Positions 1-64,000 of a stretch of 64,000 nt of DNA are shown piece after piece (the first letter of the stretch is position 1; every line of letters begins with the position of its first letter). Both the position numbers and the translations under genes were made by a program. This DNA is from Halichondria panicea. Lineage: Eukaryota > Porifera > Demospongiae > Suberitida > Halichondriidae. The notes beneath the pieces were generated by a model. It saw only the letters and a list, made by a program, of their open reading frames with translations, was not told the DNA's origin and ran no database searches. The stretch lies in NCBI RefSeq assembly GCF_963675165.1, contig NC_087380.1, forward strand, positions 7,136,017 through 7,200,016. The letters are read 5' to 3'.

Positions 1-149
1 ATAAAGGCCAATAACTTATTGTGCGATACAAATTTATGTGATATGATAGGCACTCGCATCGTTTGTATCACGTACATTTCTAGCAGTACCTGCGTAACTG
101 TTGTGACTGTCCTGACAACAGCTATAATATAGTGTGCTCTGTGTTGTAG

Positions 150-3100
150 ACGCAGGAGCGCCCAATGCTGACAAACTGTACAAGCTCTTCCAGAAGATTC
201 TCAAGCTGAGGAATATTGAGCACCAGATCCTCTACAAGGAGTGCCAGGTGGGACCTTACAGCAGCTGCATGTACGCCCCGAGGGCAAGAGCTGTATTAGC
301 TGTACAGCCCTCGCGCATGTGGTAATAACTTACACTTACTATAAGTAGTGCTTCAGTTCGTATCAAAGCACTCGTGCACGGCGTGTATGTGGCCATATTT
401 TACTGTAGTTCGTGGTTGTGTATCTCCACATGCATGCATGCACGGCTCATCCCCTACTCGCACACTTGTAGCTTGGCAACCCGGAGGAGCAGGAGGCAGT
501 GGTGAGGAGAGAGCTGCAAGACAGGAAGAAACAAATGGAAACAGGAGTAAGTCAGCATATATGGCACACCCTCGGCGCCAGAGGTGTACCCTAAAGCTGT
601 GTGTGTGTGCATGTGCGTTCGTGTGTGTGTGTGTGTCTATGTCTGTGTACTCCAGCTTTAACTTGCTCAACGGTTGCAAATCAAGAGTTACACTAAGAGT
701 TTTAGGAATGCATGTACTCCTGGTACAATTAATTTGTGGATTTTAGGCTGTCTGCGTCCCCTTGGAGTATGTAGTGCAGAGCATTCGTTATCTAGTACAC
801 GACTTGTATAATTATATGACCATCCTCGGCTATTATGTCACATGACTGCCCTATTAAGTCACATGACCTGATTGCCACACCCCCACCCAGGTAGCGAGGG
901 CCAGAGAATTAAAGTTCGGTAGTCACAAGGTGGAGGAGATATTTCGTGAAGAGCAACTCAAAACGCTCAAAGTGCTCAACAGTAATCTGGACCAGCTGTC
1001 GTTGTCAGGGCCCACTGCACACAGCCCGGCAACACAGCGTAAAATTAAACAGTAAGAGGAGGTGGTGTATTAGCCATGGCTGGGGATTAGAGTTTTTTTA
1101 TATAGGGCAAGCCAACAGTAAATGTTGTAAAGAGTTGGCCTGCTAACACAGGTCCAAGCACATGCTATATGGAGACATTAATAATCAATGGTTCGGGGAC
1201 TCTTTCAGCTGCCATAACTTGAATTCCGTTGATCCAATTTCAACGATTTTATGATTTTATGAACGCTTAGAAGGAGACCTTTCAAATGGTGTCATCAAAG
1301 TTCATATTCGAGAGATAAAAAAAATTTGCCAATTTGGCCATACCAATAGCCCATGGTCCAAGGCCGAAAAAGGACAAATTATGGCCCCAACAACATTTTG
1401 GATTGAAATACATCATTTGAAAGATCTTTTTCTAAGCTTTCAGAAAATCATAACATTTCATTGGATTAAAGTTTTGGCTGTTGAAAAATGTTCAACTAAA
1501 CCTGCCTCCGTTAAGTAAATTAGTTGGCTATTGTAGACTGGCTTTACAAGTATGTACAAAATGTAAACTATGTACATGTGCTACATTATTTATGTTCCTC
1601 AATAATTACATATTGTACTGTATTGTATTCCTCGTATGTCATGTGACTACTTGTACTGGTCATGTGATATTAGACGCAGTGCTGTACTGACTGAGAGTGG
1701 AAGCACCACCGTCGCCAAGCAAGATCTCCAGTTCAAACTCAAGGTTACCGTGACATTACATGACCTGACAGCCATTCCGTCCAATGAGAATAGACCTCTC
1801 TTCTGTGTATTCGAGGTGTGTGTGCATTTCTATAATAATTATGGTGTGCTTAGATTAGTGATTTCTTTCGGGCCCAAATTGGCCATTTTTTTTAATAGTG
1901 TGTTCTATAATTATCAGTGGATGTTTTCTACTGTTTTCTGAGCTAATGTAACTTTGATGGTCCAATTTCAAAATTGGTACTGTCTCTTTGATAGTGCTAT
2001 GCCCTTGTAAGCAACATAGAGTAAACAGTTGAATAATCAACAATAAAGTTGTATGTCAGCACAGCCTTCAACAGCTGTCACAGTTCACGTTATCAAGGTT
2101 GCTATGGTACCCCCCCCCCCCCCCGTATACAGGTGGATGGGAGCGGGGAACAACTTAAGACCATCGAGGCCCCACCAGTTAACAACAGTGTCAGGTCAGT
2201 GCAACCTACCTATGTCTAGTAAATCTAGTTTGGGCTGATTTCAGAGATTGTTGTTAAAATCGAATGTTGCTACAGTACCTTAGACCAGCAGTGCTGTATA
2301 ATAAAAATGTGGTCGTGCCATGGGGTCCATTAAAACCTGCATGGCTGTATTATAGAGGGTGGCCTGCTTATAGGGTGATCACAATAGATGAGTTACACTG
2401 TATGCCAGCTGTAGCAACCGTTCCTTAACTGACAACTCTCTATCCATCAGTTTCATGGAGGCTGGAGAATTCTGGACCTCTTCCCCTGTCCCCCAGATAA
2501 AGCTCACCGTCATGGCCGCCACAAAGGGGCTCATCTCAAACAAGACCACCCTCTCAAAGGTTCGGGAGGTCGTAACAACAAGATACGTATCCATGTGCAA
2601 TCAGGGTTATATAGTTTTATATCTATATATTGATCCAGTAGGGGAGGGGGGGAGCTTCTCCCCTGAAAACACTTCAGTCTCCCTCCAAACAGTCTAACCC
2701 TAACCCCCCCCCCCCTACACTAGTCTGCAAATTCTTAAAAAGTAGAGAGAATCTACCATCTATGGGCAATATAATGAATATTTCAGGTACAATTATTGTT
2801 AAGTATATACAGTACATTTGGTCGTATCGTGGTTTTTGATCTTATAGAATACGTATTGATTTCACCCTCGTCCCCTTAGAAAACTCACGTGGGCATGCCC
2901 AGCTCTGGTGATGTGTACACGACACTGGATATGACAAAGAACGACAAGAGTTCAGAGTCTTCGATTGGCAAGCTCAAGTTATCCACTATTGTCGAGCGCC
3001 CTGCCATCATGAAAAAATGCGGGTAAGAGTTGAGTGTGAGGGTGTGTGATATGTGTGAGGGGGTGTGGTCTATCGTTATCATGCCCCCTCCCCTCCCCTC

Positions 3101-6100
3101 AGGTTTCTCACGGTCAGCGGAGACTACATGTTCAAGGAACTCAAGAGACGATTCTTTGCTCTCATTCAACTTTCCCAGTACAAGTTCATCCTCACAACAT
3201 ACTCAGCAGGTGTGGGCGTGTGTGGTGTGTGAGGGGCGGGTTTGTCTTATACTTATACCCATACAGCTTCGGCACTTAAGGTAACTGTCTAATTTTATCA
3301 AACCCCACAATTCTACAGGAGCCAATCTTCCCAAGTACACATTTGTGCTCGACCAGCGGTTCTGTGTAGAGTACCCCACACCTGAAGGTAACCACATCAA
3401 AGGAATACATTACATCATTGTAACCACATCAAAGGAATTTATCACCATAATTATAGTGCTTTATTTTTGATGGGCTAAAATTTTGTGGACATTTGAACCT
3501 CTATCTTTGAAAATAAAATAATTATTGTCAAAAATTTTTGTCTAATTAAGCAATCCACGTTAGCTCCTCAAAAATAAAGCGTTATAGCAATACATCATTG
3601 TAACCACATCAAAAGAATACATTACATCATTGTAACCACATCAAAGAGATTGATTACATGCTTCTAGCCACATCAAAGGTTTTACATATACCTCCCACAG
3701 ACGAAATGTTTGCGGACCCCACTGCTAATAGCAAGGCGGCTATGTTTGTGTTAGCTTCTGAAGAGTCAGAGGTGGGTAGGATCCGATATGGTTGCCGTGA
3801 CACCACGGAACGTGATAGCTGGATGAAGTGGTTGGCACGAGCGACTGGACAGACGATTGAACCAATACAGAGCAACTTGGACGTCCGTAGAGGTCAGGCA
3901 TTAATATACAATCACTTGTAGCAGAATACTACCCCCCCCCACACACACACACACACCCCACCCACACACCACACACACACACCACACATACACACCACAC
4001 ACACTACTCTCCCACAGAGTCCAACGACCTGGATCGCTACGGCCTCCAGGCAGTGGTGGATAGTGTCAAGGACATCACACAGACAAATCCTCACAAGATG
4101 TTTGAGCACTTATTCAGAGCTACACTCGACTACCGCCTCACAGAAGACACCTTCAGTCGAGTAAGAGCTAGGGGATACCATATGTATAATATATATAATT
4201 ATAGTTCTAAATTCTCACATTTTTATAAAGGATTATTTGTACATAGCTCAATCTTTCATATAGCTCTGTTGAGTAGTGTGCTTAAATCCAACGATGGAAC
4301 CAAATTTAATGGACTAAAATTATTTACAAATGCATATTTTATTATAGTAGTCATGGCAAATGTGCCTGTTTTGCTAGCTAACATCGAGCACTCATTCCAA
4401 TGTAACTGCTTTCAACGCATCTAGCTGTTCAGTCTGCCCCCGCCCCCCACACACACACACAACACACACACACTCACATAGGGTCTCTTCTCCCCACACC
4501 AAATGTACGTGCTTGACGAGTTCTGTGCCCGGTACGGGGTTCGTGACCTTTTCCGTCACCTCACGTGTCTGCGTCACTGGCTGGTTAAAGAGGAAATGGG
4601 TGTGGCCATATGGCCAGTCATGGTCCTCTCCTCCTTCAGATTCTGTCAAATGCACATTGGAGGATCAAAGTGAGGGGGCGTGTGTGTATGAGAGGGCGGG
4701 GTGTGTGTGATAGTGGAGTGGGTGCATGTGAGATACTGTGCTATTTATACCAACTTTGCCATACGTAATGTTATTGTCTTCAATAATACATCAGAGTTAT
4801 ATACCTCTAGATAGTATATACTGTAGTTTGTGATTTCATATTTTGCTCAACAGACGTCAGAATCAGTGTTCTAAAGTGATTCAACGTCGTCGTCATGGTA
4901 GTGACTATGCTGGTGGTAGCGTCGTTAGTAAAGGTTCATGGTACAATCGATCTCGTCCTACCCTTCGAAAGACCGTGGGGTACAACCCCTTGTACGTGAG
5001 AGCGTGCCTTTAGTGTGGCGTGCTTATAGTGTAGGGTGTGCCTTTAGTGTGGCGTGCTTATAGTGTAGGGCGTGTTTTAGTGTAGGGCGTGTTTTTAGTG
5101 TAGGGCATGCCTATAGTGTAGGGTGTGCTTATAGTGTAGGGCGTGCTTATAGTGTAGGGTGTGCTTATATGTAGGGCGTGCTTATAGTGTAGGGCGTGCC
5201 TATAGTGTAGGGCGTGCCTATAGTGTAGGGTGTGCTTATAGTGTAGGGCGTGCTTGTAGTGTAAGGTGTGCTTTTAGTGTAGGGTGTGCTTGTGTGCTAT
5301 TAGTGTAGGGCGTGCTTGTGTGCTATTAGTGTAGGACGTGCTTGTGTGCTATTAGTGTAGGGCGTGCTTACAGTGAGTATGATTATACTAAATGCAGTCA
5401 TCTTTACTTAAATGCATTTTGATTCAGTGTTGTATTATTGGAATGCCACGCTGGCTGCCAACTCTGCAGCTGTGATAATTATATTAGAGCTACGTATTAA
5501 ATTATTTATCGTATCTCGGGTTTCGAATGAGAATTGTGAGTTTTCACATAAATTACGACCGCAAAGAGTGAGCGTCCGCATGAAATTCGCAATAGTTACT
5601 TAGAAACGCAATCAGGCTTGTACAGTGTCATTCACAATCCTCGCATTCGAAACCCGACATACATGTTCATGTATGGTATATTTTATTGCACTAATAATTA
5701 TATAGACCCATGGAGAAGAGTGTCATAGTGACCACGGATGAGCGCACTGGGTTCCTGGAGGCATGCAAGCAGCTGGAGGAGATGCTGTCTAACAAGATAC
5801 GACATTTCCACTCCTCTTTTCCGTACGGCTTGCCAAAGGACGACCTCAAGGTCACCCTCAAGCTGTTTGACCTGGTATGTCTTTGACACTGTTTTGGAGG
5901 TGTCTATGGGATTTAGAAGCCCAAAGGCACTGCTTTAGTATCCCGAGTCTAGTTTGCTCGTGTACGTACGTACGTACAATGTACATGTAGGTATATTTGT
6001 ACCGTACCTGCCCCTTGTATTCTAATTACATCGCTGTATATGTATATCATAACAAGATGCGATATCGTCTTTTTGTTTGTCGCAGGTGGTGTCGGCCAAT

Positions 6101-9100
6101 CAGATAGTAGGACAGGGAGGGACGGTGGACCCTGTGAAGGTACTCACGGTTGTCATGGAGAAATCTGCTCTCCTCAACTACAAGAAAATATTCTCAAATC
6201 TCAACGGTATTCTGTTTGGACCACGTGTGATCCATTGTGTAAATTTATATTTCATTTGTCGTCAGGGATGTGCCCACACTGGTCGGTGGTGGTGGCTGGA
6301 CAAATATAACCATCTCTTAGGCAGGGTTTCATCTAGTGGGGGGGGGCAGGGGTGAACCGCCCCCCCCCCAAATTCCCAGCTTCCCCCCCAATTAATTTTT
6401 CATCCTGGATGAAACCCTGTTAGGCCTAGTTTACTACGTAAAGAGGCAAAATTGTGTTTTGTATTGAGATTGGGCCGGGATTGAAAACAACCATCATTTC
6501 TCGGCACATCCCTGAAAGAGTGTTACAATATTTCCTTATTTTAGTAGCTAACTTGTGTATACATTATAGCTTTCTCTATCCTCTCCCAGTCACTGACGAT
6601 GTTGCATTGACGATGACGCAGCTAGCTGACTTTGCTCAGCTGTGTATAGAGTTCATGTACGAGCTCCATGATTACTATTGGGAGGACTTCACACAGTACA
6701 CACAAGTAATGATTCGCATGACCCCCCTGATGATAATAATGTATGACCCCCCTAATGATACGCATGCCCCCCTGATGATACGCATAACCCCCCTAATGAT
6801 ACGTATGACCCCCCCTGATGATACGTATTATACCGCCCCTGATGATACGCATAACCCCCCTGATGATACGTAAGACCCCCTCCCATGCTTGCAGGTGTTT
6901 TCGTCCCACCTGAATGCCTTCTGGCTCTTCTTCCTAGTGGATGCTCGTGAGGCCATGTCTCGAGACAACTCCATCATCAGTAAACTGCAGCTGTTCCACG
7001 TCGTCAACCAGTACTTCTGTTCTCAGCGTGAGTGCGTGGTGATGACCTTATATAGAAGGATCGAGCTCTTTCATTTGATATTCTTAACACATTTCTGACT
7101 CCTAATTGGTCGAGCAATTTACTATTGTGTGTATATATCTTGGTTGCTATTGGAATTGTAAGTCAATATTATCCCCCCCCCACACACACACTCCTCCCAC
7201 CCACACACTCACACCCACACACACACACACCCACACACACACACATGCAGCCACACTGAAGATGGCTAAGTTCCACAAAACATTTCTCTCTGAATTTACG
7301 AGTATTGTGAGCTCATACATGAACTCTTTAGAGGAGCAGCTCAAGACTGACCTGGCCCAGTCCTTCTCTCTGGAAACATGGCTACCAGTCAGGTTAGGGA
7401 GCTAGCTATATAGGCCTAGCCTCCCTCTGTATGAAGCTGCATGCACTTTAGAATGATTAGAGTGGCATTTGTAGCATCTATAGACGTTTTATGTTTAATT
7501 GTTTCTCCTCCCTAAAGTTGCCACACTATAATAATCAAGTCCCAACAATACGTATGAGATTGTTATTCTAACTGTTAGTATCCTGTTCATATACCGGTAC
7601 GTATATATGCCTTAGCTAATAATATTTTATATTGAGTGATAAATTCATTGTACTGATTCTTCTGCCGTGGACAGTAGCTAGCTACTCCCCCCCCCCCCTA
7701 CATACACACACACACACAGTGACTGTTGTCAGGCTGTGGAGGGTGTGGTCAAAGCCCTTCACTCGTTCAAGAGCTTTGTTGATGAGCTGGGATGGCCGGA
7801 GAAGAAGTTTGCCCATCAGCTCGAGGTCACCGTGGCCACCATCTGTGCAGACCGTATCCGTGACGCTGCAACACAGTGAGTGCATTTAAGTGTGACATGT
7901 ACGATAGCCACTAGAAGGAGAGGTACAGATTTATTGAAGTTATGACCTCCCAAAAGCATTGTTTCAGGAAAATACATGAGGCTATTATAAAAATTATGGC
8001 ATTTTTGCCCCTCCCCCAAGTGACAGGGCTTCTCTAGAGGTACAGAATGGGTTTACCTGTGTTAACTCAATATTTTCCCTACAGGGTATATCAAGAGGTG
8101 CGTACCAAGGTGGCTGTATCCGTGGTAACCCCACGCTACCACCTCCCCCCTGAGCTCACCACTATGATCAACACCCTCGTCTACCTCGAGTCACAGGTAA
8201 CAGCGTTCACACATGCACGCTCTGGGGGGCACTGGCTCTGGGGGTCACTGACTAAGCGGGACACTACCTAAGGGGGGGCTGGCTATGGAGGGCATTTGTT
8301 ATAGAGGGCACTGGTTCTGGGGGGACTCTGATTAAGGGGGGCATTGGCTATGGAGGGCACTGGATCTGGGGGGCACCAGCAGTCGGATTCAGATTTTTTA
8401 CTTTTTCTAATTTTCTTTCTCAGGTAATGCAGTTGTGTCCGATACATATCCTACATTCCTCTTCTGTCACCTCATTGGACGCTGGGGATGAGACCACACC
8501 CACTAGAGAACCCACACCCATTAATATCGAGGAAGACCTCTCTCTGATGCTACACGACTCTGTTACCATGGTTATACAAGCGCTGTGCGGACCAATGGAA
8601 ACGCTCCTCTCCAAGTTAACCAAGCATGACCCCAGAGATGGATTCCTCAACTCGTTGATGATGATGGTCAGTCTCTGTACATGTCTATCATCTGGCTAAA
8701 AAATACATTTGCATTATGTGCAAAGCTGCTATGAATGGCCAGGGTAGCACCAGAAACATCAGTATACTTTTTTGCAAGATTAAGTTTTGTACCCAAAATC
8801 GACAAAGGCTACTATATAATCATTTGCCGAAAATTGGCCTGATCAAAGTAAGATTATGGTACCATGTGATCAGGTCTAGTTAGAGCTACATTGTACAGAA
8901 ATTACTTTTCAAACTCCAGTTACGACTTGAAGCATGTCATGGTCTATTAAATGTACAATCATGTATCGTGCGTACATGTACATACATAATGACTCCACCC
9001 ACTCACTAACCCCTCCCCACCCCCACACAGCTGCCCAATACCATCCCCCTGGACTCGTTCAACCAGTTTTTATCGGGAAACCTTCAACTAATCACTCGGC

Positions 9101-9766
9101 ACCTCAGGGCAAAGAACTTTGTCTTGGTGGGTTGCCGTAGAAACTGTATTATATAACTATATACTGTACGGAAACAATGTGAAAGCCACAAAATTATCTA
9201 AGTGCATACTTTGTTTTATCTCGATGTCATGTGACCTCTTTTCAACCAATCAGAGCTGGTACGAGTGTCTGCTGCAGCTGATCAAGGGGTGGCTAGACCA
9301 ACGGCCTAACTTCTCCCTCCTGGAGATACAGCATCAGTCCATAACAACTCTCATGGAGGTTTGTGCTGCATGCATTCTGTGTTCTGATGATTATCAAATA
9401 TCCATTTGCATTGTAACACGATGTTGTCCAAGCTAAGTAATTTTATACCTAGCTCCCCCGGCCTCTGATCTGGCCTCACAGAAGCCTACCAGTAGACAGA
9501 CAGCTATCTACAACAATTCATATCATAATTCTAAGCAATAAATTAAGCGCAATATGAAAATAGGAGAGGTACGTGGTTCCTCACAACATTTTTTTAACAC
9601 ACACCCACCCACCCACACACACACACACACACAGCTTATCTACCGTACATGTAGTGAGTTCGGGATGCTCAACCATGAGCTGGAGACGGACACTTACAAA
9701 GCCATCGAGGAGAGGAGCAAGATCGAGTCATCTTCTGTGGACCTCAAGATTGTGGGACAGCATTGA
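150..9766 (+). CDS. CADPS: Calcium-dependent secretion activator (CAPS/CADPS), 3' part, about 24 exons
   Basis: Multi-exon gene entering from the left edge; the 5' end is outside the window. CAPS primes dense-core vesicles for Ca2+-triggered exocytosis by binding SNAREs and PIP2 at the plasma membrane. Exons (approximate): 150-247, 472-546, 893-1049, 1675-1815, 2132-2194, 2451-2558, 2880-3022, 3103-3209, 3320-3387, 3701-3893, 4018-4160, 4482-4669, 4854-4991, 5705-5874, 6086-6206, 6590-6705, 6896-7028, 7249-7392, 7734-7876, 8086-8196, 8425-8666, 9031-9126, 9254-9358, 9635-9766. In order they encode a helical segment (LYKLFQKILKLRNIEHQ), a C2 region (1675-2558), a PH domain (2880-3893, with RRFFALIQLSQYKF and the closing WMKWLARATGQT) and the CAPS/MUN region (DEFCARYGVRDLFRHL; GWPEKKFAHQLEVTV; WYECLLQLIKGWLDQRP). 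The PH end and the MUN motifs match vertebrate CAPS closely. The stop is TGA at 9766. The acidic vertebrate C-tail is absent. Confidence 0.93.
3388..3680. repeat. Interrupted ~33-bp tandem repeat in a CADPS intron
   Basis: Units containing 'taaccacatcaaag' and 'tacattacatcattg' occur at 3388-3440 and again at 3590-3680. The ~150 bp between them is AT-rich (3441-3590) and resembles the stretch at 17570-17690 (both contain 'catttgaacctc' and an 'aaaataaagcg' end). It therefore looks like a dispersed element inserted into the array. Confidence 0.6.
4998..5375. repeat. Minisatellite, ~19-bp unit, about 20 copies
   Basis: Tandem copies of 'tagtgtagggcgtgcttat' with small variants fill most of a CADPS intron, immediately after the exon ending at 4991. 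Some copies near the 3' end carry an extra 'gtgtgctat'. No coding frame runs through it. Confidence 0.9.
6324..6421. mobile_element. Short MITE with CAGGGTTTCATC ends
   Basis: Terminal inverted repeats CAGGGTTTCATC and GATGAAACCCTG flank a G/C-homopolymer-rich core. TTAGG lies directly outside both ends, consistent with a target-site duplication. A longer relative is at 32733-33082. It lies in a CADPS intron. Confidence 0.6.
6706..6873. repeat. Minisatellite, ~18-20-bp unit (cccctgatgatacgcat)
   Basis: About eight imperfect copies of a unit built on 'cccctgatgatacgyat' start just after the CADPS exon ending at 6705. The array sits between the splice donor and the next acceptor at 6895. Confidence 0.8.
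8215..8375. repeat. Minisatellite, G-rich ~20-bp unit
   Basis: Imperfect tandem copies of 'ggggggcactggctctgg' lie in the CADPS intron between exons 8086-8196 and 8425-8666. The plus strand is G-rich. Confidence 0.75.
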
Positions 9767-10358
9767 CTGTGTACATGTACTTTTGTGTGTGTGTCATTTT
9801 ATCTCAAACTTTCATTATGCATAAGTCCTTCATGCAGAACTAAAACATTCATTTTTCAGCAAAATTCACTTTAAAACTTTATTTTTGTACACGAGTGAGT
9901 TGAATAATTACTACATGTACATAGTATTAATACTGTACAGAGCTAGAGATGGTTCTAATTATCAGTATATATAAATATTATATGCCTTGATTGGTGCGGA
10001 GGTATACAGTAGTGTGTGTGTTTGTGTGTGCTTATATAGATACATTATTACAGTGCATGCATATAATTATATATAGATATTATTATTACAGGAAACGAAT
10101 AAATTTCTAGCCTACGCGTATACAGTACATGTCTCAATTATTGGTATACGCAAAGTATAATTATCACAATTAGTTTCTTCAATCTTAAAACTTTTCAACA
10201 AAACAAATTCAAACAATATCATTCTGGACAGACGTAGAAAGGTCGGCTAACCCCAAGATATATACATGCACGCGCATATACATGTATACAAATTAATCAT
10301 GTACATGCATGTATGTGGTATGGGTACAGTATCTACTTGCTTGCACTCGTGGGTTTTG
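9767..10358. other. Intergenic gap / facing 3' UTRs (CADPS and TRAF-like)
   Basis: 592 bases, AT-rich, between two convergent genes. An AATAAA hexamer at 10098-10103 could serve CADPS. Repeated 'acatgtac' words are present. I see no coding exon. Confidence 0.6.
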
Positions 10359-11408
10359 TCAGTTCAGCCATGGCTTGTGGTCGGTTAAAGATACCTTGAA
10401 CACAAGAGTGTCATCTTTGAGGTACTGAATGTTCTGGTCAGCATTGTAATCGAGGTCAGCGTGGGAGATGAATGTATGGTAGCCCCCTCCACATGGTGCT
10501 CTCTCAACATCTACCACTCTCTGACTGCTCTTACTTTCTGCTGGGAATGTAAACATCATAATATGGTGATGGTTGTTGTCCTCCAGTTGGTTGAGTAGCT
10601 GGACTGTGACCGTCCCAGTGAACGGCCAGGACAGAGAGTCATCATTGTCTCCCTTCATGAGATGGGCAAACACTGAAACATGAGTGCCCTCACCAGGACC
10701 CCATCCATTGGCATTAACTATCAAGCACATTTTATAGCCAGTGTACGAGGTGTAGAATGGAGGACTGTAAAATAGATTTTTGTCACTGTTTAGTTTTCGA
10801 TAATTAGGTAGTTTGATTGTACAAGGAACCGTACTAGTTAATTTAAGCAGATGAGAGTTCGTTTTAGTAAGCTCTAGAACTTTTTCGGTTGTCACTTGGA
10901 AGTGAAGTTGGACATCTTCTTCATGCTTCGAGAGGTCTTTGCGTAGAGGTTTCTCTTCACATCCGACTCTGGCATACTTGCAGGGCACAGGTTCAAAGTC
11001 ACACCTGGATCGATGATTAGGACCCTCAAGATGTGCGTACAGATCTCCCAGTTCCCCCGTCCACCCACAGCCATTCTTTTGGTTGTCACACTTCACCTTG
11101 AGGGACCTGATTTGCCGAGTACCTATTATATAGTATAAGTAATACACTGCACTACGCACACATGACCTCTTACTTTTTGCATCTTTGAAGTCAGTGAGGT
11201 TCTTCCGACAGTTTGGGCAAGTCGTCTCATTCTTTTTATTCATTTCAGTGATGCAGCTATGACAGAATATTTTGCCACATTCGTTGGTAGTATCTCCAGG
11301 ATGTTGGTGAGGGTCCCTGGCCACACAGAGGCAGATGAGACACTTGAGGTCATCAGGAGGATCCTCCAACCAGTTCAGATCATAGCCACCTATGCTATTG
11401 GATGCCAT
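10359..11408 (-). CDS. TRAF-like protein: RING, TRAF zinc fingers, MATH domain
   Basis: Intronless, 349 residues. An N-terminal RING-like motif (residues ~23-70: CLIC, then ECGKIFCHSC, then CPNC) is followed by TRAF-type zinc fingers (~105-170, CDNQKNGCGW, HLEGPNHRSRC, CKYARVGC) and a C-terminal MATH/TRAF-C domain (~195-345; GYKMCLIVNANGWG, HVSVFAHLMKGDND, DLDYN, DDTLVFKV). Proteins of this layout are E3 ligase or adaptor molecules in TNF-receptor/TLR-type signalling. The canonical RING 'CGH' histidine reads CGK here, so E3 activity is uncertain. No coiled coil of normal TRAF length is evident. The start codon is the first ATG, ahead of the RING. The gene is convergent to CADPS, and NIPBL lies upstream on the same strand. 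Confidence 0.9.
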   Translation of the reverse strand: MASNSIGGYDLNWLEDPPDDLKCLICLCVARDPHQHPGDTTNECGKIFCHSCITEMNKKNETTCPNCRKNLTDFKDAKSKRSCVRSAVYYLYYIIGTRQIRSLKVKCDNQKNGCGWTGELGDLYAHLEGPNHRSRCDFEPVPCKYARVGCEEKPLRKDLSKHEEDVQLHFQVTTEKVLELTKTNSHLLKLTSTVPCTIKLPNYRKLNSDKNLFYSPPFYTSYTGYKMCLIVNANGWGPGEGTHVSVFAHLMKGDNDDSLSWPFTGTVTVQLLNQLEDNNHHHIMMFTFPAESKSSQRVVDVERAPCGGGYHTFISHADLDYNADQNIQYLKDDTLVFKVSLTDHKPWLN

Positions 11409-11685
11409 ATCTTAAGACAAGCGTCTCTTCAAGGTTCTTCGCAAAAAGACAGTTTACCCATATAATTAGGTAGGGTAACCCCCATAATTAATTATGGCCA
11501 TGCATGTGCCCAGGGCACAATAATAATTACATTCACTTTCACATGATTATTTATGGTTTGTTAAAGAAATTCTTGAATGGTATTAATATTGGCGTATCAA
11601 TGAAGTGATGATATAATAATTCTAAACATGATAATAATTTAAAACCAATGAACGCAACATGTGGGAGAGTCGATAAGTTCAAAGT
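11409..11685. other. Intergenic gap between TRAF-like start and NIPBL stop
   Basis: 277 bases, AT-rich, containing the likely promoter of the TRAF-like gene and the NIPBL 3' UTR. No coding exon is seen. Confidence 0.5.
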
Positions 11686-13184
11686 TCAACGAGTGTAGTA
11701 GTCGGGATCTTCATCACTCTCATCAGAACTGATCATCTGAGCAACTGGTTAAGGAAACCTTCATATTAGTGATTTCTAAGGGCCCCAATCACCTACATAT
11801 TTACTATGTACGTCATAGGTAATTTTAGTTGCTACAAGCACAGCTATCAATGTGGGCCCGAAAGCAATCGCTAATCTAAGCACACCATTTTATTGTAACA
11901 CTATCAAACAGCTACTAAATGCATATTTTGCTGAGATTTGAAATTGGACGTTCCCACACAAGTTATAAACGAACATTAATTCAGCACACAAAAAATCGTG
12001 GATACAATTTTTCTCTTTTTCTTGGGCCTGACTCTTCTGTCTGAGGTTGATCCTCTCCTCCCCCGAGACTTGTGTGAGGAGGTGCTGGTCAGACTACTAG
12101 CAGAGGACACTCGAGATAACCGCCGTGTGGTAGACTCTACCTCCTCGGGTCTGGTCACTGGGACAGCCTCCTGTAGTTAAATATAGTTCCAGTATTTGAA
12201 TAAGTTGAAGGCATGTCATTACAGGCTATAGTAGTCATTTGTATACAAGAGTGTTTGTGAAGTTGTGAAATAGGCCTAACAGGGTTTCTATTCATGGCAG
12301 GCTATAAGTATAGCGAAAATAATCATAAGAGGCTGTCGGAGTGAGCATAATGACAGCTTCTATACGTCACAGGCTTAATCGCAAGCAAGTTACAAGGCTC
12401 TCAAATAACACACACGTAGAGATTCATGCTTGTCCCCCCTCCCACCTTGCTGTCGTGAGCCCTATTCTGCTCAGTGGGGGGTCCCCTAGTCTCTGTGGGA
12501 GGTCCCCTAGTGGTCTCCTGGTCAGAGCCATCCTCATCAAATGGGTCCAACTTGTTCATCAGATCCTTGAACTAAATGGAGGGGAGGTAGACAAATTATC
12601 ACATAGCTATTTTTAAAGCTAAATAGGCACATTGGAGTTACTTATATCTAATTTGACAGAATGTAGCTAAATAATGAATGCTTACTTATGTATGGCCACA
12701 CTTCAATTACAAACTCATAACTACGATATTGCTAACAAGCTGCAAACGCTCTGTGCTGATTATAATTTAATGAGGCAGTACAAACAAGGTACAGCAGAGG
12801 CACACACAACAACACACAAGGCCATTCAGATGCAATCGTATGTACCTCCGTGTACTGTCTCAGACAATCGTCCTTGGTTTTCAGTGTTTGTTTCTCACCC
12901 ATCCACTCACACCTAGCCTCTTCCATCACCTGCCGAGGGTCAAAGTTCACTCCAGAGCGACGAGAGACTGCCTTGTCATATGTCTTACTGGGCTCAGTGG
13001 GCGAGTACTTTTGACACTTGCTGTAGAAACACAATATTGGGTGATTTTTGAATGTGGCCACATACACAGCTCCAAGTGCTGCAAAGTGTGTACCAGTTAT
13101 GGTCGGCCTATGAGGGTTGCTTTGATGGTACATGCTTGAAAGTCACAGTGTTGCGTAGACACACCCACTCACACGCACGCACGT

Positions 13185-13230
<46 letters not shown>

Positions 13231-16200
13231 ACACACACACACACACACACACACAGCTTACCTGTCAGAGAGTCCGTAGCATTTCTTAAGATGCTGTTTG
13301 AGTAGTAACAGGAGCACACAACCTTGACTGGATCGACAGCAGTCAATGAGCTGACTCAAGTCACAAGGCTGCTGGCCTGTATGGGGACAAGCAGAGAGAT
13401 TTATTATTGACAATTAGCTCTAGAAATTGACAATTTTTAGAATTGATAGCAGAGGTATCAACGTACTGAGTGAGTGGATATCTTCATCGTCCAGATGGGC
13501 AGGTCCAGTGGAGACAGTACCTAGGGTCTGTATACACAACAGTAATGCACACACTGACAACAGTTCATTACCAGCAAGGTAGTGTTATAGTGGGGTGAGC
13601 AACAAAGGCCCCTCTAGATGCGTAACTATTACATTCATATGCACAATGTAGTCATGGTATGTAAATGATTTTAACCACAATATTTAGAATGTCTGATTTC
13701 AAATCAAAACATGTACATGTAAACATGTATAGTGGCCTGCTAATTTTAGGGGCGTATTTCCGCAAAGCTTTCAAGGGAAAATGCATGTTCGATATTATAT
13801 AACAAGTTCGCTAAAAAATACTCACAAAAATGGCCAATTATAGCGAAATTTAAACCCTCGAAATTACCCCCATTCAACTTAGAGATTTGTAAGCATACTT
13901 AGTAGATAGCAGAAATGATTCACACACCTCTCTGAACTGCTGTAATAGATTAGATCCGGTGACGGACACGGTGAGGTCGATGTGATGGACCACGAAGAGA
14001 GGCTCCTCTAGCGTGCTGTAGGGTAGGCAGGCCAGGTTGTCACCCAGGTAGAGCAGGAAACCAATACTGCACTTCTGAGGAAGAAGATGATTGTACATAC
14101 AGTACATGAACAAACAACCAGATAGACAGAGTAGTGCTTTTACATGCATGTAGGGTTGGGGTGGCTATAAGCATAGTTAAGCATAGTTTACAGGCTCCAA
14201 AGCTATTACAACCTCAAAACAAAATATTGAATATTTTGCAAATCAGCCAAATATCAGTGAGTTTCACGATCTAACCTTTGAGTTCTGGCAAGATCGTGAT
14301 GCCACACAAATACTGGTATAGATATTTGTAATTATAATTATTCTTGCAAAGCACTCAAAATCCATAAGATGCTCGCAAAAACTCTAGAAATGGTAACAAT
14401 ATTATTTATGGTAAACAGACCTCATAGTCCTCGAAGTGTCGCAGCAGTGATCTCAGGAATGCTCTGCGATGTTGCTTGTTTGAGCGCAGGAGAGTGTACA
14501 CATGACCCAGCAGTCCGAGCTGGCTGCCCACCGAGTCATTAGCAAACCCTCGTGGAACTTCCTGTACCAATACACACAGGAAGTGACATCACAGGAAGTA
14601 CTATCATACACTAAAAGAGCACTCACCCCAGCTATAATCTGCTGTAGCTCGTATGATTTCTTTATTCCACTGGTCAACTGGGTCTGTGGAGATGATGGTG
14701 TAGGAAGATGTATAATTATCACTTACATTTTAGCTAGCCTACGAAGCTAGCCTTTATATTAAACGTGCCTGCAAGAGATGCCCATATCTTTGAGTGTGTT
14801 CAGACAGTTCCCTGTCAGCCTGGCTCTTGGTCACTGCCTCATTGTCTGTGCTCATCACTATCAGGTAGGGGACACACTAGAGGGAGGGAGGGAGGGGCAA
14901 TACATCAGGACAGTGGATACTGAGACAGACTGCTAGGTATACATGCAGATACATTCGATCGATCGATATACTATAGTAGTGGTGTGAATAGCTAGTATAT
15001 CCAATACCTTCACAAGTAACAGCATTGGTTTCTAATACTCTTACATGTACCTGATTAGGATGAACGAGACCCTGATGCATGATCTGTACCACCGACTTGA
15101 TGGCTCCATTCCTGACAGCCCAGTCACTGTGCAGCATGGCCTCCAGTATAGGAGTAAGAAATGTCTGTGCTATACTGCTGCTCACACTGTGGAGATATAG
15201 AGGGAGTGAGGATAATGGGGATAGGGTAATTAGTCTTAATTACAAGGGACATCCCCTCAATCAGAGGCACATATGAGAGTATATAGCAGTGCCAATTAAC
15301 AGATTACTTGTACCTTGAGTGCTGATCTCCAAACTCCAGCAAATCAGTTTTTTCCACCTCAGACAACGTAGCTATATTGATACAAACAATGGCATTATGC
15401 ACAGATCAAGCTACACCAGGGACAGTGACTACACCAGGGACAGTGACTACACCAGGGACAGTGACTACCTTGAGTGTCGGCCATCTGTAGTTTAGTTTCA
15501 ACCTCCTTTAGATAATTGAGAATATTCCTCAAAACCTGCACATAATTATACGCTGTAAACGTACTTATAAAGTTCCAATCACAAAACCAAACGTAGCAAA
15601 ATATACAGAACAACTCTATGGCACCAATATATAGATACACACACACACAATAAGACAATAGGTTAGGATCAACGCATTTACTAGTGATATTCACCTGCAT
15701 TTTCTTGGCTGGATCAGAGTCGCGTGCCAGCCACTCAAAATATAGTTTCTTGACCTCTGGTTTGAGCATCATTTCAGGATAACGAATGGTCAACAATCCT
15801 ACACAGAGCAGGCGAACAATACTAGCAGAGTGCATGAGCATTATGAAAATACGATAAGGCAAACAAGAGTTTTCTACAATGAATATAAGTGCAAAACTGG
15901 TCCCTTTAGTAAAATGATCCTGAAGAACATGTACTGTATGCGAACGTACGTAAAGCTCTGAGAGATATGGACTATTTGTCTATACATGTATAATAATGTC
16001 AAGCCTGATGCTTTGTGTTACAATACACACACTTGTGTCACAGACTGACCTAGCCCCTGGGTGGCTTTGATCTGTAGCTCCTTATCGCCATTGATGATAA
16101 AGTACAACAGGTTGGAGTAGACCTGCTTGGCTGACGGACGTGTCTGTAGTATATAGGAACAGGAGCAGTACAAATTATGCAAATATAGATAATAGACGAA

Positions 16201-18428
16201 AATCGAGAGACAATTCTCCTAAAATAAGTACAATCAGTTGAATGTGCTAGCAAGAACACGTGATGTGTACAGTTGATGCTACCGTATAGCAGGTTATTTT
16301 CGTACATGTGGAAATTTTCGTATTTTATCGTATTGTAGAGCATCAAACAAAAATTAAAACTGCGAGACTATCGCAATAGATTCAACGTCAGCTGAGCTGT
16401 ACAAATATTTAGAATACAAAATATTTAATTGATCAGTTCATACGAAATTTGCATCAACGAAAATTACCCGCTATAATTATGGTATAACTATACAAATGCT
16501 TTTGGCCCAACTTACTGTGCCCTCTTTGACGGGTACTGTCTCCATATTGAAGTACTTGCACATGACACCCACAGTGAAGATGGAGCGCAGGAGAGAGCCT
16601 CTGTGTGACTGCCAGTGAGAGTCATTCGGGGTCGTACTGCGGATCACCCTCATAGAGTTCATACAATCTAGGGGAGGGGGGTACAGTACTCATAACAGTA
16701 ATTTTATGATTTTTTGAAAGCTTACATTGAGAATCGAAAAGTAAATTTTTGGCTGACAAACAAAATACCCATGCCCATAATTATACTATCTGAAAGAGCT
16801 CCTTCTAAGCTTTCAGAAAATCATAAAATCGTTGAATTTGGACCATCAGTATTCACTCTAGAATGCAGACAATAGATATTACTATTATAGGACTTCATTT
16901 AGAGGTGTAGGGGGGGGGATAGAACATAATTATGTACAACTACATTTTCCTTTAGTGCTCACTTGTGAACCGTGCATAGCAGTCGTGCACTAGTCCATAG
17001 TTGTGTGTCACTCTGTTGACAATAGCCCCCAGGCACTCCACACCACTGGCTATCAGCTGCAGAGAAATAACAATAAAAGATAGTTGACAATAGCACATGC
17101 AATTAGGACTAGAAATGGTAGAAATCGTGTAAGGCAACGTGTACTGTATTTGACAATTTATTGTTATTATTGTTATTGTCACTGTAATAGTATTTTCTTA
17201 CTATAGGTCCATAGTTCATGATGATTTTGACGATGTTACCCTCGAGGGCAGCAAGGAACGAGGGGGAGGGCCTGTCCATGAGAGGGACTACATCCTTCAA
17301 GATCCTAGCCATGTACAGTGGGACCATCGCCTGTGAGTGTGTGAGTGTGCGTGTGTGTGTGTGTGTGTGGGGGGGGGAGTAAATAAAGCATTAAACAAAA
17401 TAATTATGTCTCAACAACAATAATATAGTGGATAGTGGGCTTAGGAATATCTAATGCAAAACTATTTTCTAGTCACCTTCAAAACTACAATTTCGCGTTT
17501 TTTGCGGATTGACCTTGAACCTCGAAATTGGGAATCGTTGTTTACTCCCGGTATTGTAAAGACCTCTCTACCGTATATAGGGCCTAGGGGTGTGGTCATT
17601 TGAACCTCCATCCTCGAATAAAAAATTCCATAAAATGAGCAATCCGCGAAATTTTAGTTCCTTGAAAATAAAGCGCTTATACGATAATAGACAACAGTAC
17701 AGGTACTTAAGAATACTCACGTCAGTAGTTGATCCTAGATAGTGATGGAGGGTGGACACATGACTCAAAAGTAGCGATGGCCTGAGGCTACAGAATAAGT
17801 GGAGAGTCTTGGCACACGAGACTAAGTCCATTTTCTCTCCCTTCACGTTCTCATCGTGAGTTAGAACTTTCTGTACTAAACAGTCCACCATCTTCTGGCA
17901 AATACACAGTAGGGACTCTACAGCAGCCTTGTCTTCTGATTTCAACATCTAGTGTGAGCAAGCAAAATGCCAGTGATAGTGGTGGACAGGCAAACAGTCA
18001 CAATTGAGGGAAAAAGAAGTTTGAAAATACATGTAGCCAATTTAATTGCAGGAAAGCTACTAACAAAGAAACTTACCGGTTTCACAAGTTGCTCAAACCA
18101 CTCGTGTTCACTCCACATACCAACCTGCAAGCACAAGTAACATAACAGCACACAGTGACTACATGAACACACCACATGAAATATATAGTGGTGTGTAGAA
18201 TGGCAACGTACGACAGTGGTGATGCTGGTGACCCTCCTGAGGAGAGAGTCAGTCTCAGAGCTGATCGGGGGAGGGCTGAACCAGAACTCACGGAACACTC
18301 CCACGATCATTTGCTGGACAGTGAGTGAAGGAGTATACACGAGGCTACACTAGCAGCTCACACACACACACACACACACACACATGTATAGTCACGGGCT
18401 AAGTCTGCTCCCATCAACCTTGAACCAT

Positions 18429-18512
<84 letters not shown>

Positions 18513-21500
18513 TAGTCAAGGGCTAAGTCTGCTCCCATCAACCTTGAACCATGTGTACTGCATTGGTTGTTTAAAGCTGCCAGGCACACGATTATTCAGG
18601 GATATAAAAATTACACCCAGAATAAATTTTCAAATGATGACTATAATCCTTAATTCAACACACAATGTGAGGCCTAAACGAGGTGATTAGTATCCCAACC
18701 ACTGATTATTATAAGCCCCCCCCCCCCAAATAGCTAGACTATTCACCGAGATTATGTTGGACCAGTCAAACATACTTAGAGTAGACCAATTGCAGGCAAA
18801 GACTCTTTATTCCACACTCTACATACCTTGACTGACACTTCTTCAAATTCTATTCTCTTGAGAATGGTGAGGCAGATCTCGTCCACCTTGACACAGTCAG
18901 GCTGGAGTACACACACGTCCTTGAAGATCTTGAGCACACGTTTGCGAACACTCACTCCTGAGTCCTGTATCATGCGTTCTGTTAGCCTCTATAAGTGTTA
19001 GCCTCTATAAGTGTTAGCCTCTATAAGTGTTAGCCTCTATAATAGTGTTAGCCTCTATACAGTGATAGCCTCTATATAGTGTTAGCCTCAATATAGTCTG
19101 CATGATGTATATACATTATGTACAGCTGTTCATTAATCCCAAGTCCGTCTTCCATCGGTAGTCTTCAAACTTGGAGATCCTTGACAAGTCTAGTCAATAC
19201 TACAATATCAAAACTACTACGTATACAATCAGTACTCCTTACTCTGATTCTCTGACAGAGCATGTCATAATACTGCAGTGTCAGCTCTGGTCTGTTCAGA
19301 ATAAAACGACCAACAAAATCCACTGCAGCTTCTCTCACAAGTGTCGAGTTATCGTTGCCCCTAATCTCAATCATCTTCTGAACATCCAACTATACATGCA
19401 AGAAGATTGTACACAAGTTAAATATGAACACACAGTATGATTGGTTAGGGTTGGCAGTGATGTGCCCTGACTTCTGAAGTGGTGGCTATTTTCAATCTTG
19501 AATCAAAAGTTCAAAGTTCAACATACAAATTTGCCTCTTTTATGCAGTGAACTAAGCCTAAAACATGGTTTTGTCTAGCACCATGGACCAGTGTGGGCAC
19601 ATCCCTGGCTGCTGGTAGTACTTACCCTGGAGAGTATTCCAGGGTCAACAGCCACTATGGTAGAGAGTGACTTCATAGCCCTCGTCCTTACATGCACAGC
19701 AGGGTCATTCAGTACACGAATAAACTGGAAGGAGGGGATAGAGTGTGTACATAACCATAGCCTCAGTTCCAGGCCTTTTAATATTGTAGTTTATGCTGGA
19801 GTGGATTAATAGTAAATTGAGGGGGTGAGCTATGTACAGTAGAACCTCGATTATCCGGACACCTTGGTTCCAGAAGCAGGCCGGATAAGTGAATATGCCG
19901 GATAATCGAATAGATAAACCACGCCTTGATCCACCCACTTTATTGATGAACAGCAGTGCCACATGGTTGTCTGCGCATGCGCAAAAGAAAAGCAGGCATG
20001 TCTCCATGGTAACAGCTGCAACGCGCATGCGCATTTGAGGGACACGCCCATTTTCTGAATTATGTAATCTGATTAAAAAGAAAACTGCCAAGCCGGATAA
20101 TCGAGGTTCCGGATAATCGAGGGCCGGATAATCGAGGTTCTACTGTAATACCAAGTACCGTATAGCGGGTAATTTTTGTGGGGTAAAATATTCGTTATTT
20201 TCGTGGGCAAGCTGACCTCCACGAAATTTAACGTAGGCGTGGCTTACTGCTCATTCAAATTACGGACACTCTAACATGTATATCGGCTAGCTATGTATTC
20301 TCACTGCAACTCACATCTCTGAGGTACATATCAAAGCTTTTGGACAGTGCTCTATACGAGGCCAGTGATTTTGTGACCACCACAGCTCTCTTATCATCCA
20401 GCACACCCTCCAACCTCTTAAGAGAGTTTCTCTTCTTTGGATTGAGTAAAGACCGTAACATACTAATCTTTGTTTCAGACTGCTGCATGGCCATAGCTGA
20501 GTTGGTGATCTCTGCGGTGTCAATGGCGTCCAGATCGTCAATTGTTGATGGGTCTTTGAGTAATTTTTCAAGCTCAACTTGACTATCATAAATCCACTGG
20601 GCAATGTAGAAATCCCTCGCATACTGTGAGAGAGGGGGGGGAGAGGAGGTTAGTATGAGAGTAAACCAGTTATCAGGGGGAAAGATCACAACAAAAAGAA
20701 ACTTATTTGCTGGTGCTGCCGACATTAGACTCCGACGAGGTAAAAAGCAGTACATGTAGGCACAAAAGTAGGGGCATTTCAATGAGCTACTAAGAATATA
20801 TAGATAGAGATATGTTTGGGCTTACAGTGTAGGCAGGGTCTGTATCACTCTTCCTGTTGATGTAGGCAATGAGGCACTTCTGAAACTGCTGCATGTTATC
20901 AGCAAACGCATCCTGCAAGGGAGGAGACAGAACACATTAACTTGACGCAACAACTTATGATTTTCTGAAAGCTTATAAAGGACAGATGGTATGCTTAAAT
21001 CTCAAATTTGAAACGGGTCTTAATTTCGACCATAGCTAAAAATAGACTTTTGATTTAATACATCCTCTGAAAGTCCTCTCTTGAAATAATATGAAATTAA
21101 CGTTATTGGACCAACGGAATGCCAGTTATGGCCGTTCAAAGATGCCCTATTGAATATCTATATCATAGGCGGTACCATTCTCCTCATTTCAGTGGGTGAT
21201 GGAGTCTTCCTGTCATCCTGACACTCTAGAGTCTGGGCCAGTATCTCGATGTGTTCCTGTGCGTCCCTCTCACTCCCAGCCATGACATCACTCCTCAGAC
21301 GAGCCGCTATTGTCCCCAGATGATCAATGGACGTGAGGCGAAGACTTTGCTCATTGCTACGAACACTGAAGGTGCGAGTCTGAGGGAGGAAGACATTGTA
21401 TTAACAGTGATGTGACCAGAATTTTCAAACCAGTGGTTATTTTCAAACCTCAATTCCATTTATTTGCTTCTTTAATGTGGTGAAATAGGCCTGGTTACTT

Positions 21501-24500
21501 TGTCTAGAGGTGATTAGTACCAACCACCACCGACCAGTGCGGGCACATCCTTGTATTAAGATATCAGGAGGGCAAACCCATAATTATGGTAAGGATCATC
21601 ACACATGAAAGCTATAATTTACTACTGTACTTATAACTAGAGTTGGGCCGTTCATTTCACACACAACCATCCACCCCTCCCCTCCCCCCCCCCCACCACC
21701 TCACCAGTAGTCTTGCCAGTAGTGTGAGCACAGCTTCAGAGGCAGGCCACTCTGGAAGGTTGAGGGTGGAGAGCAAGTCCTGTACAAAGTTCTCAAACAG
21801 TGGTCTGTAGTCATCCTCGTCCTTACCACCAGTGCACCTATAGAATACAGAGGATACACTGTACATACAAGTACACTGTGGAGTAGTCATAACTGTTTTG
21901 TTAAGAACTTTTCTGAAAGTTTATTTCTGAGCCAGAAACAATTTTTAAGAAAACTTACTTTTTCTGAAACTTTGTCAAGAACTTGTTTGCAATGGAGAGC
22001 GCAAGGTCATAGCCTGTGGTCAGCTGCAGGTCAAGCTCATCTCCCTGTAGCATGCATCAGTCAAATACATTGGTAAATATTACATAGGCTGTAATGAGAA
22101 GCTCAAATCACATAGTACATGATAACTGTACCTTGAGTTCAGTCCCATCACTATTATCACGAGGTGAGACTAGACACTGGACCAACTGTAGCACTAGAGC
22201 TGTTAGCATCTGTATACTCCCACCATTGGACAACCTGGCACAACCACACACATCATTACACAACCAGTCAAGAGTACATAATAAAAGAGAGAGAGCACAC
22301 ATACTGTGCATCAGATGGAAAGTAACGTGAACTTTGTCTGAAACGCAAGATCAATAATGACAATTTGGCAATAACATTATTGCTGCCTCGAGGCAAGTGG
22401 CGGCTCCTGGCGCTCTGATTGGTCAGTTAGCAAGCAGGATGTCAGGTTAATACATCTGATGTAAGGTAATGCTTTGTTCGATACTCTTTCTCTTTTATTA
22501 TGGACTCTTGCCATAGTATAATCCTACACTTACTTAAAGCTGCGCAGGTTCCTCTTGCTTGTGGGCAGCTTTGCCAGGGAGGAAAATATCTCCTCTATAA
22601 TCAAGTCTCTGTGCTTCTCATATCGAGAAAATATCTGCAAGCACACAAAATGCGATCATTTATCATCAGTTCATTTGGGATTTGGAGTGACCTACCGAAC
22701 GCACTAGCCTCAGGGCACTCAGCTGTAGGACACTCACATTCTCCACAAAGAAAGGCACTATACCAAGTCCTGTCAACTGCAGTAGTGGGGTATCATATAA
22801 ACTCTTGAAATATCGCTCCAAATTATGGTCTAAAATACCAGACAACTGTGTATACATGTACAATACATATACTCCAATGGGGTAGCCTTGCTAAAATTAA
22901 TGCCCTGTAAAACTCATGGCTAACTATGTAAAACAAGGCTCTGAGACTACCACACTCCCTCACATTGAGTATGGTGGCATCAGTGAGAGGGTGGCTCTCC
23001 ACCAGGTGTGCTACATCCCCCAGTACTACTGTCAGCTTGTGGTACACAGCCAGAGTGTCCCTGTCAGTGGAGTGACCAGCACCACCACGACGCTTCTTGG
23101 TATGTGCTACAGCCGCGTCTGTGTGCAGGGTACAAGTAGCAGCAATGAAGACTATGTATCAGTAATACAGAGTTACGATAAGTATTAAAAAGTTGAAGTA
23201 TTAAAAAAGGTTAAACAACACGGCTGTACATGCATACATGTACGTACATCTACAGTGGATTGCAGTGCATTTGCAACAGAGATTTGTCTCTGTGACAGCA
23301 AAACCATAATTAGGTGCGTATGAATACCAAACTGAAAGATTTAGCGTAGTTGAATAATTTCGGCCACTTCTACGAAAAATAAAATAAAGACAGAACCTAA
23401 TCTACCTAAAAAGGACAAGTTGGGCCGTCGCCCGGTTTCCGTGAAACGTTTATAGTTTTACTGCACACAACTTAATCGGTTAGTACCTTTGTATTCCATT
23501 TTGTAGACAAAGTCAAACTGTGGATAGATGTTATTCTCCAGATGGTATTTGGTGACAGTGATGATTTGTTCAATGGACTCCTCCACCAGCACATTGTTGG
23601 GTATGTGTGGTGTCGTGGCTACATGGAGTATACAAATGGCCGCATCACAGGAACGAAGAACTCTATCTCGAGAATGCTCCCTCCACATGCGAGGCTCATA
23701 CCCCACACCTTCCTGTAAGGGGGAGGGGCATCTTAGGAACTACAAAACTGGTCAAGTTACAGAGGCGTGGCGTAAAAGGCTATTTTTGTATTATCCGTAT
23801 TACTAGAATGCAAACATAATTATGCGAACTTTGTAAAAATAAGACTGCAAAACCTAAACCAGTACTGGTAACTACACACGATCATTGCCACAATGCATCG
23901 CAAAGGGTAAAATTATCTGCTGATTTGGCTCATTTGCAAAGGGTTTTTTCACTCGCAAAATATTCTAATACGGCATACAGAATTGTGAGGCTTACTGGAG
24001 GTATGTGTAGCAGTAGCTGAGCACTGTCCAGTACATGAGTGTCCATGACCTGCAGTAGACCCACCAGCCTGTCCACAGGTACCTGAGTAGAGGAATAACA
24101 CTTTATGAAACAATACAGTCTCTATGAGATAAGGTTGTATTGATGCATTTAACAAGTCTTCATACTAGCCATTAGAGCTATTTGACTAACCCTTATGCTT
24201 AAACATTCCCAAAAAAGACTAGATGTACAGTACTTAATATTGTACACAGGGCAAGCTTAGGAAAAAAATTGCAGCATTATTATAAGTTTCTGGCTCACCT
24301 CATGGAGTAGCCGATGTTGCTTTAACGAGAACACCTCAGCGGCTAGCTTGTTCACAACCAGACTAGTCAGTAGCTCATCTGTACATGTATACACAACACA
24401 GTACATTGTAGTATGTGATGTACCATACAGCGTGTATATTTCGAGGGTATAAAACTTTCGCATTATTCGCTGATTAAGCATGTACTGCAAAATATCACAT

Positions 24501-26414
24501 GCATGCATGCGCCAAAAGGCTGCTGGTCCAGGAAAATTAAATCCACAAAATTCTTTCTAGCGGTCTTTCCGTAAAAGCGTACAACCTCCCGGTATACAGT
24601 ATACGTAGCACATACCTCCAACGCTTAGGTCCACTGAAGACTCCAATAATCTGATAAACTTGGCCAGCTTCAAGTCACGCTCAGAATCTGCTTATTGGCA
24701 AATTGGTAACACGTACTGTATTAATACATTTGAATGTGGATGCCACTTACTGTGCTTGCTGTGATGATGATGTTTTTTCTTCTTTTTCTTGGGAACTACA
24801 AAATAATATAAAATCGTTTCAACATCAGGGAAAATTCACTTCCCCCAATTTAGAATACACAATTATGTATCTATACTAAACACCAAAAGGCACAGTACGA
24901 AAACAACACTATAATTATTATTATTACACATGTAACAAATAATATTATTCACATTTTTGATGCTCGAGTGGTACTGATTGTCCCTCAATCATAGTGAAGC
25001 CAGACTCCTCCCCCTTCTTGTAGTCAGGTGGTGGTAGTACACCAGAGAGCCTGGATCGAGGTAGTCGCACTGTGAGGTGGTTGGGCCCACTCTCTCTCTT
25101 GAGGTTACGCGGAATTGAGACTATTAGTTTACGACGTTTAGTGGCCTGTGGTTGCTTCCGCTGCTGCACTGCATGTACGGCTTTATCTATGAGGAGAAAA
25201 ACACATACTGTGTTGAGCTATACAATTGGTGTGTGTGGGAGGAGGTGTGTGTGTGGGGGGGAAGGTGTGTGTGTGTGTGGGAGGTGGGTATACATTTACT
25301 TAGAAATGTTGCAAACGTACACAGCCTGAAGTACAAGATAAACATTTACTAATGTACCTGATTCTGAGCTTGAAGATACAATACATCTTTTCTTGGATTG
25401 CTTGTTGACCTTCTGTTTCTTAGCACTGCTAGCAGGGACCACACTGACTGATGTATCAGCAACTGGTAGAGAAATACAGAGACTGAATATAAACTAAACA
25501 TCAAAAATAGATGTGCTTACGATTTGTCCATCCACCTAGTTGTGTGGGTCTATGGCTTTTATGTAGATTAGTCCCCTGTAGGCATTCTGGACACAACACA
25601 CATGTATTACAATCATGTATGTGCATGAATACTATAACTGTGCATGCTGTAGCATGAATTTCTTATCAGTGGCTGCATCTCTCACTTGGGTCAATCTTGT
25701 CCAGTTTAATAACAGGTTGCATGTTGAACATAACGGCCTGAATGAGCGGTGGTGCCTTCATGTTGGGGGAGGCGGGGACGGTCTGGGGAGGGGGCTCCTT
25801 CAAATCACTGCAGAATGAAAATAATTACTCAATAATTATCTTTACGTCCTTTACTTCCCATAATAATGCTTTACAATTTTGTATGTGTAATGCTAGTGCT
25901 CCTAAATGGTAGCGTCGCACAATACATGTGCAAACGTATTTTATTTTTGGTAGTAGTTTTTAGTATCTCAAAGCTCCATAGAAAGCTATAAACGTATGTG
26001 GACATAACTCCGTTAAAATACGTAATATTCAATAGAGGGACAATGGTTCATTTTTACGCCTCACAGGAAGCTGCAATCGACTGATAGGAGAGCCTCTGTT
26101 ATCTTGGCTGTGATGATAGGGTCCGTGGTATTGAGGAGGCGTCGAGTGTCAGCACTTATCCCTTTAGTGCCCAGAGCACACCTCTCCACAGACGTGGGCA
26201 ACCCACAGGGCAATGGCAGGTCTCCCAATACTATAGAATAAATAATAATGGTATAAATAGCTCAAAGCATTTACGTATGTGTGTGCGTGCATACACAGGG
26301 TTTCACAGTGCTTAATTATGCACAATAGGTACACTGACCATCCAAAAGTGGTGCTATTCCTACTAGACTTGGATAGGACTGTCTGTAATCGTCTTGGCTT
26401 GGGGAGGACTGCAT
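11686..26414 (-). CDS. NIPBL: Nipped-B/NIPBL/SCC2 cohesin loading factor, more than 30 exons
   Basis: Large gene read right to left. The first exon starts at ATG 26414 (MQSSPSQDDYRQSYPSLVG); the next, about 26067-26231, carries LGDLPLPCGLP, matching the N-terminal NIPBL motif. A short basic region follows (24756-25463; PKKKKKKHHHH). The HEAT core includes 23487-23714 (YHLENNIYPQFDFVYK), 22130-22235 (LTALVLQLVQCL), 21706-21840 (DYRPLFENFVQDLLSTLN), 19155-19390 (EAAVDFVGRFILNRP), 18830-18965 (SVRKRVLKIFKDVCV), 13935-14075 (NLACLPYSTLEEPLF) and 12900-13080 (KYSPTEPSKTYDKAV). The basic tail (12006-12170, RPKKKRK) joins a last exon (11686-11744) ending SDESDEDPDYYTR. SCC2 with MAU2 loads cohesin onto chromatin in the nucleus. 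About 350 codons precede the conserved core, far fewer than in vertebrates. The gene is head-to-head with WDR18. Confidence 0.95.
13160..13258. repeat. (CA)n microsatellite in a NIPBL intron
   Basis: Long CA tract with a CG-rich lead-in ('acgtacgcgcgcgcaca'), ending 1-2 bases from the minus-strand splice donor of the exon near 13260-13380. Confidence 0.85.
15409..15466. repeat. 18-bp tandem repeat (about 3 copies) abutting a splice donor
   Basis: Three head-to-tail copies of 'ctacaccagggacagtga'. On the minus strand the array begins directly after the NIPBL exon ending ...ACTCAAG, so each unit also repeats the donor-like 'gtagtcac'. Confidence 0.7.
16281..16488. mobile_element. MITE with TATAGCGGG-type ends (NIPBL intron)
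   Basis: Starts ACCGTATAGC and ends cccgctataa-like. Internal text ('cgtattgtagagcatca', 'agattcaacgtca', 'gtacaaatatttagaatac') is shared with copies at 28024-28214, 35930-36083 and 49568-49741. No coding capacity. Confidence 0.65.
18358..18561. repeat. Tandem duplication coupled to (CA)n tracts
   Basis: Two copies of a ~65-bp block ('atgtatagtcacgggctaag' ... 'catgtgtactgca') are each preceded by a CA run, the second far longer. The blocks are nearly identical, so the duplication is recent. It lies in a NIPBL intron. Confidence 0.85.
18976..19092. repeat. ~17-bp tandem repeat (tgttagcctctataag)
   Basis: Six or seven imperfect copies of 'tgttagcctctataag' in a NIPBL intron, upstream on the minus strand of the exon ending near 18965. 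Confidence 0.8.
19837..20145. mobile_element. Pogo/Tigger-type MITE, 309 bp, with NRF1-like palindromes
   Basis: Perfect 22-bp terminal inverted repeats begin CAGTAGAACCTCGATTATCC, and TA lies directly outside both ends, as expected for Tc1/mariner-pogo insertions. It has no transposase frame, so it is non-autonomous. It carries TGCGCATGCGCA (19972-19983) and GCGCATGCGC (20024-20033), both matching the NRF1 palindrome. It lies in a NIPBL intron. Confidence 0.85.
24416..24606. mobile_element. Decayed MITE of the TATAGCGGGTATATTTCGAGGG family
   Basis: Contains 'gtatatttcgagggtataaa', 'cgctgattaagcatgtact' and 'aaaggctgct', in the same order as copies at 36642, 38976 and 63565, but both ends have decayed. 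It lies in a NIPBL intron. Confidence 0.5.
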
Positions 26415-26740
26415 ATCTGTTTATTCCAATTAATGCACACTTTAATTAATAGTTCCCTTCTCTCCTTCCGCCTTCTTTCTTTGCACAAATTCAAGACACA
26501 CACTAACTAACACAATAAGCTATACACACACACTAACTAGCTAATACAATACGCTAGCTCTAGAACAAGCAAGCTAGTACAATACATAGTTTATGTATTT
26601 ATACAGTTCATATGGATGCAGCTGCGGGGAAATTAGTAGTGCTGAGTCAGCCATTTTTGTGCTGAGTTGGCAGAATCACTTTTTTTTCTTTTTTTCTTTC
26701 CTCCAACCCACGTGGCAGAGCTTTACCGAGGAACTTTACA
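26415..26740. promoter_or_regulatory. Shared bidirectional promoter region, NIPBL / WDR18
   Basis: Only 326 bases separate the two divergent start codons. It holds a T-rich stretch (26681-26700) and an E-box CACGTG at 26709-26714, 27 bases before the WDR18 ATG. No TATA box is evident. The promoter role is inferred from position. Confidence 0.6.
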
Positions 26741-29700
26741 ATGGAGTTGTGCTTATGCAGCTCTGTAGTTGGCAAGTCCCTTCATGTAGCAGCCTGGGAC
26801 GTATACACAGGTGTTGTGCATCGTGTCTACTCGTGTGAGTGCGGCTCTGCTGATGATCTGAGCAATGGCGGAGCTTGTCTGTGCTTGTTGGGTCATGATC
26901 ACCTCCTCTGCTCTCTTCCATCCCTGCCTCTCATTTATGTGTGGAGCTCGTATAAGGTTAGAATATACATCCCAGAATCTAGAATTGTTACGTTGTACAA
27001 TCTGCAAGCAAAGTGCTTCGATACGGTCGTAAGGCGATTGTACAGATCAGTTTCAATTGTCAAGTCTTTATATAAATTGAAGACTTGAGCTCAGAGCTCT
27101 AGTATTATTTTAAGCTGCTGCATTTGATCATTTTTACACTATTACATTACCTCAGGAACAAGTGCAGTTGAAGATAGCTTGCCCTGGAGTAGTGTTAGCA
27201 TTGGCTGGATCTCCTGATGGGGTCTATTGTGCAGCAGCCATCAGCGAAAAGATACACGTCTGGGAGGTATGTTGGTCATAATTATTATTGATTACAGCTG
27301 CACCGTTATATGTTCTGTGTCTTTCAATATCTTAATACAGTATGGTGTTTCATTAATTCTTTGACGACATACCATTTTCTATTTATAATACGATCCTAAT
27401 TTTCCTCAGGCGTGCTCTGGTCATCTTCTCGTCGTTGCCTCCCTCCACTACCAGCCGGTGAGGGTGCTCCAGTTCACTGACGATGGAACTCACTTACTAT
27501 CGGGAGGAGACGACTGTAGAGTGGTCGTCTGGAAGGTGGCCAGGTGAGAGAGAGAATGTCAGCTAGAACAGCCACCGACACATTCAAGCTACAGTGTCTA
27601 TACTTATCGAACAGTGTTGTGCCTCGATTTTTCCACAGTGGCTATTTTCAAACCTCAATCTCACAAATTTTGCCTTTTTATAGCCTAAAATGTATTTTGG
27701 GTAAACTAGAGATTAATTATTATATTCCTAATCAAATTAACATCTTATGAATTATTTTAGGTTGCTGTCAGATGCATTTGATTCAAGTGGGTGTCGACTC
27801 CCGTACACTGACCACGCCCCCACCAGCCTCACAAGTGACACTTCCCTCACACGTCACGTGTGGAGCCACCACTCTCAGGCCGTGACCAGTCTCCACTGTG
27901 GGAAGGGGGGTGCTCTCAAGGCTAGGGTAGTCACTGCTTCACTCGACCAAACCTGCAAAGTGAGGAGTCAGCATTTTCTGTAATTAAGATTTGCCCATTT
28001 TACAAGCATCTACATCTACTACTGTATAGCGGATTATTTTCGTGTGGTGGAAATTTTCGGATTTTTCGTATTGTAGAGCATCATTCGAAAATTAAAACTG
28101 CGAAATTATTATGTGCAATAGATTCAACGTCACTATCCTGTGAGCTGTGCGAATATTTAGAATACGAAATATTAAATTTGTTACTTCATACTAAAAGTAC
28201 CCACTATACAGTATTTGATATAATTACAGAGATCATAATTACTTCTTGGTTACTAGTGTTTTTATAGTGCACCATTGTTATGCTATGCAGGTGTATGAGC
28301 TGTCTTCCGGTAGCCTGCTTTGCTCTATATTATTTGACTTTGGCCTGACCTCTGTTACTATGGACGCAAACGAATACTTTCTATTTGTGGGAGGATTCAA
28401 CGGAACCATCTCACAAGTGAACCTCTACACACACGTGAGTGCATGGTGACATCAGTGTGTTGTCCAAACACTAGATTGTGTATATTGACTGATTGTTGCC
28501 CTTTTTAAAAATGGACGAGCTATGTCATCAGTTGACTAAATTTATTTTTACAACCTGTCACCCTTTTTAAAGAGAGTGTTTTGCTCCTCCCCTCCCTCCC
28601 AGTTGAGCTCCAAGACGCAAGCACTGAGTTTATTCAGTGAAGAAGAGACCACTAGCCATTCACAGTTTATTGGACACAGGTGATTCAATCAATTGGATCC
28701 TATGGAATTCAAGTTATGGTAGCAGCCCTATTAAAGGGGGAGGGGGTGTAGTTGAACAGCCATAGCTCTAGTATCGTTATCCAATGCCACGATTTTCTGA
28801 GAGCTTAGAAAGAGGCCTTCAAATCATTGTCATTGTAGGCCTTATTGCTAGTAGAGCCTAAGGGGCTATGTTGTCATAATATTTGCTTTTGCTTATGTAT
28901 GCAATTGCTGGAACACTATTAATAATAATTATTATTGATTCTGTATTTGCAGCACTGCTATCAGTGGTCTGACAGTGAGTTGTTGGTCTAGTCAGATAGT
29001 GTCGAGTTGTCGGGAGGACGCTGTGAGGGTGTGGGACATAGCCAGTCGCCAAACCATTAGACAAGTCAAGATGAGAGGTGATTAGAGTCTAGTGTATATA
29101 CCGTATATAGCGGGCATATTTCGAGGGTATAAATAACCGTTAGAAAGTTTTTCTTTCCGTGGAATAGTAGCCTTTTTGCAGCATACATGCAGCGATATTA
29201 TATTATGGGTATAAATGCTCACGGTACATGCTTAACAGCGAAAACCGCGAACATTTATACCCTCGAAATATACGGTATAATTATATGACTGCCTCCTTTC
29301 TTATTGGTCAATACTTGCGAATGAAGACTCCAGTTCTGTAGTCTACAATTTGTTATTATGTGCATAATTCCTGTAGTAACTTCTATTCATCAACTTGTAG
29401 TGTCATTTCTCTATCTTTGCAGGACCTGTGTTGGCGCTGCTAAAGCCTGGACTGGACTTTGACCTGAGTAAACCCTCCGAGACCCGGGCGACCTGGTTCC
29501 TACCCACCCCTCTCTCCATAGCACCATTCAAGAAACAGCTTCACTTCAAGAAAGATAAAGGCCACGCTGGAGACAAGTCTTTGTTAGTGCAGACAAGGAG
29601 AAGTTTTGATCCAGTAAGTACAGTACAGCCTCGCATGGTACAATTTTAATTACAATCTCATGATTGTGTGTGTTATTTTTCTTCCACCCTTACAGCTCTG

Positions 29701-30238
29701 TGAACTACACACAGGTAAGTGTGTGTGATCGTGTGGCATGTACTGACATGCATCTTATTACTACCCCAGGTCCACTAAAGGAACTGGATTGTGGCTACTC
29801 CTTACCAACTTTGTCTAAACACTTCTCAGAGGTAAATACTGTGTAACTGGAAAATTTGGCAAGTAATTGAATTGGCGAATTTTACCCCAACTTAAAAACC
29901 TCTAAATTAAATGTATTCAACGTCAATTGCTGTAATACCCACGCCTTGACGCTAAATTAAAAAACGACAAGTCAGTTCAAATGGCAGATTTGGTCTAGAA
30001 ATAAACAACCCATCCCAACCCCAACACCGTCTTAACAAAGTTCATTTTTATGCCATTGGTTTTCTATGTTTGCACGCCATGCACTTCACACACATGCACA
30101 CACGATTGTTCACAGAGCTTGGCTGATTACAAGCTGCAGCAAGAGTTATCGGAGGTCAAAGAGGTCAACAAGAAGCTGTACAAATTCATGATGGAACAAT
30201 TATTTGAACCTTCAACCGATAATACAACAGATAGATAG
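26741..30238 (+). CDS. WDR18: WD repeat protein WDR18 (yeast Ipi3), 11 exons
   Basis: Exons 26741-26956, 27156-27266, 27410-27543, 27761-27959, 28291-28434, 28603-28679, 28953-29077, 29423-29613, 29696-29714, 29770-29831, 30116-30238 sum to 1401 nt (466 aa). WD40 blades are visible (LSGGDDCRVVVWK, VVTASLDQTCKVYEL, FVGGFNGTISQVNL, SSCREDAVRVWDIASRQTI). A C-terminal coiled coil follows (LQQELSEVKEVNKKLYKFM), as in WDR18. The protein is part of the PELP1-TEX10-WDR18 (Rix1) complex for 60S ribosome maturation and ITS2 processing in the nucleolus and nucleoplasm. Exon 9 is only 19 nt. Two introns hold MITEs (28024-28214; 29099-29279). A degenerate copy of the last exon lies 1.1 kb downstream. Confidence 0.93.
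28024..28214. mobile_element. MITE with TATAGCGG-type ends (WDR18 intron 4)
   Basis: Starts 'ctgtatagcggattattttcg' and ends near 'ctatacagta'. It shares the internal 'tattgtagagcatca' and 'agattcaacgtcactatcct' with copies at 16281 and 49568. Confidence 0.65.
29099..29279. mobile_element. MITE, TATAGCGGG / TTTCGAGGGTATAAA family (WDR18 intron 7)
   Basis: Inverted ends 'gcatatttcgagggtataaa' and 'tttataccctcgaaatatac'. The core has 'ttttgcagcatacatgca' and 'gcgaaaaccgcgaac', shared with 51813-52001 and 63565-63738. Confidence 0.7.
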
Positions 30239-31317
30239 ACTTGACTGTTGTCCATATCAACTATAATTGTAATCATTATTACCAGATTATTTTTTGTGAA
30301 CTGTTTTTCACTGTAATTGTTATTATGGTGTCACACTAGATCTTGCACAGAGGCCTGCTTCACCCTCCCCTCCGACACCGCCGTATCTATCTAACACATG
30401 TAAAAAAAAAAGCGGTCTGGCCAGTACCGCCTAGGGGGTAAGCCCTGAAGGTACTACTTTTTAGGGTAGCATAAGTACTGCTTTTTGAGGGCAGCATAAG
30501 TACTACTTTTTAGGGTAGCATAAGTACTGCTTTTGAGGGCAGCATAAGTACTACTTTTTAAGGTAGCATAAGTACTGCTTTTGAGGGCAGCATAAGGTAC
30601 GGTTACAGAACTCCGCATAAAGTAGCGCTCTGGTGGCAGGCCAGTTTCCCGACACCCAACCACCAGCTCCGGAGCCCCATGACTAACCCAAGCGCTACTG
30701 TGGGTCACCGGAAGTGGTTTGTATAAAGTGGGCACTGAATCACTTCAAACAAAAGGGGGCGTAGCTCAATTTCTGTTTCAAAGCCTCTTGAAATTCCAAT
30801 ATAAGAATGGTCTCCAACTTGTTGAAAAGAAGACTTGGTGTGTGTATAGAAGTTTACCTGTGTTCTTTGTGTTTGGAGCCTCCATTGAGTGGTTTAATAG
30901 TTTTTATTGAGTGGGGGAAAGAAACTTTCTGTACGTAGTATATAGTAGATGTAGTCTATATAATATAGATGTAGTCTAGAAAAGAGTCTGAGCGAAGGTT
31001 AAAGGAAAGAGATCAGTCCTCGGGAAGCTTCTAGCAAGAGATGCCAGCTGCATGGGTTGCCTTATCTGATCATGCATACAGTATCTCCCTTGGATCCATG
31101 CTGTAAAGTCTGTAATCTGATAGCCTTGAATTCAGGCCGATTAAAATACCGTATAGCGCGAAATTTATACATAGGTATCGGTAGTTCGACACTCTTGCCA
31201 GTACCAGTTTAGGTTATTTTTACAAAGTGATCAATTTACAAAGTGATCAATGCTCGCAAAGTTCGTATAATTATTGCTAGTAATACGCCACGGTATACAC
31301 TCTTAACAATTTGGTTA
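30239..31317. repeat. Intergenic gap with a 30450-30600 tandem repeat
   Basis: After the WDR18 stop there is no recognised gene. At 30450-30600 a ~30-bp unit ('agcataagtactactttttagggt' alternating with '...tgcttttgagggc') repeats about five times. From 31149 a fragment begins 'accgtatagcgcgaaattt', the end of the family at 52276. A half copy of the GGCCGATTAAAATAC mini-element is at 31124-31150. Confidence 0.6.
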
Positions 31318-31445
31318 ATTTTTTTTATGCCATTGGTTTTCTACGTTTGCACGCCATGCACTTCACACACACGCATACATGATTGTTCACAGAGCTTGGC
31401 CAATTGCAAGAGTTATCGGAGGTCAACAAGAAGCTGTACAAAATA
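31318..31445 (+). pseudogene. Degenerate copy of WDR18 last exon and its acceptor
   Basis: Nearly identical to 30045-30183, including the upstream intron text ('atgccattggttttctacg', 'gcacgccatgcacttcacac', 'gattgttcacagagcttggc'). Two internal deletions (a 'gattacaagctgcagc' block and part of 'gtcaaagag') shorten the coiled-coil codons, and the copy breaks off after 'aagctgtacaaa'. It has no upstream exons of its own. Confidence 0.85.
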
Positions 31446-31495
31446 TATGCATATATATAGTTATAAGAACCAGTTCTGTACACTGTAACAGTGTA

Positions 31496-32276
31496 GTTGC
31501 AGCACTTGATCACATACAAGCCTTTGCTTTGGTGTCTTTAAAGACGTAGAATCCGAACGAGAGTGCTGGGAGGTGTAAGGTGGGTGTGACTGACTGCTGG
31601 AGAGGGGGAAGGTCAGGGAGGCTGCTATCGTTGTTCGTTCAGAGCCACCTCCCTGTAGGGGGGAGGGAGAGGGGGAGGGGGTTAGCAACAAAACAACATT
31701 TATTTTCTTGTCCGTGTTATAAATGTATAACTAATACACATGTATGTATGTATATAATTACCAAAGCTGTTCCTCATGACACTATAGAGCATCATTTTAA
31801 AATGCTACCATATATCACCTTGTATATAATATCACTGTAAAGTATTATAAATAATTATGTATACTGTACATGTAACTAGATATTAAACCCATGACAGCCT
31901 AACAATAATTTACATGTACAAAAAAGGACAAGCAGAACCACATCTCCAGACAGGTATGCTCTTGCATGAGAGAAGAGGGGAAGAAAATCTCCAATATTGC
32001 ATCTGATTACTTTTTATTCAGCCTGAACACATCAGCTATATACATTACATTATACATAATTATGTATACTGAACATATCCACACAAACACATGTGCTTGC
32101 GTAAGTGTAGGAAATACAATAGTCAATCAAAGATGTACTACCTAACTCACGATTAGTCTCGCGGACCCAGACCCTGATATATATATGATATTTATTATAT
32201 CAGCTGGTCCACGAGATTAACTCACGGTTGAGACCCTGACATGTCTCCTATGGTCCAGTGCTCCACTAACATTCCT
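31496..32276 (-). pseudogene. Degenerate copy of heparanase 3' exons (7-9)
   Basis: 31496-31700 matches the last heparanase exon and flank (34465-34660), with a 17-base loss and a 3-base gain that break the frame. 31895-31985 matches the 34720-34740 flank fused directly to 35050-35110, so about 300 bp including most of exon 8 is deleted. 32220-32276 matches part of exon 7 (35392-35462). The fragment is non-functional. It follows the copied WDR18 exon by ~50 bases. Confidence 0.85.
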
Positions 32277-33455
32277 TGAATTAATAGCGGTTCAGGGAAA
32301 GGGTGTAGTCTTACCCACACACCCCTTCCCCAAAAAGGTGTGGTTTCAAAGAAGGGAGGGCAGTCTGGCCACACCCAGACTAAAGGAAGGGGTGCTCCAG
32401 CCCCCAAAGCCCTGCCCCTCCCTACGCCCCTGCAGACAAACACACTGTGTACTCGCTTGCGCATGCGTAATAACTGTCAAGAATACAAAGTACACAAGTG
32501 AAGTGATAATTGGAGATTGATTCATTATTAATTATAGTTCTTATTAGAGTTAATAGTGTTCTGGATTGTTAGTGCGGTATGTTTCTTGCGGTGGTGGTTG
32601 TATGTCTGTACAATAAAAAAAAAATCAACAATATACAACTATTGAACCAATGGTGTCACAACCCTTACTACCCTTACTCATCTCTATATACCAAGAGTTC
32701 ATTAGGCAACTCCACTTAACACAATAGGCAGGGTTTCATACAGAGGGGGAGGGGGCGCCCTGGGATTTTCCACCCCCAGCTAAACTTTCTCCTCCCTAGA
32801 AATCTGAAAATTAATGATGTCATAATGTATGATTTTTCTCCCTGGGATTTTCCACCCCCAGCTAAACTTTCTCCTCCCTAGAAATCTGAAAATTAATGAT
32901 GTCATAATGTATGATTTTTCTCCTTAAAAATGCTACATAATAGAATGAAATTTATGCACACAAAAAACCCAAATTTGCACCTCAGATAACCGTTCCTCAA
33001 AACATTTTCCGGGAGAGGACCCCACCCCCCCTCAATTAAACATTTCTCTCTCCCAGCTAAAATTCCTGTATGAAACCCTGGTAGGCGTCCAGCCACATGC
33101 TGTTGTGCATATAAACTGTGAAATTTTATTTTTGCATGTTCTGCTATTTCTGTGAAGGAGAGTAAAATTACAAAAATGTGTGGAAAAATGCTCATTAAGC
33201 AAATAATTATGAATTTCACAACTTGAATTTAATACCTAAACAGAAATCTACCTGTGAAAATAATTATGTAATCTTAATACTGTAAATGACTATTCCAACA
33301 TTCTGAGCAAAAGGGAGGTTCCATTGCTCCCTTGGATCACCCCTAGGCCCTTGGATCTACCGCTGATGAGTACTATCAATTTCCACTTTGGTACAGTACA
33401 CACTGACATTGGACATCACAGTCTAGACGTACACATAATGGAATACAAATTACAT
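32277..33455. other. Intergenic, repeat-rich; no gene seen before the micropeptide gene
   Basis: Contains GC-rich text around 32290-32430, an NRF1-like 'tgcgcatgcg' near 32459 and the MITE at 32733-33082. I found no coding exon in it. Confidence 0.5.
32733..33082. mobile_element. MITE with CAGGGTTTCATACA ends, with internal tandem duplication
   Basis: Ends CAGGGTTTCATACA and TGTATGAAACCCTG are inverted repeats, with TAGG just outside both. Inside, an 84-bp block ('ccctgggattttccaccccc' ... 'gtatgatttttctcc') is repeated head to tail at about 32757-32840 and 32841-32924. It is related to the smaller element at 6324-6421. Confidence 0.7.
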
Positions 33456-33820
33456 TCACCTACTATGATGGTGGACGGCAAAAGCTATCAGTCCAAGGCC
33501 GATGGTCAAACTGATCCCGCCGACAATGATCCCTAAACCGACATACGTACCCAAGGTTGTGAGACCATCAGTATAACCTTTTGCCAAAGTTTCACCATGG
33601 ACGACTAAGCCGTCTTTGATTGGTTTAAAGATTTTCCTGGGGGTGAGGAAGCAAAAAACAACACTTGTGACAAGTAAAACAAGCTAGCGAGGATGCTAAG
33701 GTATTAAAATAAATGTAAAACGCTAGCTGCAGTAGTTATACTTACTCTAGCCTCGATTCAAGGCCGATTAAAATACGTATTTTAATCGGCCTGGAATCGA
33801 GGCTATACTTACTCTATCAT
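33456..33820 (-). CDS. Putative two-exon 62-residue membrane micropeptide
   Basis: Coding exon 1 is 33813-33820 (ATG ATA GA), followed by donor GTAAGTA. Coding exon 2 is 33456-33636, after a good acceptor (ctcacccccag). The phases join as M-I-E-K-I-F-K-P-I-K-D-G and the total is 189 nt, 62 residues plus stop. A polar N-half (HGETLAKGYTDGLTTLG) leads into one long hydrophobic stretch (about residues 32-57: GTYVGLGIIVGGI, then SLTIGLGLIAFAV) ending HHHSR. A glycine-rich single-pass helix or hairpin is expected. The 5' UTR exon appears to begin at 33887 after 'tttctacag', so an upstream non-coding exon probably exists (a CAG|GTAGTA donor near 34204 is one candidate). I do not recognise the family. 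The intron holds the palindromic element 33747-33805. Confidence 0.6.
33739..33813. mobile_element. 59-bp palindromic mini-element with 8-bp target duplication
   Basis: The element at 33747-33805 starts CTAGCCTCGATT and ends AATCGAGGCTA, and is an almost perfect palindrome through GGCCGATTAAAATACGTATT. It is flanked by TACTTACT at 33739-33746 and 33806-33813. On the minus strand that duplication reads AGTAAGTA, the splice donor of the micropeptide gene. The 8-bp length is typical of hAT-type insertion. Confidence 0.8.
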
Positions 33821-33907
33821 TTTCAGAAGTCCAGTCCACAGTTAGAGAAGTTAAACTGGATTACATCACATCTATATATGAAACCTGTAGAAAAAAAGAT
33901 GATGAAA

Positions 33908-33954
33908 CCTCGCATTAAAACGGTACTAATAATTAGTACCGTTTTAATGCGAGG
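33908..33954. repeat. 47-bp perfect inverted repeat
   Basis: Arms of 23 bases (cctcgcattaaaacggtact then aat) around a single A. It lies ~20 bases upstream, on the minus strand, of the acceptor that opens the micropeptide 5' UTR exon. It could be another mini-element or a hairpin former. Confidence 0.8.
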
Positions 33955-34476
33955 TCTTTTTCTATAAAAATAATTATTATTATTGTGAATTTTAGCAAAT
34001 TTGTAATTAACGCTAATTAGGTAGATTACCCTAAAACGCATTTAAAAAAATTATCTGCCTGACTCCAAACCGAGCTCCAAACTTCCATTCAACAAAATTA
34101 CTTGACAAAAAACTCATACTCTTACATCTTTTGACAAATAATTGTGTCAATCAAATCTGCCAAAATTAATACCCTAAAAAACTGAAAAATAAAATTACTA
34201 CCTGACTCGTAACATTAAGGTAGTCCTCTGTTTATGAGTCTAGCTGCTGGGAAGTATACATGTACGTAGTTATTATTAAAACTAACTACTGAAATAAATC
34301 AACTGTTGTATAGATAGTGACTGCTGTTATTATTACGGTTATTTTTTTGTGCACAATTAGTGTAATTAAAATAATAGTCATTCTCAAATTTCCAAAATGT
34401 CCAAGATGTGTACAAAACAATTAAAGTGTTTGTCCTCTATCATAGCAAAAAAAAAGTATAAAGTTGCAGCACTTGA
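33955..34476. other. AT-rich gap downstream of heparanase
   Basis: Over 500 bases of AT-rich DNA between the heparanase stop and the micropeptide 5' exon. No coding exon is seen. A CAG|GTAGTA splice-donor-like site (minus strand, near 34204) could end a non-coding exon. Confidence 0.4.
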
Positions 34477-37400
34477 TCACATACAAGCCTTTGCTTTGGT
34501 GTCTTTAAAGACGTAGAACCCGAACGAGAGTGCTGGGAGGTGTAAGGTGGGTGTGGCTGACTGCTGGAGAGGGGGCAGGTCAGGGAGGCTATCGTTGTTC
34601 AGTGACAAGACCACTCCGTTCAGAGCCACCTCCCTGTAGGGGGGAAGGGGTTAGCAACAATAAATATGAAAACAACACAATGTTATAAATATGTACACTG
34701 TACTAGAATTCTCTGAGAGCCTAAAAATAATTTACATGTACAAAAAACCTTTGGCCCTTATACAGAGGTGGCTTTTGTTGAGGGGTGTTGTATACAAACC
34801 ATTAATTTAGGATCTGCATGTGTGCCTGCCTGGCCTATATATGCCGTAGTTAGCCTTTCTTCATGCAGGGATGGTCGTTGAGGTTACACTGTACCATATA
34901 ATTAAGATACACGATAGTTATAGGTCCAGCTGCTGCGCTTACTTGCTGAGTACGTTGGTGGTGTTTCCCGGGGGAGAGAGCCAGTAGACATCTCTCGGAG
35001 CAGCTGCCAGGGAGGGGGACATGAGAGTGGCAGTCGTGTCATACGTGTGGAGATTCAGGACAAGCAGAACCACATCTCCAGACGGGTACGCTCTGTATGG
35101 GAGGAGAGAGGGGGAATATTTATATGATCATAATTATTGCCAATTAGGCAGTTAATAAACATGTTCATGCACAAACACTAGGAAATACAACAGTAGCTAG
35201 CAATTCAAAGTCATGTATGGCCGATGAGCCATTTGAACGTATTTGGTGGTTTTAATTTGGCATCTCAGACGTGGCTACTGCTGCAATGACGTTGTGTCCA
35301 CCGGAAAACTCTAATTAGACGGTTTTAAATTTCGGTAAAATCCGCTAAATCACCAAATAAAACACCCACCAGTACGGTACATGTAGTAACTCACGGTTGC
35401 CTAGCGCAGTGTGCGTAGACCCTGACATGTCTCCCATGGTCCAGTGCTCCACTAACATTCAATACATTCACTCCCACCAACCTCTTGTGCAGCACTGACA
35501 ACCAGTAGTCCTGTATGCAAGCATGCACATAATTATTACAGTACAGTGACAATACACAGAAACAAGGGGGGGGAGATTGTCGGGTAGAAAGTGGAGAGAG
35601 TCGGGAAGAGTGGGTAAGAAAGGGGGACAGTAGGAGAGAGTATAAATACATCAACAACAATTTCAATCAGCTCAGCCTATAATAGTGCAATGTCCTAACT
35701 GGTATATGATTGTGGTATATATTGTCGTACTGGTAATGGGTTGAAGGAGGAGTCCAGAAGAGAGTAGGAACCTCCAATATAGTCTTGCCTGAACACTCTG
35801 GAGGTGTTGGTGAGGGCAGCCACACCAAGCTTGTCCAACCACCTACATGTACAATTATACACAACCATGCAGGAGTGCATGTGCACGATAATAAACTGAA
35901 ATGTAAGCTAAGAAACATTGTAAACGTATAGCGGGTAATTTTCGTCGGTGCAAATTTTCGTATGAACTGTCCATTTAATATTTGTACAGCTCAGGAAAAT
36001 GACGTTGAATCAAAAAAGTTCATTTTTGTTGAATACGAAAAATGCGAAAATTTCCACCATACGAAAATAACCCGCTGTATATACAGTATCTTTACACGCA
36101 CATGAATCCTGATACAAAGCTGCTTGACAGAACTGGTGTACCACCTCCATAACAACTGGATGTCTCTCCAAGCCATAGCTCAGCCTTGGGGAGATATTTA
36201 AATGCGTAGCTCTTAGCTTCTTTGGCTTCATTGATGAACGAGTCTAGTACAGCAACATTGAACATGTCTGGCAACACAGCTTTGGCTCCATTTAGATAGT
36301 AACTGCATGAGAAGGAGATATACACATTCACCTTTTTGTAGGAGATATTATTACTTACTGATGCCATGTAACTGCTTGGATAGCACTTGGGTCCACATGT
36401 GACAGAAAGCTGCATGTAACGGAAATCAAAGTCAATAAAATTAATGAGACGTATTACCTGGTAAAGAAGGCACCTCGATTCAGAGTAGCTACGTCAGGGC
36501 CGCCAATGTATTGTGGTGAGATTTGTAATTCAACCAGTAGATCTTTAAGGGTCTTGAAATCCATTGCCAGCTGCTCTGCTTTCACACTGATATTCTCAGA
36601 AAATAAATCTGGTTCTGCAAATTGAGATGGAGTAATCAAATGTACCGTATACTATAGCGGGTATATTTCAGGGTGTAAATGTTCGCGGTTTTCGGTGATT
36701 AAGCATGTACTGCGAACATTTATAGATATATACCCCACTAATTTCATATCGCATGCTAGCCTCCTTCCTAACCCTAAGTGAAGTGGGAAGTGCGGCCTGG
36801 GATCGAGGCTAATCGCATGCATGCATTGCGCGCTGCAAAAAGGCTGCTATTCCGTGCAAATAAAATCTGTGAAAACTTTCGCGGAAAAGTTTCTACCCTC
36901 AAAATGTACATGTACCCGTTATATTACCATTTCCCAGTTCCCAGTTAACGAGTTGTGCTTTTTCTGCAGAGTACTTCAACAGATCTCTGGCATTGCTGCT
37001 GTCCCAGGAGCCATCTTTATTACGCAGGAGAACATTTAGTCCAAAAATAAAGTCCCAGCCAGCTATATCATATACAAACTGGGTGATGGCGAACCAATCT
37101 TCAATCGTCATATTGAAATTAGCCATGGGGCTCTTGTCTTCTTGTGGTAACTCATTTCTGCTCTGATTTTTCTGAAAAATTAGATAATCTTGTGATGTTC
37201 CACCTATTCTCAGCATTGTAGGGCGCAGAGCTTGTGCAAGGTTGAGCATCTTGGAAGTAGTGAAGTCAAATTTTGTCCATTCTCCTCTACCCACTGATCC
37301 TGCGTCAATGGTGACAGAGAGGAACTGATCACTCACCACACACTGCACAGTGTCCAGGTTTACTGTAATCTCATTCTGTAGGGAAAACTAACTTTAGAAG

Positions 37401-37590
37401 TGTGGAAAAAAGCAAGATCACTGATGTGTAGACTACGTACATTTCTACATGTTTAGGAAGCTACAGGTACCTAGGTTGACAGCTCCTAATAGTTAGGTTA
37501 TAGCTATAGACAGAGTGCTCTTACAGTATCAGCAGCAGCGATGGAGATCAAAGAGGCGAGCAGGAGCAGACAAGAACATGAAGAAGACAT
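34477..37590 (-). CDS. HPSE: Heparanase (GH79 endo-beta-glucuronidase), 9 exons
   Basis: Exons (5' to 3'): 37525-37590, 36928-37375, 36458-36614, 36359-36409, 36102-36302, 35731-35842, 35395-35510, 34943-35092, 34477-34633; total 1458 nt, 485 aa (human 543). The signal peptide is [22 protein letters not shown]79 motifs include [10 protein letters not shown]; the acid/base site, rebuilt across a splice as WELGNEPDLF; and the nucleophile region [13 protein letters not shown]. The C-terminal beta-sandwich ends [14 protein letters not shown]. It cleaves heparan sulfate in lysosomes or extracellular matrix. Both catalytic glutamates are present, so activity is expected. The divergent promoter is shared with YJU2B. 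The 3' exons have a broken copy at 31496-32276. Confidence 0.94.
35930..36083. mobile_element. MITE with GTATAGCGGGTAATTTTCGT ends (heparanase intron 5)
   Basis: Inverted ends 'gtatagcgggtaattttcgt' and 'acgaaaataacccgctgtat'. It is a compact copy of the 16281/28024/49568 family lacking part of the core. Confidence 0.7.
36642..36926. mobile_element. MITE (TATAGCGGGTATATTTC family) with a nested 56-bp element
   Basis: Left end 'ctatagcgggtatatttca', right end 'tgtacccgttatat' touching the minus-strand donor of heparanase exon 2. A second element (36756-36811, ctagcctcc...gatcgaggcta) sits inside it, flanked by ATCGCATG on both sides (36748-36755, 36812-36819). Confidence 0.7.
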
Positions 37591-37786
37591 CTTGTTCCCT
37601 AACAAGCCCCGCCCCCTTTTTTTGCCTTCATAGTACACACTACTAGAGATCAACCTTTACCCTAAAAAGGCGTGGTTTCTAGTCTTGCTTATTTTATTTC
37701 AGAGGCCCTAGCTAGCTCTAGCTCTCTCGACTCATCTGATCTGCTCATTCTCTTTTACTGTGCTTTTAACAGCTTACTGGTTCAGT
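37591..37786. promoter_or_regulatory. Shared bidirectional promoter region, HPSE / YJU2B
   Basis: 196 bases between divergent start codons, with a T-run and C-rich block just upstream of HPSE. The promoter role is inferred from position. Confidence 0.55.
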
Positions 37787-39814
37787 ATGGTAAGTGCCTA
37801 GCCTCCTATCACTGTAAGAGAGTGTTAAGTTATCCTTGCTCTAACCAACTCACAGTCTGATCGTAAAGCTGTCAACAAGTACTACCCTCCAGAATGGACC
37901 CCAGACAAGGTACATACAATGACTGGCTGGGTAGACACTGCACAGGTCATGCTAGTATGAATGTGTTGTTGTGTGTGTGTGTAGGGCTCCATCAACAAGT
38001 TCCGAGGGTCCCACCCTCTCAGGGACAGAGCCAGGAAACTGGACCAAGGAATCATGATAATCAGGCCAGTAGTGACGGTACAGTACAATCGATACAGTAC
38101 AGTACAAAGCTATCTTTTACCATAATTATACTTTGACTGCCCATAGAGTATAGATCGATCCTCTGATTTGTCTGCTTCAGAGCTGTGTCACTTTAATATT
38201 CTTTGATGGCTTTCGAGGCCACATCCCACTGTTTTAATATTGATAATATTACTATACCGAGATTTTTTTATAGGTTTGAGCTCCCTTTCAACGTGTGGTG
38301 TGGTGGGTGTGGGGAGCACCTGGGTATGGGGGTGCGGTTCAACGCTGAGAAGACACAAGTGGGCAAGTACTACAGCACACCCATCTTCAAGTTCAGAATG
38401 AAGTGCCATCTCTGTCAAAGCCACTTTGAAATACAGACCGACCCTCAGGTTTGCTTACCAAATTTTGTACTTTTCACCCGCTTGTAATTGTATGTGTCCT
38501 ACGCTTTTTGTCAAAATTAATACGCTTATGAAAGAGCTTCATTAAACTGTCGATCCAAACCCAAGTTACATGTGTGGCATTCAAAAAGTACTATCCTACA
38601 ATGTACATACAGCGTATTGTCTAATGTAAATTGTAGAACGTCTTAAGGCCATGCTAATGATTGCCCAGTGTTGTAACTATATTATATCAACATAATGTTT
38701 TGAGTTGTGTTTGATATTACACCCCTCCTCTCTCAAATTAGAACTTCGACTATGTGGTGGTGAAAGGTGCCTCAAGGAAGAATGAACGATGGGAGCACAC
38801 TGAAGGGGAGACAATGGCGATAGAGGGCAAGTTAGAGACGGAGAAGTTGGCCTCTGATCCAATGTACCGCCTGGAACACAATGTCGAGGATAAGAAGAAA
38901 TCAGACGACGCAGCTCCTAGGATTTCCAAAATTATGGTTAGTTTAGTTTAGTGTGTGCTTAATATCATGTGTATGTACCGTATAGCGGGTACATTTCTAG
39001 GGTATAAATGTTCGCGGTTTTCGCTGATTAAGCATAACATTTTTATACCCACGAATTTAATATATCGCATGTATGCACATGCTGCAAAAAGGTTGCTATT
39101 CTGCAAAAACCTTTCTATGTATTAAATGGTCATTCCACGAAAGTTTATACCCTCTAAATAATATCCCCACTGTACGGTATGTAGTGACCACACACTAGCA
39201 GCTGCTATTACATGATGAATACAGGAGATGCATGAAGACAGACTGGATGATTTCACACTCAACCAACAGCTGAGAAAGACATTCAGAGTGAGCTATATAA
39301 CTCTTATAGACCACTATACCTATTTTCTTATGAAGCTTGTTGTGGTACTTGTTATGTACGTAGCTTAACTTTTACTATTGTGTAAACCCATTAATTTTGT
39401 CACTGTCGATAATTTTTTGTTTCTCCACAGACAGAGAAGCATCGATTGAAAGAAAAAGCTTTGGAAGAGGAGAAACTTCAAATAAAGGCCTCAATCTCAG
39501 TACCCCTTGTGGAGGAGCATAGTGACGATGTACAGCTGGCACAGAAGACAGCATTCACAGCCAAATCATCAGTAGGAGACAAAAAGAGAAAAAGACTCGA
39601 AATACGTACGCAATCAGTTTTCAGTGGTTCCAGCTCCTCCAAGAAAGTAAATAAAACTGGATCTACGAGCTCCTCACAAGCTAAGATGGCACTGCTCAAG
39701 GCCTGTACTTCAGGCAGCAAGAGGAGTGGTGGTGGTGGTGGTGGTGGTGGTGGAGGAGGTGTGAGGGGTCTCAGGAACTCTTTAGGAATTAGACCAAGAA
39801 CACAAACTTTGTGA
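37787..39814 (+). CDS. YJU2B: YJU2B/CCDC130 splicing-factor homologue, 7 exons
   Basis: Exons 37787-37789 (ATG only), 37856-37909, 37985-38064, 38274-38448, 38742-38936, 39225-39287, 39431-39814 total 954 nt, 317 aa. The N-terminus MSDRKAVNKYYPPEW, GSHPLRDRARKLDQGI, a zinc-binding CGGCGEH with CHLCQSHFEIQTDP, and DDFTLNQQLRKTFR all match CCDC130, a member of the YJU2/CWC16 family that contacts the spliceosome around the branching step. The tail is Ser/Lys-rich and ends in a poly-Gly run (GGT repeat) before LRNSLGIRPRTQTL. Intron 3 starts with GC, not GT (ATCAG|gccagt). Intron 5 holds a MITE. The gene is convergent to NDUFB7, 234 bases away. Confidence 0.93.
38976..39181. mobile_element. MITE, TATAGCGGGTA family (YJU2B intron 5)
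   Basis: Starts ACCGTATAGCGGGTACATTTC and ends near 'ccccactgtacggta'. The core shares 'aaatgttcgcggttttcgct' and 'aaaaaggttgctatt' with 36642-36926. Confidence 0.7.
39725..39760 (+). repeat. Coding GGT/GGA microsatellite in YJU2B
   Basis: About eleven consecutive glycine codons, mostly GGT, inside the last YJU2B exon. The run is in frame and near the C-terminus. Confidence 0.9.
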
Positions 39815-40048
39815 CAGTGTGTGTGTGTGTGTGTTATGTATTCCTGTTACAATATTATTGTTCTCAGTATAATTATATAAAAATTTACGTGTACATTATA
39901 CTTACCTATTCAATCCACGATTTTTGCATTTGAAACAAATTCATAATTATATCACATTAAATAATTATCTTAGTGCCACAACTATGAACAGGTGATACAT
40001 TATAACAGTCACAGTTCTACAAAATAACAAGAGAATGGTGAGTGGGTG

Positions 40049-41102
40049 TCAAGCTTTGTCTGACTTTTGTTGACTTCTCTTTTGTCTAACTCTGTCAAGA
40101 TAGCTGCATGGGAATCAAAGTGCATCGTCAATAATAAGCAAATGAACAATAAATATACTAATGTATAGCTATAGAGTATACAGTAATTAGTAGGGACAGC
40201 CTAAAAGGCTGCAATGGCATTCCAAGTAAGCAAAACTAGGCATAACTCGAGAACCAAGCATTATTTTGCAAATCCATGAATTAAAATCCATGACTATATA
40301 AAATTATTAAAGCCTAGAAGAGGAATAGTAAATACTGTAGAATGGCAGCAGACGAACTCCCACTCTCTACTCACTCCTGGAACTGACACTCCTCCCACGA
40401 GTGCTTCTCTTTCTTGCACTTCCACGGCAGATAGTAGTTTTCTTTACGGCACTTCATTAGAGGGATGAAGTAGTGTGCACAGTAGTCTCTCAGGTTGAGC
40501 GGCACCTGGGCTTCGGACATTTCTTCAGATGTCACCTGCATCTCTAGAGGGGGAGGGGGGTAGCCTGAATAATAAATTATGCCCGATAGATATATACATC
40601 CTATTGACTGTACCTAGCATTGTAGATCAGCAACTTCTAAAGCTAGAGAAATTTTGCTAGCTGCGCTGGTAAAACTGCAATGTTATGCTCAAGATCAATA
40701 TTTTTAGCTTATAAATGTTTACTATGGAATGAACACAAACAATTATTATGAACTCATTATTTTACGAACATGTAATTATAAATCAAGTTAGTCACTATCT
40801 TATACTTAATTTTTGTTTAGACCTTGCCATGTCTTGAACATACATTGCAAAACCATTTTGTTATGGTTTTGTATGTTTTAAGCGCATGAGTCCTAGGTAC
40901 ATTTATTTATCTATTGATAGATAGACTACTACTTTCATTGCAATATTTTTGTAACATTGTATATAACTATTTCAATGAAAGATATTTCCCCCCCCTTCTA
41001 AAAGTGATAGTAATTATCCTCTTTACTTAGAAGCTCAGAGAGCCAGTTATAGGTTTACATAATGCAGTGAAGTTTCATACCTCTCTTGAATGGAGCTGCC
41101 AT
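40049..41102 (-). CDS. NDUFB7: NADH:ubiquinone oxidoreductase subunit B7 (complex I), 3 exons
   Basis: Exons 41081-41102, 40375-40543 and 40049-40103 give 246 nt, 81 aa. The sequence has the twin CX9C pattern of NDUFB7: CAHYFIPLMKC and CKKEKHSWEEC, preceded by VPLNLRDY. The first two cysteines and RDYCAH match the vertebrate protein directly. The last exon adds DYLDRVRQKRSQQKSDKA. Without it an in-frame TGA follows WEECQFQE, so the splice at 40375 (CAGGA|gtgagt) decides the end. The protein is an accessory subunit on the intermembrane-space side of complex I, imported by the MIA40 route. It is head-to-head with ELOF1. Confidence 0.92.
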
Positions 41103-41407
41103 CCCTAGCTCACTTGTAAACCTGTGTGTTTCTTTCAGATTTCTTTCTTTTTTACTAAAGTTCAGAGGTCAATATTGTTCTAAATAATACACACCATCCG
41201 TACTCGACTTCCATTCGCCACGCCCATCTAACAAAGACTTTTGTAAAATTTGACCTTTAACCTCCTTTTTAAAGTGCGCTACATTTGGAGTCTAGTCAAC
41301 GACGTCGTGTCTTTCATGTGAATAAGAAAAGTTGCATCACACTTACTTGCTTGGACTATATATAAATAGACTGAAAAGTAGCCGTCAACACACATCCGCA
41401 CACAACC
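41103..41407. promoter_or_regulatory. Shared promoter region NDUFB7 / ELOF1 with TATA box
   Basis: 305 bases between divergent starts. TATATATAAATAG at 41357-41369 lies 39-51 bases before the ELOF1 ATG on the plus strand, implying a very short 5' UTR. Confidence 0.65.
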
Positions 41408-41776
41408 ATGGGACGCCGAAAGAGCAAACGCAAGGCCCCTACAAAGAAGAGGGCAGGACCACTTGATTCTCAGTTCACATGTCCATTCTGTAACCATGAA
41501 AGATCCTGTGAAGTTGACATGTGAGTAGCGTACAAATGCTCTATATTTATTATTATCTTTTGATACGTTTATTCTGTAGGGATCGTCAAAGAAACACTGG
41601 TACTATAAGCTGTCGCGTATGCCTTGAAGATTTCCAAACTACCATTACCTGTAAGGGTATTTCACAATGTCTTTCATTCATTCGTTCACTTTATTTCCAT
41701 TCTCCGTACAGATCTTTCCGAGGCAATTGATGTGTACAGCGACTGGATAGACGCGTGTGAATCTGCCAATAAATGA
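41408..41776 (+). CDS. ELOF1: Transcription elongation factor 1 homologue ELOF1, 3 exons
   Basis: Exons 41408-41520, 41580-41650, 41712-41776 total 249 nt, 82 aa. The basic N-tail [17 protein letters not shown] is followed by a four-Cys zinc ribbon (CPFC ... CRVC) and [20 protein letters not shown], almost identical to human ELOF1 (83 aa). The protein binds elongating RNA polymerase II, acting in chromatin maintenance and transcription-coupled repair. The final codons GCC AAT AAA TGA contain an AATAAA hexamer (41768-41773) overlapping the stop. Confidence 0.97.
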
Positions 41777-42317
41777 ACACTTCTCAACGAGTCACTCTCT
41801 CCCTTTCTTTGCTCGTTTTTCTCTATTTGTGATTTTATATTCATTTCTGTAATGCTCAAAGTGAACTCTGTTTGTTTTTATTGTCTCAACGATGCAACCA
41901 AGCCCACCTTCCACAATAATTTCGTTATCTCAGCACTCACCATTGTTATTGTTATCGCTATTAGCTACACTTGCAATGTTATTGTGCAATCAATTTTATG
42001 AGGGAAGCCATAATTATTATAATGAAAGTTATTATGGTCAGGCCATAGGCAATAGGGGGCTTTAGGGGCTGAAGCCCCCCACGTTCAGTTTTTGGGTCAG
42101 CGAGCCCTGCCAACCTCAGCCCCCCCCCCCACTTGTCTTTAAAATTATCTACACCCCGGCCTGTAATACTACATTAAAGACGTACATTGTATTGCATTGC
42201 ACTAAAAAACACTTCATCGTGTAAATGACTTACAAAAAAATACACATAATAATAATTATAGGCACACAGACATGTTCTTGGAAACTAACATGTTCTTGGA
42301 AACTAAATCGTCCACAA
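41777..42317. other. Gap between convergent ELOF1 and NAAA
   Basis: 541 bases. At about 42033-42170 there is a C/G-rich dispersed-repeat-like stretch (ggggctttaggggctgaagc ...). A direct repeat 'acatgttcttggaaacta' occurs twice at 42270-42305. No coding exon. Confidence 0.5.
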
Positions 42318-43397
42318 TCAGGGCGTTCGAATCCAGGTTGTGTAGATGGAGGGTAGATGAGCAGACATGATAACAGTGTACATAGTACCATTATTCAGCA
42401 CGGGGGGTGTGGAGAGAACCTCGTATAGGCCCCCCCACCCCAGGCTGTCACGAGTGAGCTCGTTCATTGCTTTAATTGCAGGGTCTCGTCTATTATCACT
42501 CGAAGGGGGTGGTACCCAATGGTCGTAGTTGGTCTCCACGAGAAACCAGCGCCCGTTGAAAGCATCAAGCATCCATAAATCAACAGCTGCAAGTCGGTCT
42601 CGTGTAATCACTGCACCTTGCCTCGCCGTGGTACCTCCGATAATAATATAGCTCGGTGCAATCAACGGTTTATCAGCCAACACACGGACAGCTTCATCAA
42701 ACGTCATATCTGGATCAGCGAGAGTGTCTCGAATGAGAAGTGCAGACACTCCATGCGTGCCAGCTAGTAGAGCCTCTAAAGCATTCATCCACCAATCTCC
42801 TTGGTCTCTCTCGTCGAGTGTGATGGTGTATCCGTGCGGTTTCTGGCCAGTAAGAAGACCAACCATGCCTGCAAATGTTGTCCCTGTGTACACAGTCTTG
42901 CCACCTTTCTGGAAGTTGACCACAATCGTTAATCCTCTTAAAATATTGCCGAAATTGTAGTCCAAATTACGAGCGTGGTATATTGTACCATTCAACGTCT
43001 CGGCAACAATACTTGTACAAGCTTTTGCTTCAGGTTTTCCGCCGTGTCCAAATGCAGTCACTTCGTATAACGTATTACCGAGAATGAGCTCGCCGACAGT
43101 CAAGCCCTTGATCGATTCTGTTATTCCAACAATCTCAAGGTTATAAGGATACGGAATGTATTTCTCCACATCTTGTCCTATGAGGCTCACAAGGTCCACC
43201 GTTCCAGGGGGCACCATTGCTTTGATCTCTTTGACTAAGTTTAATATTCCTTCAGCATTGTCTAGGGCCACTTCCTTCCATCTCTGCTCGGGGGGAAGGT
43301 CGAGGTTGATGGAGTATGTCTTTGGGTTGCTGTCTTTGAAACAAGATGCATGCACGACCAGTAGCGCAGCTATAACCAGAGCAGCCTTGAAAACCAT
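42318..43397 (-). CDS. NAAA: N-acylethanolamine-hydrolysing acid amidase (NAAA), intronless
   Basis: 359 residues, the same length as human NAAA. The signal peptide is MVFKAALVIAALLVVHAS. The N-terminal nucleophile of the mature beta chain is Cys127 in KACTSIVAE, with GTIYHARNLDYNFGNILR, YTGTTFAGMVGLLTGQKPHG, YIIIGGTTARQGAVITR and FLVETNYDHW, all hallmark motifs of NAAA/acid ceramidase (Ntn hydrolases). NAAA hydrolyses palmitoylethanolamide-type lipids in lysosomes after autocleavage before the Cys. NAAA-like features outweigh ceramidase-like ones (VETNYDHW..P). There are no introns, although almost all neighbours have them. It is head-to-head with the unknown gene, 164 bases apart. Confidence 0.94.
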   Translation of the reverse strand: MVFKAALVIAALLVVHASCFKDSNPKTYSINLDLPPEQRWKEVALDNAEGILNLVKEIKAMVPPGTVDLVSLIGQDVEKYIPYPYNLEIVGITESIKGLTVGELILGNTLYEVTAFGHGGKPEAKACTSIVAETLNGTIYHARNLDYNFGNILRGLTIVVNFQKGGKTVYTGTTFAGMVGLLTGQKPHGYTITLDERDQGDWWMNALEALLAGTHGVSALLIRDTLADPDMTFDEAVRVLADKPLIAPSYIIIGGTTARQGAVITRDRLAAVDLWMLDAFNGRWFLVETNYDHWVPPPSSDNRRDPAIKAMNELTRDSLGWGGLYEVLSTPPVLNNGTMYTVIMSAHLPSIYTTWIRTP

Positions 43398-43561
43398 AGT
43401 TCCAACTTCTTGTGTTTACCTGTAGACTGGCTCGTGACCGCAATTGTTGAGGGGAGTGGCTGGTTTGCAAAAAGGTGGGTGGGTCTGAATACAGTGCTAG
43501 TGCTAGTGTGTAGGATCTAGGACTGTATAGGTGCAGAAAAATGATTAGCAGCTAGCTAGCC
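43398..43561. promoter_or_regulatory. Shared bidirectional promoter region, NAAA / unknown gene
   Basis: 164 bases between divergent start codons, with tandem 'gctagt' and 'gctagc' words. No TATA box is evident. Confidence 0.5.
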
Positions 43562-45761
43562 ATGACAAACAGAGTGAGCAGTCACCATGCCTGGAGTCAA
43601 GAGACCAATCTTAGGCTCAAGAATCCAAGAGTCAAGAGGCAGCTTGGCAGTACCAGTGCTGGATGGATAACTCCCCTGCAGTTACATCAATCAAGACCCC
43701 CTAGCCCTGCATACTCAACACAAGCTAGCTCCAAAGCATCTACTAGACTACACTCTGGGAGAAAGGCTGCTACTAGGCCTAACTCAAGAGCAAGTGAATC
43801 CTATTCAAGGCTAGACTCAAGATTGCAGAGCTCATCTGCGGCTTCATTACGGTCCGTCTCACTGGGTACATTTTCTAAACCACTCAAGCTGGCACCCAGG
43901 TCTCAGTCATCTCAGGGATTTCAAAGCAAGTGGTCAACAGTTTCTAGGCCCTCCTCCGGTAGCATTACCCCACCCCAAGGCTTCGATCTGGCCTCATATA
44001 TCAAGCAAAACGGATCAGCTAGAGGGATTGTTATTGGACGTAATGGACAACCCACATCTGACAACTATTTCGATGCTTACCTAACACAGTGTGAAAGCGA
44101 ACTGTTTACAAAACAGACAGAGATTGATTCGGAAGAGAGTTCATCCAACATGTCTGAGACAAGTGACAGTGCAGCTAGAAGACACCAGTCTGTTCCTTTG
44201 TGTTGGGAAGAGCAACTTGCACTATCAGAGGTGAGGGTGCATGTATGCTATTGACAGTCGATATGTTCCAACGAGCTAGGAACTCTACAAAATCTAAAGT
44301 ATTATTTTGCTAGCAAACTAACTGATTCTATTATGCTGCTTTTTACCATAACTCATGCACACACCTTGATTATTAGCCTGAGTATCTACGCTACGTCTCC
44401 CCTACACCATTGAGGAATAGTGTGCAAACAAGTGCTCCAAACGGACAACAGCAATTCATGAACAATTTAAAAGTGAAATTGATGCTTAATAACCGGTGTC
44501 TGCTTGACACTACTTGTGTCAAGTTTCTGCAAGAGTCAGCAACAATATTACCCAATCAAGATACAAGTACAATTGCCGAAGAGCAGTCTCCAAATCAGTG
44601 TCACATTCTGGACATACTATTGTACGGTTTAAATCAACACGCACAACAGGTAAATGTCTACTATTAATTTTTTCAGTGTTCAGCTATGACATTATCATAC
44701 TGCACGGATTTGTTACACATGCAGGAACTTGAAAAGCAGACATTTGAAGTGTGTATAGTAAAACGTGATCGTTCAGGCACTGGTGAATCTGTTAGTGTGT
44801 TCAAGGATCTAACTGCAAGGAGGCTGCTCAAGTATGTGTCTGTAATCAAAGTTCATCTTGATGTAGTTCAAACTGGGAGGATGGAGTCACTGGATAGCCA
44901 GCTGAGCAGTGTGACAGTTGTGTATGGAAAACAAAGGTATATAATATAGCATACAAATATACAGTCAGTTGTTATAATCCAGCTTATGACTATGTAAGAC
45001 TATAATCACACATTTTTATTGCAGATTGCTACTATTCTCAGCTCAGTTGCAGTCCTATCTTGACTCCCCCCTTGAACGTGTTAGCACACAACCTAGCTGC
45101 AATGGTTTTGCCAAGCAGCTCCATTCACAGCTTCTCGAGACCCAAATGAAAGAGAAATCGCACGTGGGCACACCGGACATTCCTGAGAAGTTCTTCCACA
45201 AGAGAACCAGCTACTGCAATCAGGAGGACGATGAAGACAGGACAGATATTGCCCGTGAGTGTGTGTACATCTATCGTGTAAATAATAGCATGTATCAGTA
45301 CACATGCTAATGTTTTATGCTATAATTATTATAATTATTAACGGAGTTTATAATAATTATTATAGATGCACTGTCAGACTACTCTTCTCACTGTAAAAAT
45401 AATAATAATTATGCACACAGTGATCTCGAGCTACCTCCCAGAGTTGCGACTGACTGAACATGAAGAGATCTCCTCACCCAGCCACGCTACACTAGTAGCT
45501 ACAGTGCACAATAATGACCCAACATTGACTGGCCCCACTCCACTCTGCACCAGTGTACCCCATTCGGGTAACAAGCGAGCTCCCAAAATCATCATTGTTC
45601 CATCTGCAAGTGAGAAGTGCCACCCAGGGAGTATGCAGTACACTTGCGGTGAGAAAGAGAACGAAAAGACGTTGGACAGTTTGATCAAGCATTATCAGGA
45701 GGACGAGAGTGGAGCTTTCACTACAATTACAAATAGCTGGATTGGACAGTACTTTCAATGA
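43562..45761 (+). CDS. Unrecognised protein, Ser-rich disordered N-half, 5 exons
   Basis: Exons 43562-44230, 44377-44649, 44725-44936, 45025-45254, 45421-45761 total 1725 nt, 574 aa. I do not recognise it. Residues 1-220 are Ser/Arg/Gln-rich and probably disordered (ASKASTRLHSGRKAATRPNS). The middle (about 225-430) is more ordered with leucine-rich segments (FMNNLKVKLMLNNRCLLDTT, RRLLKYVSVIKVHLDVVQ, VTVVYGKQRLLLFSAQLQ) and could form a beta-rich or helical domain. The tail is polar and ends SLIKHYQEDESGAFTTITN. The exon-5 acceptor at 45420 restores the frame (an upstream acceptor at 45365 would run into a stop). It ends 196 bases from the convergent TTLL7 stop. A poly(A)-like AATAAA lies near 45883. 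Confidence 0.75.
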
Positions 45762-45957
45762 GACACAACATTGTTTCTTTTCAATTTTGTTCGCATAATC
45801 AATCAATTACAAAACTGATTTTCAAACATTGTAACATTATGTTAGTAGACAGTCTCTATGGCCAACTCTGAGAGGCCAGAATAAATAAAGTTATAAATAA
45901 GTTATAAAAAAAAGTAGATATTATTTATAGCCAGTCACTTCTTGATTCAATAAATAA

Positions 45958-52787
<6,830 letters not shown>

Positions 52788-53062
52788 CTCTTGAGAATTA
52801 TGGGAAGAGCTGGTTGTTTACTAGAGTGGCTTCAGTAGAGACTAGCTTGCTCTAGAGTTAGCTAGTGCAGTTGCAAGGCTCAGGGTTAGGGCAATACTTA
52901 CAGTGAGCCATTGCAAATACACATCACACTGAGCTAGCTAGCTAGCTAGCGCAAGGCTGGCTGAGCTGCTGTATGGTTTCTAAGGAGTGGGTGGAGCTAT
53001 TAATTACAGAGTGGGCGTAAAAGCTCGTAGGGAAATTCCCTCAGTACACCCACAACAAGCTG
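52788..53062. promoter_or_regulatory. Shared bidirectional promoter region, TTLL7 / MMACHC
   Basis: About 275 bases between divergent starts, containing a GCTAGCTAGC run (52930-52950). The promoter role is inferred from position. Confidence 0.55.
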
Positions 53063-53894
53063 ATGACTAAGGTAAATGAAGCTAGCTAGCTAGCTATAAA
53101 TCAATTAAGCATTGCACTGTGTTTATATCATGTTCCCTCTCATGCAGGCTGAAGCAATGTCTTCTCCACCTCCTGATCAGATTGTCTCGAAGCTGCAAGC
53201 TCACTGCGCACCTCTGGGTCTAGAATGCCACCCTTTTAAAGTCGGCTGGTACAATGGGGTCGTTCAAACCTCCTTTCGCCTACCCCATCACCCAGACACA
53301 CTCGCTCTCATTATTATCAGTACCCCATCAATGTTTGAGCGAATATTCAAACCATTTTTAGGCTCAGCAGAGTTTCAGCCCGAGACAATGGACCCACTCG
53401 ATCAGTGTATGAAAAAAACGTTTAAAGATCTCGCTGAATTGTTTGAAGACTTGCAAGTAGAGACAATCCATGACTTTGAATCTCATGCTAACAAGCGCCC
53501 CAAAGTGTTGGTACAGACTGCTGGACATGTAGCCGGGGCTGCTCGATACTATCAGCGAAATGACATCACTGGAACTGATCCGTGGGGCAAGGAGGAACGA
53601 ATATACGGCGTGTCTATGCATCCAAAATATGGAGGGTGGTTCGCACTTCGTGGGGTGCTCATCTTCAAGGATATTTTGGTACCTGATTTGGAGCAGAAAG
53701 AACCGATAGATTGTGTACCAACGGATGAAATGAAGATTGATGTATTACACAAATACAACACATGTTGGAAGGATTGGACGTTCCGAGAAGTCTGTGTAAA
53801 TGCTATCAAAGAAAGATACTCGGAAGAACAGAAGCTGTACTTTGAAACACCACCTAAAGGAAGACATAAACTGATTATGCAGTACCAGCTGTGA
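53063..53894 (+). CDS. MMACHC: MMACHC (cblC) cobalamin decyanase/dealkylase, 2 exons
   Basis: Exon 1, 53063-53071 (ATG ACT AAG), is spliced to 53148-53894: 756 nt, 251 aa. Matching MMACHC motifs: ECHPFKVGWYNGVV, LIIISTPSMFERIFKPFLGS, DPLDQCMKKTF, NKRPKVLVQTAGHVAGAARY, GVSMHPKYGGWFALRGVLIF, DCVPTDEMKIDVLHKYN and ERYSEEQKLYFETPP. The protein binds and dealkylates cobalamins in the cytosol and passes them to MMADHC. It lacks the Pro/Ser-rich C-tail of mammalian MMACHC (282 aa), as many invertebrate forms do. An internal ATG at 53157 could also start translation, but the spliced 3-codon exon gives the better layout. Confidence 0.95.
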
Positions 53895-56236
53895 AAAATT
53901 AACTTGTGTTTGTAGCGTTGTACCCTGAACTCTGCATTGGTCACAACATAATGGCCACTCAAAGGAACTTACATGTGTGTTTCCACAGTACAGAGGTTTC
54001 TTGGTGTGTATTGTATTGCTTTTGTGGTAGTATCATCTCATCGCCATGGCGTTTGATATTGATTGGACAAAGTTTCCAACTTCATTTCAGCATATCTGAA
54101 TACCACATCAATGGTCTGAATAACCATAACATAATTATTCTTATTAAATAAGAAACATGCATGTTGTAACGTTACGTTGTTGCAAAATGATGGTACACTT
54201 ATCCTCAGCCAGCCCATAATTAGCTCTATGCTAGTAAGCTGCATGTGTTGGTGTATCAAGTGTGAATGTCTGACATATGAACCATTTTTTTATAAACATA
54301 AACTTTGAATTTAAAAAAAATTCAACTCATGCTAAATATGTTATACGTACGTCAAATTTTTTACTTCAACTGTACTGGTCCAAACATGGTCTACTGGGAA
54401 CACCTGTATCGTGTTTCAATGTGTTCAATCCAACTACTAATAATTTCATACGTGTAGTTTTTTATAGATATTCTCAATTTTTAATTAGCAGGCTTTCCAA
54501 TAAGTGAGTGAGATTCAGGTTATGATGTTAGAGATGGATGGGGGGGGGTAGGATCAGAGCTATAGTCAACCTGTCCTCGGGGCAAAGCTATATAGCAGTG
54601 CTAAGAGTCGGTGTGATGTGGTGGGCTAGATTAATGTCGTTAGTTGCCCAGAACAATACCTCAACCTTATTACAGTACCAATCAACAAACCACACTAATT
54701 ATACTGTTTACTGTCCACTTAATTTACTCACACAGTTGTACTGTGTTTGCGTTTTAAGGTTGCCCTCCTGAGACCATTTGCCCATAGAAGGAACTCTCTC
54801 CTCCTTATGACCAGTGAGTAGAAACTAGTTGCCATGGTGGTCATCCAATGTTTGTAGCAACACTGTACGCTAGCATCTGTTGTGTACGTGCTGAGATTTT
54901 CACTGTTAAGAATTTGTTGTGATGAAATTTGACCTGATTAACCAATAAAGATTAGTCACGGTATAAGTGGATGTTATTCTTACCTCTGTACACAGTGTGC
55001 AGGTTTTATATAGGTTTTACTATAATTATAATTAAACCAAGAATGTCAACATTTATTCAGTTCCCCCGGTAATAATTGTGCAGTGTTGCAGTGTTTATAT
55101 AAATCTATTCAGATATAATCAAAGTCATTTTCAATTTAAGTGAGTGAATGGGCTCAGGCATTGCAAATATCTCCACTATGTACGTCTTCTGTACGGGCCA
55201 GGTTACATGTAGTCAAGCTAGAGTGTTTGTGCAACATGCAACAGCTTCAAATAGTTGGCCCAGTGTGGTGCCATGGTTGAACGGTTTCTCACATTGGAAG
55301 TTCAGCTGCAAGTGTTCCTTGCTCTGTGCTAATGAACCCACAGGAAACCCTCAAGTCAATAAAGTGCACCTGACTTGCTTCTCTTCAAAGCAACCTCATT
55401 TTTATTGAATTATCCCAACAATTAATTAATTAATGCATGCAGCTTAAGGTGTATAATTATTGCAGCAAATTAAAACATAATTCCCCTAATCCCTTATCTA
55501 TAGTGTTTCTCATCACACTAGCTATTGTGCCTCTGTATTTATAGTATCTGCTGTGCAGCATTTTCAACATGTGTGAGTGAGTTTCGCTTTTATAACGGTT
55601 AGGTGAACAACTAGGAGTGTGTGTGTGTGCGTCTGCATGGTGCTTTGACACTTGCAATTTAATTTAGAGTCTGTGTTCTACACATTATGCATGAGATTTT
55701 GGCATGTCATGAAAAGAGTAGTGTGTTGTATTCTAATGATTCACAATGTAAGATGGTAACTTAGCGTCGGCATTCTTAACCCTATTGTCTGGTATAGCTA
55801 GCTATTGTAACAGTTCTGTTCAGGTTTCAATGTTTTGGATATTGAAATAAGAGCAGCTTCTAAAAATGAGCTTTAATTTCCTAGCTCATATAATATGGGC
55901 TAGTACATTTTTCACTAGTTGTAGCATATTTTTGTTCATTACAGTCACGTTAAAAATAAATATCAATATTTCAATAATAATTTCTTACAATAAATAGCAA
56001 ATTTGAATACATTTCTCACATGTCATAATTATAATAAGAGGATGGGTGCATTAATTATGCTGATGAATAGTAGTGAAATCACATGGGGAAAAATATTCAT
56101 TGTCAGTTTTGTATTATTATTCTATATTAAATTATGATGATAAAAAGAGTGATTAATGCTCTACCTGCCAAACTGAGATTGTTATGTACATGATTCTTGT
56201 CAGAAGAAGAGGGGTTCAAAAAATCTCACATATTTT
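53895..56236. other. Intergenic gap, MMACHC to the stanniocalcin-like gene
   Basis: 2.3 kb, AT-rich. Candidate AATAAA signals occur at about 54941 and 55363. I found no exon with coding character on either strand. Open frames of 60-86 codons lack recognisable motifs and splice context. Confidence 0.5.
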
Positions 56237-58620
56237 TCATGACCAGCACAATCCAATCAGTGCAATCAGAATCAAAAGAGGCACGTTCAATGTTCTTAGT
56301 GATGAATCAGCCGATGAGGCACTTAGAAATTGAGCGTCTTCGATTGGTAGAGTATCCTCTAAGTAAGTGTTGTTGAACGAAACAGTGAGTCTAGAATGAG
56401 TGGTTTTAGATCGTCTGCGAATAGGAGCAGGGCATGGCACACGTTCCAGTCTAGGTGCCTCTCGAAGCTGGCATACAGAAGGGGACAGAGCGTCAGTATT
56501 GCATGTGTAGTCACGGTGAACGGTGCAATTGCGAAGGCAGCCACTTTCAATATTGCTCTTAGGGTCGCAATCTTCTCCAATTTGTCTGATTCCATCTCCG
56601 CATTGCGAGGGTTCTCTTCGTTCCTCTCGTGTCTCGTGGAATTGCAAGAAATAGATTCCTTCGTCAATCATGTACGATTTTCTTTCCTCGCTAAATAGAT
56701 GGTTATAAGCTCGAGAGAGGAGAGGGTCGCTGGGGCTAGCAAACCAAGCAATGACAAAGTAATCAAGAACTTGAGATTGGGCATGTATAGGATTCACAGT
56801 ACTACACCAATAGGTATCGGCATCTTTTCCAAAATAAGTGAATTGGTCGGAAGATCGGTTCATAACTTGGCTCAACTTCTCAATGTAGCCAGCTCCATTG
56901 AAAGCAGAACCACCGCCATTACGTCTGTCGTACGATGCAGCACAGAGGATGACTCGCACAGGCAGCTCCGAAGAGGTGAGGGACTTGGCCAGCTCTGTAT
57001 GGTTGGAGCATGATTCCAAAATGGCATTTGGTAGTCCCATGTTGACAAGAGTGTCATTGTGATAGTCGGCACCGATGCGAAATGCTTTGACTACAGAATG
57101 GATTTGGTCATAAATATCTTCATTGTCTGAGAGCAGAGAGCACAATTCGGGTTGTCTATAGCAATTGTTCAATATTGACACAGCTTCAGTTTCAAGCTCA
57201 AGGCAGGTTTCATCATTGGGGTATACTTTTGATTTCGATTCCACAAGAGCTCGGAAATTTTTCTGAAAGCACAATTCAGTCTTCTCCAAGTATGTTTTCA
57301 GTTCTGGAGAAACTTGGAGTTCTTTCTCGAGAAGTTCTGCCCTCTTTTTGGCATACTTCATTGCGAAACCTTCCGTGTCACAGGGAAATAATTGCTCGAT
57401 GCAGTGATCGTAGAATCTGCTAGTAGCAAAGGTGTGGTTACAGAGTGATCTTGAGGTAGGATAACAGAGTGCCTGGGTTTGTCGTTTCACAATTGTTTCA
57501 TCTGTATTGGGAAAAGGTGACCTTGAGTAAATATGTGGTTGATGTCAAAACAATAGATAACAAAGTTGTCTGGAGAGTGGTTATGATTTAACTTGGAGGG
57601 AGAGAAAAAAGCACAGGAAACCAACTTTGAATCATAGTAGTTGGGTTTAAAATTGAATTACCTATATCTTGTACTGAATCTCCGTAGGTACTATACACAC
57701 TTAATCTACTTGAAATCACATCACCACAAGCCTATTGACAGGTTAGGTCATTCCCATAGCATGTGGCACAGCTGGGTACCTTTGAAACTTAATTATACAA
57801 ATTAGAGCTTAAATTGCACCTCCATATTCTCACTACAGCATGCATTGTTGCAAGAGAAATCCTATCCTGCATGTTTGCTAACAAAGACCTAAAGCACAAT
57901 CTGCTGGCAACATATGGTCACCTCAGGCCAGCTCTCCCACCCATAGTGCTGGATGCATGTGATAATTAGGTGTCTGTGCTCAGATTAGTGGCCTCAAGCT
58001 ACCCACTATCAGAGTAGCAAGTGGAAGTGGAGTAGTCCATTGTTATAACTGTCTAGCTCACACGCACACACAAATACACAGGTGGCCTCTTCCTAAGGAT
58101 TCTATTAAATTTGATGGACAGTGAGCTCTTGTGAGTTTGCATTGCATGATGGATGGTCTAGGTATTAATGATGTAGCACTTGTAAACTAATTACAGCAAT
58201 TAGCACTTTCATCACCTATTGTCAAGTAAAGTTAGCTGCTTGGGGCAAGAAAATTACCAGCCTAAGCATCACATTAATTATACAATACCCTACCCTGCTC
58301 TGATATAATTATAGTGTATTAAAAAAGGTGATTTTCCAAACAGCCTAATTATACCAGCTGGAGGTTTGCATAAACAGTGTAGATATAGCCTCCTTTGATG
58401 CATGCAAATGCAATGGACCATATCTATTTCTATAGCTACAACATTTTGCATGCATGCAGCTAGCTAGGAGCTAGCCTAGTTTCTGCACTAGGTTATATAC
58501 TTGTGTACAACACTCACCAGCTGCATGAGGTAGAGGAGAAGCATAACTGGTGGTTAGGAGGACAGCTTGGAGCAGCAGTAGTCCCACCATAGAGTGGCAT
58601 CTTGGTTGATTCATCTTCAT
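56237..58620 (-). CDS. Secreted stanniocalcin-like protein with DUF4215-like repeat and hydrophobic C-tail
   Basis: Exons 58518-58620 and 56237-57501 total 1368 nt, 455 aa. The signal peptide ends around SYASPLP, followed by a dibasic site (IVKRQTQ). Residues ~42-190 have a Cys and spacing pattern like stanniocalcin: SLCNHTFATSRFYDHC, then CDTEGFAMKYA (compare the STC DTQGKAFVKE motif), then NNCYRQPELCSLLSDNEDIY (compare STC [20 protein letters not shown]). An unrecognised middle part (LPVRVILCAASYDRRNGGGS ... DYFVIAWFASPSD) is followed by a Cys-rich CGDGIRQIGEDCDP ... GCLRNCT ... YTC module like DUF4215/Myxo_disulph repeats. The end is a 15-residue hydrophobic tail (LNVPLLILIALIGLCWS), as in GPI-anchor signals. 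The stanniocalcin assignment is by eye. The protein is certainly secretory. Confidence 0.7.
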
Positions 58621-59002
58621 TGCTGTGGTAGTTGACAGATAGTGTAGATCTATTAAAACTTGGATATTTTGCTGCTGTATATATCTATATAGCTGCAGAG
58701 TTGCTTTTGACTTGCTTACTACAGCCAGAGCCACCTCTTATATATTCAGTGAACCACTATTTTTAAAGTGATGATTCTGATACTGTAAACATCTCAATTA
58801 CTCCGCCCACTCAATTATAACAACAGAATTGTGTAACGGTTTAATGTTAGTACAAACACATATACTTATACTTATTGATGGACATTGATTCACAAAAATG
58901 TAATGCAGTGTATATATATATATATATAGATATAGCTAGAGAGATAAAACTTTTTAAAGACAAATACGCTATATAATTATAAATGACAACGATAAGCTGT
59001 TC
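58621..59002. other. Gap between TTC39-family stop and the stanniocalcin-like start
   Basis: 382 bases, AT-rich with a short (TA)n run at 58913-58928. It holds the promoter of the stanniocalcin-like gene, whose 5' UTR may reach 58700. No coding exon. Confidence 0.5.
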
Positions 59003-62000
59003 TTATGACGACCTAGCTGACTTTAGTTTGGTAATACGAAAAAGTCCAGAGTGCACTCTAAAATGAATGCGATTCTCGAGAACGTATCCCTTGTACTTCG
59101 TTCTGCAAGAAGAAGATAGAATAAGATTAAAAATACACACTTGAGCAACAACAAAAAATCTTACTTCGCAGACTCAAGAGTTTTTTGAGCCTCTTGCAAA
59201 TTCCCCAGTTCGATATAAAGCAGGCCCAGCTCAACACCAGATGCTGCAACTGCGTACGTATCTTGCTCCACCTCATCGCCACTAAATATAGAACAGGGTT
59301 GTTATTTAGACTGACATAACGTAAATTGAGCACAAAAAACGGGTTATGTTATCAAAACACCATCTCTTAATTTCCCGTATATACCTACATACGTAATGGT
59401 ATTTGTGTATACTGAAACAGCAAGGAACAGCTAATGTACATGCAATCGACAACTATGAGAGAAAATCAACAATTTACGAATATCTATCAACCTACGTACC
59501 AGTACACAACATAATTATAATGCGTACCGTTCTAGCACTGTCTTGAAACACTGGATTGCTTCATCGTTGCGATGTAGCCCTTTGAAGATGACCCCTTGCA
59601 GCAATGTGATGACACAGAAGTCATCGGCATAGAAGGGATTTGTTCCTGAGGGCGAGTACACAAGCAAAGCAGATAAGAAATCATAAAAGTGAATATAAAA
59701 TAAACATTGAAACACAAAATGCTTTGAGCTGTAAAATGTGGGCTAGATAGGAATGACCAGTATATGCGCTAGAGATGACTTACTTCCATATTATTATGGT
59801 GGTCCATGTCAAATTGAATTGCACGCGTACAGTACAGTTGGACTGTAATATAAACTCTTATTATTATGTCATAATTATCTAGACTGAATGCCAACCATTT
59901 GTGGAAGTGAGTCATTGCAAAAATTTTGCAGAATCTTGTTCATCAGGTAGTAACTATTAGATACCTTTGGTTTGTTCGAGGACCTGTAGCTCGGTCCACG
60001 TCTGCTTCAAGAAGCGCTTGAGAAGTGCCTCATTTTTCGACAGAATGACGAAGTAATTGTACGCATATAACATCTCCTAAACAAGCGAGTGTAGGAACAT
60101 TGGATACAGTGTATTCATTCACATACGCAGACAGACAGACAATAAAGTAATCTCCTATCAATCGTCTCTTGTTTGGGGTATACATATCCACGCGAGGCAA
60201 CTTGATCTTTAAAGCCTAATTTAGATGAAATTAGAGCCCCCTTGCACCACAACAGTGGGTTCTGATATTACACTCGTATCGAACTATTAATATCATATAT
60301 CTTCTCACCTTTAGGAATATTTCTTACTAGAATGTACACTGAGCTATAATACAAGCTGACAACTCTGTCAGATGATATTTCAGGCTGGGATTATTATATT
60401 ACATCCAGCTGGCAGCAGCAACTAGTGCTGTCCCATAAACAAGGCACGCTCTTCTTGGAGAAAGAATTTTAAAAAAGGCTGCTATAATCAAAGTAGGGTG
60501 CATGTACTTGTGGTGACAGAACCCTTCAAGCTGAAACAATGTAGACTAATCACAAAACAATTAGAGCAAGTGGCCAAAGGAATGCTAAAAATGTATAAAC
60601 ATGTGTCCAGACTGGACACTGGAATCACACAAAGAAGGCCTTTTCAAAAGCAGCAGACCAATTATACTCCACAGGCCTGTCTAACCCCTTTCCTGTCACA
60701 AAATATTCCCTCCAAACCAACTGTCCAGCAATATGCTTTGATAACGCCCACGGCTAACCACTTTCAATCAACTGTATAAAACAATCAAAGTATGTGAGCA
60801 AACTGGCTAGCTAATGCTGTTAGCCCCAAGTGTAAATTTTTTTTTTTAGACATAATGCATGTAAAGTGATACGTATATGTACATGGGCTCTATTGTAAAA
60901 GTTGTCTTGATTAAATGAAGTCCACGTTTCAAACAGTCATAAAAGCTTTTAAGTGAGTAATAACAAGATACTGTAACAGTGTTCCTTTAGTTAGTAGGGC
61001 GTCAACATTAATCCTGTTTCTATGGCTCCACGTTTCCTTGCTCATCATTATTTCAAACTACACAGTAACAAATACGCAACGTACATAGTTGGCATGTCAA
61101 CAAGAAAACCACCAAATAATCGGCGGCTCTGATCAATTAACTCACGGGTATAGCCAGAGGCAGTCTCGACCCTTTTATAAATCGTTCGGACTTCAGAATA
61201 GCAAACTTTTCGATTGGTAGATTTTTGCCCGCAATTGTCTGTTTGTGAGCTGGTATGTCCCTACAAGAAAATAATAATAGAATTATATAATCTTGATTGA
61301 CAGCAAATTCTATCAGCATGGAGAGATCAGCGTGCTAGCCACTCTTACTATTAACCATGTATACTACATCTAGTATGTACAACCAAAGGTGATGTTTTCT
61401 CATACATGTACGTAGATAAAAGGGCTACCACTTGGGGTACATATAATCAGGTTCCCAGCAAACAATTAGCAACTATACATCATGAGCATGGGAAAATGGA
61501 CACTCTACTATTTGTAGTACCTAGCTTCCAGTGTACAAACTACTTACATGTACATATAATTAAGGACAACAAAGGCTCCTCGGTGTATAATTATAATTAC
61601 ATAAGCACAACAAAGAGAAGGGCGGGCTAACCAATCGGAAATCATCTTGCTAGATAATAACCACTTCAAGACACTACTATCGACACAGACCAGTCAGACC
61701 TTATCTAAGGAATGTCTGCACAGGCTATATCTCACAGTTACACGAGTTTGTGTTCCCTGCTTTGCATACAACTGTCTAGCTATCCAACCCACCATACACC
61801 CCACCACATGGTTACTAGGACACTCAGCTCTTTGTTTCCCTGAGAATTGGCAAAATATTGTTGCTCCACACACAATGTCCTCAAGACATCCTAATATATA
61901 CTTTATTTTCCCAGACTGTTTTATTCGTTCATCCTTTAGTTGTAACTCTGCTAGAAAACAACACACACACCCACACACACACACACACACACCCACACAC

Positions 62001-64000
62001 ACACACACACCCACACACACACTACGGCCATAAAAGATTCAGCCTATAGTTTAACACAAAAGCTACAGAAAAGCCCATGAAAATAACTCTAGCCGTGTAT
62101 GACAAATGGACCAACGCCCTTGTAACTGATGAAGATGGAATGATCATAGATCACGACCTTAAAAGTCGAATACAGGAAAACCATCATATGATATTTACCT
62201 TAAGTTGCACACGTACGACAACACATTGTTCTAAGAAATTAAGGTGGAAATCGTGCTCCCCCCATAAAAGGCAGTGTTTTAGCTGAGGCACATTGATACT
62301 CTGACTGTGGGTGGAAATGGAGTAGATGTATTGTAAGGCAATCTCCTCGTGTTTTCAGACAATTTGAGACAACGTATATACAGCTAGCCCGTGACTGATG
62401 CTAGACAATGGTCTGGAGAACGTTGGCAGTGGAAGTGGAGAAGCGGCCATAACTACCAAAGGCCTGAATTCTGACACAGTGTACGTGATGGAGGTGGGGC
62501 TTGGTATTCCAATCAGTTAATATAAATTACCATAAAAGTAATACAATTATTACTAAATTACAGAATATTGAACTAGGTTCATGTGAATAATCTAGCTATC
62601 AGCAAACACGTAAATAAGGGAGCTTTATTATAATTATATGAGAACATGCACACACATTTAATTATATGGAGGTAATTGCTATTGCCAGGAACTAGTGGCC
62701 CACACAGATGTGTATATAGCTAACAGAATTATGTACTAGCCTGGTTTTACAGACACAGACGCACACATACACACAGACAGACAAGTTGTACCAACTGACT
62801 CAGTTAAAAGCTGTACTGTATGGAAGTGTCCAGCTCTTACCCCATGATTGTCTTGACCTCGTCTCTGTCCACTGGTGCTTGTCCCCCCTCCCCCGGCATG
62901 ATCTGACAGCAGGCAGTGATGTACAGGAACGTTGCCTGCACATGTGTGTGTGTGTGTGTGTGTGTGGGTGTGTGTGTGGGTGTGTGTGTGTGCGTGGGTG
63001 TGTGTATACGTGTGTGTGTGTGGGGGGGGGTATAAATACAGTTAGGCCCATCATCTACTGTATCTCTACATGCACTGCAATGGCTACAGCACAGAGGCCG
63101 TCATAGCTATCATGTACTGTTGTAGAAGAGACAAATAACATAACATGCATAAAGGGAATGATATGTATTTGTACATATCTTAATTTATACACTGTGCTTT
63201 TCAAACTTATTAATTACATGCATGACATGATTATACCTTGGACCACTTGGACTGCTTGTACAGCATGTCAGCATATGTGGCTGCCGTCTCCCAGTCCATT
63301 TTAGCACTGCAGAGGTCAGGAGATAATGATATTCATTGCCCACTTACCGAGCACACTTACGATAACGATATTCACAGCCCACAACTAAAGGCACTAAAAC
63401 AACTGAACTGAATCCTCCATGAGTTAGTACACCCCTTTTTACACCCAAAGTGAACGTGAACTTTAATCAGTTGAGTAAAGTCTCTGGAAAATTAATAGAT
63501 AATCTATCAATCAATCAACTAATAAGGATGGTTACTATTATAGCTAAGCCTCCCACATTTGGATACCGTATAGCGGGTCAGACAGGTTTTTGAAGATTTT
63601 AATGTTTGCGAAATAGCAGCTTTTTTGCAGCATGCATGCATGCGATATTATATTCGTGGGTATAAATGTTTGCGGTACATGCTTCATCAACGAAAATCAC
63701 GAACACTTATACCCTTGAAATATACCCGCTATACTATACATTCAGCAGGATTGATGTGAGGAGGTTGAGGGTAACGCACGCACCAGTAACACCACACATA
63801 AGCACGTACCAATAACATCACATAAGCACGCACCAGTAACACCACACATAAGCACGTACCAGTAACACCACACATAAGCACGTACCAATAACACCACACA
63901 TAAGCACGTACCAGTAACACCACACATAAGCACGTACCAGTAACACCACACATAAGCACGTACCAGTAACACCACACATAAGCACGTACCAATAACACCA
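59003..64000 (-). CDS. TTC39-family tetratricopeptide protein, 3' part
   Basis: Minus-strand gene continuing past the right edge. Exons seen, 5' to 3': about 63238-63306 (MDWETAATYADMLYKQSKWS), 62841-62937 (ATFLYITACCQIMPGE), 61148-61262 (IAGKNLPIEKFAILKSERF), 59964-60077 (EMLYAYNYFVILSKNEALLK), 59528-59645 (YADDFCVITLLQGVIFKGLH), 59166-59282 (VELGLLYIELGNLQEAQKTL) and 59003-59105 (KYKGYVLENRIHFRVHSGL, stop TAA). The IAGK-x-xP-EKFA motif, the C-terminal TPR pair and the closing YKGYVLENRIHFR match the TTC39A/B/C family, whose mammalian members affect lipid handling (TTC39B) and ciliary traits (TTC39C). I cannot pick the paralogue. Introns are long for this window and hold a MITE and several CA tracts. 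Confidence 0.85.
61961..62024. repeat. (CA)n microsatellite, TTC39-family intron
   Basis: CA tract with periodic 'ccc' interruptions ('cacacccacacaca'). Confidence 0.85.
62942..63028. repeat. (GT)n microsatellite, TTC39-family intron
   Basis: GT tract with 'ggg' interruptions ending in a G-run. It starts ~5 bases from the acceptor of the exon at 62841-62937. Confidence 0.85.
63565..63738. mobile_element. MITE, TATAGCGGGT family (TTC39-family intron)
   Basis: Starts ACCGTATAGCGGGTCAGACA and ends 'cttgaaatatacccgctata'. The core 'aatagcagcttttttgcagc' and 'gatattatattcgtgggtat' is shared with 29099 and 51813 copies. Confidence 0.7.
63772..64000. repeat. Minisatellite, 26-bp unit, running off the window end
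   Basis: About nine copies of 'cagtaacaccacacataagc'+'acgtac' with few variants. The open frames through it on the minus strand reflect a repeat unit free of stops and not a gene. Confidence 0.9.

Follow-up and report, generated by a model that had tools for sequence, protein, structure and literature searches.

A likely two-exon membrane-micropeptide gene in Halichondria panicea whose coding exon differs between paralogs more than its non-coding flank

A two-exon locus on the - strand of a 64,000-nt stretch of the Halichondria panicea genome (C4:7136017-7200016, below called the window) is likely to be a real coding micropeptide gene. On balance, and somewhat less firmly, we also favour the combined statement that it is a functional gene belonging to a membrane-micropeptide family not yet described, together with the functional model and the history of sequence exchange described below. 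Orphan membrane micropeptides are a kind already known; what is unusual here is the evolutionary pattern. Three paralogs depart from the window by 10-42% in exon 2 but by 0-3% in the approximately 190 non-coding bases that follow it, which are far better kept than the exon.

The structure was read directly on the - strand. In agreement with the preliminary description, an 8-nt coding exon (ATGATAGA, 33813..33820, phase 2 at its end) with a GTAAGTA donor is joined in phase to an exon of 181 nt. Exon 1 is identical, donor included, in the paralog on contig C9 (L009). Intron 1 (33637..33812, - strand) continues from the donor into a pyrimidine tract that closes with CCCCCAG, up to 33637, of which the CAG is the acceptor. 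Exon 2 (33456..33636, - strand) codes for KIFKPIKDG...HHHSR followed by TGA, which is supported by dN/dS, a null test and in-frame indels (see below). The joined exons read MIEKIFKPIKDGLVVHGETLAKGYTDGLTTLGTYVGLGIIVGGISLTIGLGLIAFAVHHHSR, with the length of 62 residues and the sequence given before. It could be argued that exon 2 starts 5' of the CAG and that translation of the pyrimidine tract yields a signal peptide, which targets the product to the secretory pathway. An open frame runs through the tract in the window (LVLLVTSVVFCFLTPRKIF) and in L009, and in the paralog L010 an in-frame ATG gives MALFILLATFFCFLTPRKIFQ..., a signal-like start. However, the open stretch has no ATG in the window and L009 and a stop lies before it, and the codons of pyrimidine tracts are often those of hydrophobic residues. 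Besides, the divergence between the window and L009 begins exactly at 33636, the first base past the CAG, as a splice site predicts. We regard this longer exon as quite improbable.

The genome searched was an assembly of 131 Mb in 39 contigs. A DNA search of it yielded relatives of nearly full length, one on C9 (80%) and one at C1:8431931 (81%). The window exon as protein query gave six rows at five loci, and other members as protein queries added C15:1489619, C1:1643427, C1:6822770 and C15:1508860. The last is a distant member (E 0.035 in the protein search), and its membership is supported by the flanking DNA, which is 72% identical to the window over 90 nt. The earlier suggestion of a hidden two-exon gene therefore stands as to coding; it does not stand as to a lone gene, since the same genome contains at least 10 related loci. 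L009 keeps exon 1, donor, intron 1, acceptor and frame, and its intron 1 shows 2 mismatches to the window in 110 aligned sites, a transposon insertion in the window apart. The main exon is kept in paralogs on C1 and C15. Exon 1 was searched for in L010, L061, L062 and L063 and was not found at these four loci; its presence in one paralog only counts against a working gene. The C-terminus, the TGA and the candidate donors discussed below are spanned by a 30-mer (TCATAGTAGGTGAATGTAATTTGTATTCCA, 33439..33468, - strand) that had nine genome matches, all exact though 3 mismatches were allowed, while the reversed 30-mer as control had none. It is absent from at least three more distant relatives, namely the C15:1508860 member and flank relics on C13 and C3 (87% and 81%). 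Among the nine 30-mer loci the exon is open in the window, L009, L010 and L061. L062 has a TAG inside the exon, the first part of L063 is out of frame, and L015, L059 and L064 are pieces of the locus only; these broken or fragmentary relatives are a further point against a working gene.

That the family was not recognised at first is in line with the database searches. The window protein has no family in Pfam, where five members gave one non-significant match (E 1.1); NCBIfam contained none for the micropeptide, and a search of the PDB with the five-member profile gave no hit at E up to 10. The profile and the structure alignment comprised 5 of the at least 10 members. The 27-mer and 25-mer cores had no match in bacterial, archaeal and viral contig collections, which is uninformative for an animal. 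No such family appeared among the listed titles of the literature on sponge micropeptides. Two features were seen near members elsewhere. L062 (5000-6950, - strand) and C15:1507700-1509090 (L076, L074) share upstream exons of another gene (ITDGALLDSENNQLVIAE / VTDGAILDEDKNQVFIAE and the following exon; in a small search, E 1.8e-4 and 5.7e-11), which have no Pfam family and could not, by eye, be joined in frame to the transmembrane exon. A Cys/His-rich stretch that by eye looks PHD-finger-like lies at L061 3297-3435, 5' of the C15 transmembrane exon.

Exon 2 has been kept as protein across the paralogs. Its dN/dS was 0.187 for window-L009, 0.329 for window-L010 and 0.339 for L009-L010 (59, 59 and 66 codons compared), with a dS of 0.58, 0.21 and 0.52, respectively. 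The neutral substitution pattern that had been named as fatal to the gene was thus not encountered between paralogs (dN/dS 0.19-0.34). When the same substitutions were placed at random (20,000 draws, counting the observed number or more), the excess of synonymous changes had a P of 0.00015, 0.12 and 0.0013 in the same order, and is significant in two of the three pairs, which are not independent. The length differences of exon 2 in the three pairs are 33, 21 and 12 nt, all multiples of three; those in the flanks include 1, 5, 6, 7 and 8 nt. The window-L010 pair, non-significant by itself, is a point against a coding gene, as are its last 31 codons, which contain one synonymous and five non-synonymous changes. 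An antisense gene through the 30-mer (MEYKLHSPTM...) is open. Its changes are mainly non-synonymous in window-L009 and L009-L010, and in these two informative pairs the antisense frame is without such constraint (pS 0.078 and 0.040, pN 0.129 and 0.136). Window-L010 has only 3 changes and the nine exact 30-mers are without the silent variation that would point to a constraint on protein; this candidate was rejected. Hypermutation of the exon by a deaminase-type process was likewise rejected, as transitions numbered 13, 9 and 16 against 18, 8 and 25 transversions.

Intron 1 of the window contains a 58-bp palindromic MITE (33748..33805, unstranded) with many other copies in the genome. Its 9-bp target duplication (GAGTAAGTA, at 33806-33814 and 33739-33747) is the donor itself, which has been doubled in this way. 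Clear 9-bp duplications were present at three of the five other MITE copies examined (L006, L007 and L008) and were unclear at L004 and L005. The MITE is absent from L009, in which exon 1 and donor match exactly. This implies that the two-exon model is older than the insertion. On paper the upstream donor copy is usable; the downstream copy would bring a TAA into exon 1. As the donor is restored by the target duplication, the gene may have withstood the insertion. Just 5' of exon 1 the window has a second palindrome (33902-33960, arms GTACCGTTTTAATGCGAGGT). The recent insertion on the donor, the dispersed locations and the many truncated or broken copies would also fit a relic, that is, an exon that was spread by segmental duplication and once constrained, and is not expressed now from this locus. 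Yet the window, L009, L010 and L061 all have an unbroken frame, a donor that works on paper has been left by the target duplication, and the synonymous excess and in-frame indels are those of a protein. A relic is therefore considered rather unlikely, and a working gene remains our preferred reading.

The micropeptide gene is situated close to a heparanase-like gene on the - strand (36899-37387, 34462-34650 and 31495-31638; Glyco_hydro_79n, E 9.7e-15), the last exon of which we presume from the likeness of its C-terminus. This putative last exon occurs twice, at 31495-31623 and 34462-34590 (98% over 129 nt), with the micropeptide gene in between. The position on the same strand between two copies of that exon could mean that the upstream gene uses the micropeptide exon as an alternative last exon and is tethered to the membrane by it, and both acceptors take two bases from the preceding exon. 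Such agreement of phase, however, has a one-in-three chance, exon 1 supplies a start of its own, and the exon also occurs in L009, L010 and L061, where a heparanase exon was not noticed, though no targeted search for it was made. A tether of this kind is highly improbable.

With fewer than 100 residues and one predicted hydrophobic helix long enough to span, the product has the makings of a single-pass membrane micropeptide. The single Gly-rich hydrophobic stretch described earlier (residues 34-57, YVGLGIIVGGISLTIGLGLIAFAV, codons 33474..33545, - strand) was borne out by hydropathy, and the coding by the codon tests between paralogs. Its Kyte-Doolittle 19-residue maximum is 2.40 in the window and 2.24-2.50 across five members, and the Y, G, G, G, L and HHHSR columns are invariant in the five aligned members. 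The N-half (residues 4-33, codons 33546..33635, - strand) had been called polar, which was too little: it is predicted to be amphipathic and helical by both its hydrophobic moment and AlphaFold2. The moment of the window N-half at the helical angle is 0.454, and none of 5000 shuffles reached this value; against as many shuffles L009 was also above all, L010 had a P of 0.001 and C15:1508860 of 0.03, tests that are not independent between paralogs. The best angles were 97, 98, 97 and 99 degrees for the window, L009, L010 and C15:1508860, respectively. AlphaFold2 with the five aligned members predicted one helix (residues 3-58 of 59, mean pLDDT 88.7, pTM 0.46). The extra 33 nt of L009 are exactly one further 11-residue unit; 11 residues make three helical turns and 7 make two.

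From this anatomy, a function like that of the regulins might be inferred. We tentatively suggest that the N-half, in steps of 11 residues or three helical turns, would lie on the membrane face, and that the C-half would span the membrane and pack through small-residue faces. The amphipathic surface helix would run on into the spanning helix, and the peptide might act as a small oligomer that regulates or stabilizes a membrane protein or the bilayer, phospholamban-like. Oligomerization is an inference from the Gly pattern only. Regulin-type micropeptides are phospholamban, sarcolipin, myoregulin and Drosophila sarcolamban. They are likewise very small, with an amphipathic helix followed by one C-terminal hydrophobic helix, and oligomerization is plausible in both. 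However, a sequence relation is lacking (the PDB profile search and Pfam gave neither match nor family), so that membership fails on sequence, and to our knowledge a Gly-rich stretch and an HHHSR end are not features of regulins. Proteins with 11-residue amphipathic helices are the synucleins, apolipoproteins and perilipins. The three-turn step is shared with these, as seen from the moment peaks at 97-99 degrees and the extra unit of L009, whereas here only one to three repeats are followed by a transmembrane stretch; the likeness is functional and no homology is claimed.

HHHSR had been taken as the end of the product. It stands right before the TGA, and possible splice donors are present there, so that the C-terminus may continue. 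Exon 2 would then be an internal transmembrane exon, from which a donor in the 30-mer is joined to an exon at 32605 that adds a short hydrophilic tail; the protein would have 78 or 73 residues, and translation would reach the TGA only in unspliced RNA. Such a structure is a refinement of the best explanation and does not exclude it, and we hold it at a little below even. The 30-mer has two donors 4 nt apart (A^GTAGGT and AG^GTGAAT, in GTAGGTGAAT), and the candidate last exon (32550..32605, - strand) would end in ...HHNIQPPPQETYRTNNPEHY from the first (78 aa) and in ...HHHSRHTTTTARNIPH from the second (73 aa). The acceptor TTTTTTATTGTACAG is found at the matching place in L010 and L061, and lies 854-858 nt downstream in the window, 524-528 nt in L010 and 1187-1191 nt in L061. 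Via the first donor all three close after a short tail (NIQPPPQETYRTNNPEHY, NIRAPAAPPQQQQH and NIQPPPQQRTTPRRTIMN), and at the corresponding position of the C15:1508860 relative stands AG^GTAAAT. On the other hand, the tail is too variable to align, the L061 frame is open far beyond via the second donor, and the homologous stretch of L009 has no such exon. In L062 and L063 the region remains, though without the acceptor, C15:1508860 has no window-like last exon in the 1.7 kb past its donor, and 18 copies of the acceptor stretch in C1 1.25-2.04 Mb are without a transmembrane exon. A like arrangement is that of the GYNNGY tandem 5' splice sites (PMC4267661): in the micropeptide gene, GTAGGT at the exon end gives two candidate donors 4 nt apart. 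By the title of that paper, most such tandem sites are noise.

The C1 region just mentioned (1.25-2.04 Mb; L057, L058 and L060) contains 18 of the 23 matches to the candidate last exon, beside apparent tandem RNA-recognition-motif genes, two motif halves of which were below the cut-off of the Pfam RRM models (E 0.0023 and 0.0019). That these last-exon-like stretches are part of the motif genes was rejected, since the motif gene of L058 appears by eye to end earlier (…NGKN^VEIKKVA*); we take them to lie 3' of these genes. The putative intron 2 of the micropeptide gene contains a transposable element with 15-bp terminal inverted repeats (32729..33080, unstranded), which is common to the window and L061 and is not in L009 or L010. 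It has within it an exact 82-bp tandem duplication (32758-32921).

The window's non-coding flank proximal to exon 2 (33268..33458, - strand) shows 97-100% identity to that of three paralogs, with mismatches at 0 of 191 positions in L009, 5 of 188 in L010 and 2 of 177 in L061. Exon 2 itself has an identity to the window of 82.1% in L009, 90.4% in L010 and 57.9% in L061. The mismatch density of exon and flank differs in six pairs (Fisher P from 0.015 to 1.5e-32). Between the window and L009, 32 substitutions lie from 33636 to 33477, whereas the stretches 33666-33637 and 33476-33242 on either side are free of them. Non-coding divergence is thus below synonymous divergence, and a dS of 0.2-0.6 beside a flank divergence of 0-3% is impossible for a single history under neutral drift. 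The closest relative also shifts along the gene: it is L009 in intron 1 (40 of 41 informative sites), L010 in exon 2 (25 of 40) and L061 in the intron-2 transposon. The 15 informative sites in the flank after the exon, which are few, group window with L009 at 8, L009 with L010 at 6 and window with L010 at 1. Exon and flank histories are discordant (chi-square P 0.001).

Both the gap between dS and flank and the shifting nearest relative favour ectopic exchange of the flanks, with selection against exchange of the exon. The family may be an old set of distinct peptides, the introns and 3' flanks of which would be homogenized by ectopic gene conversion while selection would keep the exons apart; to judge from the sequences, we favour an old exon held distinct in this way. 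The relatives are dispersed over C1, C4, C9 and C15, and gene conversion is commoner between neighbouring copies than across chromosomes, which is a point against exchange. Alternatively, the flank could be under constraint at the nucleotide level. Some constraint of this kind is suggested by the exact 30-mer in L059, L063 and L064, copies that otherwise share almost nothing. The part at about 33297-33343 of the flank recurs as a dispersed repeat (28 of the 40 matches listed). A structured RNA in the flank was not supported: Rfam over 32300-34000 gave 12 matches with E up to 1, all below gathering and mostly palindromes, and the fold of 33290-33480 had a z of -0.30. There is also an outside chance that the coding exon is an exchangeable or fast-diverging cassette, and that the 30-mer and the 190-nt flank are an element fixed at the nucleotide level, as DNA or RNA (e.g. 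a regulated splice-donor or 3'-end element). Such an element would take exons of different age, perhaps by cDNA-templated conversion with tracts that stop at exon ends, and in that case the family would be a diversifying set of peptides, active on membranes and specific to its lineage. Homogenized introns with exons kept distinct, as in the exchange reading that we prefer, are described for the gibbon opsin genes (PMC3213168) and the copepod GOT1 paralogs (PMC3728101). In primate L/M opsins and GOT1 the exons, synonymous sites included, diverge more than the introns, and exon and intron trees disagree (PMC3213168, PMC3728101). The opsins differ in being neighbours in an array, whereas the micropeptide copies are on C1, C4, C9 and C15.

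If the preferred explanation is right, H. panicea would possess a hitherto undescribed membrane-micropeptide family, which standard gene prediction would miss on account of its 8-nt first exon and short second one. It would provide a clear natural case of dispersed genes with near-identical introns and 3' flank in which the coding exon is old and distinct, and would open the question whether it is selection or a templated process that holds the exons apart.
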